Shown one piece after another: positions 1 to 64,000 of a stretch of 64,000 nt of DNA. Origin of the DNA: Pseudomonas sp. KBW05 (lineage in GTDB: Bacteria > Pseudomonadota > Gammaproteobacteria > Pseudomonadales > Pseudomonadaceae). Both the position numbers and the translations under genes were made by a program. Location of the stretch: the NCBI RefSeq assembly GCF_003852405.1, contig NZ_QAJM01000007.1:62001-126000 (forward strand). Reading direction: 5' to 3'. The notes under the pieces were generated by a model. That model was not told the DNA's origin and did not search any database. It saw nothing but the letters and a program-made list of their open reading frames with translations. The number at the start of each line of letters is the position of its first letter. Within the stretch, counting starts at the first letter, position 1.

Positions 1-226
1 GACCCCTTACGCCTACTTGAACCAGGTTGCGCCGCTGACCGAAGGCGAGCACGTGGTGGAAGCCATCCTCGCCGACGCCGCTGAGTGCAAGCTGCTGCAA
101 ATCGAACCCACGGAGCCGTGCCTGTTGATTCGCCGCCGCACCTGGTCCGGTCGCCAACCGGTGACTGCCGCACGGTTGATCCACCCCGGTTCCCGTCACA
201 GCCTGGAAGGACGTTTCAGTAAATGA
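1..226 (+). CDS. hutC: HutC, histidine utilisation repressor (3' end only)
   Basis: Only the last 74 or so codons are present; the reading frame is already open at position 2 and stops with TGA at 224-226. The peptide reads TPYAYLNQVAPLTEGEHVVE and ends in LIHPGSRHSLEGRFSK, as in the C-terminal UTRA effector-binding domain of GntR-family HutC. In that family an N-terminal winged helix, outside this window, binds DNA, and urocanate is the inducer. The next gene, hutD, starts inside the stop region (ATGA overlap), so the two are translationally coupled. A match to the known HutC operator lies before hutU at 1103-1116. A TTG at 17 is not a real start because homology continues upstream of it. 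Confidence 0.88.
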   Translation, partial: TPYAYLNQVAPLTEGEHVVEAILADAAECKLLQIEPTEPCLLIRRRTWSGRQPVTAARLIHPGSRHSLEGRFSK

Positions 227-783
227 GTGCAGTGAAAGTCTGGCGCGCCACTGACTACGTGCGCATGCCGTGGAAAAACGGCGGCGGCAGCACCGAAGAA
301 ATCACCCGTGACGCCGGCAGCGGCCTGGATGGTTTTGGCTGGCGCCTGTCGATTGCCGATATCGCTGAGTCGGGCGGGTTCTCCACCTTTGCCGGCTACC
401 AGCGTTTGATCACCGTGATCCAGGGCGCGGGCATGGTGTTGACTGTGGATGGTGAGGAACAGCGCGGGTTGTTACCGCTGCAAGCGTTCGCGTTCAAGGG
501 TGACAGCCAGGTGGCGTGTCGCTTGATCACCGGGCCGATTCGCGATTTCAACCTGATCTATTCGCCAGCGCGTTATCACGCGCGGTTGCAGTGGGTGGAT
601 GGCGAGCAGCGGATTTTCACTACGGCGCAGACGGTGTTGGTGTTCAGCGTGGCGGATGAAGTGAAAGTGTTGGGCGAGAAGCTCGGCCATCACGATTGCC
701 TGCAAGTGGACGGTAACACTGGCTTGCTGGATATCTCCGTGGCTGGCCGCAGTTGCATCATCGAACTGACCGCGCGCGGTTAA
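223..783 (+). CDS. hutD: HutD family protein
   Basis: A 186-residue protein of the HutD/Ves family, which has a cupin-like beta fold. Its start overlaps the hutC stop by four bases. Recognisable segments are MPWKNGGGSTEEI near residues 13-25 and WRLSIADIAESGGFSTFAGYQR near 40-60, which are conserved in HutD. The biochemical role is unresolved; work on P. fluorescens SBW25 suggests it tempers hut expression, perhaps by binding urocanate or another pathway intermediate. No signal peptide is seen, so it is probably cytosolic. It is transcribed with hutC and separated from hutU by a REPIN and a sigma-54 promoter, so it need not share the hutU transcript. Confidence 0.88.
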   Translation: MSAVKVWRATDYVRMPWKNGGGSTEEITRDAGSGLDGFGWRLSIADIAESGGFSTFAGYQRLITVIQGAGMVLTVDGEEQRGLLPLQAFAFKGDSQVACRLITGPIRDFNLIYSPARYHARLQWVDGEQRIFTTAQTVLVFSVADEVKVLGEKLGHHDCLQVDGNTGLLDISVAGRSCIIELTARG

Positions 784-785
784 AA

Positions 786-876
786 ATGTGGGAGCGGGCT
801 TGCTCGCGAAAGCGGTGTATCAGTACCAGATGAGCTGGCTGACCTACCGCATTCGCGAGCAAGCCCGCTCCCACAT
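786..876. repeat. REPIN (inverted pair of REP sequences)
   Basis: Two inverted arms, tgtgggagcgggcttgctcg and its complement, enclose about 40 bp of unrelated sequence. The same arm recurs at many intergenic sites in this window. Such REPINs in fluorescent pseudomonads are mobilised by a RAYT transposase; no RAYT gene is present here. Confidence 0.92.
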
Positions 877-1081
877 TGGTTTTGTGGTGTTCACAAAACT
901 TGTTTCCAACCCGCGCACCACTTTGTTACCGAACGCCCCAGCATGGCGCAAAGCCATGCCGACGCAACAAACATCCCCCGCGACAAAACTCCCTCGTAAG
1001 AAATTTCATCAACCCCCGAAGCCTTAATTTCCAAGGCTCGCACGCCCTTTCCCGAAAAATATCAACAGCCCCCTCCGCAAG

Positions 1082-1098
1082 TTGGCCGCTTGATTGCA
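1082..1098 (+). promoter_or_regulatory. Sigma-54 (-24/-12) promoter of hutU
   Basis: The 17-mer TTGGCCGCTTGATTGCA has GG at 1084-1085 and GC at 1096-1097 with exactly ten bases between, as sigma-54 requires, and matches the TTGGC and TTGCA ends of the consensus. The predicted transcription start, around 1109, falls inside the HutC operator just downstream, so repressor binding would directly occlude the start. Sigma-54 and CbrAB dependence of hutU is known from P. fluorescens SBW25; the assignment here is by sequence match. Confidence 0.8.
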
Positions 1099-1102
1099 TA
1101 TG

Positions 1103-1116
1103 CTTGTATGTACAAG
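1103..1116. promoter_or_regulatory. HutC operator
   Basis: CTTGTATGTACAAG contains TGTA-N2-TACA at 1105-1114, the motif reported for HutC in Pseudomonas. It is a near-perfect palindrome with CTTGTA/TACAAG arms. It lies 5 bp downstream of the -12 element, positioned to block initiation at hutU until urocanate releases HutC. Confidence 0.85.
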
Positions 1117-1187
1117 TAAAGATGTGTGCGTAAGAGTCCACATCGCACCAATCAAGTATGCGCATCGATCGCTGAGGAGTCTGAGTT

Positions 1188-2858
1188 GTGACCAAGCCTA
1201 CTAAATACCGTGACGTAGAAATCCGCGCCGCCCACGGTAACAAGCTCACCGCCAAAAGCTGGCTGACTGAAGCGCCGCTGCGCATGCTGATGAACAACCT
1301 CGACCCACAAGTGGCCGAGAACCCGAAAGAGCTGGTGGTGTACGGCGGTATCGGCCGTGCGGCGCGCAACTGGGAGTGCTACGACCAGATCGTCGAGAGC
1401 CTGACCAACCTGAACGACGACGAAACCCTGCTGGTGCAATCCGGCAAGCCGGTCGGCGTGTTCAAGACCCACAGCAATGCACCGCGCGTACTGATCGCCA
1501 ACTCCAACCTGGTGCCGCACTGGGCCAGCTGGGAACACTTCAACGAACTGGATGCCAAGGGCCTGGCCATGTACGGCCAGATGACCGCCGGCAGCTGGAT
1601 CTACATCGGCAGCCAGGGCATCGTCCAGGGCACCTACGAAACCTTCGTCGAAGCCGGTCGCCAACATTACAACAGCGACCTGACAGGGCGCTGGGTGCTC
1701 ACCGCCGGTCTCGGCGGCATGGGCGGCGCGCAGCCATTGGCCGCCACCCTGGCCGGTGCATGCTCGCTGAACATTGAATGCCAGCAGGTCAGCATCGATT
1801 TCCGCCTGGCCAGCCGCTATGTCGATGAGCAAGCCACCGACCTCGACGACGCCCTGGCGCGCATCGCCAAGTACACCAAGGAAGGCAAGGCCATCTCCAT
1901 CGCCCTGCTGGGTAACGCCGCCGAAATCCTGCCGGAGCTGGTCAAGCGCGGCGTGCGCCCGGACATGGTCACCGACCAGACCAGCGCCCACGACCCGCTC
2001 AACGGCTACCTGCCCGCCGGCTGGACCTGGGACGAATACCGTGCCCGTGCCAAGACCGAGCCTGCCGCTGTAATCAAGGCCGCCAAGCAGTCGATGGCCG
2101 TACACGTTAAAGCCATGCTGGATTTCCAAAAGCAAGGCATCCCAACCTTCGACTACGGCAACAACATCCGTCAGATGGCCCAGGAAGAAGGCGTGGAAAA
2201 CGCCTTCGACTTCCCGGGTTTCGTCCCGGCCTACATCCGCCCGCTGTTCTGCCGTGGCATCGGCCCGTTCCGCTGGGCGGCGCTGTCCGGCGACCCGCAG
2301 GACATCTACAAGACCGACGCCAAAGTCAAAGAGCTGATCCCCGACGACGCCCACCTGCACAACTGGTTGGACATGGCGCGCGAGCGCATCAGCTTCCAGG
2401 GCCTGCCGGCGCGTATCTGCTGGGTTGGCCTGGGCCAGCGCGCCAAGCTCGGCCTGGCGTTCAACGAAATGGTCCGCAGCGGCGAGCTGTCGGCGCCGGT
2501 GGTCATCGGCCGTGACCACCTCGACTCCGGCTCGGTATCCAGCCCGAACCGTGAAACCGAAGCGATGCAGGACGGATCTGACGCCGTGTCCGACTGGCCA
2601 CTGCTCAACGCCCTGCTCAACACCGCGAGCGGCGCGACCTGGGTTTCGCTGCACCACGGTGGCGGCGTTGGCATGGGCTTCTCCCAGCACTCCGGCATGG
2701 TGATCGTCTGCGACGGTACCGACGAAGCGGCGGAGCGCATTGCCCGCGTGCTGCACAACGACCCGGCGACCGGGGTGATGCGTCACGCCGATGCCGGTTA
2801 CCAGATCGCCATCGACTGCGCCAAAGAGCAGGGTCTCAACCTCCCGATGATCAAGTAA
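1188..2858 (+). CDS. hutU: Urocanate hydratase (urocanase)
   Basis: Urocanase catalyses step two of histidine breakdown, urocanate to imidazolonepropionate, using tightly bound NAD+ as an electrophile. The 556-residue length is standard. Visible features are the NAD-binding loop GLGGMGGAQ at 174-182 and the signature [10 protein letters not shown] with the active-site cysteine at 411. It starts with GTG, chosen because GAGGAG lies 8 bases upstream and the product begins [17 protein letters not shown] as in relatives. It is the first gene of the main hut transcript, behind the sigma-54 promoter and HutC operator. A REPIN separates it from the permease gene that follows. Confidence 0.98.
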
Positions 2859-2862
2859 GGCG

Positions 2863-2969
2863 ATGTGGGAGCGGGCTTTTGTGGGAGCGGGCTTGCTCGC
2901 GAATACGGTGGGTCAGCTACAGATGCATTGACTGAAAGTCCGCTTTCGCGAGCAAGCCCGCTCCCACAT
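2863..2969. repeat. REPIN with a duplicated left arm unit
   Basis: The right arm is the usual single REP. The left arm carries two consecutive 16-bp units, tgtgggagcgggcttt (2864-2879) and tgtgggagcgggcttg (2880-2895), so this copy has grown by one unit on one side. It lies between hutU and the permease gene. Confidence 0.9.
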
Positions 2970-3016
2970 TTGATCTGCGCTGATCTAGATAACAATCCAC
3001 CAGAGGTTGAACCGAC

Positions 3017-4462
3017 ATGGCTGCAAATGACACCACCCCGTTGATCGAGAAACGTTCGATCGACTACATCCCGGAAGCGGAAAGACACGGTCGTCTATTT
3101 AGCCAGTTCACCCTGTGGATGGGCGCCAACCTGCAAATCACCGCGATTGTCACCGGGGCCTTGGCCGTGGTGTTGGGCGGTGATGTGTTCTGGTCGTTGA
3201 TCGGTCTGTTCATCGGCCAGCTGCTGGGCGGTGGGGTCATGGCGTTGCATGCGGCGCAAGGGCCCAAGTTGGGCCTGCCGCAGATGATCTCCAGCCGGGT
3301 GCAGTTTGGTGTGTATGGCGCGGCGATTCCGATCGTGCTGGTGTGCCTGATGTACCTCGGGTTCACCGCGACGGGCACGGTGTTGTCCGGCCAGGCGCTA
3401 GGCCAGTTGTTTGGTGTCAGCGACAGTGTTGGCATCCTGATTTTCGCCAGTGTCATTGTGCTGGTGACGGTGCTCGGTTACCGGGTGATCCACTTCATCG
3501 GCCGCGTCGCCAGCGTCATTGGGGTGATTGCCTTTGTGTACCTGTTCAGCCGTCTGATGAGCCAGACCGACGTGGGTGCGCTCCTGCAAATCCGTCACTT
3601 CAGCTGGAGCAGTTTCCTGCTGGCGGTGTCGCTGGCGGCGTCCTGGCAGATCGCATTCGGCCCGTACGTGGCGGACTACTCGCGCTACTTGCCGAGCAGC
3701 ACGTCGTCAGTGAAAACCTTCCTCGCGGCAGGCGCGGGTTCGGTGATCGGTGCCCAGGTGGCGATGGTGCTCGGCGTGTTTGCCGCGGCCATGTCCAACG
3801 GGCAATTCGCCGGTCATGAGGTGGCCTACATCGTCGGTTTGAGCGGTACGGGTGCTACGGCTGCGTTGCTGTACTTCAGCATCGCGTTTGGCAAGGTGAC
3901 CATCTCTACGCTGAACTCCTACGGCAGCTTCATGTGCATCGCCACCATCGTCAGCGGTTTTCGCGGGCGTATGGAAGTCACGCGCATGCAGCGCCTGGTG
4001 TTCGTGCTGGCGATTGTCGGTACGGCGACCCTGATCGCGTTGCTCGGCCAGCACTCGTTCCTCGGTGCGTTCAAGTCGTTCATCTTGTTCCTGCTGGCGT
4101 TTTTCACGCCCTGGAGCGCGATCAACCTGGTGGACTACTACTGCATCACCCGCGACCGCTATGACGTGCCGGCGCTGGCCGATCCGAACGGTCGTTATGG
4201 CCGCTGGAACCTGCTGGGTATCAGCGTCTATGTGTTCGGTGTGTTGGTGCAGTTGCCGTTCATCTCCACCAAGTTCTACACCGGCCCTTTGGTGGCCGCC
4301 CTGGGCGATGTGGATATTTCCTGGATCATCGGCCTGGTACTGCCCGCCGCCCTGTACTACGTGTGTGCGAAAAAATGGCACGGCAGCGTGCCCGCTCAAC
4401 TGATCCTGCCAACAGAGCAGGGCGCTGTACCAACAACAACCGGGCTGGCGGCACAAGCCTGA
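3017..4462 (+). CDS. hutTu: Urocanate permease, NCS1 (cytosine/purine permease) family
   Basis: A 481-residue integral membrane protein with about 12 hydrophobic segments and the look of the NCS1/CodB family (cytosine, uracil, thiamine, allantoin transporters): an N-terminal SIDYIPEAERHG segment, then FTLWMGANLQ in the first membrane helix and FGPYVADYSRYLP in the middle. In SBW25 the NCS1 gene at this exact place between hutU and the ABC genes is HutTu, a urocanate-specific importer; that identity is inferred here from position and family. Urocanate is both carbon source and inducer, so uptake would also trigger derepression. The start is preceded by AGAGG. An AACAACAA motif (4432-4439) of the type bound by Hfq/Crc lies near the end of the gene. 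Confidence 0.85.
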   Translation: MAANDTTPLIEKRSIDYIPEAERHGRLFSQFTLWMGANLQITAIVTGALAVVLGGDVFWSLIGLFIGQLLGGGVMALHAAQGPKLGLPQMISSRVQFGVYGAAIPIVLVCLMYLGFTATGTVLSGQALGQLFGVSDSVGILIFASVIVLVTVLGYRVIHFIGRVASVIGVIAFVYLFSRLMSQTDVGALLQIRHFSWSSFLLAVSLAASWQIAFGPYVADYSRYLPSSTSSVKTFLAAGAGSVIGAQVAMVLGVFAAAMSNGQFAGHEVAYIVGLSGTGATAALLYFSIAFGKVTISTLNSYGSFMCIATIVSGFRGRMEVTRMQRLVFVLAIVGTATLIALLGQHSFLGAFKSFILFLLAFFTPWSAINLVDYYCITRDRYDVPALADPNGRYGRWNLLGISVYVFGVLVQLPFISTKFYTGPLVAALGDVDISWIIGLVLPAALYYVCAKKWHGSVPAQLILPTEQGAVPTTTGLAAQA

Positions 4463-4531
4463 TGGGACGTGGACAGGGCAGGATGCCTACTGACTGCCGT
4501 AATCCATTTCAAGATTGGGAGCGTCACAACA

Positions 4532-5497
4532 ATGAAAATGCATAAAACCCTGATGGCTACCTTGCTTTCTGCAGGTTTGCTGGCCAGCGCTGGCGCTCAG
4601 GCGGCCGGCTGGTGCGAGTCCGGCAAACCGGTGAAATTCGCCGGCCTGAACTGGGAAAGCGGCATGTTGCTTACCGACATCCTGCAAACCGTGCTGGAAA
4701 AAGGCTACGACTGCAAAACCGATAGCCTGCCAGGCAATTCCATCACCATGGAAAACGCCCTGAGCAGCAATGACATCCAGGTGTTCGCCGAAGAATGGGT
4801 AGGCCGCAGCGAAGTCTGGAACAAGGCCGAGAAGGCCGGCAAAGTCGTCGGCGTTGGTGCGCCGGTGGTGGGTGCCATCGAAGGCTGGTACGTGCCGCGC
4901 TATGTGATCGAGGGCGATGCCAAACGCAAGCTGGAAGCCAAGGCGCCGGACCTGAAAACCATCGCCGACCTGGCCAAGTACGCCGCCGTGTTCAAGGACC
5001 AGGAAGAACCGTCCAAAGGCCGTTTCTACAACTGCCCGGCCGGTTGGACCTGTGAGCTGGACAACAGCGAAATGCTCAAGAGCTACGGCCTGGAAAGTTC
5101 CTACACCAACTTCCGCCCAGGCACCGGCCCGGCGCTGGATGCGGCGGTATTGTCGAGCTACAAGCGTGGCGAGCCGATCCTGTTCTACTACTGGTCGCCA
5201 ACGCCGCTGATGGGCCAGGTCGATCTGGTCAAGCTGGAAGAAAAAGCCGGTGTGGATAAGAGCGTGACCATCAAGGTCGGCCTGTCCAAGACCTTCCACG
5301 AGCAAGCCCCGGAACTGGTGGCCGTGCTGGAAAAGGTCAACCTGCCGATCGACCTGCTGAACCAGAACCTGGGTCGCATGGCCAAGGAGCGAATTGAGTC
5401 GCCAAAACTGGCGAAAATTTTCCTCAAGGAACATCCTGAAGTCTGGCACGCATGGGTGAGCGACGACGCAGCCAAGAAAATCGACGCGGCCTTGTAG
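4532..5497 (+). CDS. hutX: HutX, periplasmic histidine-binding protein of a betaine-type ABC importer
   Basis: A 321-residue secreted binding protein of the OpuAC (glycine betaine/proline) fold. The start at 4532 is chosen because it opens a clean signal peptide, MKMHKTLMATLLSAGLLASA followed by GAQAAG, with cleavage after AQA; an upstream in-frame GTG would spoil it. The mature part has WYVPRYVIEG and GWTC/PLMGQVDLVKL segments typical of betaine-type binding proteins. It precedes hutW and hutV, its permease and ATPase. In Pseudomonas HutXWV imports histidine although the family name suggests betaine; this specificity is inferred from the hut context. Confidence 0.9.
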   Translation: MKMHKTLMATLLSAGLLASAGAQAAGWCESGKPVKFAGLNWESGMLLTDILQTVLEKGYDCKTDSLPGNSITMENALSSNDIQVFAEEWVGRSEVWNKAEKAGKVVGVGAPVVGAIEGWYVPRYVIEGDAKRKLEAKAPDLKTIADLAKYAAVFKDQEEPSKGRFYNCPAGWTCELDNSEMLKSYGLESSYTNFRPGTGPALDAAVLSSYKRGEPILFYYWSPTPLMGQVDLVKLEEKAGVDKSVTIKVGLSKTFHEQAPELVAVLEKVNLPIDLLNQNLGRMAKERIESPKLAKIFLKEHPEVWHAWVSDDAAKKIDAAL

Positions 5498-5569
5498 GTC
5501 AAGTGTGCCCGGCTACCCTGAGGGGTCGGCCGGGCGCCTGGCCACAACCCATTGGATCGAGAGCACGAT

Positions 5570-6421
5570 ATGTTTCCTGAGAGTTTTACGTTTTCCATCG
5601 CCGACTGGGTCAACGGTTGGGTGGACTCACTGGTCACCAACTACGGTGATGTGTTCCGGCACATTTCCGACACCCTGTTGTGGGCCATCGTTAACCTGGA
5701 AGGGCTGCTGCGCGCGGCGCCCTGGTGGCTGATGCTGGCCATCGTCGGCGGCGTCGCCTGGCACGCCACCCGCAAGGTGGTGACCACGGCGGTGATCGTC
5801 GGTTTGCTGTTCCTGGTGGGCGCGGTTGGCCTGTGGGACAAGCTGATGCAGACGCTGGCCTTGATGATGGTCGCCACGGTGATCTCGGTGCTGATCGGCA
5901 TCCCGCTGGGCATCCTCTCGGCGCGCAGCAATCGCCTGCGTTCGGTGCTGATGCCGCTGCTGGACATCATGCAAACCATGCCGAGCTTCGTGTACCTGAT
6001 CCCGGTGCTGATGCTGTTTGGCCTAGGCAAGGTCCCGGCGATTTTCGCCACGGTGATCTACGCCGCGCCGCCACTGATTCGCCTGACCGACCTGGGCATT
6101 CGCCAGGTGGACGGCGAAGTCATGGAAGCCATCAACGCCTTTGGTGCCAACCGCTGGCAGCAACTGTTCGGCGTGCAACTGCCGCTGGCGCTGCCAAGCA
6201 TCATGGCCGGCATCAACCAGACGACCATGATGGCGCTGTCGATGGTGGTGATCGCCTCGATGATCGGTGCCCGCGGCTTGGGTGAAGACGTGTTGGTCGG
6301 CATCCAGACCCTCAACGTCGGGCGCGGCCTTGAGGCCGGCTTGGCGATCGTGATTCTCGCAGTGGTCATCGACCGCATTACCCAGGCCTATGGTCGTCCA
6401 CGGCATGAGGCGAGCAAATGA
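5570..6421 (+). CDS. hutW: HutW, ABC importer permease
   Basis: A 283-residue inner-membrane permease of the ProW/OpuAB type. Several hydrophobic helices occupy roughly residues 45-90 and 95-270, and the cytoplasmic coupling loop [20 protein letters not shown], which contacts the ATPase, lies near residues 170-190. The start at 5570 ([12 protein letters not shown]) is preferred over an in-frame TTG 18 bases upstream because the protein aligns from MFPES and GAGAG lies just before it. The gene overlaps hutV by four bases (ATGA), indicating coupled translation of permease and ATPase. Confidence 0.92.
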
Positions 6422-7242
6422 CTACTGTCAGCAAAATCGAAGTCAAAAACGTCTTCAAGATCTTCGGCGCCCGTTCCAAGGAAGCGCTGTCGCTGATCGG
6501 CCAGGGCAAGACCAAGGACCAGGTGCTGGCCGAGACCGGCTGTGTGGTCGGCGTGAACGACCTGTCCCTGAGCATCGGCACCGGTGAGATCTTTGTGATC
6601 ATGGGCCTGTCGGGCTCCGGCAAGTCCACCCTGGTGCGCCACTTCAACCGCCTGATCGACCCCACCAGCGGCGCGATCCTGGTGGACGGCGAAGACATCC
6701 TGCAACTGGACATGGAAGCCCTGCGCCAATTCCGTCGGCACAAGATCAGCATGGTGTTCCAGAGCTTCGGCCTGTTGCCCCACAAGAGCGTGCTCGACAA
6801 CGTCGCCTACGGCCTGAAAGTGCGCGGCGAAAGCAAGCAGGTGTGCGCCGAACGCGCGCTGCACTGGATCGAAACCGTGGGCCTCAAAGGCTACGAAAAC
6901 AAATACCCGCACCAGCTCTCCGGTGGCATGCGCCAGCGCGTTGGCCTGGCCCGGGCATTGGCGGCTGACACCGACATCATCCTCATGGACGAAGCGTTCA
7001 GCGCCCTCGACCCGCTGATCCGCGCCGAGATGCAGGACCAGTTGCTGGAGCTGCAAAAGACCCTGCACAAGACCATCGTGTTCATCACCCACGACCTTGA
7101 TGAAGCGGTGCGGATCGGCAACCGCATTGCGATCCTCAAGGACGGCAAGCTGATCCAGGTCGGCACGCCCCGCGAGATCCTGCATTCGCCGGCGGATGAG
7201 TATGTGGACCGGTTTGTTCAGCGGCGGGCGGCGGTGGTCTGA
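6418..7242 (+). CDS. hutV: HutV, ABC importer ATPase
   Basis: A 274-residue ATP-binding subunit. Walker A is GLSGSGKST near residue 63, the signature is LSGGMRQR near 162, Walker B is [13 protein letters not shown] near 187, and the H-loop is FITHDLDEA near 221. It resembles ProV/OpuAA but stops before the C-terminal CBS domains found in ProV (about 400 residues), so osmosensing through CBS is not expected. It drives HutW-mediated histidine uptake from HutX. It ends just before a cluster of REP repeats that separates it from hutH1. Confidence 0.93.
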
Positions 7243-7269
7243 GCCAAAAGGTGTGGTGCGGCTGCTGGC

Positions 7270-7300
7270 CCTTTCGCGAGCAAGCCAGCTCCCACATTTG
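7270..7300. repeat. Single REP
   Basis: A solitary right-arm REP (ttcgcgagcaagccagctcc followed by cacat), using the cagctcc variant. With the REP at 7313 it forms a close inverted pair. Confidence 0.8.
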
Positions 7301-7310
7301 GAATGCATTC

Positions 7311-7450
7311 CCCTGTGGGAGCTGGCTTGCCTGCGATGAGGCCAGTGAAGCTGCACCAAAATTGAAGAAGGTATGAATCCCCCTGTGGGAGCGGGCTTGC
7401 TCGCGAAGAGGCCGGCAAAGCTACGCAAGAATTAACGAAGGTATGAAGAT
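7311..7450. repeat. 70-bp tandem duplication carrying REP plus hutH1 start region
   Basis: Two imperfect copies with an exact 70-bp period: 7311-7380 and 7381-7450. Each contains CCCTGTGGGA, a REP arm, a GAGGCC segment, an A-rich stretch and GAAGGTATGAA. In the second copy the GAAGG serves hutH1. In the first copy the same signal sits before a 20-codon reading frame (7373-7435). The REP in copy one is the ctggcttgcctgcgat variant, and in copy two the cgggcttgctcgcgaa variant. Confidence 0.8.
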
Positions 7451-8957
7451 GTCCCAGCCAACCAAAATCATCATCGCCAACACCCCATTACGTTGGCAGG
7501 ACGTGGTCGCCGTCGCTCGTCACGGCGCGGTCCTCGAGCTCTCGGGCCAAGCCTGGGCCCGCATCGACAATGCCCAGGCCATCGTGCAACGCATCGTCAC
7601 CAGCGGCGAACGCGCCTACGGCGTGAACACCGGCCTGGGCGCGTTGTGCAATGTCTCGCTCAAGGGCGAGCAACTCAGCCAGCTGTCGCGCAACACCCTG
7701 CTGAGCCACGCCTGTGGCGTCGGCCCGGTGCTCAGCGACGAACAGACCCGCGCCATCATCTGCGCCGCTGTCATCAACTACAGCCACGGCAAATCCGGCC
7801 TGCACCCGCAGGTGGTGCATGCGTTGCTGGCGCTGCTCAACCACGGCATCACGCCGCAAGTACCGTCCCAGGGCTCGGTGGGTTACCTGACCCACATGGC
7901 CCACGTCGGCGTGGCCTTGTTGGGTGTGGGCAATGTGAGCTATCGCGGTCGGATCGTTACGGCGCAAGAGGCATTGAGTGCCGAAGGTTTGCAGCCGGTG
8001 GTGCTCGGCGCCAAGGACGGCCTGTGCCTGGTCAACGGCACGCCGTGCATGACCGGCCTGAGCTGCCTGGCCCTGGCCGATGCGCACCCTTTGCTGCAAT
8101 GGGCCGACGTGATCGGCGCCATGAGTTTCGAGGCCCAGCGCGGCCAGATCGATGCGTTTGACGAAGAAATCATCGCCCTCAAGCCGCACCCGGGCATGCA
8201 GCACGTCGGTATCAACCTGCGTGCGCTGCTGGACGGCAGTGAAGTGATCGCCAGCAGCAAAGGCATCCGCACCCAGGATGCGTTGAGCATCCGCTCGATC
8301 CCGCAGATCCACGGTGCGGCCCGCGACCAGGTGGAACACGCCACGCGCCAGATCGAGACCGAACTCAACAGCGCCACCGACAACCCGCTGCTGCTCGGCA
8401 CGCCGGACAGCTACCGCGTGGTGTCCCAGGCCAACCCGCACGGGCAATCGGTTGCCCTGGCGGCGGACCTGCTCGCCATCGCCATGGCCGAGATCGGCTC
8501 GGTGGCCGAACGCCGCCTGGACCGCTTGATCAACCCGCATGTCAGCGGCTTGCCGGCGTTCCTCGTCAGCAACCCCGGGGTCAACTCCGGGATGATGATC
8601 GTGCAGTACGTCGCCGCGTCCCTGTGTGGGCAAAACCGCCAACTGGCGCAACCGGCGGTGCTCGACAACTTCGTCACTTCGGGCCTGCAGGAAGACCACC
8701 TGAGCATGGGCACCAACGCCGCGCTCAAGCTGCACCAGGTGTTGGCCAACGTCACGCAGATCCTCGCCATCGAGTATTTGCTGGCGGCCCAGGCGTTCGA
8801 ATTCCTGAAGGACCAGCGTTTCGGCGCCGGCACCGACCGCGCCTGGCGCTTGTTGCGCGAAGTGGTCCCCGCCTACGAACAAGACCGCTGGCTGGCGCCG
8901 GACATTGCCGCCGCCGCCCAGTTGCTCAAAGACACCGCGTTACCCAATTTGCACTGA
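7449..8957 (+). CDS. hutH1: HutH1, histidase-family protein lacking the MIO Ala-Ser-Gly triad
   Basis: A 502-residue member of the aromatic amino-acid ammonia-lyase family, paralogous to the adjacent hutH2. Conserved pieces include YGVNTGLG, LVNGTPCMTGLS, SATDNPLL, VNSGMMIVQY and QEDHLSMGTNAALK. At the catalytic loop it reads GSVGYLTHMAH (from residue 142), where active enzymes read [14 protein letters not shown]: the three residues that cyclise into the MIO cofactor are missing in frame. It is therefore unlikely to be a normal histidine ammonia-lyase. The frame is intact and codon use matches its neighbours, so it is not a simple pseudogene. The start at 7449 is preferred to an ATG at 7443 because GAAGG (7437-7441) is 7 bases away rather than 1. 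A regulatory, carrier or different lyase role is possible but unproven. Confidence 0.85.
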   Translation: MSQPTKIIIANTPLRWQDVVAVARHGAVLELSGQAWARIDNAQAIVQRIVTSGERAYGVNTGLGALCNVSLKGEQLSQLSRNTLLSHACGVGPVLSDEQTRAIICAAVINYSHGKSGLHPQVVHALLALLNHGITPQVPSQGSVGYLTHMAHVGVALLGVGNVSYRGRIVTAQEALSAEGLQPVVLGAKDGLCLVNGTPCMTGLSCLALADAHPLLQWADVIGAMSFEAQRGQIDAFDEEIIALKPHPGMQHVGINLRALLDGSEVIASSKGIRTQDALSIRSIPQIHGAARDQVEHATRQIETELNSATDNPLLLGTPDSYRVVSQANPHGQSVALAADLLAIAMAEIGSVAERRLDRLINPHVSGLPAFLVSNPGVNSGMMIVQYVAASLCGQNRQLAQPAVLDNFVTSGLQEDHLSMGTNAALKLHQVLANVTQILAIEYLLAAQAFEFLKDQRFGAGTDRAWRLLREVVPAYEQDRWLAPDIAAAAQLLKDTALPNLH

Positions 8958-8990
8958 TCGTCAAAAGAACAATTCAAAAGGAGTAGGAAT

Positions 8991-10523
8991 GTGACTGCGC
9001 TAAATCTGATTCCAGGCCAACTGAGCCTTGCCCAACTGCGGGCTATCTACCAGCAGCCGGTGACACTCAGTCTGGATGACAGCGCCACGGCGCAGATCGA
9101 AGCCAGTGTGGCCTGCGTGGAGCAAATTCTCGCCGAGAACCGCACCGCCTACGGCATCAACACCGGTTTCGGCCTGCTGGCCTCGACCCGCATCGCCAGT
9201 GAAGACCTGGAAAACCTCCAGCGTTCCCTGGTGCTGTCCCACGCCGCCGGCGTCGGCGAGCCCATCAGCGATGCGCTGGTGCGGCTGGTCATGGTGCTCA
9301 AGGTCAACAGCCTCAGCCGTGGTTTCTCCGGGATTCGTCGGCAGGTGATCGACGCGTTGATCGCGCTGATCAATGCCGAGGTGTACCCGCACATTCCGCT
9401 GAAAGGTTCGGTGGGTGCCTCCGGTGACTTGGCGCCGTTGGCGCATATGTCCCTGGTGCTGCTGGGCGAAGGCAAGGCGCGCTACAAGGGCGAATGGCTG
9501 GAAGCCACCGAGGCGCTGAAAGTCGCCGGCCTGACGCCGCTGACCCTCGCCGCCAAAGAAGGCCTGGCGCTGCTCAACGGCACCCAGGTCTCCACCGCCT
9601 ACGCCTTGCGCGGCCTGTTTGAAGGTGAAGACCTGTTCGCCGGTGCCCTGGCGTGCGGCGCGCTCACCGTGGAAGCGGTGCTCGGTTCGCGCTCGCCATT
9701 CGACGCGCGTATTCACGCCGCTCGCGGCCAGCGCGGGCAGATCGACGCCGCCGCGGCCTATCGCGACCTGCTCGGCGAAAGCAGCCAGGTGTCGCAGTCG
9801 CACCAGAACTGCGACAAGGTACAAGACCCGTACTCCCTGCGTTGCCAGCCGCAAGTCATGGGCGCCTGCCTGACCCAGTTCCGCCAGGCTGCGGAAGTGC
9901 TGGTGGTCGAAGCCAACGCCGTGTCGGATAACCCGCTGGTATTTGCCGCCGAAGGCGACGTGATCTCCGGCGGTAACTTCCACGCCGAACCGGTGGCCAT
10001 GGCCGCTGACAACATGGCCCTGGCCATCGCTGAAATCGGCTCCCTCAGCGAGCGCCGTATCTCGTTGATGATGGACAAACACATGTCCCAACTGCCGCCG
10101 TTCCTGGTGGGCAATGGCGGGGTCAACTCCGGTTTCATGATCGCCCAGGTGACCGCTGCCGCGCTCGCCAGCGAGAACAAGGCGCTGGCCCACCCCCATA
10201 GCGTGGACAGCCTGCCAACCTCCGCCAACCAGGAAGACCATGTGTCGATGGCCCCGGCGGCGGGCAAGCGCCTGTGGGAAATGGCCGAGAACACCCGTGG
10301 CGTGTTGGCGGTCGAGTGGCTTGCGGCCTGCCAGGGCCTGGACCTGCGTGAAGGCCTGAAAACCTCGTCGAAGTTGGAAAAGGCCCGCGGCATCCTGCGC
10401 GACAAAGTGGCGTTCTATGAGAAGGACCGTTTCTTCGCCCCGGACATCAACGCCGCCAGCGAGTTGCTTGCCAGCCGCTGCCTGAATGAACTGGTGCCGG
10501 CCAAATTGCTGCCGAGCCTGTAA
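8991..10523 (+). CDS. hutH2: Histidine ammonia-lyase (histidase), catalytically complete copy
   Basis: Converts histidine to urocanate and ammonia, the first step of the pathway. The 510-residue protein carries the MIO-forming triad intact in [14 protein letters not shown] (ASG at 143-145), plus YGINTGFG near residue 52, [16 protein letters not shown] and QEDHVSMAP. It begins with GTG at 8991, behind AAAAGGAGTAGGAAT, 33 bp after hutH1. The presence of this full enzyme next to the triad-less HutH1 means that growth on histidine should depend on this gene. Confidence 0.96.
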
Positions 10524-10545
10524 ACCAAAGGGCACTGAGTACTTT

Positions 10546-10642
10546 CTGTGGCGAGGGAGCTTGCTCCCGCTGGGCGGCGTAGCGGCCCCAAAAATCTGGG
10601 GAGCGCTGCGCACTCCAGCGGGAGCAAGCTCCCTCGCCACAG
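10546..10642. repeat. REPIN of a second REP family
   Basis: Inverted arms ctgtggcgagggagcttgct (continuing cccgctgg) and their complement enclose a GC-rich centre. The arm sequence differs from the tgtgggagcgggcttgctcg family used everywhere else here, so it belongs to a different REP group. It separates hutH2 from the histidine permease gene. Confidence 0.9.
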
Positions 10643-10697
10643 AGGTCCATTGCCTGGCTTTGAATTTTCTCAGGATAAAAATAATTAGGGACGAGAA

Positions 10698-12104
10698 ATG
10701 CATCAGGAACAAGGTTTGAAACGCGGGCTAAGCGCCCGCCATATTCGCTTCATGGCACTGGGGTCGGCGATCGGCACCGGGCTTTTCTACGGCTCCGCCT
10801 CGGCCATCCAGATGGCCGGCCCCGCCGTGCTGCTGGCGTACCTGATCGGCGGCGCCGCAGTGTTCATGGTGATGCGCGCCCTTGGCGAGATGGCCGTGCA
10901 CAACCCGGTGTCTGGCTCGTTCGGCCAGTACGCCAGCACCTACCTGGGCCCTATGGCCGGCTTTATCCTCGGCTGGACCTACGCGTTTGAAATGATCATC
11001 GTCTGCCTCGCCGACGTCACCGCGTTTGGCATCTACATGGGCTTCTGGTTTCCCGAAGTGGCGCGCTGGGTCTGGGTGCTGGGCATTGTGTTTTTGATCG
11101 GCGGCCTGAACCTGTGCAACGTCAAAGTGTTTGGCGAGATGGAGTTCTGGCTGTCGCTGCTCAAGGTCGGCGCCATTGTCGCGATGATCCTCGGCGGCTT
11201 CGGCATCATGCTGTTTGGTATCCACACGGCCGGTGAAACCCAGGCCAGCGGCCTCAGCAACCTGTGGGCCCACGGCGGCTTCATGCCCAACGGCATCGGC
11301 GGCCTGATCGCCTCGTTTGCCGTGGTGATGTTTGCTTTCGGCGGTATCGAGATCATCGGCATCACCGCCGGTGAAGCCAAGGACCCGCAACGCGTGATCC
11401 CCAAGGCGATCAACGCCGTGCCGCTGCGCATCCTGCTGTTCTACGTGCTGACCCTGTTTGTGCTGATGGCCATCTACCCGTGGCCGCAGATCGGCAGCCA
11501 GGGCAGCCCGTTCGTGCAGATCTTCAGCAACCTCGGCATCGGCTCGGCGGCGACCATCCTCAATATCGTGGTGATCTCGGCGGCCGTCTCGGCGATCAAC
11601 AGCGATATCTTCGGCGCCGGCCGCATGATGTACGGCCTGGCCCAGCAAGGGCAGGCGCCCAAAGGCTTTGCGCAACTGTCCAAACAGGGCGTGCCGTGGA
11701 TGACCGTGGTGGTGATGGCCGCCGCGCTGCTGGGCGGCGTGGTGCTCAACTACCTGATCCCGGAAAACGTATTCCTGCTGATCGCCTCGATTGCCACCTT
11801 CGCCACCGTGTGGGTGTGGCTGATGATCCTGTTTACCCAGGTCGCCATGCGCCGCTCGATGACCCGCGAGCAGGTGGCCGAGCTGAAATTCCCGGTACCG
11901 TTCTGGCCCTATGCGCCGGCGGCGGCCATCGTGTTCATGCTGTTTGTGTTTGGTGTGCTGGGTTACTTCCCGGACACCCAGGCGGCCTTGCTGGTCGGCG
12001 CCGTGTGGATCGTGCTGCTGGTGCTGGCCTACCTGCTGTGGGTCAAGCCCGCTGCCGGGCAAGCGGCCAAGGTCCATTACGACCCGGCTTTGTCTCATCG
12101 TTAA
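10698..12104 (+). CDS. hutTh: Histidine permease, APC (amino acid-polyamine-organocation) family
   Basis: A 468-residue inner-membrane protein with about 12 predicted helices and the amino-acid permease hallmark [12 protein letters not shown] near residues 17-28, followed by [16 protein letters not shown] and [11 protein letters not shown] in helices 2-3. It resembles ProY/HutT of the AAT subfamily, which are proton-coupled importers of histidine, proline or aromatic amino acids. Its place between hutH2 and hutI, matching the SBW25 hut locus, indicates histidine as substrate. AGGGACGAG precedes the ATG. The operon therefore encodes three uptake routes: this permease, HutTu and HutXWV. Confidence 0.9.
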
Positions 12105-12119
12105 TTTAGGGAGGCGTTG

Positions 12120-13325
12120 ATGAAAACGCTTTGGCAACACTGCCACGTCGCAACCATGGCGGGCGGCAAGTATTCGATCATCGAGGATGCTGCCCTGGTC
12201 ACCGCAGGTCAGCTCATCGAGTGGATCGGCCCCTTGGCCGAACTGCCCCAGGGTGACTATGCGCAGGTTCATGACCTGCAAGGCGCGTGGGTCACCCCCG
12301 GGCTGATCGACTGCCACACCCACACGGTGTTCGGTGGCAATCGCAGTGGCGAATTCGAGCAGCGCCTGGAAGGCGTGAGCTATGCCGACATCGCGGCCAA
12401 GGGCGGCGGGATTGCCAGCACCGTGCGCGCCACCCGCGCGGCGAGCGAAGATGAACTGTTCGAAAGCGCCCACAAACGCCTGCGCAGTTTGCTGCGCGAC
12501 GGCGTGACCACGGTGGAGATCAAGTCCGGTTATGGCCTGGACCTGGCCAACGAACGCAAGATGCTGCGCGTGGCCCGTCGCCTGGGTGAAGCGCTGCCGG
12601 TCAGCGTGCGCGCCACATGCCTGGCCGCTCATGCGTTGCCGCCGGAGTACAAGGACCGCGCCGACGATTACATCGAACACATCTGCCAAGAGATGCTGCC
12701 AGCCCTGGCAGCCGAAGGGCTGGTGGACGCGGTGGACGCGTTCTGCGAATACCTGGCGTTTTCTACCGAGCAGGTCGAGCGCGTGTTCAAGGTCGCCCAG
12801 CACTTGGGCCTGCCGGTGAAACTGCACGCCGAGCAACTCTCGTCGCTGCACGGCTCCAGCCTGGCGGCGCGGTATCACGCGTTGTCGGCGGACCACCTGG
12901 AGTTCATGACCGAAGCAGACGCCATCGCCATGGCCGCCTCCGGCACCGTCGCCGTGTTGCTGCCGGGGGCGTTCTACTTCCTGCGCGAAACCCAGCTGCC
13001 GCCAATGGACGCCCTGCGCAAGCACGGCGTGAAGATCGCCATCGCCAGCGACCTCAACCCCGGCACCTCGCCGGCGTTGTCGGTGCGCCTGATGCTGAAC
13101 ATGGCCTGCACCTTGTTCCGCATGACCCCGGAAGAAGCCCTGGCCGGTGCCACGCAACATGCTGCGACGGCGCTGGGCATGGGCGACACCCACGGCTCCC
13201 TGGAAGTGGGCAAGGTCGCGGATTTTGTCGCCTGGCAGATTGATCGTCCCGCCGACCTGGCCTACTGGCTGGGCGGCGAACTGGATAAACGCGTCGTGCG
13301 CCACGGCGTCGATGTCACCGTCTGA
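12120..13325 (+). CDS. hutI: Imidazolonepropionase
   Basis: Hydrolyses 4-imidazolone-5-propionate to N-formimino-glutamate, step three of the pathway. The 401-residue amidohydrolase-fold protein shows the metal-binding motif [20 protein letters not shown] near residues 62-80, HAEQ near 240 and the metal aspartate in SDLNPGTSP near 314. The start is the ATG at 12120, not the TTG at 12117, with GGGAGG about 6 bases upstream. It ends with TGA at 13323-13325, inside the ribosome binding region of hutG, so translation of the two is probably linked. Confidence 0.97.
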
Positions 13326-13336
13326 GGAGTAGGGTT

Positions 13337-14137
13337 GTGGATAAGGTTCTGAACTTCAAACAAGGCCGGGTGCCGCTGCTGATCAGCATGCCCCACGCGG
13401 GTCTGCGCCTGACGCCTGCGGTCGAGGCCGGGTTGATCCCCGAGGCACAAAGCCTGCCGGACACCGACTGGCATATCCCCACGTTGTATGACTTTGCCGA
13501 GGCGCTGGGTGCCAGCACTTTGTCAGCCGAATACTCACGGTTTGTGATCGACCTGAACCGGCCATCCGACGACAAGCCGCTGTATGTCGGCGCCACCACC
13601 GGGCTGTATCCGGCCACGTTGTTCGACGGCGTGCCGTTGTTCCGTGAGGGGCTGGAGCCGAACGAGACAGAACGCGCCAGTTACTTGCAGAAGATTTGGG
13701 GCCCGTATCACCGCACGCTGCAGGAGGAACTGGCACGGCTCAAGGCCGAGTTCGGCTACGCGTTGCTGTTTGATGCGCACTCGATCCGCTCGGTGATCCC
13801 GCACCTGTTCGACGGCAAGCTGCCGGACTTCAACCTCGGCACCTTCAATGGCGCTGCCTGTGATCCCGAGTTGGCCAGCCAACTGGAAGCCATCTGCGCC
13901 GGGCATACGCAGTACAGCCATGTGTTGAACGGGCGCTTCAAGGGCGGGCATATCACCCGCCATTACGGCAACCCTGCGCAGGATATTCATGCGGTGCAGC
14001 TGGAGTTGTGCCAGAGCACCTATATGGAAGAGGTTGAGCCGTTTCGTTATCGGGCGGATCTGGCTGAGCCGACGCGGGTGGTGTTGAAGCAGTTGTTGGA
14101 AGGGGTGTTGGCCTGGGGGCAGAAGCGTTACGGCTGA
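13337..14137 (+). CDS. hutG: N-formylglutamate amidohydrolase (deformylase)
   Basis: Releases formate from N-formylglutamate to give glutamate, the last step of the five-step route used by pseudomonads in which the formimino group is first deaminated by HutF. The 266-residue protein opens with VPLLISMPHAGLRLTP and carries LLFDAHSIRS and GGHITRHYG, conserved in the FGase family. It begins with GTG at 13337 behind GAGGAG (13324-13329). hutF itself is not in the window and in relatives lies beyond hutC. Confidence 0.95.
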   Translation: MDKVLNFKQGRVPLLISMPHAGLRLTPAVEAGLIPEAQSLPDTDWHIPTLYDFAEALGASTLSAEYSRFVIDLNRPSDDKPLYVGATTGLYPATLFDGVPLFREGLEPNETERASYLQKIWGPYHRTLQEELARLKAEFGYALLFDAHSIRSVIPHLFDGKLPDFNLGTFNGAACDPELASQLEAICAGHTQYSHVLNGRFKGGHITRHYGNPAQDIHAVQLELCQSTYMEEVEPFRYRADLAEPTRVVLKQLLEGVLAWGQKRYG

Positions 14138-14142
14138 AATCG

Positions 14143-14229
14143 CTTTCGCGAGCAAGCCCGCTCCCACAGTTGACTGCATTCCAGAGTTGGAACTCGGTCA
14201 AGTGTGGGAGCTGGCTTGCCTGCGATGAC
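14143..14229. repeat. Two opposed REP arms
   Basis: A right-type arm (14143-14168, cagcccgctcc variant region) is followed 33 bp later by a left-type arm (14202-14228, tgtgggagctggcttgcctg). They point outward relative to normal REPINs and differ in variant, so they are two single REPs rather than one REPIN. Confidence 0.8.
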
Positions 14230-14335
14230 GGCCCCACAGTCGCCCCAGTGCAACTGCCGGTCGCCCCAGTTCGTGTTCACCCCGGCCCCACTGGTTAAGG
14301 TTGTTGAATAACAACAGCCGAGTGAGACCGCCCCC

Positions 14336-15271
14336 ATGCAAAAAACCTTGTTGAGCCTCATCGGCGCCGCACTGTTCAGTGCACACGCCATGGCCGCCGA
14401 ACCCGCTTCCTGCAAAAGCATCCGCATGGGTGTGGTCAGTTGGACCGACGTGGTCGCCACCTCCGGCATGGCCGACGTGCTGCTCAATGGCCTGGGCTAC
14501 GACAGCAAGCAGACCAGCGCCGTGCAGCAGATCATCTTTGCCGGCATCCGCGACAAGCGCTTGGACATCTTCCTCGGCTACTGGAAACCGGCGATGGACA
14601 ACAACATCGCGCCGTTCCTCGCCGCCAAACAGGTCAAGGTCTTTGATAAACCCAGCCTCGCCGATGCCCAGGCGACCCTGGCCGTGCCGCAATACGTGGC
14701 CGACGCGGGCTTGAAAACCTTTGCCGATATTGCTCGCTTCAAGGACAAGCTGGGCGGCAAGCTCTACGGCATCGAGCCCGGCAGCGGCGCGAACACCGAT
14801 ATCCAGAAAATGATCGACACCAACCGCTTCGGCCTTGGCGGCTTCAAGCTGGTGGCCTCCGGTGAGGCGGGCATGCTGGCGGCAGTGCAGCGTGCGGTGA
14901 ACCGCAAGGAGTTCGTGGTATTTGTCGGTTGGACCCCGCACCCGATGAACATCAATATGAAAATGGCCTACCTCACCGGCAGTGAGGACGTGTTCGGCCC
15001 CGACGAAGGTCGCGCCACGGTGTCCACCGTCACCGCGCCGGACTTCGCCGAGCGCTGCCCCAATGCCAACCGCCTGCTGGAAAACCTCACCTACACGGCC
15101 GCCCAGGAGAGCCAGTTGATGGTGCCGATCATGGAACGCCAGTCGCCGCAGGATGTGGCCAGGCAGTGGTTGCGCGACCATCCCGAGGATTTGCAGCGCT
15201 GGCTGGCGGGAGTGACGGCGTTTGATGGCAAGGATGGCGTGGCGGCTGTACAGGCTAGCCTCAAACCCTGA
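14336..15271 (+). CDS. Choline/betaine-type ABC substrate-binding protein (orphan)
   Basis: A 311-residue periplasmic binding protein of the OpuAC fold with signal peptide MQKTLLSLIGAALFSAHAMA, cleaved before AEPAS. The segments MGVVSWTDVVATSGMADVLL, DIFLGYWKPAMDNNI and FVVFVGWTPHPMNINMKMAYL resemble ChoX/BetX/CaiX-type choline, betaine or carnitine binding proteins, in which the aromatic residues form the quaternary-amine cage. No permease or ATPase gene adjoins it; the nearest of the right family are hutW and hutV. It may act as an alternative binding protein for those or for a distant CbcWV-like transporter. Ligand specificity cannot be decided from the sequence. Confidence 0.85.
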   Translation: MQKTLLSLIGAALFSAHAMAAEPASCKSIRMGVVSWTDVVATSGMADVLLNGLGYDSKQTSAVQQIIFAGIRDKRLDIFLGYWKPAMDNNIAPFLAAKQVKVFDKPSLADAQATLAVPQYVADAGLKTFADIARFKDKLGGKLYGIEPGSGANTDIQKMIDTNRFGLGGFKLVASGEAGMLAAVQRAVNRKEFVVFVGWTPHPMNINMKMAYLTGSEDVFGPDEGRATVSTVTAPDFAERCPNANRLLENLTYTAAQESQLMVPIMERQSPQDVARQWLRDHPEDLQRWLAGVTAFDGKDGVAAVQASLKP

Positions 15272-15285
15272 AACACCACCTACCA

Positions 15286-15376
15286 ATGTGGGAGCGGGCT
15301 TGCTCGCGAATGCGGAGTGTCAGTCACTAAATCTCTTACTGACCCACCGCATTCGCGAGCAAGCCCGCTCCCACAT
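15286..15376. repeat. REPIN
   Basis: Standard 91-bp inverted pair of the main REP family, between the binding protein gene and the esterase gene. Confidence 0.92.
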
Positions 15377-15407
15377 TTTAGATCTCCAGCGTTAGGGATA
15401 TTTACTT

Positions 15408-16337
15408 ATGTATCCAATTTCTCCGCAGCTTGCCGCCTTCGTCGCCAAGACCGAATCCTTCACCACCACCGATACCTCCCTGGCCAGCCTGCGCCAGAAC
15501 TACAACCGCATGTGCCAGGCCTTCACCCCGCCACCGCCGCAAGGCCTGCTAATCGAAGATTTTTCCCTGGGCGGCGTAGCCGTGCGCAGTTACCGACCCA
15601 CCACCCCCACCCCTCCCAACGGCTGGCCCTGCCTTCTATATATGCACGGCGGTGGCTGGGTGGTCGGCGGGCTGGATTCCCACGACTTCATCTGCTTTGA
15701 ACTGGCCACTGCGCTGCAGGTGCTGGTGATCGCCATCGACTACCGCTTGGCCCCTGAGCACCCGTTCCCGGCGGCGTACGACGATTGCCGCAGCGTGTGG
15801 CAGGCGATCCAGGCGGGGCAGGGGCCGCATGCCATCAACCGCCAGCGCCTGGTGGTGGCGGGCGACAGTGCGGGGGGCAATCTGGCGGCGGCGTTATGCC
15901 TGGGGTTGCGTGACGACGGGCAGCCGTTGCCCTTGGCTCAAGCGCTGATCTACCCGGGGCTGGGCGGCCCGGCGGATTTACCGTCGCGGCGTGATTGCGC
16001 GGATGCGCCGTTGCTGAGTACGGCAGATACCTTCGATTACCTGGCGTTGTATCTGTCAGACGACGGGACATCCTCGGCCTACGCCAGGCCGTTGTTGGCT
16101 GAAACATTCAGCGGTTTACCCAAGGCCTTCATCGCCGTAGCCCAGTTCGACCCCTTGCGTGACGACGGCCGGCTGTACGCCGAACGCTTGCAGGCGGCCG
16201 GCGTCGACACGCTGCTGTATCCCGGCAAAGGCCTGGTGCACGGCTGCCTGCGGGCGCGGCGGCAGGTGGCGGAGGTGGATCAACTCTACGACTACTTGCT
16301 GCGCTACCTGAGGAGCGAAGGGCTGACACAGGTCTAA
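15408..16337 (+). CDS. Alpha/beta hydrolase, hormone-sensitive-lipase-type esterase
   Basis: A 309-residue esterase of bacterial lipase family IV. The oxyanion-hole motif HGGG is at 80-83 and the nucleophile elbow GDSAGG has Ser154; the Asp and His of the triad are likely in QFDPLRDDG near 248 and LVHGCLR near 277. DYRLAPEHPFPAAYDD (111-126) is typical of the family. No signal peptide is evident, so it is probably cytosolic. Members hydrolyse short-chain acyl esters; the natural substrate is unknown. It lies on the same strand as, but some 100 bp before, pip, and there is no sign that they share a pathway. Confidence 0.85.
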   Translation: MYPISPQLAAFVAKTESFTTTDTSLASLRQNYNRMCQAFTPPPPQGLLIEDFSLGGVAVRSYRPTTPTPPNGWPCLLYMHGGGWVVGGLDSHDFICFELATALQVLVIAIDYRLAPEHPFPAAYDDCRSVWQAIQAGQGPHAINRQRLVVAGDSAGGNLAAALCLGLRDDGQPLPLAQALIYPGLGGPADLPSRRDCADAPLLSTADTFDYLALYLSDDGTSSAYARPLLAETFSGLPKAFIAVAQFDPLRDDGRLYAERLQAAGVDTLLYPGKGLVHGCLRARRQVAEVDQLYDYLLRYLRSEGLTQV

Positions 16338-16440
16338 GCGCTCAAGGACATGCTCATTGCACAATTCGGGTTTATAGTGCCAGACGGCAAAATAAAAGAC
16401 GTCCCCCCAGGGATGAACCCGACCCCTTACGGAGCGCGCA

Positions 16441-17412
16441 ATGCAGACTTGGTTTCCACAGATCAAACCCTACGCCCGGCACGATCTGGCCGTCGATGAC
16501 ACGCACACCCTGTACGTCGACGAAAGTGGCTCCCCCGAAGGCTTGCCCGTCGTCTTCATCCACGGTGGCCCTGGTGCCGGTTGCGATGCCAACAGTCGCT
16601 GCTATTTCGATCCGAACCTGTATCACATTGTCACCTTCGACCAGCGTGGCTGCGGGCGCTCCACCCCGCGTGCGAGCCTGGAAAACAACACCACCTGGGA
16701 CCTGGTCGCCGACCTTGAGCGCATCCGCGAACACCTGGGCATCGACAAATGGGTGCTGTTCGGCGGTTCCTGGGGCTCGACCCTGGCCCTGGCCTACGCG
16801 CAAACCCACCCCGAGCGTGTGCTTGGCCTGATCGTGCGCGGCATCTTCCTCGCCCGCCCGCAAGACATCGAATGGTTCTACCAGGCCGGTGCCAGCCGCC
16901 TGTTCCCGGATTACTGGCAGGATTACCTCGCGCCCATTCCTGCGGAGGAGCGCCACGACATGATCGCGGCCTACCACAAGCGCCTCACCGGCAACGACCA
17001 GATTGCCCAGATGCACGCGGCCAAGGCCTGGTCCGGCTGGGAAGGGCGCATGCTCGGCCTGTGCCCGAGCCCGCAGCATGTGGAGCGTTTCTCCGAGCCG
17101 CAGCGCGCGCTGTCGATTGCGCGGATCGAGTGCCACTACTTCACCAACAACTCCTTCCTGGAGCCCAACCAGCTGATTCGCGACATGCACAAGATCGCCC
17201 ATCTGCCTGGCGTAATCATCCATGGCCGCTACGATATGATCTGCCCGTTGGATAACGCTTGGGAGCTGCATCAGGCGTGGCCCAACAGTGAATTGCAGGT
17301 GATTCGCGAGGCCGGGCATGCGGCATCCGAGCCCGGTATTACCGATGCGTTGGTGCGTGCGACCGGCGAGATGGCCCGGCGCCTGCTTGACCTGCCGCCC
17401 GAAGAAGCATGA
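16441..17412 (+). CDS. pip: Proline iminopeptidase
   Basis: An alpha/beta hydrolase of peptidase family S33 that removes N-terminal proline from peptides. The 323-residue protein has HGGPG at 41-45 (oxyanion hole), FDQRGCGRS at 66-74, the nucleophile Ser110 in GGSWGS, and [12 protein letters not shown] near 259 and [10 protein letters not shown] near 292 for the Asp and His of the triad. The product starts [18 protein letters not shown], as in other proteobacterial Pip. It overlaps dtd by four bases, an arrangement also found in P. aeruginosa. Confidence 0.95.
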
Positions 17413-17846
17413 AAGGTTTGTTACAAAGGGTGCGCGGCGCCCGGGTCGAAGTAGCTGGGGAAATTGTCGGGGCTATCGACCAGGGTTTGCTGGTGCTGGT
17501 GGCGGTCGAACCAGGCGATACGCCTGAGAGCGCCGACAAACTGTTGCACAAGCTGCTTAACTATCGGGTGTTCAGCGACGATGAGGGCAAGATGAACCTG
17601 TCGTTGAAGGACATCGACGGCGGTTTGCTGCTGGTATCGCAGTTCACCCTGGCAGCGGACACCAAGAGCGGGTTGCGGCCGAGCTTCTCCACGGCGGCCC
17701 CTCCGGCCTTGGGCGCGGCGCTTTTCGAGCATTTGCTGGTACAAGCGCAACAATTGCATGGCAAGGTGGGGTCGGGGCGTTTTGGTGCCGATATGCAGGT
17801 GCATTTGGTCAATGATGGCCCTGTGACCTTCCTGCTCCAGACATGA
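17409..17846 (+). CDS. dtd: D-aminoacyl-tRNA deacylase
   Basis: Hydrolyses D-aminoacyl-tRNAs (and glycine mischarged on tRNA-Ala), keeping D-residues out of proteins. The 145-residue length is standard. The two motifs that form the active site across the dimer interface are visible: SQFTLAAD near residue 78 and the C-terminal [11 protein letters not shown]. Translation is coupled to pip through an ATGA overlap. Confidence 0.97.
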
Positions 17847-17998
17847 ATGTATTAAAAACGACTTTTAATGCCTAAAAACGCAGGTTTTCACTACAAATAC
17901 TTCGTTGCCCCTGATGCGTTGTCTCGCGGGCTACTAGATAATCGCGCGCTACGGGGATCAGCGTTGTTTGGTCCATTTTTGACTTAGGTAGAGACTTG

Positions 17999-18041
17999 TC
18001 CGACTGCCAATGGGGAATCATTTTGCCCCAGGGGAGTCGGA
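17999..18041 (+). promoter_or_regulatory. Nested hairpin in the opgG leader region
   Basis: Outer arms TCCGACT (17999-18005) and AGTCGGA (18035-18041) enclose inner arms TGGGG (18011-18015) and CCCCA (18026-18030). There is no T tract, so it is not a typical terminator of dtd. It lies about 70 bp before opgG in an otherwise gene-free 267-bp stretch and could be a structured 5' leader; the function is unknown. Confidence 0.45.
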
Positions 18042-18113
18042 ACAATGCTCGCCAACCTGGCATATAGATAGCTGGCCGTTGGTTTTTTGATCTGTTTTCG
18101 GCGAGGGTTGCTC

Positions 18114-19850
18114 GTGATTGTTAGTCCCTGTAATGCACCAAAATTGTCTGCCAAACGGTTACGAAACGCACTGGTGACGGGCTCTGCCCTGTTTTGCCTG
18201 TTCGGCGCGGGTCAACTGTGGGCATTCAGTCTGGATGATGTGTCGGCCAAGGCTAAAGAGCTGGCCGGGCAGAAATACGAAGCGCCGCGCAGCAATCTGC
18301 CGAACGAATTCCGCGAAATGAAATTCGCTGATTACCAGAAGATTCGTTTCCGCAACGAAAAAGCTGAGTGGGCCGATCAGAACACCCCATTCAAGCTGTC
18401 CTTCTATCACCAGGGTATGCACTTCGATACGCCGGTGAAAATCAACGAAGTCACGGCCGACAGCGTCAACGAAATCAAATATGACGCATCGCGTTTCGAT
18501 TTCGGCGACATGAAGCTTGATCCAAAAGCCACCGAACAACTGGGTTATGCCGGTTTCCGTGTGCTGTACCCGATCAACAAGGCCGACAAGCAAGACGAAA
18601 TCATGACCATGCTCGGCGCCAGCTACTTCCGCGTCGTCGGCAAGGGCCAGGCCTATGGCTTGTCCGCCCGTGGCATGGCGATCGACACCGCGTTGCCGTC
18701 CGGCGAAGAATTCCCGCGTTTCACCGAGTTCTGGATCGAGCGTCCGAAACCGGGTGAAAAACAGCTGGTGATCTTTGCCCTGCTGGATTCCCCGCGTGCG
18801 ACCGGCGCCTATCGCCTGACCCTGCGTCCGGGCACCGACACCATTGTCGATGTGAAATCCCAGATGTACCTGCGCGACAAGGTCAGCAAGCTGGGCGTGG
18901 CCCCGCTGACGAGCATGTTCCTGTTCGGTGCGAACCAGCCGTCCAAGGTGCTCAACTACCGTCGTGAGCTGCACGATTCCAGCGGCCTGTCGATCCATGC
19001 CGGCAACGGCGAGTGGATCTGGCGCCCACTGAACAACCCTAAACACCTGTCGGTCAGCAACTTCACCGTCGAAAACCCGAAAGGTTTCGGCCTGCTGCAA
19101 CGTGGCCGCGATTTCAGCCACTACGAAGACCTCGACGACAACTACGACAAGCGCCCAAGCGCCTGGATCGAGCCTGAAGGCGACTGGGGCAAGGGCTCCG
19201 TTGATCTGGTAGAGATCCCGACCGCCGACGAAACCAACGACAACATCGTTGCCTTCTGGAGCCCGGCCGAGCTGCCTAAACCGGGCGAGCCGCTGGACGT
19301 CGCCTACCGCCTGCATTGGACCATGGACGAAAAATCCCTGCACCCGGCCGACAGCGCCTGGGTCAAGCAGACCCTGCGTTCCACCGGTGACGTGAAGCAG
19401 TCCAACCTGATCCGTCAGCCGGACGGCAGCGTGGCCTATCTGGTGGACTTCGAGGGCCCGTCCCTCAAGGCGCTGCCGGCGGACGCCCCGGTGCGCAGCC
19501 AGGTGAGTGTTGGCGACAACGCTGAACTGGTTGAAAACAGCGTGCGCTACAACGAGCACACCAAAGGCTGGCGCCTGACCCTGCGCATGAAGATCAAAGA
19601 CGCAGGCAAGCCGACCGAAATGCGTGCGGCCCTGGTGCAAGACATCGTCAAGCCTGAGCCTGAGAAGGATTCGAGCCACGTGCTCAAAGCCGACAAAGTG
19701 CTGGCCAAGCAACACGAGAAGCAGGCCAAGAAAGACGCAAAAGACGCGAAAGACAAGCAGCCAGAAGCTGCCCCAGCCACACCGGAGCCGATCAAGACCG
19801 AACAAGTCCTGACCGAGACCTGGAGCTATCAGTTGCCTGCCGATGAGTAA
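18114..19850 (+). CDS. opgG: Glucans biosynthesis protein G (periplasmic)
   Basis: A periplasmic protein needed to build osmoregulated periplasmic glucans, thought to act on the beta-1,2-glucan backbone made by OpgH. The 578-residue product has a long signal sequence ending in [15 protein letters not shown] before [18 protein letters not shown] at 18114 is chosen because GAGGG lies 6 bases before it and it gives [14 protein letters not shown] as in relatives. The C-terminal tail, from about residue 520, is Lys/Ala/Pro-rich and unlike E. coli OpgG. It overlaps opgH by 8 bases. Confidence 0.95.
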
Positions 19851-22413
19851 TTCCCAAGCCACGCCAGAGACTCTGCAAGAGTACCTGGCGCACCTCCCGA
19901 TGACTGCCGAGCAGCGCGCCGAGCTGGCGGGCTGCAAGTCTTTCAGCGAGTTGCATGAACGCTTGTCGTCGTCCACCTTCGACGCCCCGACCGACGCCGC
20001 CCAAGCGTCGGTGGGCCCTCGGTTGCTGCTCAACAGCGCCGAAGAGCTGCAAGACGCCGAAATGCTCGTGCTCGATGCCGAAGGTCGCGTGTGCCTGAAA
20101 GCCACGCCGCCGATTCGTCGGACCAAAGTGGTGCCCGAGCCTTGGCGCACCAACATCCTGGTGCGCGGCTGGCGCCGGATGACCGGTCGCACCAACCCGC
20201 CGAAGCCGCCGAAAGACGAACGTGTACTGCCGGCTGCGCGCTGGCGTACCGTGGGTTCGATCCGTCGCTACATCCTGCTGGTGTTGATGCTCGGCCAGAC
20301 CATCGTTGCCGGCTGGTACATGAAAGGCATCATGCCGTACCAGGGTTGGTCGCTCGTCGACTTCGACGAAATCCGCAACCAGACCCTGCTGCAAACCGCC
20401 ACCCAGGTCCTGCCTTACGCCCTGCAAACCAGCATCCTGATCATGTTCGGGATCTTGTTCTGCTGGGTCTCGGCCGGTTTCTGGACCGCGTTGATGGGCT
20501 TCCTGGAACTGCTGACCGGTCACGATAAATACCGCATCTCCGGTAAAAGTGCCGGTGACGAGCCGATTCCGAAGGACGCCCGCACCGCGCTGGTGATGCC
20601 GATCTGCAACGAAGACGTGCCCCGCGTATTCGCCGGCCTGCGCGCCACATTCGAATCGGTGGCCGCCACGGGCGACCTGGACCGCTTCGACTTCTTCGTG
20701 CTCAGCGACAGTAATGACGCCGACATCTGCATCGCCGAACAGCAAGCTTGGCTCGACGTGTGCCGTGAAGCCGGTGGTTTCGGCAAGATCTTCTATCGCC
20801 GCCGTCGCCGTCGCGTCAAACGCAAAAGCGGCAACCTCGACGACTTCTGCCGTCGCTGGGGCGGTGACTACAAGTACATGGTCGTTCTCGACGCCGACAG
20901 CGTGATGAGCGGCGAGTGCCTGACCAGTCTGGTGCGCCTGATGGAAGCCACGCCGGATGCCGGGATTATCCAGACCGCGCCGCGTGCGTCGGGCATGGAC
21001 ACCCTGTATGCGCGCATGCAGCAGTTCGCCACCCGCGTGTACGGCCCGCTGTTCACCGCTGGCCTGCACTTCTGGCAGCTGGGTGAATCCCACTACTGGG
21101 GTCACAACGCGATCATCCGCATGCAGCCGTTCATCGAGCACTGCGCCCTGGCGCCGTTGCCGGGCAAAGGCGCGTTCGCCGGTGCGATCCTCTCCCACGA
21201 CTTCGTCGAAGCCGCGCTGATGCGCCGTGCCGGCTGGGGCGTGTGGATTGCCTATGATCTGCCGGGCAGCTACGAAGAACTGCCGCCGAACCTGCTGGAC
21301 GAACTCAAGCGTGACCGTCGCTGGTGCCACGGTAACCTGATGAACTTCCGCCTGTTCCTGGTCAAAGGCATGCACCCGGTACACCGCGCGGTGTTCCTGA
21401 CCGGCGTGATGTCGTACCTGTCGGCGCCGTTGTGGTTCTTCTTCCTGGTGTTGTCCACCGCGTTGTTGGCGGTAAACACCCTGATGGAGCCGCAGTACTT
21501 CATGGCCCCGCGCCAGTTGTACCCGCTGTGGCCGCAATGGCATCCAGACAAGGCGGTGGCGCTGTTCTCCACCACCATCGTGCTGCTGTTCCTGCCGAAG
21601 TTGCTGAGCATCATCCTGATCTGGGCCAAGGGCGCGAAAGAGTTCGGTGGCAAGTTCAAGGTGACCCTGTCGATGCTGCTGGAGATGCTGTTCTCCATGT
21701 TGCTGGCGCCGGTGCGGATGATCTTCCACACCCGTTTCGTCCTGGCCGCGTTCCTCGGCTGGGCTGCAACCTGGAACTCGCCGCAGCGTGACGACGACTC
21801 CACGCCGTGGAGCGAGGCGGTCAAGCGCCACGGTCCGCAAACCGTGCTGGGCTTCCTGTGGGCGCTGTTGGTGGTATGGCTGAACCCGAGCTTCCTGTGG
21901 TGGCTGGTGCCGATCGTCGGTTCGCTGATGCTGTCGATCCCGGTCTCGGTGATTTCCAGTCGGGTCAAGCTGGGCCTCAAGTCCCGCGACGAGAGCCTGT
22001 TCCTGATTCCTGAGGAATACAATCCGCCGCAGGCGCTGCTGTCCACCGAGAAGTACACCCACGAAAACCGTTGGCATGCACTCAACGACGGCTTTGTACG
22101 CGCCGTGGTCGACCCGCAGCAGAACGCCCTGGCGTGTGCCCTGGCGACTTCGCGTCACCGCGAAGCGGAGCCGATCGAGTACCTGCGCGCCGAGCGTGTG
22201 CGCCATGCGTTGAAAGTCGGCCCTGCCGGCCTCAACAACGGCGAGCGTGTGGCCTTGCTCAGTGACCCGGTCGCCCTGGCCCGCCTGCACGAGCAGGTCT
22301 GGAGCGAAGGGCATGCCGAGTGGCTGGGGGCGTGGCGTGAATCGATCAAGGCTGATCCGCACGCACCGTTGCTGCCGCTGCAACCGCAAGTCTCCCAGGC
22401 CCAGCCGGCCTGA
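19843..22413 (+). CDS. opgH: Glucans biosynthesis glucosyltransferase H
   Basis: Inner-membrane glycosyltransferase (GT2) that polymerises UDP-glucose into linear beta-1,2-glucan and moves it to the periplasm. The 856-residue protein has two N-terminal membrane segments near 145-165 and 190-215, a cytoplasmic catalytic domain with LSDSND, VVLDADS and the [10 protein letters not shown] (QxxRW-type) motif between about 285 and 500, and further membrane helices after 515. It overlaps opgG, forming the usual two-gene operon, and is followed by a GC-rich hairpin. Confidence 0.96.
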
Positions 22414-22420
22414 TTCAGAC

Positions 22421-22445
22421 GCCCCCGGGGGTTCACTCCGGGGGC
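22421..22445 (+). terminator. GC-rich hairpin after opgH
   Basis: GCCCCCGG (22421-22428) pairs with CCGGGGGC (22438-22445) eight bases after the opgH stop. The following sequence, ATTTG, is a poor T tract, so termination efficiency is uncertain. Confidence 0.5.
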
Positions 22446-22449
22446 ATTT

Positions 22450-22497
22450 GAAACGCTGGTCCTACAGCGTTTCGCGCTTCTTCCTGTTAGCGCTAAC
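22450..22497. promoter_or_regulatory. Hairpin plus 12-bp palindrome upstream of binding-protein gene
   Basis: GAAACGCTG (22450-22458) and CAGCGTTTC (22465-22473) form a perfect 9-bp inverted repeat. The perfect palindrome GTTAGCGCTAAC follows at 22486-22497. The palindrome has the CG-centred symmetry of LacI-family operators. The regulated gene would be the binding protein at 22600; no LacI-type regulator lies nearby. Confidence 0.45.
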
Positions 22498-22599
22498 TCC
22501 TTGTTATTTCGAAACAAAAGACCCTTGATCGAGGCGTATTGCCGTGCCTGTGGCTGGGTTAGCATCGCCCCGCACATTTGATTCGTCACGGGGATATTC

Positions 22600-23400
22600 A
22601 TGTTCAAGAGGTATTGTTCGGCGTTGCTGGTTGGCGCTGTCGCATTGATGGAGAGTGGCCCGCTGTTTGCCGGCGCCCTGGATGACGCGGTGCGGCGCGG
22701 CGTGCTCAAGGTGGGTACCACGCCCACCTATGTGCCCTTTGAAATGACCGACCGGCAGGGGCGTATCGTCGGCTTTGAAATCGACTTGCTCCACGCCATG
22801 AGCCGGGCCCTGGACGTTGAGCTGGAGTTGGTTGCGGTGCCCTACACGGAGCTGCTGCCGGGGCTGCTGGCGAAACGCTTCGACCTGATCGGTAGCGGCA
22901 TGACCGTTACCCAGCAACGCAATCTCAAGCTGAATTTCAGCGATGCCTTCATGGTGGTGGGCCAGACCGTGTTGCTGCATCCCAGCCTGGCGGGCAAGGT
23001 CACCAGCATCGAAGAGCTGGATGAAGCGGGCTACCGGATTGCGGCCACCGAAGGCACCACCGGGGAGCTGGCGGCGCAACGCTTCCTGGGGGCGGCCCGG
23101 CTCAGCAGTTTCACCACGCCGGAAGAAGGCGTGCGGCAAGTGGTGGAGGGCAAGGCTGATGCGTTTGTCCACGACGCGCCCTATAACCTGATCGCCATCA
23201 GCCGACCAGAAAACGCCAGTCTGTTTGCCCTTGAACAACCCTTTACCTACGAGCCCCTGGCGTTCGGCCTGAAAAAGGGCGATTACGACAGCCTCAACTG
23301 GATCAATCACTTCCTCAATCAGGTGGCCCAGGACGGCACCTATGATCGGCTGCACGACAAGTGGTTCAAGGACACGGCCTGGATGGCAGACGTTGAGTGA
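22600..23400 (+). CDS. Polar amino-acid ABC transporter substrate-binding protein (copy 1)
   Basis: A 266-residue periplasmic binding protein of the family 3 (SBP_bac_3) fold with a signal peptide ending near SGPLFAGA. The mature part runs LDDAVRRGVLKVGTTPTYVP, then FEMTDRQGRIVGFEIDLLHAM, and later AFVHDAPYN and YDRLHDKWFK. It is clearly paralogous to the next gene, sharing most of these blocks. It has its own upstream region with a hairpin and palindrome, so it may be regulated apart from the permease genes downstream. The ligand is probably a polar or cationic amino acid but cannot be read from sequence. Confidence 0.88.
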   Translation: MFKRYCSALLVGAVALMESGPLFAGALDDAVRRGVLKVGTTPTYVPFEMTDRQGRIVGFEIDLLHAMSRALDVELELVAVPYTELLPGLLAKRFDLIGSGMTVTQQRNLKLNFSDAFMVVGQTVLLHPSLAGKVTSIEELDEAGYRIAATEGTTGELAAQRFLGAARLSSFTTPEEGVRQVVEGKADAFVHDAPYNLIAISRPENASLFALEQPFTYEPLAFGLKKGDYDSLNWINHFLNQVAQDGTYDRLHDKWFKDTAWMADVE

Positions 23401-23619
23401 AAGTCATAACTGCTTACATATCAGCCGATTGCCGAGCGCGGTCGCTGAAGCGTCTACCCCTGCGGTTCCCCCGGCGTTTGTGGGGCTTTTCTGACATACA
23501 CCGACAACAAATACCCGTGAAACCTTTGTGACGGGCAGCGAGTGGGTTAAGATCGCACCCCGTTATGGTGCAGCCCTTTTGTGCGCCAACCTTATAAGAA
23601 TCGTTCAGGGGACTTGATG

Positions 23620-24417
23620 ATGAAAAAGTATCTTTCGATGCTGCTGCTCGGCGTCACCGCGCTGGTCGCGGCCAATGCGGCCCAGGCCGGCGCGATTGAC
23701 GATGCGGTCAAGCGCGGTACGCTGAAAGTCGGCATGGACCCGACCTACATGCCATTCGAAATGACCGACAAGCGCGGTGAAATCATCGGCTTCGAAGTCG
23801 ACATCCTCAAGGCCATGGCCAAGTCCATGGGCGTCAAGCTGGAGCTGGTGTCCACCGGTTACGACGGCATCATCCCGGCCTTCCTGACTGGCAAGTTCGA
23901 CATGATCGGCAGCGGCATGACCCTGACCCAGGAGCGCAACCTGCGCCTGAACTTCAGCGAACCGTTCATCGTGGTCGGCCAGACCCTGCTGATCCGCAAG
24001 GACCTGGAAGGCACCATCAAGTCCTACAAAGACCTGAACGACGAGAAATACCGCCTGACCTCCAAGCTGGGCACCACCGGTGAGATGGTCGCCAAGAAGC
24101 TGATCTCCAAAGCCAAGTACCATGGCTATGACAATGAGCAAGAAGGCGTGCTGGACGTGGTCAACGGCAAGGCCGATGCCTTTGTGTATGACGCGCCGTA
24201 CAACGTGGTCGCCGAGAAGAAAGTCGGTAACGGCAAGCTGGTGTTCCTCGAAGAACCGTTCACCTTCGAACCCCTGGCGTTTGGCCTGAAAAAAGGCGAT
24301 TACGACAGCATCAATTTCATCAACAACTTCCTGCACCAGATCCGTAACGACGGCACCTACGATCGCATCCATGACAAGTGGTTCAAGAGCTCCGAGTGGC
24401 TCAAGGACATGGAATAA
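23620..24417 (+). CDS. Polar amino-acid ABC transporter substrate-binding protein (copy 2)
   Basis: A 265-residue SBP_bac_3 protein with signal peptide MKKYLSMLLLGVTALVAANA, cleaved after AQA. It shares LKVG-DPTYMPFEMTDKRGEI, GSGMTLTQERNLRLNFSEPF and YDRIHDKWFKSSEWLKDME with copy 1. ATG at 23620 is chosen over 23617 because AGGGGA is better spaced from it. It is the nearer of the two binding proteins to the permease and ATPase genes and is the likely primary partner. The order matches the ABC operon beside mdoGH in P. aeruginosa. Confidence 0.9.
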   Translation: MKKYLSMLLLGVTALVAANAAQAGAIDDAVKRGTLKVGMDPTYMPFEMTDKRGEIIGFEVDILKAMAKSMGVKLELVSTGYDGIIPAFLTGKFDMIGSGMTLTQERNLRLNFSEPFIVVGQTLLIRKDLEGTIKSYKDLNDEKYRLTSKLGTTGEMVAKKLISKAKYHGYDNEQEGVLDVVNGKADAFVYDAPYNVVAEKKVGNGKLVFLEEPFTFEPLAFGLKKGDYDSINFINNFLHQIRNDGTYDRIHDKWFKSSEWLKDME

Positions 24418-24438
24418 AGGTTTAGACCGAGTCGCGCC

Positions 24439-24522
24439 CTTCGCGAGCAAGCCCGCTCCCACATTTTGACCGCATTTTCATGTTGGAACTCGGTCAAGTG
24501 TGGGAGCGGGCTTGCTCGCGAA
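24439..24522. repeat. Two opposed REP arms
   Basis: A right-type arm (24439-24464) and a left-type arm (24498-24522) of the main family, separated by about 33 bp. Short flanking words (gactcggtca and similar) recur between them and at 14190-14230, suggesting that this outward-facing pair layout was copied. They lie between the binding protein and permease genes. Confidence 0.85.
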
Positions 24523-24559
24523 GACGGCCTGACAAGCAACACAAATCGCGGAATTTGAA

Positions 24560-25519
24560 ATGAAACAGAAAAAAGCCCAATGGCCCTGGCACCTGCTGAC
24601 CGTGGTCGTGCTGGTTGGCCTGGCCGGCGCCTTGTACTACGCCACCTCCTTGATGTCCTACGAGTGGCGCTGGAACCGCGTACCGCAGTACTTCGCCTAC
24701 CAGGCTGAAACGTCCCAGCGCGCGGCGGATATTTCCACCGTGGTCGAGTTGGTGCGCAAAGGCGACGTTGCCGAAGTAACCCTGCGCAACGACGCGGGCG
24801 CCGAGCAAAAGCTGACCGTGGCCGATAACAGCCTGCAAGTGGCGCGCGGCGATGACGTGGCCGAAGGCGATGTGATCGGCGTGACCCGGCATTGGGCGTT
24901 GGGCCCGTTGATGTGGGGCTTGTGGACCACGCTGTGGCTATCGGTGGTGTCCGGCATCCTGGGGCTGGCGATTGGCTTGGCGACCGGTTTGTGCCGGCTG
25001 TCCAACAACCCCACTTTGCGCGATCTGTCGACGATCTACGTCGAACTGGTGCGCGGAACGCCGCTGTTGGTGCAGATTTTCATCTTCTATTTCTTTATCG
25101 GCACGGTGCTCAACCTGTCCCGGGAATTCGCCGGGATCGCCGCGCTGTCGCTGTTCACCGGTGCCTACGTGGCAGAGATCGTGCGCGCTGGCGTGCAGTC
25201 CATCACCCGTGGCCAGAACGAAGCCGCCCGCTCCCTGGGCCTGAGCGCCAGCCAGTCGATGCGCCATGTGGTGTTGCCGCAAGCGTTCAAGCGCGTACTG
25301 CCACCGTTGGCCGGGCAATTTATCAGCCTGGTGAAAGACACCTCGCTGGTCTCGGTGATCGCCATTACCGAACTGCTCAAAAGCGGCCGCGAAGTGATCA
25401 CCACCTCGTTTTCGCCGTTTGAAATCCTGTTCTGCGTTGCAGGGTTGTACCTGTTGATCAACCTGCCGCTGTCGAAAATGGCCAGCCGGCTTGAGCGGAG
25501 GCTCGCGCAAAGTGATTGA
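24560..25519 (+). CDS. Polar amino-acid ABC transporter permease
   Basis: A 319-residue inner-membrane permease of the HisM/GltK type. One N-terminal helix (about 10-30) is followed by a roughly 75-residue charged region predicted to face the periplasm, then four or five helices from about residue 112. The coupling loop reads [20 protein letters not shown] near 212-231, and [13 protein letters not shown] is family-typical. The long extra-membrane segment between helix one and the core is also known in other permeases of this family. It overlaps the ATPase gene by 8 bases. Confidence 0.92.
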
Positions 25520-26246
25520 AGTCCGCGATCTGGTAAAAGTCTTCGACACCCGTGGCCATGTGGTGCGCGCGGTGGACCACGTGACCACCCAGGTGGCCAA
25601 GGGCGAAGTGCTGGTGGTGATCGGCCCGTCGGGCTCCGGCAAGTCCACCTTCCTGCGCTGCCTCAATGGCCTGGAAGAGTTCGACTCGGGCTCGGTGAGC
25701 ATCGACGGCCTGCAACTGGCCGACCCGAAGACCGACGTGAACGCCTATCGCCGCGAAGTCGGCATGGTGTTCCAGCACTTCAACCTGTTCCCCCACATGA
25801 CCGTGCTGGAAAACCTCTGCCTGGCGCAAAAAGTCGTGCGCAAGCGCGGCAAGAAAGAGCGCGAGGCCAAGGCCCTGGCGTTGCTGGAAAAGGTCGGCAT
25901 TGCGCAAAAGGCCAATGAGTTCCCGTCGCGCCTCTCTGGCGGCCAGCAGCAACGGGTCGCGATTGCCCGCGCGCTGGCCATGGAACCCAAGGTGATGCTG
26001 TTTGATGAGCCCACCTCGGCGCTGGACCCGGAAATGGTCGGCGAAGTGCTGGACGTGATGAAGACCCTGGCCCTGGAAGGCATGACCATGGTCTGCGTCA
26101 CCCACGAAATGGGCTTTGCCCGTGAAGTGGCCGACCGGGTGTTGTTCTTCGATCACGGCAAACTGCTGGAAGACGCGGCTCCGGCCGAGTTCTTCGACGC
26201 GCCGAAAGACCCGCGTGCCCAGGCCTTCCTGCGTCAGGTTCTATAA
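25512..26246 (+). CDS. Polar amino-acid ABC transporter ATPase
   Basis: A 244-residue GlnQ/HisP-type ATP-binding protein: Walker [10 protein letters not shown] near residue 38, Q-loop [12 protein letters not shown] near 88, signature LSGGQQQR near 141, Walker [15 protein letters not shown] near 161, and H-loop [11 protein letters not shown] at 25512 is chosen because GGAGG lies about 10 bases upstream and the product then begins MIEVRDLVK; an upstream TTG gives an unlikely extension. It ends 6 bases into the convergent chemoreceptor gene, with no room for an intergenic terminator. Confidence 0.92.
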
Positions 26247-28148
26247 CCTGAACTTGCCCACCAGCGCCTGCAAGTCCACGCTCAATCGCGTCAACTGAAC
26301 ACTCGCCGCCGCCGTTTCTTCACTGGTGGCGGCGGTTTGTTCGGACACATCGCGCACCTTCAACACACTGCGATTGATCTCTTCGACCACCGCGCTTTGC
26401 TCCTCGGCCGCGGCGGCGATCTGCGGGTTCATTTCCTGGATGATCGATACGGTGCGGGCGATCTCGGCCAGTGCATCGCCGGCATCGCGGGTCAGGCTGA
26501 CGCTGTTGTCGGTCAGGTTGCGACTGCTGTCCAGGCGGCTGGCCACCTGCCGCGTGCCGTTGTGCAGGCGCTGGATCAGGCCTTCGATTTCCTCGGCGGA
26601 TTCCTGGGTGCGTTGGGCCAGGCTGCGAACCTCGTCGGCCACCACGGCGAAGCCTTCACCGGCACTGCCGGCACGTGCCGCCTCGATGGCGGCGTTCAGG
26701 GCCAGCAGGTTGGTTTGCTGGGACACCGACTTGATCACATCCAATACGCTGCCGATCTGCTCACTCTCTTGCTGCAACGCCGCCATCGCCTGGCTGGACA
26801 GCGCCATTTCGTTGGCCAACTGGCCGATCTGGTCAACCGCCCGCGCGACCACCTTGTCGCCAGCATCGGCCTGGCGGTCCGCCTCGGTAGCGGCGACGGA
26901 AGCCTGTTCGGCATGCCGCGCAACTTCCTGGGCCGTGGCGAGCATTTCGTTCATGGCGGTGGCGACCTGATCGGTTTCGTCTTTTTGCTTGTTGATCCCG
27001 TCGCGGGTCTGCTCAGTGACGCTGGATAGCTGCGTCGCTGCACTGGCAATCTGCCGGGCGCTGTCGCCGATACCGCTGATCAGGGTGCGCAGGTTGCCGG
27101 TCATTTGCCCGATGCTCTGTTGCAGCCTCCCCAGTTCGTCGCGGCGCTCTACGTGGATGTCGTGGCTCAGGTCGCCCTTGGCGATGCGATTGGCCGCCGC
27201 CAGGGTTTCGCGCAGGGGTACGGCAATCTGCCGGGCGATCCACCAGGCCGCCACGGCGCCCAGCAGCAGGGCGGCGGCGGTCACGCTGATGAGCAGCGTA
27301 CGGGTGTGTTCGGCTTCCCGTTCGCGCTTCACCATCTGGCCCTGGCTGAGCAGGTCGCTGTGTTCCAGCAGCTCGTCGAGCTGGTGTTCAAAACGGTTCT
27401 GCACGGCTTCCGTGGTGAGCTGGATCTCTTTGAGTTTGAGCAGTTGTTCGCGGTAATTGGCCAGGTCGGTCTTGAGCAGTACGGCGTCTACCGGCAGTTG
27501 GGTGACTGCGGCCTGTGCGGCCTCCAGGACGGCGAGCGACTGGCTGACCTCATCGGCATAGGCATCCAGCGAGGACGCTGCCCAGGCAGGGCTCTGGGCG
27601 CGGTCTTCGGCCTGTTCCATGGTTTGGCGCAGTTTCTCGATGGCATCCAGGGCGTTCTGGTCGTTCTGGTCAGGCAATTCGCTAGCGACCTGGGCGAGCG
27701 TGTCGCTGGCCTGGAGGCTGATTTTCTTCAGCGGGCCACGGCTGCCTTCGCGCTGCTGGATCAGCGGGGGCAGTTCGGCGAGGGCACTCTTGAACCCCTC
27801 GACCAGGCGCAGACTGTCCTGCACGCGTTGCAGGTCTGCCGGGTCCTTGAGGTGGCTGGCGAGGTAAGCGAGGTGCTGTTCGACCTTGTCGATCCGGGCA
27901 GCGACTTTGCCCAGGCTGGCAGAGTCCGTCAGGGTGCGATACACGATACGGTCCGCGCGCATGCCCTCGGCGACAGCTGCCAGTTGCCCCAGGGCCGCGA
28001 GGTTGCTGGAGCGAAACAGCACGGCATTCAAGGCTTGCCAGCCGGTCACAGCGATGACGAGGCTAAGTATCAGGACTTGCCCGAAACCCAGGGCAAGCTT
28101 CAGGCGGACATTGACGTTGTCCAGCAAACGGGTCAGCCGAGGAAACAT
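26241..28148 (-). CDS. Methyl-accepting chemotaxis protein, HBM-like sensor (copy 1)
   Basis: A 635-residue chemoreceptor: TM1 about 16-37, a mostly helical periplasmic region of about 245 residues (40-284), TM2 about 285-307, a HAMP domain ([20 protein letters not shown]), then the signalling domain with the invariant hairpin tip ([17 protein letters not shown]). The periplasmic length fits the helical bimodular (HBM) sensor that in McpS, McpQ and McpK binds TCA-cycle acids. In P. aeruginosa and P. putida HBM receptors sit at this same place beside the tat genes. The ligand here is inferred only. The start at 28148 has GGAGG eight bases upstream. It is tandem with a paralogue. Confidence 0.88.
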
Positions 28149-28254
28149 GATTAACCTCCGAATCTGAAAAAGCGTTTCGTAACAAGACAAACGCTAATTC
28201 GATTCGGAGTGATGCCGGGCTGATAACTACGTAGGAAATTTCACAAATGATTGG

Positions 28255-30171
28255 TTAGGTGCGGAAGCGTCCGACTAAGGTTTGTAGGTAAATACCCAGG
28301 CGAGCCAGCTCGGCACTGGACGCGGCGGTCTCTTCGCTGGCCGACGAGGTCTGCTCCGACACATCCCGGACGTTCAGCACGCTGCGGTTGATCTCTTCGG
28401 CCACGGCGCTTTGTTGCTCGGCGGCGGTGGCGATCTGCGAGTTCATCGCCTGGATCGTCGAGACGGTGCGGGTGATATTGCCCAGTGCGGCGCCGGCGCG
28501 GCGGGTCAGTTCGACACTGCTGTCGGTGAGGCCGCGGCTGTTGTCCATGATGGTCGCCACCTGCTGGGTGCCGCTTTGCAGGCCGACGATCAGCTCTTCG
28601 ATCTCTTCGGTGGACTTCTGCGTGCGCTGGGCCAGGCTGCGCACTTCATCGGCCACCACCGCGAAGCCACGGCCGGCCTCACCGGCGCGGGCGGCTTCGA
28701 TCGCGGCGTTGAGGGCCAGCAGGTTGGTTTGCTGGGCCACGGACTTGATCACATCGAGCACACTGCCGATCTTGTCGCTTTCGCGCTTGAGGTGGCCCAT
28801 GGCCTCGGTGGAGTTGCCGACTTCGGTGGCCAGGCGTTCGATCTGGGCGATGGCTTCGCCGACCACCTTGTCGCCTTCGCGCGCCTGCTGGTCCGCAGCG
28901 ACGGCGGCTTCGGAAGCTTCCTCGGCGTTGCGCGCCACTTCCTGCACGGTGGCGGCCATTTCATTCATGGCGGTGGCGACCTGGTCGGTCTCGACTTTCT
29001 GGCTGTTGACCCCGGCGCTGGTTTGTTCGGTCACGGCCGACAGTTGCTCGGCGGCGCTGGCGATCTGGGTGACGCCGTCGCTGATGCCGCCGATCAACTC
29101 GCGCAGGCCCACGGTCATGCTTTGCATGGCACGTTGCAGTTGGCCCAGTTCGTCCTGGCGTGCGGAGTCGAGGTTGTGGCTCAGGTCGCCGGAGGCCACG
29201 CGCTCGGCGACTTTGAGGGTCTGGTTCAGCGGGATGATGATCTGGCGGGTGATGGCCCACGCGGCGATCAGGCCGAAGACCAACGCCAGCACGGTGGCGA
29301 GCGCCAACAGTTGCTTGGCTTGTGCGGCATCGGTGTCGCGGACCACGGTCTGCGACGCGGTGAGTTTTTTGCTGCGGTCGAGCAGGATATCGCCCTGCTC
29401 GGCCATGATTTTCATCGCCGCTGCGGTGGCCACCTGGGAGTCGCGGTACTGGCTGACAGCCGCGCGGTAGGCTTGCAGCGAAACGCTGGCCTGTTGCAGG
29501 TTGGTCGAATATTGATCAGGGATTTGGCCGTTCAGGCTGGTGATTTTCTTCAGGGCGTTGTCGATGGCATCCAGCGCGGGCTGCTCGGCTTCGACCTTGC
29601 CGCTGTAGGTGTAGCCGCGCACCTGGAAGCGCGCCTGTTGAATCAGCTTGCTCAGGTCCACCACGCTGTTGAACTGGCTGACGCTGTCGCCTTGCAGCAG
29701 GGCTTTCTCGATCTCGCCGACCTTGACCACCGCGTTGTCGGCGGTGTCGCCCAGCTTGCTGCGCGCGTTTTCGCGGTTGGCGCCGGCTTGGACCATGGCC
29801 TCGAAGGCGCGGCGGTATTGATCGACGGCGACCAGTTGGTCGTCCACCAGGAGGTTGTCGGCGGGCTGATCGATCAGGCTGTCAGCGGTTTTCAGGCCAG
29901 CTTCCAGTTGCACCAACAGCGCGTTGACGGCGGTGGGGCCTTGTTCGCCACGGCGCATTTCGTAGTCCAGGCGCGCCAGGCGCAGGTCCTTGGTCAGCTC
30001 ATTGAGGCTGGAGATGAAACCCAGCTTGTCACCACGGCTAATCACACCGCTCAGGCCGCTCCAGCCGGTGAAGGTGATCATGAGTGTGAGCAGTAATACC
30101 AGGCCAAAACCTACACCCAGCTTGGATTTGACGCTGACATTCCCCAGCTTTTCGGCTAACCAACGATACAT
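28255..30171 (-). CDS. Methyl-accepting chemotaxis protein, HBM-like sensor (copy 2)
   Basis: A 638-residue chemoreceptor with TM1 about 18-37, a periplasmic region of about 250 residues, TM2 about 288-310, HAMP ([20 protein letters not shown]) and a signalling domain ending [10 protein letters not shown], close to the [10 protein letters not shown] end of the neighbouring copy. It lies upstream of copy 1 on the same strand with a gap of about 106 bp. The periplasmic halves differ much more than the signalling halves, pointing to different ligands, probably organic acids. The start at 30171 follows AGGGGAG and begins [17 protein letters not shown], parallel to the N terminus of copy 1. Confidence 0.88.
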
Positions 30172-30254
30172 GCTGCGAACTCCCCTGGAACAAGGCTTGG
30201 ACTTATTCAGAGAGTATCGGCATGTGTCGGGGATTCTGTAGCGACGCAGGTCAA

Positions 30255-30378
30255 ATGTGGGAGCGGGTTTGTGTGGGAGCGGGCTTGCTCGCGAATGCAG
30301 TGTGTCAGTCAAAGCTGTTCTAGCTGATCCACCGCCTTCGCGAGCAAGCCCGCTCCCACACAAGCCAGTTCCTACATT
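30255..30378. repeat. REPIN with two 16-bp units on each arm
   Basis: The left arm has tgtgggagcgggtttg then tgtgggagcgggcttg; the right arm has caagcccgctcccaca then caagccagttcctaca. Both arms have thus doubled, with the outer units more diverged than the inner. It separates the chemoreceptor genes from rsmE. Confidence 0.9.
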
Positions 30379-30405
30379 GGATTTGTGGTGTTGTTTGGGT
30401 GTGGG

Positions 30406-31113
30406 TCAGAAGAGGCGGGCGAGCAGGGCAGTCACGGCGGTTTCAACCCGAAGGATGCGCGCGCCCAGCTGTACCGGTTGCAGGCCAGCCTTGGCCAGCA
30501 GGTCCACTTCATAGGGAATCCAGCCACCTTCCGGGCCAATCGCAAGGGTCACCGGCTCATCCAGCCCGCGCGGGCACGGCGGGTAGTCACCGGGATGGCC
30601 GATCAAGCCCAGGGTGCCTGCGGCCATGGCCGGCAGGCGGTCTTCGACGAACGGCTTGAAGCGCTTCTCGATAATGATCTCGGGCAGCACCGTGTCCCGC
30701 GCCTGTTCCAGGCCGAGGATCAGTTGCTCGCGAATCGCCTCGGGCTCCAGGAACGGGGTCTGCCAGAAGCTTTTTTCCACACGATAACTGTTGAGCAGCA
30801 CGACTTTGGGCACACCCATGGCCGCCACGGTTTGCAGGACCCGGCGCAGCATTTTCGGACGGGGCAGGGCCAGCAGCAGGGTCAGCGGCAGTTTTGCCGG
30901 GGGCGGCAGGTCGAAGCTGACTTGCAGCTCTGCTTCGCTGGCCTCCAGGCGCAGCAACTGGGCATTGCCCATCAGCCCGCCGATGCGGCCGACGCGCAGG
31001 CTGTCGCCTACAGCGGCGCGGTGGACTTCCTGCATGTGCACCAGGCGCCGGTCACGCAGCACCACACGGTCGGCTGCGATGAAATCGGCCTCCTCAAGCA
31101 GCAGCAGGTTCAC
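30406..31113 (-). CDS. rsmE: 16S rRNA (uracil1498-N3)-methyltransferase
   Basis: Methylates U1498 of 16S rRNA in the 30S subunit using S-adenosylmethionine. The 235-residue SPOUT-fold protein has an N-terminal PUA-like part and the C-terminal knot motifs LAIGPEGGW near residue 191 and [16 protein letters not shown] near 215. It begins with GTG and overlaps the tatC stop by four bases, so it is the last gene of the tat transcript. Confidence 0.95.
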
Positions 31114-31901
31114 GGCTGGGTCGCTGGCGGCTGGTCGTCGTCGGCAGGCTGGTCATCCGGGTGTTCGCCACGCTTGCTGATCAAGCCGCTGAACAGGATG
31201 CCGATCTCGAACAGCATCCACATCGGCACGGCCAGCAGGGTCTGGGAGAAGATGTCCGGCGGCGTGAGGATCATGCCGACCACAAAGCAGCCAATGATCA
31301 CGTACGGGCGGATCTTCTTCAGGTACGCCACGTTGACCACGCCGATCCACACCAGCAGCACCACGGCCACAGGAATTTCGAAGGCTACGCCAAAGGCGAA
31401 GAACAGCGTCATCACGAAGTCGAGGTAGCTGGTGATGTCGGTCATCATTTCCACGCCGGCCGGGGTGGCGGCGGCGAAGAACTTGAAGATCAGCGGGAAC
31501 ACCAGGAAGTAGGCGAACGCCATGCCGGTATAGAACAGGCAGATGCTCGACACCAGCAACGGCACCGCGATGCGCTTCTCATGCTTGTACAGGCCCGGTG
31601 CGATAAAGCCCCAGATCTGATGCAGGATCACCGGGATCGCGAGGAACAGCGAGACCATCATCGTCAGCTTCAACGGTGTGAGGAACGGCGACGACACGTC
31701 GGTGGCGATCATCGTCGCGCCGGCCGGCAGGTACTGGCGCAGGGGCGTGGAGACGAATGTGTAGATCTGCTGGGTAAAGGCGAACAACCCGGCAAAGATG
31801 ATGAAGATCGCCGCTACGCAACGCAGCAGGCGGGTACGCAGCTCGGTGAGGTGCGAGACCAGCGGCATATGCTGGTCGTTTTCCGGTTTATCAGCGCTCA
31901 T
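31110..31901 (-). CDS. tatC: Sec-independent translocase subunit TatC
   Basis: The multi-spanning core of the twin-arginine translocase, which recognises RR signal peptides together with TatB. The 263-residue protein shows six hydrophobic helices and the family motifs [12 protein letters not shown] near residue 16 and GLYKHEKR near 105. The C-terminal tail is acidic and proline-rich ([15 protein letters not shown]). It overlaps tatB by four bases and rsmE by four. Confidence 0.97.
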
Positions 31902-32308
31902 GGGGCTCGCGGCGGCAATGTAGGGTCATGGGGGGCAGGCGCCGCGACGGGCGCCGGTGCTGGCTCGGTGGGCGCAACGGGCGTGGCTTCGGCAGCGGGT
32001 GCGGCGGGTGCAGGCGCGATGCTGTGTTCGGCCACAGGCTCGACCGGCTTGGCCGGCTCCTGTACCGGCGAGAGGATCTTGCGGGCCTCTTGCTCCAGCG
32101 ACAGGATGTGTTCGTTGTGCAGCTGCCGGCGGATTTCGTCGGCGCCGATTTCCCGTTCAACTTCCTGTTTGATCGCGTTGAAACTGCGTTTCAGGCGCCC
32201 GATCCACAGGCCGGCCGTGCGTGCGGCACCGGGCAGGCGTTCCGGCCCCAGTACCAGCAGGGCCACGAGGCCGACGAGCAGCAGTTCAGAGAAGCTGATA
32301 CCAAACAT
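31898..32308 (-). CDS. tatB: Sec-independent translocase subunit TatB
   Basis: One N-terminal membrane helix ([20 protein letters not shown]), the conserved Gly-Pro hinge (GPERLPG), then an amphipathic helix and a long Ala/Pro tail from about residue 85. The length, 136 residues, is usual for Pseudomonas TatB. With TatC it forms the substrate receptor. It sits 10 bp after tatA. Confidence 0.95.
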
Positions 32309-32318
32309 TAGTCAGTGC

Positions 32319-32597
32319 TCACGAGTCTTTGCGGGTCGGCTCTTCGACTTTCTCAGCCTGCACGTCGAAGGTACGACGCTCGGTGATCGGCTGGGCGGCC
32401 TGCGGATGCACAGGCTGCGCCGGTGGCACTGGGTTGGCGGCCGGGTCGGCAGGTTTTTCGTCGTCGTTCATGGCTTTGCGAAAGCCCTTGATCGATTCGC
32501 CTACGTCAGTACCGAGATTCTTGAGTTTCTTGGTGCCGAATACCAATACCACCACCACCAGAATGACGATCCAGTGTTTCCAGTCAAAAATACCCAT
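32319..32597 (-). CDS. tatA: Sec-independent translocase subunit TatA
   Basis: A 92-residue pore-forming subunit: a short membrane helix ([13 protein letters not shown]), the FGTKKL hinge and an amphipathic helix around [18 protein letters not shown], then a disordered tail. The order hisI-hisE-tatA-tatB-tatC is conserved in pseudomonads. Confidence 0.96.
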
Positions 32598-32622
32598 GCT
32601 GCAAATCCTCAGTAAAAGTTAT

Positions 32623-32955
32623 TCAGGCGGACGGGCGTGATGCCTTTTCGGCATGCCCGGACAAGCCGAAGCGACGGTCCAGTTCATCCAGCACGGCCTG
32701 CGGATGCTGCCCCAGTTGGGCGAGCATGACCAGGCTGTGGAACCAGAGGTCGGCGGTTTCGTAGATCACATCGCTGCAATCGCCGCTGATTTGCGCGTCC
32801 TTGGCGGCGATGATCGTCTCGACGGATTCTTCGCCGAGCTTTTCCAGGATCTTGTTCAGGCCCTTATGGTACAGGCTGGCGACATAGGAGCTGTCGGCGT
32901 CCGCGCCTTTGCGGTCTTCCAGCACCTGGGCCACGCGGTTCAGGGTATCGCTCAT
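32623..32955 (-). CDS. hisE: Phosphoribosyl-ATP pyrophosphatase
   Basis: Step two of histidine biosynthesis, phosphoribosyl-ATP to phosphoribosyl-AMP. The 110-residue all-helical MazG-like protein has the motif [19 protein letters not shown] near residues 35-53. The ATG at 32955 lies just 2 bp from the hisI stop. Encoded apart from hisI, unlike the fused enterobacterial HisIE. Confidence 0.96.
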
Positions 32956-32957
32956 GT

Positions 32958-33350
32958 CTAATGTCCTGCGGAATAGATGGCGTGCGGGTCTTTGAGCACC
33001 GGTTCGACAACCTTCCACTCGCCGTTCTCGAACACGCGGTAGAAGCAGCTGTGACGGCCGGTGTGGCAGGCGATATCGCCGATCTGCTCGACCTTGAGGA
33101 TCACCACGTCGGCGTCGCAGTCGATGCGCATCTCGTGCAGGGTCTGCACGTGCCCGGACTCTTCGCCCTTGCGCCACAGTTTGCCACGCGAACGTGACCA
33201 GTAAATGGCGCGCTGCTCAGTGGCGGTGAGGCTCAGGGCCTCGCGGTTCATCCAGGCCATCATCAGTACGCGCCCGGTCTTGTAGTCCTGGGCAATGGCC
33301 GGCACCAGGCCGTCACTGTCCCACTTGATCTCGTCCAGCCAGTCTTTCAT
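32958..33350 (-). CDS. hisI: Phosphoribosyl-AMP cyclohydrolase
   Basis: Opens the adenine ring of phosphoribosyl-AMP in histidine biosynthesis. The 130-residue protein has the zinc and substrate motifs [13 protein letters not shown] and [11 protein letters not shown] near residues 78-110. The start at 33350 follows GGAG and gives [20 protein letters not shown] as in relatives. It begins the hisI-hisE-tat segment, 42 bp after ubiB. Confidence 0.96.
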
Positions 33351-33391
33351 GTTCGGCTCCGGCAATTTGCGACAGTGTATAACCGGATCGG

Positions 33392-34996
33392 CTATCGACG
33401 CACGATCAGATAAACACCCACGGCGACCATGATGCCAGCCGGCCAGTAGCCCAGCGCATTCAACGGCCCGCCGAGGGCGAGCACGATGCCGCCGGTCAGG
33501 TGCGCGGCGCCGAGCAGGCGCAGGAACCAGTCGTCCTTGCGTGTGTGCCACGGCGGCGCGGGGTCTTTGGCGTGGGGCTGGGACATGCGTTCCAGCAGGT
33601 CGCGGGTCATGTTGGCCAGGTGCGGCAGTTGCTCGACCTGGCTGTGCAGGTTGCCCAGCAGGGTTTTCGGGCTGACCCGCTCGCGCATCCAGCGTTCGAG
33701 GAACGGCTGGGCGGTGTTCCACAGGTCGAGGTCCGGGTACAGCTGGCGGCCCAGGCCTTCGATGTTCAGCAGGGTCTTTTGCAGCAGGACCAACTGCGGC
33801 TGTACTTCCATATTGAAGCGCCGCGCGGTCTGGAACAGGCGCATCAGCACCTGGCCGAAGGAAATATCTTTTAACGGTTTTTCGAAGATCGGCTCGCACA
33901 CCGTGCGGATCGCGGCTTCGAATTCATTCAGCTTGGTTTCCGCCGGCACCCAGCCCGAATCGATGTGCAACTGCGCCACGCGGCGGTAGTCGCGCTTGAA
34001 GAAGGCGAACAGGTTGCGCGCCAGGTAATCCTGGTCTTGCGGCGTGAGGCTGCCGACGATGCCGCAGTCGATCGCGATGTATTGCGGGCTCCACGGGTTG
34101 ACGGTGCTGACGAAGATGTTGCCGGGGTGCATGTCGGCATGGAAGAAGCTGTCGCGGAACACCTGGGTGAAGAAGATCTCCACGCCACGCTCGGCGAGCA
34201 TTTTCATGTCGGTGCGCTGGTCGGCCAGGGTGGCGAGGTCGGTGACCTGCACGCCGTAGATGCGCTCCATCACCAGCACTTTCGGGCGGCACCAGTCCCA
34301 ATACACCTGCGGCACATACAGCAGCGGTGAGCCTTCGAAGTTGCGCTTGAGCTGGCTGGCGTTGGCCGCTTCGCGCAGCAGGTCGAGTTCGTCGTAGATG
34401 GTTTTTTCGTAGTCGGCGACCACGTCCACCGGGTGCAGCAAGCGTGCGTCGGCGCTGAACCGCTCGGCGGCGCGGGCAAGGATGAACAGCCATGCCAGGT
34501 CCTGGCCGATGATCGGCTTGAGGCCCGGGCGGATGACCTTCACCACCACTTCTTCGCCGCTCTTGAGCTGCGCAGCGTGGACTTGTGCAACCGAGGCTGA
34601 AGCCAGCGGCTCGACGTCGAAGCGGCTGAACACCTCGCTGATCTTCTGGCCCAGCTGTTCTTCGATCAGCTTCATCGACTGCTGGGAATCGAACGGCGGC
34701 ACGCGGTCTTGCAAGAGCATCAGCTCGTCGGCGATGTCTTCGGGCAGCAGGTCGCGGCGGGTCGAGAGGATCTGCCCGAACTTGATAAAGATCGGCCCCA
34801 GGTCCTGCAACGCCAGGCGCAGGCGCGCACCACGGCTCAGCTCCAGCTTTTTGCGCGGGAACCAGCGCCACGGCAGCACATAACGTACCGCCAGCAGGAA
34901 CCACGGCAGGGGCAGGGCGAACAGCAGGTCATCGAGTTGGTAGCGGATTACGACGCGCTGGATACGAAACAAACGGCGGACGGCGAGCAGCTTCAT
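33392..34996 (-). CDS. ubiB: UbiB, atypical kinase/ATPase for ubiquinone biosynthesis
   Basis: A 534-residue member of the ABC1/ADCK/UbiB family, thought to use ATPase activity to extract or move membrane-bound ubiquinone precursors. The KxGQ-type motif [14 protein letters not shown] is near residues 72-85, the nucleotide-binding ASVAQVHAA near 133, and [11 protein letters not shown] near 286. A hydrophobic C-terminal stretch ([20 protein letters not shown]) anchors it to the inner membrane. It overlaps ubiJ by four bases. Confidence 0.96.
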
Positions 34997-35616
34997 GCGT
35001 TATCGCTTGGATCAAGGGAACGGCTCAGGCGCTCGAAGCGTGCCTCAAGGCGTTCCAGGTCGATTTTGGCCTTGTCGAGTTCACGAAAGCGCGCTTGCGC
35101 TTCCCGTTCTCCGACCAGGGTGCGCGATTCTTCGCTCAGGTATTCGGCAAGGTTCTGGTTGAGGCTGGCGAACCCTTGCTGGTACCAGCGCGAACGGCTG
35201 CGCAGGTGCCCGCTGATCAACTGGGTGGCCACGGGGCCGATCCAGCGTGACAGCTCGTATTCCCAGTCCAGTTCCAGGTCTTGCAGCACGGCGGCCAGGT
35301 CCATCAGCACCGAACTGTCGCCTTCCAGCTCGACTTCAGCGCTGTGCAGAATCGCCGTCTTGTTGCGGCTCAGGGCCAGGTGCAACAGGCTCGACGCCGG
35401 CGCACGCAGGGTGCAGTCGGCCTCGGCGGCCCAGGTGCTGGCGAGCAGCAGGCCTTCATCGCTGGGCAGGATAAACAGCTGCAAGGCGGGGCTGCGGCAG
35501 TCGACGGCAATCACTTTGCCGGTCAAGTGCGCGAGCCGCGCCAGGGCGGTGCTGTCCAGGCGCAGGACACGGTTGAGGCCGTGTTCGACGCTGGCGAGAA
35601 GGCCCTGGAACAGCAT
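34993..35616 (-). CDS. ubiJ: UbiJ, SCP2-domain accessory factor for ubiquinone biosynthesis
   Basis: A 207-residue protein with an N-terminal SCP2 sterol-carrier-like lipid-binding domain ([21 protein letters not shown]) and a C-terminal coiled coil rich in Arg/Glu/Leu (about 160-205). It assists the soluble Ubi hydroxylase complex, probably by binding the isoprenoid tail. ubiE, ubiJ and ubiB are joined by TGATG and ATGA overlaps. Confidence 0.93.
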
Positions 35617-36386
35617 CAGGGCTTGATGCCGCGGTGCAGGGCAACGATGCCGGAGGTCATGTTGTGGTAGGTCACGCGGTCGAAACCGGCCTCTACCATC
35701 ATCGACTTCAGGGTCTCCTGGTCGGGGTGCATGCGGATCGATTCGGCCAGGTAGCGGTAGCTCTCGGCGTCATTGGTGATCAGCTTGCCCATCAACGGCA
35801 TGAAGGCGAAGGAATAGGTGTCGTAGACCTTGGACATGATCGCGTTGGTCGGCTTGGAGAACTCCAGCACCAACAGGCGGCCGCCCGGCTTGAGTACGCG
35901 CAGCATCGAGCGGATCGCGTCCTCTTTATGGGTCACGTTGCGCAGGCCGAAGGCGATGGTCACGCAGTCGAAATGGTTGTCGGGGAACGGCAGCTTTTCA
36001 GCGTCGGCCTGGACGAATTCGATATTGCCGGCCACGCCCTTGTCGAGCAGGCGGTCGCGACCGACCTTGAGCATCGAACCGTTGATGTCTGCCAGTACCA
36101 CCTGGCCGGTGGGGCCGACGAGCTTGGAGAACTTGGCCGCCAGATCGCCCGTGCCGCCGGCGATGTCCAGCACGCGGTTGCCGGTGCGTACGCCGGACAG
36201 CTCGATGGTGAAGCGCTTCCACAGGCGGTGCATGCCGCCGGAGAGCACGTCGTTCATCAGGTCGTACTTGGCCGCAACGGAGTGGAACACCTCAGCGACT
36301 TTTTCCGCCTTTTGGCTTTCCGGGACGTTCTTGAAGCCGAAGTGAGTGGTGGGTTCGGCATCGCTGCCTTTGCGCTGATCAGTCAT
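35616..36386 (-). CDS. ubiE: Ubiquinone/menaquinone C-methyltransferase
   Basis: Methylates the ring carbon of the demethylated quinone precursor using SAM. The 256-residue class I methyltransferase has motif [16 protein letters not shown] near residue 72 and [15 protein letters not shown] near 97. ATG at 36386 ([18 protein letters not shown]) fits homologues; upstream in-frame codons give an implausible extension. It heads the minus-strand ubi-his-tat run and is divergent from the PHA-associated gene at 36531. Confidence 0.96.
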
Positions 36387-36530
36387 ATCGCTGTCACCAA
36401 AAGAGAATGCGGCACATGATAATCCCCAAGGCCTGCTTTGTCTTGGCAAGGCTGAAGGTAAGATGGGTGGTCACCGAGACCTTTTGCCGCATCGAAGGTA
36501 TCCAAACCGCTATAAAGAGGAGTCATTGCA

Positions 36531-36806
36531 ATGGCCCGTATTACTGTTGAGCGTGCACATTCCCTGGGTAAAGAAGCCGCGCGGGCAAAGGCCGAGAAGT
36601 TGGCGCATAAACTCAAGGAGCAATATGGCCTGGAGCCATCGTGGTCTGGCGATACCTTGAACCTCAAGCGCTCGGGGGTTAAAGGCACGGTACTAGTGGC
36701 GGATGATTCGCTGCGTATTGATGTGGAGCTGGGCCTGTTGATGTCGGCCATGAGTGGCACTATCAAGTCCGAAATCGAGAAAGCGTTGGATAAAGCGCTG
36801 GCTTGA
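36531..36806 (+). CDS. Polyhydroxyalkanoic acid system family protein
   Basis: A 91-residue protein of the PHA granule region family (PHA_gran_rgn), found beside mcl-PHA genes in pseudomonads. It starts MARITVERAHSLGKEAARAK and is rich in Lys/Glu/Ala in its first half, with a beta-rich middle (GVKGTVLVADDSLRIDVELG). AGAGGAG precedes the ATG. Its exact function is unknown; location suggests a part in granule formation or regulation. Confidence 0.85.
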   Translation: MARITVERAHSLGKEAARAKAEKLAHKLKEQYGLEPSWSGDTLNLKRSGVKGTVLVADDSLRIDVELGLLMSAMSGTIKSEIEKALDKALA

Positions 36807-36910
36807 TTGGCGTGTTCTAGGGTGCCGATTCTAATTTTTCCTCCTACTTTGTGCCCAAGCCCTCAACTCCTGCGGGCCGTTCCTCCACCCTATTCTGCGT
36901 GAGGTGCACC

Positions 36911-37333
36911 ATGGCCAAAGTTATCTTGAAGAAAAAAGTCGACACCCAGACCACTGCCCTGAGCGACGTTAAAACCTACGCCCGCAAGATCTGGCTGGCA
37001 GGTCTTGGTGCCTATGCCAAGGTCGGAAGCGAGGGCAGCGAGTACTTCAAGGAACTCGTTAAGGCAGGTCAACATGTTGAAAGTAAAGGCAAAAAAGTTG
37101 CAGTTGAACAACTTGAGGCCGCCAACAGTCAGATTGACCAAGTAAAGAGCAATGTCTCCTCCGTCAAAGGTCTGGTAGAAGTTCAACTGGATAAAGTTGA
37201 AAAAGCTTTTGATACTCGTGTAGCAAGTGCCTTGAATCGAATCGGCATTGCGTCTAAACATGACGTGGAGACACTCTCTGCTAAGCTCGAAGAGCTGACG
37301 GCATTGCTCGAACGTGTCGCGCGTAAACACTAA
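36911..37333 (+). CDS. phaI: PhaI, PHA granule-associated phasin
   Basis: A 140-residue phasin that coats polyhydroxyalkanoate granules. The segment YARKIWLAGLGAYAKVGSEG (near 24-43) matches the same region of PhaF, and the rest is an amphipathic helix with heptad-like spacing suited to oligomerisation. It starts at MAKVILKKKVDTQ, behind GAGGTG. It is 12 bp before phaF and cotranscribed with it. PhaD activates this promoter in P. putida; no operator could be identified here by eye. Confidence 0.94.
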   Translation: MAKVILKKKVDTQTTALSDVKTYARKIWLAGLGAYAKVGSEGSEYFKELVKAGQHVESKGKKVAVEQLEAANSQIDQVKSNVSSVKGLVEVQLDKVEKAFDTRVASALNRIGIASKHDVETLSAKLEELTALLERVARKH

Positions 37334-37345
37334 GGAGACATCGGG

Positions 37346-38296
37346 ATGGCTGTTCAAAAGAAACCTCAGAAAGAAGGCAGCTCGTGGGTCGGGAAAGTTG
37401 AAGAATATTCCCGCAAGATCTGGCTGGCTGGTTTAGGCGTTTACTCGAAGATCGACAGTGACGGCAGCAAACTCTTCGAGACATTGGTTAAAGACGGCGA
37501 GAAGGCCGAAAAAGTAGCCAATAGCGCAGTCGGTAAAAAAGTCACTGCGGCCAAAGCAACTGCCGGTTCGCGCATCAGCGATGCGAAGAAACAAGTGCTG
37601 GGTACTTGGGGTGAGCTTGAAGGGGCTCTGGACAAGCGCCTTAACAGCGCCATTTCGCGCCTGGGCGTGCCGAGCAAAGCTGAAGTCAAAGCGCTGCACA
37701 GCAAGGTCGATACCCTGACCAAGCAAATCGAAAAACTCACCGGCGCCAAAGTGGCTCCAGTGAAAACCGCCGCCGCCAAGCCTGCCGCTAAAACGGCGGC
37801 TGCCAAACCGGCTGCTAAAACCGCCGCCAAGCCCTTGGTGAAAGCCGCTGCCAAGCCAGCTGCAAAACCTGCGGCCAAGGCGCCGGCAAAAGCCGCAGCT
37901 AAACCTGCGGCCAAGCCATTGGCAAAAACGGCCGCAGCCAAACCTGCCGCCAAGCCTGCCGCTAAACCCGTAGCTGCTAAAGCGGCGGCCAAGCCAGCGG
38001 CTAAACCTGCTGTCAAAGCGGCGGCAAAACCTGCGGCGAAAACGGCGGCAGCCAAACCTGCGGCGAGGCCGGCAGCGGCTAAACCCGCCGCTAAACCCGC
38101 AGTGGCCAAGCCAGCAGTCAAACCTGCGGCGAAAAAACCGGCAGTCGCGAAAAAACCAGCAGCTCCTAAGCCCGCTGTTGTAGCCAAGCCTGCCGCTGCG
38201 CCGAGCGCTTCGACCGCCAACTCGGTGTCTGCACCGACGCCTGCGGCAACCCCGACTGCAACGCCGGCAACCCCGACGCCATCCAGTCAGTCCTGA
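37346..38296 (+). CDS. phaF: PhaF, bifunctional phasin with histone-like tail
   Basis: Residues 1-135 form the granule-binding phasin domain (YSRKIWLAGLGVYSKIDSDG near 21-40, then a coiled coil). From about 138 on, the 316-residue protein is almost entirely Ala/Lys/Pro repeats of the AAKPAAK type, like histone H1 and AlgP, which bind DNA non-specifically. In P. putida this couples granules to the nucleoid and aids even partition at division. Such repeats expand and contract easily, so length may vary between strains. A strong terminator follows. Confidence 0.95.
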   Translation: MAVQKKPQKEGSSWVGKVEEYSRKIWLAGLGVYSKIDSDGSKLFETLVKDGEKAEKVANSAVGKKVTAAKATAGSRISDAKKQVLGTWGELEGALDKRLNSAISRLGVPSKAEVKALHSKVDTLTKQIEKLTGAKVAPVKTAAAKPAAKTAAAKPAAKTAAKPLVKAAAKPAAKPAAKAPAKAAAKPAAKPLAKTAAAKPAAKPAAKPVAAKAAAKPAAKPAVKAAAKPAAKTAAAKPAARPAAAKPAAKPAVAKPAVKPAAKKPAVAKKPAAPKPAVVAKPAAAPSASTANSVSAPTPAATPTATPATPTPSSQS

Positions 38297-38311
38297 GTTC
38301 TACACGGACAC

Positions 38312-38346
38312 AAAAATGCCCGTCCTGCAGAGGCCGGGCATTTTTT
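38312..38346. terminator. Bidirectional terminator between phaF and the fimbrial operon
   Basis: AAAAATGCCCG pairs with CGGGCATTTTTT around a short loop. The T run at 38341-38346 ends phaF transcripts, and the A run at 38312-38316 gives a T run on the other strand to end the converging fimbrial operon. Confidence 0.9.
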
Positions 38347-38378
38347 GTTTGTGGCCAAGCGCTCGGCCCATGTGTGCG

Positions 38379-38909
38379 TCAGCTATAAGTGATTGAAATG
38401 GTGACAGTGCTGTCCACCGTTCCCTGAGCAAGGGGGGCCGTGTTTTTCTGGTACGCGGCCTCAACGCTCAGGACTGCCTGTTTGCTGGCTGTCGCTATTG
38501 TGCGGCTGCGCTGGCTGGGGGTGCCCATGGCGTACATCACCGTTTTTTCAGTGGGCGTCCCAGCCCTTATTCGCACGGCAACGCCCTTCGCCGTTCCCGT
38601 GCTGGCAAAAATCGCCGGTATGAGCGTATCGGGAGTGCCGGTAAACAGGAACGTTACATTCCGGATGTCCGATTCGCATTCGGCGGTGATGTCGAAGTCC
38701 GTTGCTCCAATGACGCTGATGTTATCGAAATCCGACACTTTGACCGTTGGTAGGGTGATGGTGCGATTCACGTCTTTGGCCGACAGGTTACACGTTCCAG
38801 CATTGATCTGGCCGGCAAAGCGTAACGTGCCTGTCGTGGCCGCTTGGGCAGCAGGAATGGCCAGGCTTGCACTGATTGCCAGCAGTAGGGGAAGGGGTCG
38901 GATGTTCAT
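38379..38909 (-). CDS. Fimbrial subunit (minor pilin)
   Basis: A 176-residue secreted pilin with signal peptide MNIRPLPLLLAISASLAIPA ending AQAA, two cysteines (GTCNLS and AECESD) positioned for the pilin disulfide, and an alternating hydrophobic C terminus (VDSTVTISITYS) used in donor-strand exchange. Its DVNRTITLPTVKVSDF segment closely matches DVNRTITLPPIKVGDL in the C-terminal half of the upstream two-domain subunit, so the two arose by duplication. It is the last gene of the fimbrial operon. Confidence 0.85.
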   Translation of the reverse strand: MNIRPLPLLLAISASLAIPAAQAATTGTLRFAGQINAGTCNLSAKDVNRTITLPTVKVSDFDNISVIGATDFDITAECESDIRNVTFLFTGTPDTLIPAIFASTGTAKGVAVRIRAGTPTEKTVMYAMGTPSQRSRTIATASKQAVLSVEAAYQKNTAPLAQGTVDSTVTISITYS

Positions 38910-38924
38910 GGGTACTCCCAGGTT

Positions 38925-39863
38925 TTAGTTGTAAGTGATGTTGACGGTGGTGGTACTGGCCAGCGTGCCTTGGCTGACCGTGCCGTTCTTGTGATAAGCC
39001 GCGCTGAGCGGCAAGACTGCGCGATTGCCCGAGACGGCAAGCGTGCGAGTGCCATTGGTACTGATGGTCTGGGGAACGCCGTTGACGCGCGAGTACAGCC
39101 AGAGAGCCACGCCCCCGGCGGTGCCGGTATTGGCAAACAGCAAACTGTTGCCTGGGGCGGGCGTGCCGCTAAACCGAAAGGTGACATTGGAGGCGTCGGT
39201 GCAGGTGGCGGTCAGGTCGAAGTTGTGCACGCCTGCGGAAACCACGTCTTTCAAGTCGCCGACTTTTATCGGGGGCAGGGTGATGGTGCGATTGACGTCA
39301 CCGGCTGCAAGGTCGCAAGTGGCTGCGGGCCTGACAAAACGTACAGGGCTGCCGAGTTGCAGGCGGAAACGCTCTGGCGCGATAACCCAGGTCTTTTCCC
39401 AGAACATGCCGCTCGGTACTGTCCCGGTGGTCACAGGGCCGATTTTGTAGAAGGTGGCCTCTGCTGAAGTGAAGCTGGGGATTTTTCCGTAAACCTGTTG
39501 GTAACCTTGGTTGTAAAGTGCGAAGGCGGCTGGTCCTCCGCCGGCCCACATCATCGTAATGCGCAAGCCTATGCCTGGAACCTCGGTGTGGTAGGCGCCC
39601 GTAGCCGGGTCTTGCAGGCGTGAATATCTTCCAAACACTCCGCTGTGGGTGGCAACGGTGCAATTTGCAAAGTAGGCGGGAGCCGTACCGCTGAAGACTT
39701 GGCGAGTGATGACACTCCCGACGGGAAGGCTGTCCGGGACCGTGATGTTCGCGGGCAGGTTCAGCGTGAACGTGTCATTTTGAAACCTGTCGCACCTCGC
39801 TTGGGCAGCGATCGGCATGCCCAGTGCAAGTAGTGTCGACGCGAGCAGGATGGGGTACTTCAT
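38925..39863 (-). CDS. Two-domain fimbrial tip adhesin-like subunit
   Basis: A 312-residue secreted protein. After the signal peptide (LLASTLLALGMPIAAQA) an N-terminal domain of about 170 residues has its own cysteine pair (ARCDRF and FANCTV), and a C-terminal pilin domain has CDLAAGD and TATCTD and ends TLASTTTVNITYN. This lectin-like plus pilin plan is that of tip adhesins such as FimH; the receptor is unknown. The second ATG of the leading MKMKYP is better spaced from AGGA, so 39863 is used; 39869 is possible. Confidence 0.82.
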   Translation of the reverse strand: MKYPILLASTLLALGMPIAAQARCDRFQNDTFTLNLPANITVPDSLPVGSVITRQVFSGTAPAYFANCTVATHSGVFGRYSRLQDPATGAYHTEVPGIGLRITMMWAGGGPAAFALYNQGYQQVYGKIPSFTSAEATFYKIGPVTTGTVPSGMFWEKTWVIAPERFRLQLGSPVRFVRPAATCDLAAGDVNRTITLPPIKVGDLKDVVSAGVHNFDLTATCTDASNVTFRFSGTPAPGNSLLFANTGTAGGVALWLYSRVNGVPQTISTNGTRTLAVSGNRAVLPLSAAYHKNGTVSQGTLASTTTVNITYN

Positions 39864-39928
39864 CTTCATGTCCTGTAGTCAGAAAGAGGTTGTTGGGAGC
39901 CGTGGACGCGACGTGTGCGCCCGTCGGA

Positions 39929-42496
39929 TCAGCCAGGTGTGTTGGCAGAGCACGTTCCAGCATCCAGATGGCGTAAACGCGGTGCAGCACCTCCCCCCTG
40001 ATCCTTCTGCAGGCCGTATTGCAGGCGGCAAGATGCGTTGTCATTGCTGCCCCACTTGACGGTCAACAGCCCCTGATCCTTCGCAACGCGCACAAACGCC
40101 TTGCCGCCCTGACCGACAATGCCGACGCTGGCGCCGTCTTCATCAAACACATCCGACCCAAACGGCAGGGGGCTGCCGTCCTCGCGTAGCGCGCTGATCA
40201 AGATCGCCTGGCCGCTGACCGTGTCGAACTGCAGCTTCACCACAGACCCTGCTCGTGGTGCGACGTTTTGCGCGGCGGTCTTGAGTTCTACGTCGACGGA
40301 CAGGTCCTTGGGGTCCAGCTCGACCACGTTCTGGCGATATGGCGTGAGATGGGGCACCACGGCGTAACCGCTCTTGCCGACTTGGGCGCCGTGGTTGCCG
40401 TTGATCCGCGCGCCTTGTGCGTCAGGGGCCTGGACGATGCCGATCGTGTCGCCCAGTTCCGGGGCGAAGGTCACGCCCCCTGCATGGGCGACGATGCCAC
40501 CGGTCATGCCCATTGATATCGCGCGGTAGGTGTTGCTCTGGCCATAACCTGCGGATAGCACGCCATGGCTCGCCTGGTATTTCACGTCGGCGCTCACCGA
40601 GTTACCGCTGCCCTGGGTCCGGCTGCCCCCAACCCCGTAGGTGAATTGGCTGCGCTCGCCCATCGTGCCGCCAATGTTCACACGCTCGCCGTTGCTTTGA
40701 TTACCGCGAAACGCCGTGGTGGTCAGGGTCGGCGAGCGAGCATCGCTGCCCAGTGGCAAGCTCAGGGTCAGCTCCACTTGCTTGTCGATCCTGTCGCTCA
40801 GCAAGTCCTTGGTGCGTTGGGCGCTGAGGGTGTAGTGCATGCCCCGCCAGCTACCGGTGTAGCCTGCGGTGAAGGTCAGGTTGCCGCTTGAGCGGTTCCA
40901 GTAGTTTTGCGATGAGCCGGTCAGGTACACCGAGCCGTTGCCCAGGCTTTGGTTGAGACTGATGTCCATCCGGTCGCGCAGGCGTGACAGGTTGTCCAGG
41001 TTGCGTCCGTCGATGGCGAGGTCGCGAACCCGTGCTGCGTCGGCGATGCTCAGGAAGCCTTCCGTGGAGTAGCGGTAGGCACCCAGGGCAAAGTGGGTTC
41101 CGGTGTCGGTGAAGTTCTTGCTGTAACGCAACTGCAGGCTTTGCCCATCCCGCGATCCGTGCCCTGGAATGACCGCCCTCGAAGTGGTCAGGTCAAGCGA
41201 AAGCGCCCCCACCGGGGTGTTGAACGCCGCGCCCAGCAATTGAGACAGATAGTCTTCCCCTATGACTGCACCGGTGTAGGCGGTCAGCAGGTTGTTGAGA
41301 CCGTGCTGGTAAGTCGCCTGCGCCAGGGTAGGGGGATGGCGCAGGCCGATTTCATCCAGTACGCCGACACTCAATGAGTGCCGGCTGTAGCCTGCACGCA
41401 GCAGGTTGGCGTTGGCGGCGAACGGCACGATGAATTCGCGCTGGCGGCCATCGGCTTCAGTCACCGTGACGGTCAAGTCGCCACCGTAGCCGGTGGGAAA
41501 CAGGTCGTTGAGCACGAATGGGCCGGGTGCCACAGACACTTCATCCAACAGTACGCCCCGCTGGCGCACGGTGACTCGTGCATTGGTCTCGGCGATGCCG
41601 CGCACCACGGGGGCAAAACCGGTCAGGGAGTCAGGCAGCATCCGGTCATCGCTGAACAGGCTGGCGCCGCGCAGGCGCACGCTGTCGAACAGTTCGCCCG
41701 GGGTGTAGATTTCGCCCAGCATCATTTGTGAACGCAGCGGGCTCAGTTCGCGCTGTACGTAGGTGCTGCTGCTTTGATAGCCCGAGCCGGTGACTGTCCG
41801 GCTGAAGCTGCCGTTGTGGCGCCAATGCCAGTCACCCAGGTTGAGGCCGGTGTTCAGGCCCAGGTAATGGGAGTTGATCGAGCGGCCGTTCGTGTGAGTG
41901 GCAAAGGTGTTGGCGTTGTAGCGCACGAACGCGGCATCGACCCCGCCGTCCCAATGCTTGGGGTCTACATAACCGCGGGCTTTGCGTGTCAGGTAGATTT
42001 GTGGAACCTGCAGGCTCAGGCGGTTCTCACCTGAATCGAACTGACTGGTGCTGCCTGGCAGGTAGGTGGACATCTCCTCGCAGCTGGCAAACGCCGGGAC
42101 GGGTGCGTGGCCAGGTTCGACGGGCTGGTTTTGCGGGGCGTCCAGGTCGATGCCGAACCTGATCAGCGCATCCCGTTCCAGGCACATTTGTGCTGAACTC
42201 TTGCCTTCGACCGCGACGAAGGCCAGGGTCTCGCGCCCTATCCATTGGCCGTTGAGGTAGACGTCGGAGCGGTAACTGCCGGGCAACATAACGTTGCCCT
42301 GGCTGAACTTCGAGATGTCGACCTGCTGGCTGCCTGCGCGATCAGGAAAGAAGGCCGGGTTGAACTCGACATTCTCGACAGCGTGGGCGCCCATGGCACA
42401 GGTACCGCTGAGCAGTAACAGGCTGCGCGCGGCAAGTGCGGAACGATAACGTGTCGGAGGCCAGCGTCTTGAGCTGGCGAGCGTGTTCAAACTCAT
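39929..42496 (-). CDS. Outer-membrane usher protein
   Basis: An 855-residue PapC/FimD-type usher, the beta-barrel pore that recruits chaperone-subunit complexes and assembles the fimbria. Recognisable parts are FNPAFFPDRAGSQQVDISKF and NVMLPGSYRSDVYLNGQWIG in the N-terminal periplasmic domain, SDDRMLPDSLTGFAPVVRGI and VAPGPFVLNDLFPTGYGGDL at the plug/barrel boundary, and a C-terminal domain with a cysteine pair (SCRLQYG and GTCSANTPG). ATG at 42496 follows GGAAGTGG and opens a long signal peptide ending SGTCAMGAHA. The typical FimD length is 830-880. Confidence 0.93.
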   Translation of the reverse strand: MSLNTLASSRRWPPTRYRSALAARSLLLLSGTCAMGAHAVENVEFNPAFFPDRAGSQQVDISKFSQGNVMLPGSYRSDVYLNGQWIGRETLAFVAVEGKSSAQMCLERDALIRFGIDLDAPQNQPVEPGHAPVPAFASCEEMSTYLPGSTSQFDSGENRLSLQVPQIYLTRKARGYVDPKHWDGGVDAAFVRYNANTFATHTNGRSINSHYLGLNTGLNLGDWHWRHNGSFSRTVTGSGYQSSSTYVQRELSPLRSQMMLGEIYTPGELFDSVRLRGASLFSDDRMLPDSLTGFAPVVRGIAETNARVTVRQRGVLLDEVSVAPGPFVLNDLFPTGYGGDLTVTVTEADGRQREFIVPFAANANLLRAGYSRHSLSVGVLDEIGLRHPPTLAQATYQHGLNNLLTAYTGAVIGEDYLSQLLGAAFNTPVGALSLDLTTSRAVIPGHGSRDGQSLQLRYSKNFTDTGTHFALGAYRYSTEGFLSIADAARVRDLAIDGRNLDNLSRLRDRMDISLNQSLGNGSVYLTGSSQNYWNRSSGNLTFTAGYTGSWRGMHYTLSAQRTKDLLSDRIDKQVELTLSLPLGSDARSPTLTTTAFRGNQSNGERVNIGGTMGERSQFTYGVGGSRTQGSGNSVSADVKYQASHGVLSAGYGQSNTYRAISMGMTGGIVAHAGGVTFAPELGDTIGIVQAPDAQGARINGNHGAQVGKSGYAVVPHLTPYRQNVVELDPKDLSVDVELKTAAQNVAPRAGSVVKLQFDTVSGQAILISALREDGSPLPFGSDVFDEDGASVGIVGQGGKAFVRVAKDQGLLTVKWGSNDNASCRLQYGLQKDQGGGAAPRLRHLDAGTCSANTPG

Positions 42497-42635
42497 GTTT
42501 ACCACTTCCAAAAAATAGGTACTGTGCGAATCTGGGCAATAGGAGGCCCTGCCCTGAAAAATGGGCATCAGCCGAACGTGTGCATGACGTGGGTTACGTA
42601 CTTGGCAAGCTACGGTGTCAGGCGGGTCTCACCGG

Positions 42636-43415
42636 TCATGTCGACACCTTGGTGCTGTGGGAGACGGTTCCCCCAAAGTCATCGAGTGTCTGGAACTCGA
42701 CAGTCGCCGCTTTGCCTGGCGGCGCCTTGAGACTCGGCAACTCAAAGCGGTTGCGGCCGCCAGGAGCAACCATGTTCTCGGCGCCTGAGGTGGCAGCCTT
42801 GCGTGCATGACGCTGTTGCGCCTCCAGCACTTCGATCTGATCGAATGTCACGTGGTAGGGGGTGGGGTTGAAGACTTCCAACACCTGGCCTTGCGCGCTC
42901 GACTCATGACGCCACTGCAGTTTTCCCGGAGCGGCTTCGACCCCATAGGGCAAGGCTGCCGGGCGGAAAAACAGCTTGATCCGGGAACGGAAGGCCACTT
43001 GCAATTGATTGCTCTGCTGGGCGTCTTGAGCCTGAGCGGGAATCTCCAGCAGGTTGAACCAGAACAGGCTCTCCTGTTTCGACGGCAAGTCCTCGCCCGT
43101 AAAGGCAAGTCGCACGACCTGCTGCTTGCCTGGCTCCATACGGAAGATCGGCGGTGTGGCGATAAACGGGATTCCGGTCGCGTCAGGCGTTGAGTGTTCG
43201 TCGCCGTTGTCCAGCCAGGCCTGGACCAGGACGGGTGCCTGGTTCTTGCTTTCAAGCCGTACCGTGACTTCCTTGTCGTTCTGCGGGTAGATAATCCGTG
43301 TGTTGTTGATGACGACGCTGGCATGGGCGGTAACTGTGCTGAACAGCGCGAGTGCCAAGGCGCCGAGCCTGGCTGTCAGGTGTGAAACGAGCGTGGCGTT
43401 CATGCAATAGGTCAT
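42636..43415 (-). CDS. Periplasmic fimbrial chaperone (second)
   Basis: A 259-residue PapD-like chaperone: signal peptide ending FSTVTAHA, then the G1 edge region SVVINNTRIIYPQNDKEVTV, FRMEPGKQQVVRLAF, ESLFWFNLLEIP, and the subunit-binding IKLFFRPAALP. The start at 43415 overlaps the stop of the preceding chaperone gene by four bases (ATGA), which favours it over the ATG at 43403. It is about 40-50 percent similar by eye to the first chaperone. Confidence 0.92.
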   Translation of the reverse strand: MTYCMNATLVSHLTARLGALALALFSTVTAHASVVINNTRIIYPQNDKEVTVRLESKNQAPVLVQAWLDNGDEHSTPDATGIPFIATPPIFRMEPGKQQVVRLAFTGEDLPSKQESLFWFNLLEIPAQAQDAQQSNQLQVAFRSRIKLFFRPAALPYGVEAAPGKLQWRHESSAQGQVLEVFNPTPYHVTFDQIEVLEAQQRHARKAATSGAENMVAPGGRNRFELPSLKAPPGKAATVEFQTLDDFGGTVSHSTKVST

Positions 43416-44188
43416 CTTGCAATTGAAGGGGAAAGGCTTGCCGAGTGGCGCACACGTGCGCCGAAGTCGCTGACGGTGGTGAATTCGACTTTGGGTCTGC
43501 CACTGGGGCGGTCGCGCAATTGCGGCAGTGCAAACAATTTCACGTCGCCGGCAGGCATCAGCAGGCCGTCGTTGGGCTCTTTGCTGGGGGCTTTGCTGAA
43601 CCGTTTTCCTTCGCTCAGCAGGTCAACCGCCGTGAGGGAAATATGGTAGGGCGTCGGGTTGGTGGCCTGCAGCGCATAGCCTTGCTCCTGGGCCACCAGT
43701 TTCCATTGCAGCTTCGCCGGGGCGCTGCCCACTGGATAGGGCAATGCCTTGGGGCGAAGGAACACACGCAAGCGGGTACGGAACGCCAGTTCGATCTGGT
43801 TGTTTTGTTCGGTCCCCGCGGTCATCGGGGGGACTTCCAGCACGTTCAACCAGTACAGGCTTTCGCGGTCTGTGGGGGACGGCTCGCCCGAGTAGCGCAG
43901 GCGCAACGCCTGCTGCTGCTGAGGCTCGATGCGAAAGATCGGCGGTGACAGGGTAAACGGTGTTTGTGCGGTCGCTGGTGTCGAGCGCACGTCACCCGTA
44001 TCCAGCCAGGTTTGCACCAGCGCCGGGCGCTCACCTTTGTTTTCCAGGCGCACGACTACCTCTTGTTGCTCGGCCGGGAAGATCACCCGGGTACCATAAA
44101 TAATCACCCCTGCATGGGCGCTAATCGCGTGTAGCGACAACGCCCCGACGGCAAGGGTGGCCAGCGCAAGGCGAGCCATTTTTTTCAT
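43412..44188 (-). CDS. Periplasmic fimbrial chaperone (first)
   Basis: A 258-residue PapD-like chaperone with signal peptide MKKMARLALATLAVGALSLH ending AISAHA. Family landmarks are GVIIYGTRVIFPAEQQEVVV, FRIEPQQQQALRLRYSG, RESLYWLNVLEVPP and RLRVFLRPKALPYP. Translation of the second chaperone is coupled to it. Two different chaperones in one operon suggest a division of labour between the major pilin and the tip subunits. Confidence 0.92.
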   Translation of the reverse strand: MKKMARLALATLAVGALSLHAISAHAGVIIYGTRVIFPAEQQEVVVRLENKGERPALVQTWLDTGDVRSTPATAQTPFTLSPPIFRIEPQQQQALRLRYSGEPSPTDRESLYWLNVLEVPPMTAGTEQNNQIELAFRTRLRVFLRPKALPYPVGSAPAKLQWKLVAQEQGYALQATNPTPYHISLTAVDLLSEGKRFSKAPSKEPNDGLLMPAGDVKLFALPQLRDRPSGRPKVEFTTVSDFGARVRHSASLSPSIAR

Positions 44189-44282
44189 AAGGTCGCAGGT
44201 CTCTTCGAATTCGGGGTGGGGCCTGCGCAACGGCGGCAGACCCGTTAGGTGCAAGGCCTGCCGATGCAGGCCAATGCGCCCC

Positions 44283-44864
44283 TTAATCGGCGTACACGAC
44301 CATAAAGCCGACGCGCGTCTTGACCGTACCTTCGGTCGCCGGTGCTGTGGCGTACATCTGTGCGGCCAATGGGATAACGGCCTGGTTGTCTGCGATCACC
44401 ACGCCTTCGGATTTTTCGGTGTAGACGTTGATCGGGGAGCCGTTACGGTTAGTGACTTCAACCTGTACGTTCTTGGCGTTGGCGGTGTCGTCAGGGTTGT
44501 CGTAGCCGTCGATGTTCAAGCGGCCGGTTGCCACGTCAATCGCTGGGCTGGTGGGGTCGAATGCCACCATTGCGGTGCGGCCGTTGGTGCAGCTGCCTTC
44601 GCCCGGTGCGCCGATGCGGATGGTGAAGCCAGTCAGGTTGGCGCGGTCGCCAGGTTTCGCCAGGCGTGCAGCCGAGACACCACCCAGGTTGACGTCTTTG
44701 ACCACAGCCCCTGTACCCGGTGCCGAACCCTCAATGGTGCAGGTCGTGTCGTTGACCAGTCCGGCGAAGTTGATGGTGCCGTCATTGGCGGCATGGGCGG
44801 TTTGCGAGACGGCAGCGGCCAAGGCAAGGGCTGCGGCAATGCTGGAGAGAGCGTTGAATTTCAT
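44283..44864 (-). CDS. Major fimbrial subunit (pilin)
   Basis: A 193-residue type 1-like pilin: signal peptide MKFNALSSIAAALALAAAVS ending QTAHA, donor-strand N terminus ANDGTINFAGLV, disulfide cysteines in TCTIEGS and SCTNGR, and a C-terminal beta strand VKTRVGFMVVYAD. First gene in the operon, as usual for the major subunit, with a 95-bp gap before the chaperone that could hold a processing or attenuation site. GGAAA precedes the ATG. Confidence 0.9.
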   Translation of the reverse strand: MKFNALSSIAAALALAAAVSQTAHAANDGTINFAGLVNDTTCTIEGSAPGTGAVVKDVNLGGVSAARLAKPGDRANLTGFTIRIGAPGEGSCTNGRTAMVAFDPTSPAIDVATGRLNIDGYDNPDDTANAKNVQVEVTNRNGSPINVYTEKSEGVVIADNQAVIPLAAQMYATAPATEGTVKTRVGFMVVYAD

Positions 44865-45195
44865 AATATTTCCAATCGTGAATTGTCGATGTTCTTCCGC
44901 CGCTTTATAAGTGCGGAACTTTCAGGTGCATAAGTGGCGGACAACGTAATGTCTCCGGGAACACTAAATGGGTCTGTAGAGAAGTAACGATATTGAGGTA
45001 GTGATTGTTCGAAATGTTCGATTTCGATTCAAATAAGTTGCATTGACAGTGCGCTGTAAGGGGCTGCTGTAAGATTAGTCTGAAAGAGTAAGCCTTATTA
45101 TTTTTCTGTGTTGATCCCTGCGTGTAGCTGAGATATACCGTGCTCGCATAAAGGGAATTGTTTGTACTGAGTTGTACTCACCTGAGTGGTTTGCC
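44865..45195. promoter_or_regulatory. Divergent control region between pilin and response regulator genes
   Basis: A gene-free 331-bp stretch, visibly more AT-rich than its surroundings, from which the fimbrial operon (minus) and the response regulator (plus) diverge. It contains an inverted repeat CGAAAT-GTTCG-ATTTCG (45010-45026), a perfect -35 word TTGACA (45043-45048) without a well-spaced -10, and a direct repeat of GCTGTAAG (45053-45060 and 45066-45073). These are candidate operators; no promoter can be assigned firmly. Confidence 0.5.
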
Positions 45196-45891
45196 ATGCC
45201 TACTTCAATGTCCAAGATGTACACCGTCATGTTGCTGGATGATCATGAGATGGTTCGGCAAGGGATCGAGTTAGGCTTGGATAAGGAGGCCGATCTCGAA
45301 GTAATAGGCTCCTTTGGCACCGCCAGGGATTTGTTTGACGCGCTTGTCCGAACGTCAGCGGATGTGGTGGTCATGGACTTTACGCTGGGACCCTCGGACG
45401 TCGATGGCCTCAGCTTGATCCAATCCCTGAATCGACGATTCAAGCAGTGCAGGTTGCTTATTGTGTCTTCGCACTACACACCCGCTACCGTATCGCTGGC
45501 GTTGAGGGCGGGAAGTTGGGGGGTGTTGGGCAAGACGCAAAATCTCACTGAATTGATCACGGCAATTCGAACGGTTGCCCAAGGGCGGATCTACTTGCAG
45601 CCGTGTATGTTGCCGGGCCTTCAAGATGTACAAGCCATTGTTGATCGGGCAACTATAAGATCGAAAATCGAGCTTTCGGCGCCCCAGCGATTGAACGCCT
45701 GTCTCACACCCAAAGAACAGGAAGTATTGCGTTGTTTTCTTGATGGTATGTCCGTGAGCTCCATTGCGGCAAAGTTTTCGCGCAGCGCGAGTACCATCAG
45801 TACGCAAAAACAATCGGCGTATCGGAAATTGGGTATCAAGACCGACAGCGAGCTATTTAAGTTTACTCAGCAGTTTGGAAAGTTGGGATAA
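45196..45891 (+). CDS. LuxR/FixJ-type response regulator
   Basis: A 231-residue two-component regulator. The receiver domain shows the acidic pair LLDDHE near 15, the phospho-acceptor Asp61 in VVMDFTL, the VSSHY switch residues and the lysine in GKTQ. The C-terminal LuxR helix-turn-helix spans LTPKEQEVLRCFLDGMSVSS to ISTQKQSAYRKLGI. It resembles RcsB/BvgA-like regulators that often control fimbriae. No histidine kinase gene adjoins it. Codon use is less GC-rich than the neighbours. ATG at 45196 (MPTSMSKMYTVMLLDD) is preferred to a TTG at 45172; ATG at 45217 is also possible. It is divergent from the fimbrial operon and probably regulates it. Confidence 0.85.
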   Translation: MPTSMSKMYTVMLLDDHEMVRQGIELGLDKEADLEVIGSFGTARDLFDALVRTSADVVVMDFTLGPSDVDGLSLIQSLNRRFKQCRLLIVSSHYTPATVSLALRAGSWGVLGKTQNLTELITAIRTVAQGRIYLQPCMLPGLQDVQAIVDRATIRSKIELSAPQRLNACLTPKEQEVLRCFLDGMSVSSIAAKFSRSASTISTQKQSAYRKLGIKTDSELFKFTQQFGKLG

Positions 45892-45928
45892 GGTCGTTTC
45901 TGTAGGACTATTCGAGTTGAGCAATAAA

Positions 45929-46549
45929 TCAGATTGGATTATCCAGATAACGCAGGGCGAGCTGTTCGGTCGCTTGCCGCGCTGGCGATAACAGGTGCGG
46001 CGCCACCAGCATCATGATCTGGTAGACCACCACCTGCACCTCACCTTCACGGTCGAGAATCCGTTGGTAGTCCAGGGAAAACAGCAGGGTCATGGTGATC
46101 TGCTCCACCAGTTGCCCCAGCGCCTGGGTGCCGCTGACCAACTGCCCGGCAGCCTTCAACCGTGCGAGCAATGAGGCCAGGGTGCGCTTGAGTGCGGTGA
46201 GCAGGTTGCGAATGCCCTTGGCCAGCTTTGGCAGGCGCCCCGCCAGGTTCGACAGGTCCTGGAACAGAAAGCGGTAATGGGCCATGCGCTCGACGATCAG
46301 GTGCAGGAACAGCCAGTAATCCTGGGGTTCCAGTTGCGCGTCCGCCGGCGGGTCGAGCAGCGGTGCCAGCTCGTTTTGAAAGCGCTCGAACAGCCCGAGC
46401 ACCAGCGGCTCCTTGCCATGGAAGTGGTAGTAGAGGTTGCCGGGGCTGATCCCCATTTCATTGGCCACCTCCATGGTGGATACGTTCGGCTCGCCCTTCT
46501 GGTTGAACAACTGCAGGGCACATTCAAGGATACGGTCGCGCGTCTTCAT
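45929..46549 (-). CDS. phaD: PhaD, TetR-family regulator of PHA genes
   Basis: A 206-residue TetR-type regulator with the N-terminal helix-turn-helix MEVANEMGISPGNLYYHFHG (about 26-45). In P. putida PhaD activates phaC1 and phaI promoters, with a CoA ester proposed as effector. It closes the phaC1-phaZ-phaC2-phaD operon, 27 bp after phaC2. In most pseudomonads it converges directly on phaF; here a fimbrial block lies between. Confidence 0.94.
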   Translation of the reverse strand: MKTRDRILECALQLFNQKGEPNVSTMEVANEMGISPGNLYYHFHGKEPLVLGLFERFQNELAPLLDPPADAQLEPQDYWLFLHLIVERMAHYRFLFQDLSNLAGRLPKLAKGIRNLLTALKRTLASLLARLKAAGQLVSGTQALGQLVEQITMTLLFSLDYQRILDREGEVQVVVYQIMMLVAPHLLSPARQATEQLALRYLDNPI

Positions 46550-46576
46550 CCAGTCTTCTTAATCTGATCGTTGAGC

Positions 46577-48259
46577 TCAGCGCACCCGCACATATGTGCC
46601 TGGTGCCGCTTCCATCGGTGGGTAATTCTGGTTGCCCAGGGCGGTGAGGGTTTCGCGTTGCACGCCCGAGCGCTGCTGGATCCATTCCAGCCACTGCGGC
46701 CACCAACTGCCTTCGACGTGGTTGGCGTCGTAATACCAGGCGCGCGGGTCGCTGCTCAGCTTGGGGTTCTCGACGTAGTTGGCCTTGGGGTTGCCCGGTG
46801 GGTTGAGAATGCTCTGGATATGCCCGCTGTTGGACAGCACGAAGCGCTTGTCGCCGCCCAGCAATTGGGTGGAGCGATACACCGCGTCCCACGGCGTGAT
46901 GTGGTCGTTGATCCCGGCCACGCTGAAGCTGTCCACCGTGACTTTCTGCAAGTCGATGGGCGTGCCACATACCTCCAGGCCCCCGGGATGGCTCAGCGGG
47001 TTGTGCTTGAAGAAGTCCAGCAGGTCGCCGTGCAGCGCGGCGGGCAGGCGCGTGTTGTCGTTGTTCCAGTACAGGATGTCGAAGGCCGGTGGCTCCTTGC
47101 CCAGCAGGTAGTTGTTGATCCAGTAGTTCCAGATCAGGTCGTTGGGGCGCATCCAGGCGAACACCTTGGCCATGTCGCGACCGTCCAGCACGCCTTGTTG
47201 GTAGGAGCGGCGCTTGGCGGCTTCCAGGGTTTGCTCATCAACGAACAGGGTAGCGGGGCTGTCGATCTGGCTGTCCAGCAGGCTCACCAGGTAGCTGGCA
47301 CTGGAGATGCGCCGCAACTGGCGCTTGGCTTGCAGGTGGCCTTGCAGTGCGGCGATGGTCAGGCCGCCAGCGCAGGCGCCCATCAGGTTGACCTCGCGCG
47401 CGCCGGTGATCGCGCGGCACACGTTGAGCGCCTCTTCCAGCGCCGCGACGTAGGTGGACAGGCCCCACTCACGGTGACGCACATCCGGGTTGCGCCAGCT
47501 GACCATAAACGTCTGCAGCCCGTTTTTCAGGGCGTACTGCACAAAGCTGTTGGCCGGGCTCAGGTCGAAGATGTAGTACTTGTTGATTTGCGGCGGCACG
47601 ATCAACAGTGGCTTGGCGTACTGCTTTTCGCTCATGGGCTTGTACTGGATCAGCTCCAGCAGTTCATTGCGAAACACCACCGAACCTGGGGTCGTCGCCA
47701 CTGTCTTGCCGACTTCAAAGGCATGCTTGCTGACCTGGCGTGGCAGGCCGTTGTTGTGCAGCAGGTCTTCGACCAGGTGGGTCACGCCGCGCACCACGCT
47801 GTTGCCGCCGGAGTTGAGCAACTCTTTGATGGCCAGCGGGTTGAGCAGAGTGTTGGAAGGGGAGACGGCATCGTTGAGCAGGGAAAAGGCGAAGTGCGCA
47901 CGGGCGCGGTCATCGGCGCTCAGGGAGCTGTCGTCGATCCAGTGGCGGGTTTGCTTCTGCCAGCTCAGGTAGGCCTGCAAGCTGCGCCGATACAGCGGGT
48001 TGAGCTTCCAGGTGGGGTCGACGAAGCGGCTGTCGTTGGGGTTGGGCTCGTGCACGGTTTCGCCCAGCAAAACGCGGCCCAGCTGACCACTCAACACCCA
48101 GGCATGGCGGGCCGTGTGCAGCGGGTTGCGCAAGCCGTGGGCGGCCACGCTGCGCAGGGTCGAGAGCAAGTCCCGACCGCGCAGGCCGGTGATCGCATTT
48201 TGCGCATTGATGAACGCGGCCGGGGTGGGCGCCGGGTTCGTCACGGGTCTTTCTCGCAT
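46577..48259 (-). CDS. phaC2: Class II poly(3-hydroxyalkanoate) synthase 2
   Basis: Polymerises medium-chain (R)-3-hydroxyacyl-CoA into PHA. The 560-residue length is standard. The nucleophile Cys296 lies in the modified lipase box GACAGG, with the catalytic Asp in AGINDHITPW and His in SNSGHIQSIL. ATG at 48259 (MRERPVTNPAPTPAAF) follows GGAG; a longer in-frame extension has no support. It shares extended identity with phaC1. Confidence 0.96.
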   Translation of the reverse strand: MRERPVTNPAPTPAAFINAQNAITGLRGRDLLSTLRSVAAHGLRNPLHTARHAWVLSGQLGRVLLGETVHEPNPNDSRFVDPTWKLNPLYRRSLQAYLSWQKQTRHWIDDSSLSADDRARAHFAFSLLNDAVSPSNTLLNPLAIKELLNSGGNSVVRGVTHLVEDLLHNNGLPRQVSKHAFEVGKTVATTPGSVVFRNELLELIQYKPMSEKQYAKPLLIVPPQINKYYIFDLSPANSFVQYALKNGLQTFMVSWRNPDVRHREWGLSTYVAALEEALNVCRAITGAREVNLMGACAGGLTIAALQGHLQAKRQLRRISSASYLVSLLDSQIDSPATLFVDEQTLEAAKRRSYQQGVLDGRDMAKVFAWMRPNDLIWNYWINNYLLGKEPPAFDILYWNNDNTRLPAALHGDLLDFFKHNPLSHPGGLEVCGTPIDLQKVTVDSFSVAGINDHITPWDAVYRSTQLLGGDKRFVLSNSGHIQSILNPPGNPKANYVENPKLSSDPRAWYYDANHVEGSWWPQWLEWIQQRSGVQRETLTALGNQNYPPMEAAPGTYVRVR

Positions 48260-48347
48260 GAGCCAACACTCCTTCGTCAAGCCATCAACAGGCACGCCAA
48301 TTCAGAACCATAGTCGGTTCTTGGCAAGTTGCGCGGCGGTGTGGTCC

Positions 48348-49193
48348 TTACACGGCCGGTCGCGGATGAATCACCGCACGCATGCGCTCCTCCTCGAGAA
48401 ATTTCATGATGATCGGCGCCACGGCTTCGGCCCGGGTGATCAGGAACAGGTGGCCGTCATCGATGATGTGCAACTGTGCGTTGGGAATGCGCCAGGCGAG
48501 CATGCGCATGTTGATCAGCGGGATCAGCGGGTCGTCGTCCCCCGCTAGCACCAGGGTCGGCTGGCGGATCTTGTGCAGCCAGTGGATGCTGGTCCAGCCC
48601 AGCCCGGCGAACAGTTGCCAGTAGTAACCGAGCTTGCCGGCCGAACGCACTTTGCTCGCGTGCTCGGCGGCGAGTTTCGAATCACGACGGAACGAGCCGC
48701 CGTAAATCATCGGCGCGATGCGCACCACGTGGGACGGTTGGATATAACGGCGCGGGCTGGCCATCAGCCATAGCACCTTCGGCTTGCCCGGTACCATCAC
48801 CGCGCCTGCTGCCGTGGCTGCGAGGATCAGCTTCTTGCAGCGCTCCGGGTAGTCGTAGGCAAATTGCTGCGCCAGCGCGCCGCCCCACGAAACGCCCACC
48901 ACACTGACTTGGCCGTAGTCGAGGTAATCGAGCATGCGCGCCGTCAGCTTGGCCAGGCCGGGAAAGCGGTAGGGTCGCTTGGGCGTCGACGAGCCGCCGA
49001 CGCCCGGCACATCGAAGGCGATCACTTCCAGGTCCGGGTCCAGCGCCTGGACGAACGGAAACACCAACTCAAGGTTGGCGCCGATGCCATTGAAGATCAG
49101 CAGCGGCGTCAAGTGAGGCTTGCCCGGGCGCACCGCCGTGCGGATGGTCTGGCCATCCAGGTCGATGGTGCGGAAGATGAACGGTTGCGGCAT
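48348..49193 (-). CDS. phaZ: Intracellular PHA depolymerase
   Basis: Degrades stored mcl-PHA to release 3-hydroxyacids, allowing turnover of the granule. The 281-residue alpha/beta hydrolase carries Ser102 in GVSWGG, with Asp in LAGDDDPLIP and His in IIDDGHLFLI completing the triad. ATG at 49193 (MPQPFIFRTIDLDGQ) matches P. putida PhaZ; an upstream TTG adds only two residues. It lies between the two synthase genes. Confidence 0.96.
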   Translation of the reverse strand: MPQPFIFRTIDLDGQTIRTAVRPGKPHLTPLLIFNGIGANLELVFPFVQALDPDLEVIAFDVPGVGGSSTPKRPYRFPGLAKLTARMLDYLDYGQVSVVGVSWGGALAQQFAYDYPERCKKLILAATAAGAVMVPGKPKVLWLMASPRRYIQPSHVVRIAPMIYGGSFRRDSKLAAEHASKVRSAGKLGYYWQLFAGLGWTSIHWLHKIRQPTLVLAGDDDPLIPLINMRMLAWRIPNAQLHIIDDGHLFLITRAEAVAPIIMKFLEEERMRAVIHPRPAV

Positions 49194-49240
49194 GCTCAAG
49201 CCCTGTGAAGTGGTGCTGTTTATCTGTAGGAACTCGGTCC

Positions 49241-49333
49241 ATGTGGGAGCTGGCTTGCCTGCGATGGCATTCCTCCAGTCAGCCCATCAGCTCACTGACC
49301 CACCGCTATCGCAGGCAAGCCAGCTCCCACACT
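49241..49333. repeat. REPIN between phaC1 and phaZ
   Basis: An inverted pair using the tgtgggagctggcttgcctg (gcgat) variant on both sides, inside the phaC1ZC2D operon. The resulting hairpin in the transcript could modulate expression of phaZ relative to phaC1. Confidence 0.9.
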
Positions 49334-49358
49334 GACTGCATTTCAGCCATACATCTGG

Positions 49359-51038
49359 TTATCGTTCGTGTACATAAGTGCCCGGCGCCGCTTCCGCTGC
49401 GGCGTAAGTCTTGTTGCCCAAACTCGTAGGTGCCTTCTTCAGCTTCCCGGCCCGCTCCGCCTGCCACGCCTGCCAATGCAACCACCAGGAATCGGTGTGC
49501 TTGGTGGCATTTTCCTGCCAGTCCAGCGGCTTCGCCGTCAGGCTGTCGCTGGTCTGGTAGCGCGCCTTGGGGTTGCCCGGTGGGTTGAGGATGCTCTGGA
49601 TATGCCCGCTGCTGGACAGCACGAACTCGACCTTGCCACCAAACAGCTGCGCCGATTTGTAGCAAGACTGCCACGGCGTGATGTGGTCGTTGGTGCCGGC
49701 CAGTGAGTAGATATCCGCGGTGACTTGCTTGAGGTCGATGGGCGTGCCGCACACTTCCAGGGCGTTGGCGCGTACCAGCGGGTTGTTTTTGAACAGTTCG
49801 ATCAGGTCGCCGTGGAACGCGGCTGGCAAGCGTGTGGTGTCGTTGTTCCAGAACAGGATGTCGAACACCGGCGGCTCGTTGCCCAGCAGGTAGTTGTTGA
49901 CCCAGTAGTTCCAGATCAGGTCGTTGGGGCGCATCCAGGCGAACACCTTGGCCATGTCGCGGCCTTCGAGCACGCCGGCCTGGTAGGAATGGCGCTTGGC
50001 CGCTTCCAGGGTCTGCTCGTCGACGAACAGCGCGACTTGGGTGTCCAGGGTAGTGTCCAGCACGCTCACCAGCAGGGTCAGGGCGTTGACCTTCTTCTCC
50101 CCCAGCGCCGCGTAATGGCCGAGCAGGGCGGTGCAGGTGATGCCACCGGAGCAGGCGCCGAGCATGTTGATGTCTTTGCTGCCGGTGATCGCGGTGACCA
50201 CATCCACCGCTTCCTTCAGCGCCTCGATATAGGTCGACAGCCCCCACTCGCGCTGCGCCTTGGTCGGGTTGCGCCAGCTGACGATAAAGGTCTGCTGGCC
50301 GTTGCGCAGGCAGAAACGCGCCAGGCTCTTATCCGGGCTCAGGTCGAATACGTAGAATTTGTTGATCTGCGGCGGCACTACCAACAGCGGGCGCTCGTGC
50401 ACCTGTTCGGTGATCGGCTTGTACTGGATCAGCTCCAGCACGTCGTTGCGAAACACCACGGCGCCTTCGCTGGTGCCCAGGGTCTTGCCCACTTCAAAGG
50501 CGCCCATGTTGACCTGGCTCGGCATGCCGCCGTTGTGCACCATGTCCTTGGCCAGGTGGGACAAACCGTCCAGCAGGCTCTTGCCACCGGTTTCAAAGAA
50601 GCGTTTGACCGCCGCCGGGTTCGCCGCACTGTTGGTGGGCGCCATGGCTTCGGTCATCAGGTTGATCACGAAGTGGCCGCGGCTGATGTCCTGTTCCGAC
50701 AGGTTGCTGTCGCCGATCCAGTCGTGCAGTTCCTTGCGCCACGCCAGGTAGGTTTGCAGGTAGCGCTTGTAGAGCGGGTTCTGGCTCCAGGCAGGGTCGT
50801 GGAAGCGACGGTCATCGCTTTCGGGCACCAGCTCGGATTTGCCGAACATCACGTTCTTCAATTCGACGCCGAAGTGGGCGACGTGCTTGACGCTGTGCAA
50901 CGGTTGCTTGATGGCTTGGGTCAACACCATCTTCGCCGAGGCGAGTAAGTCCTTTTTCCGTAACGCGATGATCGGGTTGAGCCCCAGGGTGTTTTCCGAG
51001 GCCTGGCGTTTCAAGTCATCGTTGTTCTTGTTACTCAT
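49359..51038 (-). CDS. phaC1: Class II poly(3-hydroxyalkanoate) synthase 1
   Basis: The principal mcl-PHA synthase, 559 residues as in relatives. Cys296 sits in GACSGG; the catalytic Asp is in AGTNDHITPW near 451 and His in SSSGHIQSIL near 479. It starts MSNKNNDDLKRQASENTLGL. A sigma-54-like promoter lies about 120 bp upstream. It leads phaZ, phaC2 and phaD. Confidence 0.97.
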   Translation of the reverse strand: MSNKNNDDLKRQASENTLGLNPIIALRKKDLLASAKMVLTQAIKQPLHSVKHVAHFGVELKNVMFGKSELVPESDDRRFHDPAWSQNPLYKRYLQTYLAWRKELHDWIGDSNLSEQDISRGHFVINLMTEAMAPTNSAANPAAVKRFFETGGKSLLDGLSHLAKDMVHNGGMPSQVNMGAFEVGKTLGTSEGAVVFRNDVLELIQYKPITEQVHERPLLVVPPQINKFYVFDLSPDKSLARFCLRNGQQTFIVSWRNPTKAQREWGLSTYIEALKEAVDVVTAITGSKDINMLGACSGGITCTALLGHYAALGEKKVNALTLLVSVLDTTLDTQVALFVDEQTLEAAKRHSYQAGVLEGRDMAKVFAWMRPNDLIWNYWVNNYLLGNEPPVFDILFWNNDTTRLPAAFHGDLIELFKNNPLVRANALEVCGTPIDLKQVTADIYSLAGTNDHITPWQSCYKSAQLFGGKVEFVLSSSGHIQSILNPPGNPKARYQTSDSLTAKPLDWQENATKHTDSWWLHWQAWQAERAGKLKKAPTSLGNKTYAAAEAAPGTYVHER

Positions 51039-51156
51039 CTACGACGCTCCATTGTCCGAAAGACGAGTACCGGCTACCGCTCTGTGCACCAAGTTTCGAT
51101 ACACGACACAAGCCAGGTACTGCGACTCGGGTGACCGTTGATACCGCATCGTCAAA

Positions 51157-51177
51157 TGCAGGGAACTTGCCAGTTCC
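51157..51177 (-). promoter_or_regulatory. Sigma-54-like promoter and overlapping inverted repeat before phaC1
   Basis: On the minus strand CTGGCAAGTTCCCTGCA (51173 down to 51157) has GG and GC separated by ten bases and matches nearly all of the -24/-12 consensus. A perfect inverted repeat GGAACT-TGCC-AGTTCC (51162-51177) overlaps it and could bind a dimeric regulator such as PhaD. A sigma-54 promoter before phaC1 has been described in P. aeruginosa; the transcription start would be near 51146. Confidence 0.7.
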
Positions 51178-51289
51178 ATTGGTTACCCGAGTTTAATTTT
51201 TTTCGCAAGCGGGCCATTCGTTGGCCACGCGACAGGGCATTCAAGCAGATGAAATTAGAAAATGCCTTCTAAAGCGCAAGACCCCTGGG

Positions 51290-51667
51290 CTAGAGCATCA
51301 GCCGCACGACCGATTGGCTCGGGTCGCGGGTTTTGCCGGCGGCTTTGAGTTCGGCCAAATAATCGGCCCACAGCGCGTCCTGGCGTACGGCCAGTTGGTA
51401 GAGGTAGTCCCAGGTGAACAGTCCGCTGTCATGGCCATCGTCGAAGGTCAATTTGAGTGCGTACTGGCCGGCCGGTTCGATCTTGGTCAGGCGCACGTTG
51501 AGCTTGCCGAATTGCAGGATCGGTTTGCCGTGGCCCTGGACCTCGGCGGAAGGCGAGTGGGTGCGCAGCAGCTCGGCGGGGAGTTGGTAAACCTCGTCGG
51601 GGCCGTAGGTGAGGCCGAGGGTGTTGGAGGTTTTGTGCAGGTTTACGGCAGTAGGAAATTTGGTCAT
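51290..51667 (-). CDS. DUF971 family protein
   Basis: A 125-residue protein matching the DUF971 domain (also the N-terminal part of gamma-butyrobetaine hydroxylase). The segment LGLTYGPDEVYQLPAELLRTHSPSAEV followed by LTKIEPAGQYALKLTFDDGHDSGLFTWDYLYQLA is typical. Function unknown; members are small cytosolic proteins, some linked to iron-sulfur cluster or tRNA-related loci. In pseudomonads it commonly sits after hslVU; here a REPIN separates them. Confidence 0.85.
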   Translation of the reverse strand: MTKFPTAVNLHKTSNTLGLTYGPDEVYQLPAELLRTHSPSAEVQGHGKPILQFGKLNVRLTKIEPAGQYALKLTFDDGHDSGLFTWDYLYQLAVRQDALWADYLAELKAAGKTRDPSQSVVRLML

Positions 51668-51698
51668 GGCGATAATCCTGAAGAAACCGGCTCAAAAA

Positions 51699-51788
51699 AT
51701 GTGGGAGCGGGCTTGCTCGCGAATGCGGTGTGTCAGTCACACAAGTATTGACTGATACACCGCATTCGCGAGCAAGCCCGCTCCCACA
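51699..51788. repeat. REPIN
   Basis: Standard inverted pair of the main REP family between hslU and the DUF971 gene. Confidence 0.92.
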
Positions 51789-51815
51789 ATAAAGCAAAGC
51801 GGTTCTGCGTGAAGC

Positions 51816-53153
51816 TTACAGAATGTAGCGAGACAGATCTTCGTTCTGCGCCAATTCGCCCAAGTGGCTGTTGACGTAATCAGCGTCGATCTTGATCACT
51901 TCGCCATTCTGCGCTCCAGCCAGGTCGCCAGCGCTGAAGGACACTTCTTCCAGCAAACGCTCCAGCAACGTGTGCAAACGACGCGCACCGATGTTCTCGG
52001 TCTTCTCGTTGACCTGCCAGGCGATCTCCGCCAGGCGCTTGATGCCGTCCGGCTGGAACTCGATGCCCAAACCTTCGGTTTTCAGCAGCTCACGGTACTG
52101 CTCGGTAAGCGACGCATGGGGCTCGCTGAGGATGCGCTCGAAGTCGCCCGGGGTCAGCGCCTTGAGCTCCACACGAATCGGCAGGCGGCCTTGCAGCTCC
52201 GGCACCAGGTCGCTTGGCTTGCTCAGGTGGAACGCACCCGAGGCGATAAACAGGATGTGGTCGGTCTTGACCATGCCCAGCTTGGTGTTCACGGTGCAGC
52301 CTTCGATCAGCGGCAGCAGGTCGCGCTGTACGCCTTCGCGGGAGACATCGACGCCACCGGAGTTGCCGCGCTTGGCCACCTTGTCGATCTCATCGATAAA
52401 CACGATACCGTGCTGCTCGACGGCTTCCAGGGCCTTGGCCTTGAGCTCTTCCTCATTCACCAGGCGCCCGGCTTCTTCGTCGCGCACCAGTTTCAGCGCT
52501 TCCTTCACCTTGAGCTTGCGGCTTTTCTTCTTGCCCTTGCCCATGTTGGCGAACAGGTTCTGCAACTGGCTGGTCATTTCTTCCATGCCAGGCGGCGCAG
52601 AGATATCGACGCCGGAGACTTCGGCGACTTCGATCTCGATTTCCTTGTCGTCCAACTGGCCTTCACGCAGGCGCTTGCGGAACAGCTGACGGGTGTTGGA
52701 ATCCGAGCTCGGCGCCGGGTCTTCGTTGAAACCCATGCGCGCTGGCGGCAGCAGGGCGTCGAGGATGCGTTCTTCAGCGGCGTCTTCGGCGCGGTGGCTG
52801 ACCTTGGTCATTTCCTGTTCGCGCAGCAGTTTCAGCGCAGCGTCGGCGAGGTCACGAATGATCGACTCAACGTCGCGGCCCACATAGCCCACTTCGGTGA
52901 ACTTGGTGGCTTCGACCTTGATGAACGGCGCGTTGGCCAGCTTGGCCAGGCGACGGGCGATTTCGGTTTTACCGACGCCGGTAGGACCGATCATCAGGAT
53001 GTTCTTTGGCGTTACTTCAACGCGCAGTTCTTCGGGCAGTTGCATCCGGCGCCAGCGGTTACGCAGCGCGATGGCAACGGCGCGCTTGGCATCGTCCTGG
53101 CCGATGATATGGCGGTTGAGTTCGTGGACGATTTCGCGGGGAGTCATGGACAT
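51816..53153 (-). CDS. hslU: ATP-dependent protease ATPase subunit HslU
   Basis: AAA+ unfoldase that feeds substrates to HslV. The 445-residue protein has Walker [10 protein letters not shown] near residue 57, the pore motif GYVGRD near 87, Walker B IVFIDEID near 248, and sensor/arginine residues in [11 protein letters not shown] near 391. The C-terminal tail EDLSRYIL inserts between HslV subunits to activate it. ATG at 53153 gives [20 protein letters not shown]. It is about 37 bp after hslV. Confidence 0.97.
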
Positions 53154-53190
53154 AGTGTTTGGCGGCCTCAAGCGGGAATAAGCCTAGGGC

Positions 53191-53721
53191 TTATTCGGCG
53201 AGGTCCTGCTCCTCAATGGTCAGGTTGTGGTTGGTGAACACGCAGATATCGCCGGCGATGCCCAAGGCGGTCTCGACGATTTCACGGGCCGACAGGTCGG
53301 TTTTCTTCAACAGTGCGCTGGCCGCAGCCTGGGCGTAGCCGCCACCGGAGCCCATGGCGATCAAGCCGTTTTCTGGCTCGACCACGTCACCGTTGCCGGT
53401 GATGATCAGCGATGCGTCTTTGTTGGCAACGGCCAGCATGGCTTCCAGGCGGCTGAGGGAGCGGTCGGTGCGCCATTCTTTGGCGAGTTCGACCGCAGCG
53501 CGCACGAGGTGGCCCTGGTGTTTTTCCAGCTGGCCTTCGAAACGTTCGAACAGGGTGAAGGCGTCGGCGGTGGCACCGGCAAAACCGGCGAGCACTTGGC
53601 CGTGGTACAGGCGGCGCACTTTCTTGGCGTTGCCTTTCATCACGGTGTTGCCGAGGGAAACCTGGCCGTCGCCGCCCATGACGACTTTGCCGTGGCGACG
53701 TACTGAAACGATGGTGGTCAA
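53191..53721 (-). CDS. hslV: ATP-dependent protease peptidase subunit HslV
   Basis: Proteasome-like peptidase, 176 residues. The mature enzyme uses an N-terminal threonine as nucleophile, so the codon before [19 protein letters not shown] must be the initiator. In this sequence that codon is TTG at 53721, with GGAGA upstream. An in-frame ATG 15 bases earlier would add five residues before the threonine and block autoprocessing. A sigma-32-like promoter lies about 50 bp upstream. Confidence 0.96.
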
Positions 53722-53768
53722 GGGGAGAGTCTCCACGCAGCGGGGCGAAAATGCCCTGGTGAAAACTG

Positions 53769-53796
53769 ATATGGGGATGGTGGGGGGGATTTCAAC
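53769..53796 (-). promoter_or_regulatory. Sigma-32 (heat-shock) promoter of hslVU
   Basis: On the minus strand GTTGAA (53796-53791), a 14-base spacer and CCCCATAT (53776-53769) match the RpoH consensus CTTGAA/CCCCATNT with one mismatch. The expected start is near 53762, about 40 bases before hslV. Heat-shock control of hslVU is well established in other bacteria. Confidence 0.75.
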
Positions 53797-53864
53797 CGTG
53801 GGGGCGGTGTGCGGACGAGTGGTGTCTATTGGTCTGACACACTCTTGAGAACGCTATAGATCAA

Positions 53865-53956
53865 ATGTGGGAGCGGGCTTGCTCGCGAAAGCGGTGTGTC
53901 AGTCGCCGAAAATACTGACTGATCTACCGCATTCGCGAGCAAGCCCGCTCCCACAT
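53865..53956. repeat. REPIN
   Basis: Standard inverted pair of the main REP family in the gap between the SPOR-domain gene and the hslV promoter. Confidence 0.92.
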
Positions 53957-53978
53957 GGGGCCAGCTGTGTTCTTGGGG

Positions 53979-54680
53979 TCAGCGGCTCTGGCGTTGTTGT
54001 AACAACAGGTTGCTAAACCCTGCGCCGGCCAGTTGCTTCTGTGCCACGGTCAGCTGTTCACGGTTGCTGAACGGCCCCACCAGCACGCGATACCAGGTCG
54101 CATCCTTCACCGTGCCTGATTCCACCGTCACTGCCTGGCCCAGCAGAATGATCTGTGCCCGTACACGATCCGCATCCGCCTGCTTGGGGAACGAGCCCGC
54201 TTGCAGGAAGAACTTGGTCACCGGCGCTGCCTTGGTTTCGGCAACCGGCGGCGGTGGCGGCGGGGTGATCCCGGCCAAGGCGGCCTGGGCGCGCGCCGTG
54301 TCGATTTTCGCCGCTTCCGCTGGCGTCACCGGAGTGGTCGGTACTTGAGGCGTCGGCAGGGTTTTCTCCGGCACGGCGTCAGGCGGCACGATCACTTCCG
54401 ATTCCGGCAGCAGCGTGTAGAAGTCGTACTTCGGCTTCACCGGTGCCGTAGGGCTCGGCGCAGTCTTGTTGGCTTCGGCCATTTTCGTGGCCTTCTGCTG
54501 TTCCTGCTTGACCCGTTTGACGTCGTCGCCCTTGCCCGGGTCCAGTTTCATCAGGAACACGATAAACGCGCCCACCGTAAGACCGATGGCCATCCACAGC
54601 CAGCCCGGAATCGGCTTCTTCGCCGGGGCCTGGTAGCGGCTGGCGCCGCGCTTGGGTGCAGGTTTTTTCTTGGCAGCCAA
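53979..54680 (-). CDS. SPOR-domain cell division protein, FtsN-like
   Basis: A 233-residue bitopic membrane protein: a basic cytoplasmic stretch (KKKPAPKRGASRYQAPAKK), one membrane helix (GWLWMAIGLTVGAFIVFLM, about 26-44), a proline-rich linker, and a C-terminal SPOR domain (FFLQAGSFPKQADADRVRAQ to QLAGAGFSNLLLQQ) that binds denuded septal peptidoglycan. It is about one base from the argS stop and starts with TTG at 54680, with GGAG inside the end of argS. FtsN-like identity is inferred from architecture and from the usual place after argS in pseudomonads. Confidence 0.88.
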   Translation of the reverse strand: MAAKKKPAPKRGASRYQAPAKKPIPGWLWMAIGLTVGAFIVFLMKLDPGKGDDVKRVKQEQQKATKMAEANKTAPSPTAPVKPKYDFYTLLPESEVIVPPDAVPEKTLPTPQVPTTPVTPAEAAKIDTARAQAALAGITPPPPPPVAETKAAPVTKFFLQAGSFPKQADADRVRAQIILLGQAVTVESGTVKDATWYRVLVGPFSNREQLTVAQKQLAGAGFSNLLLQQRQSR

Positions 54681-54681
54681 C

Positions 54682-56418
54682 TTACATGCGCTCCAGGGTT
54701 TCCAGGCCCAACAGCTCCAGGCCTTGCTTGAGGGTGCGTCCAGCCAGGGCGGCGAGGCGCAGGCGGCTTTGCTTCTGGGCTTCGTCGTCGGCGCTGAGGA
54801 TCGGGCAGTTCTCGTAGAAGCTGGAGAACAGGCCGGCGACTTCGTACAGATAGGTGCAGAGGATGTGCGGTGTGCCTTTCTCGCCGACGCTGTTCAGCAC
54901 TTCGCCGAATTGTGCCAGCTTGGCCGCCAGCTCCTGTTCGTGCGGGGCATCCAGCACGATCTGGCCTTCAACTTCGCTGAAATCCTTGCCCAGCTTGCGG
55001 AACACGCCGGCAACGCGGGTGTAGGCGTAAAGCAGGTACGGCGCGGTGTTGCCTTCGAAGTTGAGCATCAGCTCGAAGTTGAAGCTGTAGTCGCTGGTGC
55101 GGTGCTTGGACAGGTCGGCGTATTTCACCGCGCCAATGCCCACCACGCGGGCGATGTTGCGCAGGTCGGCCTCGGCCAGCTCCGGGTTCTTTTCCTTCAC
55201 CAGGTTGTAGGCGCGTTCCTGGGCTTCGTTGAGCAGGTCGATCAGCTTCACGGTGCCGCCGTCGCGGGTCTTGAACGGGCGGCCATCGGCGCCGTTCATG
55301 GTGCCAAAACCCATGTGTTCCATGTGCATCGGGTGCGTCACGAAGCCTGCGCGACGCGCCACTTCGAACACCTGCTGGAAGTGCAGGGCCTGGCGCTGGT
55401 CGACGAAGTACAGGGCACGATCAGCCTTGAGCACGCCGCTGCGGTAGCGCACGGCCGCCAGGTCAGTGGTGGCATACAGATAGCCGCCATCGGCCTTGAC
55501 GATGATCACCGGCAGCGGCTCGCCTTCGGCGGTCTTGAATTCTTCAAGGAACACGCACTGCGCGCCGTTGCTTTCCACCAGCAGGCCCTTGGCCTTGAGG
55601 TCGTTGACCACGTTGATCAGGTCGTCGTTGTAGGCGCTTTCGCCCATCACGTCGGCCATGGTCAGTTTGACGTTGAGCAGCTCGTAGATTTCCTGGCAGT
55701 GGGACAGGGAAATCTCACGGAAGCGGCCCCACAGCTCCAGGCATTCCGGGTCGCCGGCTTGCAGCTTGACCACCAGGCCACGGGCGCGGTCGGCGAACTC
55801 TTCGGATTCGTCGAAGCGCTTCTTCGCGGCGCGGTAGAAGTTTTCCAGGTCCGACAGCTCGTTGCTGGTGATCGGGTTTTCTTGCAGGTACGCCATCAGC
55901 ATGCCGAACTGGGTGCCCCAGTCGCCCACGTGGTTCTGGCGGATCACGGTGTCGCCGAGGAACTCCAGCACCCGTGCCACGCCGTCACCGATGATGGTGG
56001 AGCGCAGGTGGCCCACGTGCATCTCTTTGGCCAGGTTCGGTGCCGACAGGTCGATGGCCACGCGTTGCAGCGGGCCAGCCTTGCGCACGCCGATCTTGGC
56101 GTCGGCCAGGGCGGCGTCCAGGCGCGAAGCCAGGGCCTGGGTGTTCTGGAAGAAGTTGATAAAGCCCGGGCCGGCGATTTCGGCCTTGGTCACGCTTTCG
56201 TCGGCCGGCAGGGCGGCGATGATCTTTTCCGCGAGGTCGCGCGGCTTCATGCCTGCGGGCTTGGACAGCATCATCGCGATGTTGCTGGCGAAGTCGCCGT
56301 GGGTCTTGTCGCGGGTGTTTTCCACCTGGATCGCCGGCGTCAGGCCTTCAGGCAACACACCTTCGTTGACGAGTTGGGTGAGGGCTTGTTGGATCAGCTG
56401 GCGAATGGTGTCTTTCAT
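54682..56418 (-). CDS. argS: Arginyl-tRNA synthetase
   Basis: Class I synthetase charging tRNA-Arg. The 578-residue protein has the N-terminal Add-1 domain, the HIGH-type motif in [17 protein letters not shown] near 125, and the C-terminal anticodon-binding domain ending [10 protein letters not shown]. Like many ArgRS it lacks a canonical KMSKS. ATG at 56418 ([20 protein letters not shown]) follows AGAGAA. It is followed by the SPOR-domain gene. Confidence 0.97.
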
Positions 56419-56536
56419 GGTGTTCTCTTTGTGCCGCAAGCGACAGCGCGCGATGCGCGGGTGGAAAAACTGGGCATTATCCGTGGGGAGGGCGGGCTTG
56501 CCAACCGTTCAGACGGGTTGGCGGACCTGCGGGCCT

Positions 56537-56562
56537 CATCGCGGGCAAGCCCGCTCCCACAT
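56537..56562. repeat. Single REP
   Basis: One right-type arm (cgggcaagcccgctcccaca) between argS and priA. Confidence 0.8.
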
Positions 56563-56596
56563 TTAAGGGGGTTCACAATTCAAACTGTGGAGTGGA

Positions 56597-58816
56597 TCAA
56601 TACAAATCCACGGGGTCCACATCCATCGACCATCGCACTTGCCGGCCGCTGGGCATTTGCTCCAGGGCAAGCAACAGGCTACTTAACAGCCGATGCAGGG
56701 GCGCGCGGGACGTTGCCTGCAAGAGTAGCTGAGCGCGATAACGCCCGGCTCGGCGCTCCATGGGCGCAGGCACCGGGCCGAGCAGTTCGATGCCGGTCAG
56801 ACCCAGTTCGCCGAGCAAACGTTCGGCGGCGCTGCATGCTTCGTCGAGGAAACCTTCGGCCTGCCCCGGTTTATGCGCTTCGGCGCGCAGCAGGGCCAAA
56901 TGGGAAAACGGCGGCAGGCCGGCGGAGCGGCGTTCGCTCAGCGCCTGCTCGGCGAAGGCAAAGTAGCCTTGTTCTGTCAGCTGGATCAGCAGCGGGTGGT
57001 CGGCCAGGTGGGTCTGGATAATCACTCTACCGGGCTCTTCAGCGCGGCCCGCACGGCCCGCGACCTGCACGATCAGTTGCGCCATGCGCTCGCTGGCGCG
57101 GAAGTCGCCGGAGAACAGGCCGCCGTCGGCGTCCAGGATCGACACCAGCGTCACCCGTGGAAAGTGGTGCCCTTTGGCTAGCATCTGCGTGCCGATCAGG
57201 ATGCACGGCTGGCCTTTCTGGATGGTGGCGAACAGCTGGTTCATCGCGTCTTTGCGCGAGGTGCTGTCGCGGTCGACCCGCAGCACCGGGAAGTCCGGGA
57301 ACAGAATGCCCAGGCGTTCCTCGGCGCGCTCGGTGCCCGCGCCGACCGGGCGCAGGTCCACTTTGCCGCACTGCGGGCAGTGGCGCGGCACCCGTTCCAC
57401 ATGGCCGCAGTGGTGGCAGCGCAACTCACCGTGGCGCTGGTGCACGGTCATGCGCGCGTCGCAACGCTCGCACTCGGACATCCAGCCGCAGTCATGGCAC
57501 AACAGCGTCGGCGCAAAGCCGCGACGGTTCAGGAACACCAGCACTTGCTGGCCGGCGGCGAGGGTCTGGCCGATGGCTTGTTGCATCGGCCCGGAAATCC
57601 CACTGTCCAGCGGGCGGCTTTTTACATCCAGGCGCAGGAAACGTGGCTGTTTGGCGCCACCCGCGCGCTCGTTGAGGCGTAGGAGGCCGTAACGACCGGT
57701 GTAGGCGTTGTGCAAACTCTCCAGGGATGGCGTGGCCGAGCCGAGCACAATCGGGATGTCTTCCTGGCGTGCGCGCACCAGCGCCAGGTCGCGGGCGTGG
57801 TAGCGCAGGCCTTCTTGCTGTTTATAGGAGCCGTCGTGCTCTTCGTCGATGATGATCAGCCCGGGGTTTTTCATCGGGGTGAACAGCGCCGAACGGGTGC
57901 CGATAATAATGTCGGCCTCGCCATCCCGCGCCGCCAGCCACGACTCCAGGCGCTCGCGGTCATTGACCGCCGAGTGCACCAGGGCGATGCGTGCGTTGAA
58001 GCGTTGTTCGAAACGCGCCAGGGTCTGCGGGCCGAGGTTGATCTCCGGGATCAACACCAGCGCCTGTTTGCCGGCTTGCAGGGTTTCGCGGATCAGTTGC
58101 AAATACACTTCGGTCTTGCCGCTACCGGTGACGCCGGCCAGCAGGAACGCGTGGAAGCTGTCGAAGCCTGCGCGGATCGCCTCGTAGGCGGCGCGCTGTT
58201 CGGGGTTCAGCGGCAATTCCGGCTGGGCCAGCCAGTGTTCGTGGCGCGGATCGGGGGCGTGCTTGCGGATTTCCACCTGCACCAGATCCTTGGCGAGCAG
58301 CAGGTCGAGACTGTCTTTGCTCAGCATCAGCTTGCTTAACAGTTGATGCGCCACGCCGTGGGGATGTTGGGCCAGGGTTGCCAGGGCTTCACGCTGGCGC
58401 GGGGCGCGGGCGATGCGTGGGTCGTCGAGGCGCGCGCCGGGTGCCGCCGACCAGAAGCGTTCCTGGCGTGCTTCGGCCAGTTCGCCCTGGCGCAGCAATA
58501 CCGGCAGCGCCCAGCTCAGGGTGTCGCCCAGGCTGTGTTGGTAATACTGGGCGGTCCACAGGCACAGCTTGAACAGGGCGGGCGGCAGCGGCGGCGTGGC
58601 GTCGAGGATCGCCAAGGCGGGCTTGAGCTTTTCGGCGGGCACTTCGCTGTGGTCGGCGACTTCCACCAGGATGCCGATCATTTCCCGCCGGCCAAACGGC
58701 ACGCGCACGCGCATGCCCGGCTGCAACTGCGCCCGCAGCACGCCGGCCGGGGCACGATAATCGAACAGGCGGCGCAGGGGCGAGGGCAGGGCGAGGCGCA
58801 AAATGGCGTCGGGCAC
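56597..58816 (-). CDS. priA: Primosomal protein N' (replication restart helicase PriA)
   Basis: Superfamily 2 3'-5' helicase that reloads the replisome at stalled forks. The 739-residue protein shows Walker A AGVTGSGKTEVY near 227, the DEEH box IIDEEHDGSYKQ near 325, a zinc region with paired cysteines (LLCHDCGW, CERCDARM, CHHCG, CPQCG, about 440-485) and helicase motif VAGRAGRAEEPG near 590. It begins with GTG at 58816 (MPDAILRLALPSPLRRLFDY). Divergent from rpmE. Confidence 0.97.
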   Translation of the reverse strand: MPDAILRLALPSPLRRLFDYRAPAGVLRAQLQPGMRVRVPFGRREMIGILVEVADHSEVPAEKLKPALAILDATPPLPPALFKLCLWTAQYYQHSLGDTLSWALPVLLRQGELAEARQERFWSAAPGARLDDPRIARAPRQREALATLAQHPHGVAHQLLSKLMLSKDSLDLLLAKDLVQVEIRKHAPDPRHEHWLAQPELPLNPEQRAAYEAIRAGFDSFHAFLLAGVTGSGKTEVYLQLIRETLQAGKQALVLIPEINLGPQTLARFEQRFNARIALVHSAVNDRERLESWLAARDGEADIIIGTRSALFTPMKNPGLIIIDEEHDGSYKQQEGLRYHARDLALVRARQEDIPIVLGSATPSLESLHNAYTGRYGLLRLNERAGGAKQPRFLRLDVKSRPLDSGISGPMQQAIGQTLAAGQQVLVFLNRRGFAPTLLCHDCGWMSECERCDARMTVHQRHGELRCHHCGHVERVPRHCPQCGKVDLRPVGAGTERAEERLGILFPDFPVLRVDRDSTSRKDAMNQLFATIQKGQPCILIGTQMLAKGHHFPRVTLVSILDADGGLFSGDFRASERMAQLIVQVAGRAGRAEEPGRVIIQTHLADHPLLIQLTEQGYFAFAEQALSERRSAGLPPFSHLALLRAEAHKPGQAEGFLDEACSAAERLLGELGLTGIELLGPVPAPMERRAGRYRAQLLLQATSRAPLHRLLSSLLLALEQMPSGRQVRWSMDVDPVDLY

Positions 58817-58937
58817 GCGGGGGTCTCATCTATAAAGGCAGGCGGTGGCGCAAGGGGCGGGAGCCTAGCAGACAGGGGAGGGCTTGGGGTAGCCGATGGT
58901 TTTCTGATGAAAGGGAGTTTCATGCCCTCAGCGCCGC

Positions 58938-58965
58938 TTGCGCGATTAAAAAGGTCTGGTAGAAT
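58938..58965 (+). promoter_or_regulatory. Probable promoter of rpmE
   Basis: TTGCGC (58938-58943), a 16-base spacer and an extended -10, TGGTAGAAT (58957-58965). The -10 matches five of six consensus bases and the -35 only three. Confidence 0.5.
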
Positions 58966-59034
58966 CCGCGGCCTAATTACGTGCGGTATTCGACAATAGT
59001 GTCGAGTGGCGGCACGCTAGCCCGAGGAAGTGCC

Positions 59035-59265
59035 ATGAAAGCCGATATCCATCCAGCGTACGAAACCATCGCAGTAACTTGCAGCTGCGGCAACAAGTTC
59101 GAAACTCGTTCGAACCTGTGCAAGCCACTGGGTACTGACGTATGCAACGAGTGCCACCCGTTCTACACCGGTAAGCAGAAGACTCTGGACACCGGCGGCC
59201 GCGTACAGCGCTTTGCTGACCGTTTCGGCGCTTTCGGCAAGAAGCCTGCTGCTGCAGCAGAGTAA
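59035..59265 (+). CDS. rpmE: 50S ribosomal protein L31 (zinc form)
   Basis: A 76-residue ribosomal protein. Cysteines in [15 protein letters not shown] and VCNECHPF form the zinc site (C+ paralogue), which in other bacteria is replaced by a C- form under zinc limitation. ATG at 59035 ([19 protein letters not shown]) follows GAGGAA. A strong terminator follows. Confidence 0.97.
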
Positions 59266-59303
59266 GCCTGAAAAATCCCTTGGGTTTTTCCCGCTGAAAA
59301 AAG

Positions 59304-59329
59304 AGGCGTCCCCAGTGGACGCCTTTTTT
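59304..59329 (+). terminator. Rho-independent terminator of rpmE
   Basis: AGGCGTCC (59304-59311) pairs with GGACGCCT (59317-59324), followed by a run of T. Confidence 0.9.
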
Positions 59330-59461
59330 GTGCCTGAAATTTGATAAAAACCGCTTGAAAGGACTTTTTAATAAAAAATTGTAGACATTTTTTTATTCGA
59401 TTGTGAACAGTTGAGCCCTTGTATCCCGTGGCCTTAGACCAAAGTACGGCGCTCTGGGGCC

Positions 59462-59490
59462 TTGACACCGGTGACTACCCAGTCTTGTAG
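59462..59490 (+). promoter_or_regulatory. Possible promoter of the malic enzyme gene
   Basis: A perfect TTGACA (59462-59467) is followed after 17 bases by TTGTAG, a weak -10. The rest of the gap from 59330 is AT-rich with no other clear feature. Confidence 0.3.
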
Positions 59491-59552
59491 GGACTTTACG
59501 ACACGCGTATCCTCGGCGGTCCGTCGACCAACAGTAAAAGCGGAATGCCGAT

Positions 59553-60821
59553 ATGTCTGATTTGAAAACTGCCGCTCTCGAATATCATGCCAATCCTCGT
59601 CCAGGAAAGCTGAGTGTAGAGCTCACCAAAGCCACCGCCACCGCCCGCGACCTGTCGCTGGCCTACAGCCCTGGCGTGGCCGAGCCCGTACGTGAAATCG
59701 CCCGCGATCCTGAGTTGGCGTACAAGTACACCGGCAAGGGCAACCTGGTTGCAGTGATTTCCGATGGCACCGCGATTCTGGGCCTGGGTAACCTCGGCCC
59801 ATTGGCTTCCAAGCCAGTCATGGAAGGTAAAGGCGTGCTGTTCAAGCGCTTCGCCGGCATTGACGTTTTCGACATCGAAGTCGATTCCGAGAGCCCACAG
59901 GCTTTCATCGACACCGTAAAGCGCATTTCCATCACCTTCGGTGGCATCAACCTGGAAGACATCAAGGCACCTGAGTGCTTCGAGATCGAAAAGGCCCTGA
60001 TCGAACAGTGCGACATCCCGGTATTCCACGATGACCAGCACGGCACCGCGATCGTTACCGCGGCTGGCATGATCAACGCCCTGGAAATCGCTGGCAAAAC
60101 CCTGGCTGACGCGAAGATCGTCTGCCTGGGCGCTGGTGCAGCGGCTATCTCGTGCATGAAGCTGATCGTGAGCATGGGCGCCAAGCTGGAAAACATCTAC
60201 ATGGTCGACAGCAAGGGCGTGATCCAGTCCGAGCGCACCGACCTGAACCAGTACAAGGCGATGTTTGCCCACCCGTCCTCCAAGCGCACCCTGGCTGACG
60301 CCCTTGACGGTGCAGACGTGTTCGTTGGCCTGTCCGGCCCGAACCTGCTGAGCGCTGAAGGCCTGAAGTCCATGGCAGCCAACCCGATCGTGTTCGCCTG
60401 CTCCAACCCGGACCCGGAGATCTCGCCAGAGCTGGCTCACGCCACTCGTAACGACGTGATCATGGCCACCGGCCGTTCGGACTACCCGAACCAGGTCAAC
60501 AACGTGCTGGGCTTCCCGTTCATCTTCCGTGGTGCCCTGGACGTTCGCGCCAAGCGCATCAACGAAGAAATGAAAGTAGCCGCCGCCAACGCCCTGCGTG
60601 AACTGGCCAAGCTGCCTGTGCCTCAGGACGTGTGCGACGCCTACGGTGGTGCCAAGCTGGAATTCGGCCGTGAGTACATCATTCCGAAGCCAATGGACAA
60701 GCGCCTGATCACCCTGATCTCCGATGCCGTGGCCAAAGCCGCGATCGAGACCGGTGTGGCCACCCTGCCGTATCCGAAGAACTACCCGCTGCAAAGCGTG
60801 GATGATGTGTTCAACGGCTAA
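59553..60821 (+). CDS. maeB: NADP-dependent malic enzyme (short form)
   Basis: Oxidative decarboxylation of malate to pyruvate with NADPH formation. The 422-residue protein contains [16 protein letters not shown] near 37, [17 protein letters not shown] near 67, [11 protein letters not shown] near 159 and the dinucleotide-binding [14 protein letters not shown] near 188. It lacks the C-terminal phosphotransacetylase-like domain of E. coli MaeB, so symbol and name rest on the catalytic domain. A strong terminator follows. Confidence 0.9.
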
Positions 60822-60840
60822 GCCGTTGTAGCGCACCAAC

Positions 60841-60874
60841 AAAAAGCCCCGGCTCGTGAGAGTCGGGGCTTTTT
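60841..60874. terminator. Bidirectional terminator between maeB and PBP1A genes
   Basis: AAAAAGCCCCG (60841-60851) pairs with CGGGGCTTTTT (60864-60874). Symmetric A and T runs let it act on both the plus-strand maeB transcript and anything converging from the minus strand. Confidence 0.9.
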
Positions 60875-60913
60875 GCTGTGTGGCGCTTAACTTGAGCCTT
60901 GCACAGAACCAAG

Positions 60914-61096
60914 TGTGGGGCTTGGCTTCTGTGGGAGCTGGCTTGCCTGCGATAGCATCACCGCAGTGTCACTGGAAGACCGAGTTGCCTGCATCGCAGG
61001 CAAGCCAGCTCCCACACAAGCCAGCTCCCACACAAGCCAGCTCCCACACAAGCCAGCTCCCACACAAGCCAGCTCTCACAGAAGCCAGGCCCCGCA
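60914..61096. repeat. REPIN with a tandem array of 16-bp arm units
   Basis: The right arm has five consecutive copies of caagccagctcccaca (61001-61080; the fifth has one change) and a sixth degenerate copy (61081-61096). The left arm has two inverted copies (60914-60929 and 60930-60945), the outer being the counterpart of the degenerate sixth unit. The structure is thus a REPIN whose right inner unit was amplified after both arms had doubled. Confidence 0.92.
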
Positions 61097-61107
61097 CTGG
61101 ATCTGCA

Positions 61108-63573
61108 TCAGAACAGATCGATTGGCGCCGCCTCATCCGCCGGTAGCGGGCTACCCGGTGCCACACCATTGCCCAGCTCGTTGACCGACGGCGGCGTGTC
61201 TTCGCTCTTGAACAGTTCGAAGTAGGCATTCGGCGTGCTTGGCGATGCTACGCGGCCACTCACCGGGTCGATCCGCAGGCTGAGGATGCCTTCCGGTTCC
61301 GGTTGGGTGTGCAGAGGCTTGTCCTTCAAGGCAGCGCCCATGTAGCTCATCCAGATCGGCAGCGCGACGGTGCCACCGAACTCACGACGGCCCAGGCTTT
61401 CCGGCTGGTCATAGCCGGTCCACACGGTAGTCACGTAGTCGCCGTTGTAACCAGAGAACCAGGCGTCCTTGGAGTCGTTGGTGGTACCGGTCTTGCCGGC
61501 GATGTCGGCGCGGCCGAGGGCCAGGGCGCGACGGCCGGTGCCTTTCTTGATCACGTCTTGCAGGATGCTGTTGAGGATGTAGGTGGTGCGGCCATCCACA
61601 ATGCGCTCGGCAACGGCAGGCGCCTGCGGCTCGGTGGGCGTAGCGGCGTTCGCAGCGGGCGCGGCGCCTGGGGTCGGCTCGATGGTGATGCCGCCGTTGC
61701 TCGGGGCTGCCAGGCCATCGGTAGCGGCCACGCCGTTGACCACGTCACCCGGCACACGCGGTGGGTTGGCAGTGAACAGGGTGTCGCCATTGCGGCTTTC
61801 GATCTTGTCGATCAGGTACGGCGCGATCTTGTAGCCGCCGTTGGCAAAGGTGCTCCAGCCGGTGGCGATTTCCATCGGCGTGAGGGTCGCAGTGCCCAGG
61901 GCCAGGGACAGGTTCGGCGGCAGGTCCGACTTGTTGAAGCCGAAGCGCGTCATGTAGTCGATGGTCTTGCCCACGCCCATCGCCTGCAACAGGCGGATCG
62001 ACACCAGGTTGCGCGACTTGTACAGCGCCTCGCGGATACGGATAGGGCCAAGGAAGGTATTGGTGTCGTTTTTCGGACGCCAGACCTTGTCCAGGTATTC
62101 GTCGACAAACACGATCGGTGCATCGTTGACCAGGCTGGCAGCGGTATAGCCGTTATCCAGCGCGGCGCTGTAGATGAAGGGCTTGAAGCTTGAACCCGGC
62201 TGGCGCTTGGCCTGCACGGCACGATTGTAGTTGCTCTGCTCGAAGGCGAACCCACCCACCAGGGCGCGGATGGCACCGTTCTGCGGGTCGAGGGAAACCA
62301 GGGCGCCCTGGGCCAGCGGCACCTGGCTGAATTTGAGGCTGTCATCCTTCTGGCGTTGCACGCGGATCAGGTCACCCACCTGCGCCACATCGGACGGCTG
62401 CTTGGGCATCGGGCCCATGCTATTGGTGTTCAGGAAGGGGCGCGCCCACTTCATGCTGTCCCAGGCCACATGGGCTTCGCCGGTGCGGGTCAGCACCTGT
62501 ACGCCGTCTTTTTGCACCTGGGTCACGATGGCCGGTTCCAGGCCGCTGATGGCGCGCTGCTTGCCCAGTTCGGTGGTCCAGGCGCTGAGGGTCTTGCCCG
62601 GCAGGCGCGACTCAGGCCCACGGTAGCCGTGGCGCTGGTCGTAGGTAATCAGCCCGGAATGCACCGCGTTGTTGGCGATTTCCTGGGTGTCGCTAGGCAC
62701 CGTCGTGGTCACACGGAAACCTTCGGTGTAGGCCTCGCTGCCATAACGACCGACCATCTCGGCGCGGGCCATTTCAGCGATATACGGTGCGTTCACTTCT
62801 GGCGTAGGCACGTGGTAACTGGCGTTCAACGGCTCGGCCACCGCGCTTTCATAGGCGGCCTGGTCGATCTTGCCCAGCTTGTACATGCGCCCCAGGATCC
62901 AGTCGCGACGCTCTTTGCTGCGCGCCGGATTGGCCAGTGGGTTGAAGCGCGACGGCGCCTTGGGCAGGCCGGCGATCATCGCCATCTGCGCCAGGCTCGC
63001 GTCACGGATCGACTTGCCGTAGTAGACCTGCGATGCCGCCTCGATGCCGTAGGCACGGTTGCCCAGGTAGATCTTGTTGACGTACAGCTCAAGGATCTCG
63101 TCCTTGGTCAGCTGGCGTTCAATCTGCAGTGCCAGCAGGATCTCGGTGGCCTTGCGCGAAAAGCTGCGCTCGCTGGTGAGGAAGAAGTTCTTCGCCACCT
63201 GCATCGTGATGGTGCTGCCGCCGGATTGAATGTGTCCGCTTTTTACCAATTGCGTGGCGGCACGTACCAGGCTGCTGGGGTCAACGCCGTAGTGGTTGGC
63301 GAAATTATCGTCTTCGGCCGACAGCAATGCACTGATGAAATTGGGTGGAATATCGGCGAAACGGATCGGGGTGCGGCGCATTTCGCCGAACTCCGCGATC
63401 AGTTTTTCATCGCTGCTGTAGACCCGCAAAGGAATCTGCAACTGGATACTTCTGAGGGCCTCTACGGAGGGCAAACCCGGACTAAGGTAGAGGTAGGCCC
63501 CGCTGAGTACGAGCAGCAGCCCGCAGACGATCGCGACAATGGAGTACCCGAAAAACTTCAGCAGACGAATCAA
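61108..63573 (-). CDS. mrcA: Penicillin-binding protein 1A (bifunctional peptidoglycan synthase)
   Basis: Class A PBP with glycosyltransferase and transpeptidase activities. The 821-residue protein has an N-terminal membrane helix (about 7-28), the GT51 motifs AEDDNFANHYGVDP near 86 and GGSTITMQVAKNFFL near 117, an OB-like insert, and the transpeptidase motifs SSFKPF (Ser nucleophile), SRN and KTGTTND. It starts with TTG at 63573, in line with the MIRLLKFFG N terminus; the ribosome binding site is weak. Divergent from pilM, as in other pseudomonads. Also called ponA. Confidence 0.95.
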   Translation of the reverse strand: MIRLLKFFGYSIVAIVCGLLLVLSGAYLYLSPGLPSVEALRSIQLQIPLRVYSSDEKLIAEFGEMRRTPIRFADIPPNFISALLSAEDDNFANHYGVDPSSLVRAATQLVKSGHIQSGGSTITMQVAKNFFLTSERSFSRKATEILLALQIERQLTKDEILELYVNKIYLGNRAYGIEAASQVYYGKSIRDASLAQMAMIAGLPKAPSRFNPLANPARSKERRDWILGRMYKLGKIDQAAYESAVAEPLNASYHVPTPEVNAPYIAEMARAEMVGRYGSEAYTEGFRVTTTVPSDTQEIANNAVHSGLITYDQRHGYRGPESRLPGKTLSAWTTELGKQRAISGLEPAIVTQVQKDGVQVLTRTGEAHVAWDSMKWARPFLNTNSMGPMPKQPSDVAQVGDLIRVQRQKDDSLKFSQVPLAQGALVSLDPQNGAIRALVGGFAFEQSNYNRAVQAKRQPGSSFKPFIYSAALDNGYTAASLVNDAPIVFVDEYLDKVWRPKNDTNTFLGPIRIREALYKSRNLVSIRLLQAMGVGKTIDYMTRFGFNKSDLPPNLSLALGTATLTPMEIATGWSTFANGGYKIAPYLIDKIESRNGDTLFTANPPRVPGDVVNGVAATDGLAAPSNGGITIEPTPGAAPAANAATPTEPQAPAVAERIVDGRTTYILNSILQDVIKKGTGRRALALGRADIAGKTGTTNDSKDAWFSGYNGDYVTTVWTGYDQPESLGRREFGGTVALPIWMSYMGAALKDKPLHTQPEPEGILSLRIDPVSGRVASPSTPNAYFELFKSEDTPPSVNELGNGVAPGSPLPADEAAPIDLF

Positions 63574-63776
63574 GGCTTTTGGATTTCCAGAGAAAAGAAT
63601 GGGTTAGGCGTCGGGGCATGCATGGCTAACGATGGATCGACCCGGGCTGTAGGTAAATAGCGGGGAAAAACGCTGGGCATTAAAGCATTTTTCGGCTTGG
63701 GGCGTCATTCGCGCCTGCTCAGCGGCCAACCGGCGGTAGGACCGCCGTTATGACAGGGAAAGTTTTGGGGAGTTTT

Positions 63777-64000
63777 ATGAGAAAGGGATTTTTCAGGCGA
63801 AAAGTTGATGCCGTCCTCGGCGTCGATATCAGCGACACGGCGATCCGGCTGGTCGAACTGGGCCATTCAAGCAGCGGTTACACCGTCAGAGGCTACGCCA
63901 CACAGGCGCTGCCGTTGCGTGCGGTGGTTGATGGCAACTTGCTAGACCTTGAGTCGGTAGGGCTTGCACTGCAGCAGGCAGTGGCCCGATTGCACACGTC
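63777..64000 (+). CDS. pilM: Type IV pilus assembly protein PilM (5' end only)
   Basis: The first 74 codons of an actin-like ATPase that forms the cytoplasmic part of the type IV pilus alignment complex with PilN, PilO and PilP. The opening VLGVDISDTAIRLVELGHSS is the phosphate-binding strand-loop of the family. The gene runs off the window. GGGGAG lies upstream of the ATG. The first residues (MRKGFFRRKVDA) differ from the more common MLGLF start. Confidence 0.88.
   Translation, partial: MRKGFFRRKVDAVLGVDISDTAIRLVELGHSSSGYTVRGYATQALPLRAVVDGNLLDLESVGLALQQAVARLHT

Follow-up and report, generated by a model that had tools for sequence, protein, structure and literature searches.

HutH1, a conserved histidase paralogue lacking the MIO-forming triad in Pseudomonas hut operons, is a candidate hercynine lyase

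The window, i.e. the whole stretch of 64,000 nucleotides from Pseudomonas sp. KBW05 that was analysed, contains a hut operon, where the genes follow each other in the order hutU, hutTu, hutX, hutW, hutV, hutH1, hutH2, hutTh, hutI, hutG. Transporter names are taken from the passages available of PMC8871633, which describe the P. fluorescens SBW25 counterpart of hutTu as a urocanate transporter; the remaining hut names are derived from homology. The open reading frame of hutX is listed from 4469, and the ATG at 4532 was chosen as its start. The genes are reported below, with "L" and "G" numbers indicating loci and genomes, respectively.

1188-2858, + strand: hutU, urocanase, assigned by sequence and position (relatives annotated hutU in L057, L062, L063 and L067)
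3017-4462, + strand: hutTu, cytosine/purine-type permease (Pfam PF02133)
4532-5497, + strand: hutX, binding protein of an ABC importer, OpuAC (glycine-betaine) class (Pfam)
5552-6421, + strand: hutW, permease, best NCBIfam match ChoW/ProW, below cut-offs
6418-7242, + strand: hutV, ATPase resembling ProV, above the cut-off of NCBIfam TIGR01186 (betaine/proline/choline family)
7449-8957, + strand: hutH1, MIO-less PF00221 lyase of 502 amino acids, intact open reading frame
8991-10523, + strand: hutH2, canonical ASG histidase, by translation and family profile
12117-13325, + strand: hutI, imidazolonepropionase, by homology (relatives annotated hutI in L056, L065 and L067)
13337-14137, + strand: hutG, N-formylglutamate deformylase, by homology (relatives annotated hutG in L057, L065 and L067)

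A second OpuAC-type substrate-binding protein is encoded at 14336-15271, just downstream of hutG. REP-like repeats are located between hutV and hutH1 (7280-7400), with motif matches at 7280, 7315 and 7385; further matches to the same motif are found across the window.

The hutH1 frame is open over 7443-8957 and, as originally stated, shows no damage, as judged from the list of open reading frames and the translation. The ATG at 7449 is a plausible start: the GAAGG ahead of it is, by eye, better spaced. The protein matches Pfam PF00221 over its full length (551 bits, profile positions 1-466 of 466). It scores 552.9 bits against NCBIfam PRK09367 (cut-off 524), and is thereby called a histidine ammonia-lyase, while falling just below the cut-off of TIGR01225 hutH (537.9 against 539.15 bits). 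The original prediction described a clean, three-residue loss of Ala-Ser-Gly (ASG), from which the MIO group is made. When HutH1 is fully aligned to the HutH2 of the window, the net loss is indeed of three residues, but the Asp following the triad is gone too (GSVGY---LTHMAH): a single Tyr takes the place of the four residues ASGD.

Active-site positions (Tyr53, His83, Asn195, Gln277, Arg283, Glu414) are given in P. putida histidase numbering; Tyr53, Y57 in HutH1, is assumed to be the catalytic base, and His83, H87 in HutH1, the imidazole ligand. The corresponding HutH1 positions, obtained by alignment, are as follows.

7617-7619, + strand: Y57, histidase Tyr53, kept
7707-7709, + strand: H87, histidase His83, kept
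7872-7904, + strand: MIO-loop equivalent GSVGYLTHMAH, residues 142-152, with histidase ASGD changed to a single Tyr (Y146)
8034-8036, + strand: N196, histidase Asn195, kept
8274-8294, + strand: QDALSIR, residues 276-282, with Gln277 and Arg283 kept and Tyr280 changed to Leu279
8436-8438, + strand: P330, replacing histidase Phe329
8691-8693, + strand: E415, histidase Glu414, kept

Lacking Ala-Ser-Gly-Asp, Tyr280 and Phe329, HutH1 cannot make MIO in the established way. The retained residues are presumably those binding the imidazole and the carboxylate and taking the proton.

Conservation of these features was evaluated on 302 distinct family proteins, classed by best reference match with the loop masked (one of 342 rows was dropped because of its length). 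All 141 HutH1-class proteins lack ASG and feature the GY loop, while ASG is present in all 140 histidase-class proteins. His83, Asn195, Gln277, Arg283 and Glu414 are found in 141 out of 141 HutH1-class proteins, and Tyr53 in 140, the remaining one showing a gap. Tyr280 is replaced by Leu in all of them, Phe329 by Pro in 125 and by Ala in 16. In the histidase class ASG, Tyr280, Phe329 and the other six residues are unchanged in 140 out of 140. HutH1 has thus lost neither the catalytic base nor the substrate residues, a loss expected of a pseudoenzyme. As far as the alignment indicates, three features on the amine side are altered together (ASGD to Tyr, Tyr280 to Leu, Phe329 to Pro or Ala); a change confined to the amine side is what a substrate with a different amine, and so with a different leaving group, would lead one to expect. 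Leu for Tyr280 is also found in 14 of the 17 other non-ASG proteins, outside the HutH1 class. Three proteins of the L039 group have no ASG, yet retain Tyr280 and Phe329, indicating that the changes are not coupled everywhere. Four proteins of a third paralogue type contain ASG, with Gln for Glu414; the third PF00221 gene of the KBW05 genome, located outside the window (L003, G000:C65:152996-154393), shows the same two features.

Of 200 genomes sampled from the genus, the window's own included, 138 encode a HutH1 orthologue with at least 57% identity; in 57 others every match is a more distant family member, and the remaining 5 give none. Orthologues were read from 46 of the 138 genomes (30 and 16 loci) and from 80 named GTDB loci, all Pseudomonas, the closest 80 of 579 relatives. 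At the phylum level, a HutH1-clade profile found 23 members in 398 genomes, scoring 712-892 bits, the next matches being at 508 bits or less; the GSxGY loop is present in 23 out of 23, and ASG in the 7 proteins fetched from below the score gap. HutH1-type loops are also found on plasmids of Erwinia, Burkholderia, Rhizobium, Sinorhizobium and Aminobacter and, more distantly, of Priestia.

The selection check was run on 114 loci with both hutH1 and hutH2, at least one genome being counted twice: median pairwise dN/dS is 0.109 for HutH1 and 0.061 for HutH2 (6428 of 6441 pairs usable), and the dN of HutH1 exceeds that of HutH2 about twofold (median ratio 2.1). The loss of ASG is old and hutH1 is under purifying selection, as the original prediction had supposed in calling the gene maintained. 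Orthologues carrying the triad were looked for, and none was found among the 141 HutH1-class proteins. A loss private to this genome, or a sequencing error at the loop, is excluded by the GY loop in all of them; recent decay is likewise ruled out, the triad being uniformly absent and dN/dS about 0.11. By parsimony, ASG may have been lost once, as in a 55-row tree, or twice, as in a 64-row tree, neither of which has a fixed root; L062 and the L039 group have weakly supported placement in the trees.

In some hut clusters every lyase lacks ASG. Genome G501, rated 100% complete, has a hut operon composed of hutU, a BCCT carrier gene, hutH1, hutI and hutG, with hutC, hutD and hutF nearby, and no HutH2-type histidase in the genome; its other two PF00221 genes encode an ASG protein of the third paralogue type and, in the same cluster, a MIO-less protein of the GAAD type. 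Two Klebsiella plasmids feature hutU, hutC, hutD, hutF, an OpuAC importer and a side-branch MIO-less lyase, with loop GSVGYLIATAH and Gly for Asn195 (L063, L064); the L063 stretch extends into hutI as well. On a Priestia plasmid, hutU and hutI are accompanied by a MIO-less lyase. In both the Klebsiella and the Priestia plasmid records, a single place per record matches HutH1. The occurrence of HutH1 beside ordinary hutU and hutI genes points to an unmodified imidazole, i.e. to the conversion of hercynine into urocanate and trimethylamine. A hutU neighbour does not by itself fix the substrate, as in Paracoccus an ergothionase-branch enzyme is likewise encoded in an ordinary hut operon (L067).

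Importers were surveyed in 122 HutH1 loci of more than 7 kb, many from close Pseudomonas relatives and hence not independent. A QAT/OpuAC ABC importer is present in 95 of them and a BCCT carrier in 5; one locus, L178, features both, its betaine-type ABC adjoining another lyase. A polar amino-acid ABC importer (HisJ-like, SBP_bac_3) is found in 16, and no importer of the kinds sought in 7, one of them incomplete. A candidate polar amino-acid importer in L185 was rejected, the gene being a MacB-type exporter. In several loci, hutU and hutH1 are separated by some 1.6 kb at first unaccounted for; a BCCT carrier was expected there, an expectation unrecorded beforehand, and Pfam PF02028 was found in 4 out of 4 tested. 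All 94 HutH1 loci having hutWV also have hutX. As a control, 20 hut loci were collected from HutH1-less Pseudomonas (20 of 40 genomes searched, out of the 57 whose only matches are more distant family members): by tblastn, these importers are absent from 18 out of 20, one of the 18 being incomplete. The other two (L206, L207) retain hutWV, neither with an intact hutX: L206 gives no hutX match, and in L207 only fragments of 46 and 20 residues are left, together with 19 bases which may be a remnant of the 3' end of hutH1 (a weak match, E 0.64). HutX and HutH1 thus appear to be present or absent as a pair, as judged from two losses; this pairing would tie the ligand of HutX to the substrate of HutH1.

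The above observations are probably best explained if HutH1 is a working, MIO-independent beta-elimination lyase, most likely converting hercynine (histidine betaine) into urocanate and trimethylamine; substrate, product and mechanism are here inferred. An enzyme with different chemistry was among the options of the original prediction, and agrees with this reading. Hercynine (N-alpha-trimethylhistidine) would be taken up by HutXWV or, in other genomes, by the BCCT carrier. In the active site, His87 and Glu415 would hold the imidazole end, and Arg282 and Asn196 the carboxylate, while Tyr57, the counterpart of histidase Tyr53, would be the base that takes the beta proton. Trimethylamine would then depart unaided: since quaternary ammonium groups leave readily by themselves, no MIO adduct should be needed. 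The trimethylammonium pocket may correspond to the space vacated by ASGD, Tyr280 and Phe329, with loop Tyr146 as a wall. The urocanate produced would enter the ordinary HutU-HutI-HutF-HutG route, and would relieve HutC repression.

Several observations weigh against hercynine as the substrate. Sixteen of the 122 loci carry a HisJ-like importer and seven none of those sought; histidine uptake is reported for HutXWV. A sarcosine-oxidase-like gene, solA, accompanies HutH1 at four loci, three of Rhizobium/Sinorhizobium type and one from Pseudomonas (L057, L065, L189, L040), a neighbour for which a plain hercynine lyase would have no use. Two more distant copies (L037, L038; 48-49%) have no hut gene nearby. 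Finally, the sulfur of ergothioneine may help to activate the substrate, and hercynine lacks it.

Part of this evidence would fit a MIO-independent lyase acting on some other N-substituted histidine (dimethylhistidine, a ring-methylated histidine betaine, an opine-like N-alkyl histidine), or on substrates varying among subclades. Importers of the HisJ/octopine type in 16 of the 122 loci, the solA-like oxidase in the four loci just listed, and copies with no nearby hut gene (L037, L038, L061, L184) all point in this direction. The presence, in many loci, of two unrelated kinds of betaine-class carriers does not, and secondary and tertiary amines, on general chemical grounds, leave less readily when no MIO is available; this explanation is considered rather unlikely. 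Still less probable is that HutH1 is an ergothionase, producing trimethylamine and thiourocanate, or its sulfonate, from ergothioneine, or its sulfonate. The two enzymes belong to the same family, lack MIO and share Leu for Tyr280 (PDB 6s7j), but they fall into separate tree clades, their loops are different, and Asn195 is kept in HutH1. The neighbourhoods differ as well: HutH1 is near ordinary hutU and hutI, while the ergothionase-like gene of a Pseudomonas genome, G044, shares its strand with a divergent hutU (49%) and is near an S-Me-THD protein. The latter presumably has a role in a thio-substrate (ergothioneine-type) pathway, so that the G044 arrangement is as expected for a thio-substrate.

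The preference of the original prediction, a maintained pseudoenzyme (here taken to bind histidine or urocanate, or to form mixed tetramers with HutH2, and to act as a non-catalytic regulator of the pathway), appears distinctly unlikely. It would account for the absence of ASG in all 141 HutH1-class proteins, for the position of hutH1 next to hutH2 in the window, and for the growth of SBW25 on histidine without hutH1, reported in the passages seen of PMC8871633. The catalytic base and the substrate residues are, however, retained in the 141 proteins (Tyr53 in 140, with one gap), G501 holds HutH1 in a hut operon without any HutH2-type histidase to act as a partner, and in the Klebsiella and Priestia plasmid records the sole HutH1 match is the MIO-less lyase of a hut cluster; nor does a pseudoenzyme predict linkage to betaine transporters. 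That HutH1 is a non-functional or decaying paralogue is hardly credible: dN is about twice that of HutH2 and 62 of the 200 genus genomes lack the gene, but dN/dS is about 0.1, active-site residues are conserved in the 141 proteins, and the clade is carried by 23 of 398 phylum genomes.

HutH1, probably a hercynine lyase, is annotated as a histidase; it is encoded by 138 of the 200 genomes sampled in the genus, yet it is dispensable on histidine in SBW25, according to the consulted part of PMC8871633. The proposed role, if true, would explain this dispensability, provide a natural ligand for the HutXWV importer, add to the known ways in which bacteria release trimethylamine, and allow a number of histidine ammonia-lyase annotations to be put right. 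In the literature searched, where subscription papers are mostly outside coverage, no description of a hercynine lyase was found. PA5093, presumably the second histidase-like gene of PAO1, would correspond to HutH1 in P. aeruginosa rather than to the third PF00221 gene (L003). The name hutG, used for it in PMC12772324, is at odds with this. For Pseudomonas sp. J380 under low iron, the portion available of PMC8069873 reports positive changes for two hutH genes (1.13 and 1.37), one of which we infer, from length and place, to be the HutH1 orthologue.

Other MIO-less PF00221 proteins were encountered. Those of L066, L178 (4510-6045), L198, L200, L233, L196, L199 and L202 feature GAAD, GESD, GAGD or GCAD loops; L066, L178, L200, L233 and L196 have in their vicinity an OpuAC protein or one annotated as binding glycine betaine, and in some cases a HutC-like regulator; no such binding protein was seen near L198, L199 and L202. 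As His83 is replaced by Arg in several of them (5 out of 7, L233 being left out), these proteins probably act on other betaines. L039 (4829-6370), L193 and L195 form a separate group (GSVGYLGPEGH or GSVGYLAVEGH), located by a polar amino-acid ABC importer. L058, on the Sinorhizobium meliloti plasmid pCpl (8530-13513), contains an ergothionase-branch lyase (GSVGQADMT), near a gene annotated as dimethylsulfoniopropionate lyase and an ABC importer. In G044, whose genome also contains HutH1 and HutH2, positions 4448-10270 of L197 (G044:C10:42000-53000) are likely to be an ergothioneine-type catabolic cluster. A wider picture may be tentatively drawn, on which doubt and belief are nearly balanced. 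The histidase fold would host a large and mostly mis-annotated set of MIO-independent betaine lyases of more than one origin (HutH1/GSxGY; ergothionase/GAAD), to which the Klebsiella plasmids and Priestia would contribute side branches. These would often be paired with OpuAC, BCCT or other importers, each feeding a different quaternary amine into ordinary catabolism; the HutH1 of most Pseudomonas species would be the hercynine lyase linking histidine betaine of fungal or mycobacterial origin to hut.

Among known systems, the hutH1 gene of P. fluorescens SBW25 is a close counterpart, and the passages available of PMC8871633 mention neither a missing MIO triad nor another substrate. Histidine ammonia-lyase (HutH2 of the window, PDB 1b8f) has in common with HutH1 the fold family, the residues on the imidazole and carboxylate sides, the operon and the predicted product, urocanate. 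The claim that all known members of the family make MIO fails on ergothionase (Treponema denticola, PDB 6s7j/6s7q), a PF00221 protein like HutH1, which frees trimethylamine from ergothioneine without MIO, as reported in the part seen of PMC13405746 (2026). The 6s7j loop, SSIGEGDITTLSH, does not contain ASG. Like HutH1, 6s7j has Leu at the Tyr280 position and keeps Tyr53, His83, Gln277, Arg283 and Glu414. It differs in acting on a thio-substrate, in keeping Phe329, which is Pro or Ala in HutH1, in the loop (SSIGE-GD, from SSIGEGDITT, against GSVGY---L), and in position 195, where HutH1 keeps Asn, while 6s7j and four relatives feature Ser. In a tree built after removal of the loop columns, HutH1 (20 rows) and the ergothionase branch (12 rows) form separate clades, both supported 100/100, and the separation is repeated in the second tree (55 rows). 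HutH1 would thus appear to resemble ergothionase in the way it works, and not because the two are closely related.
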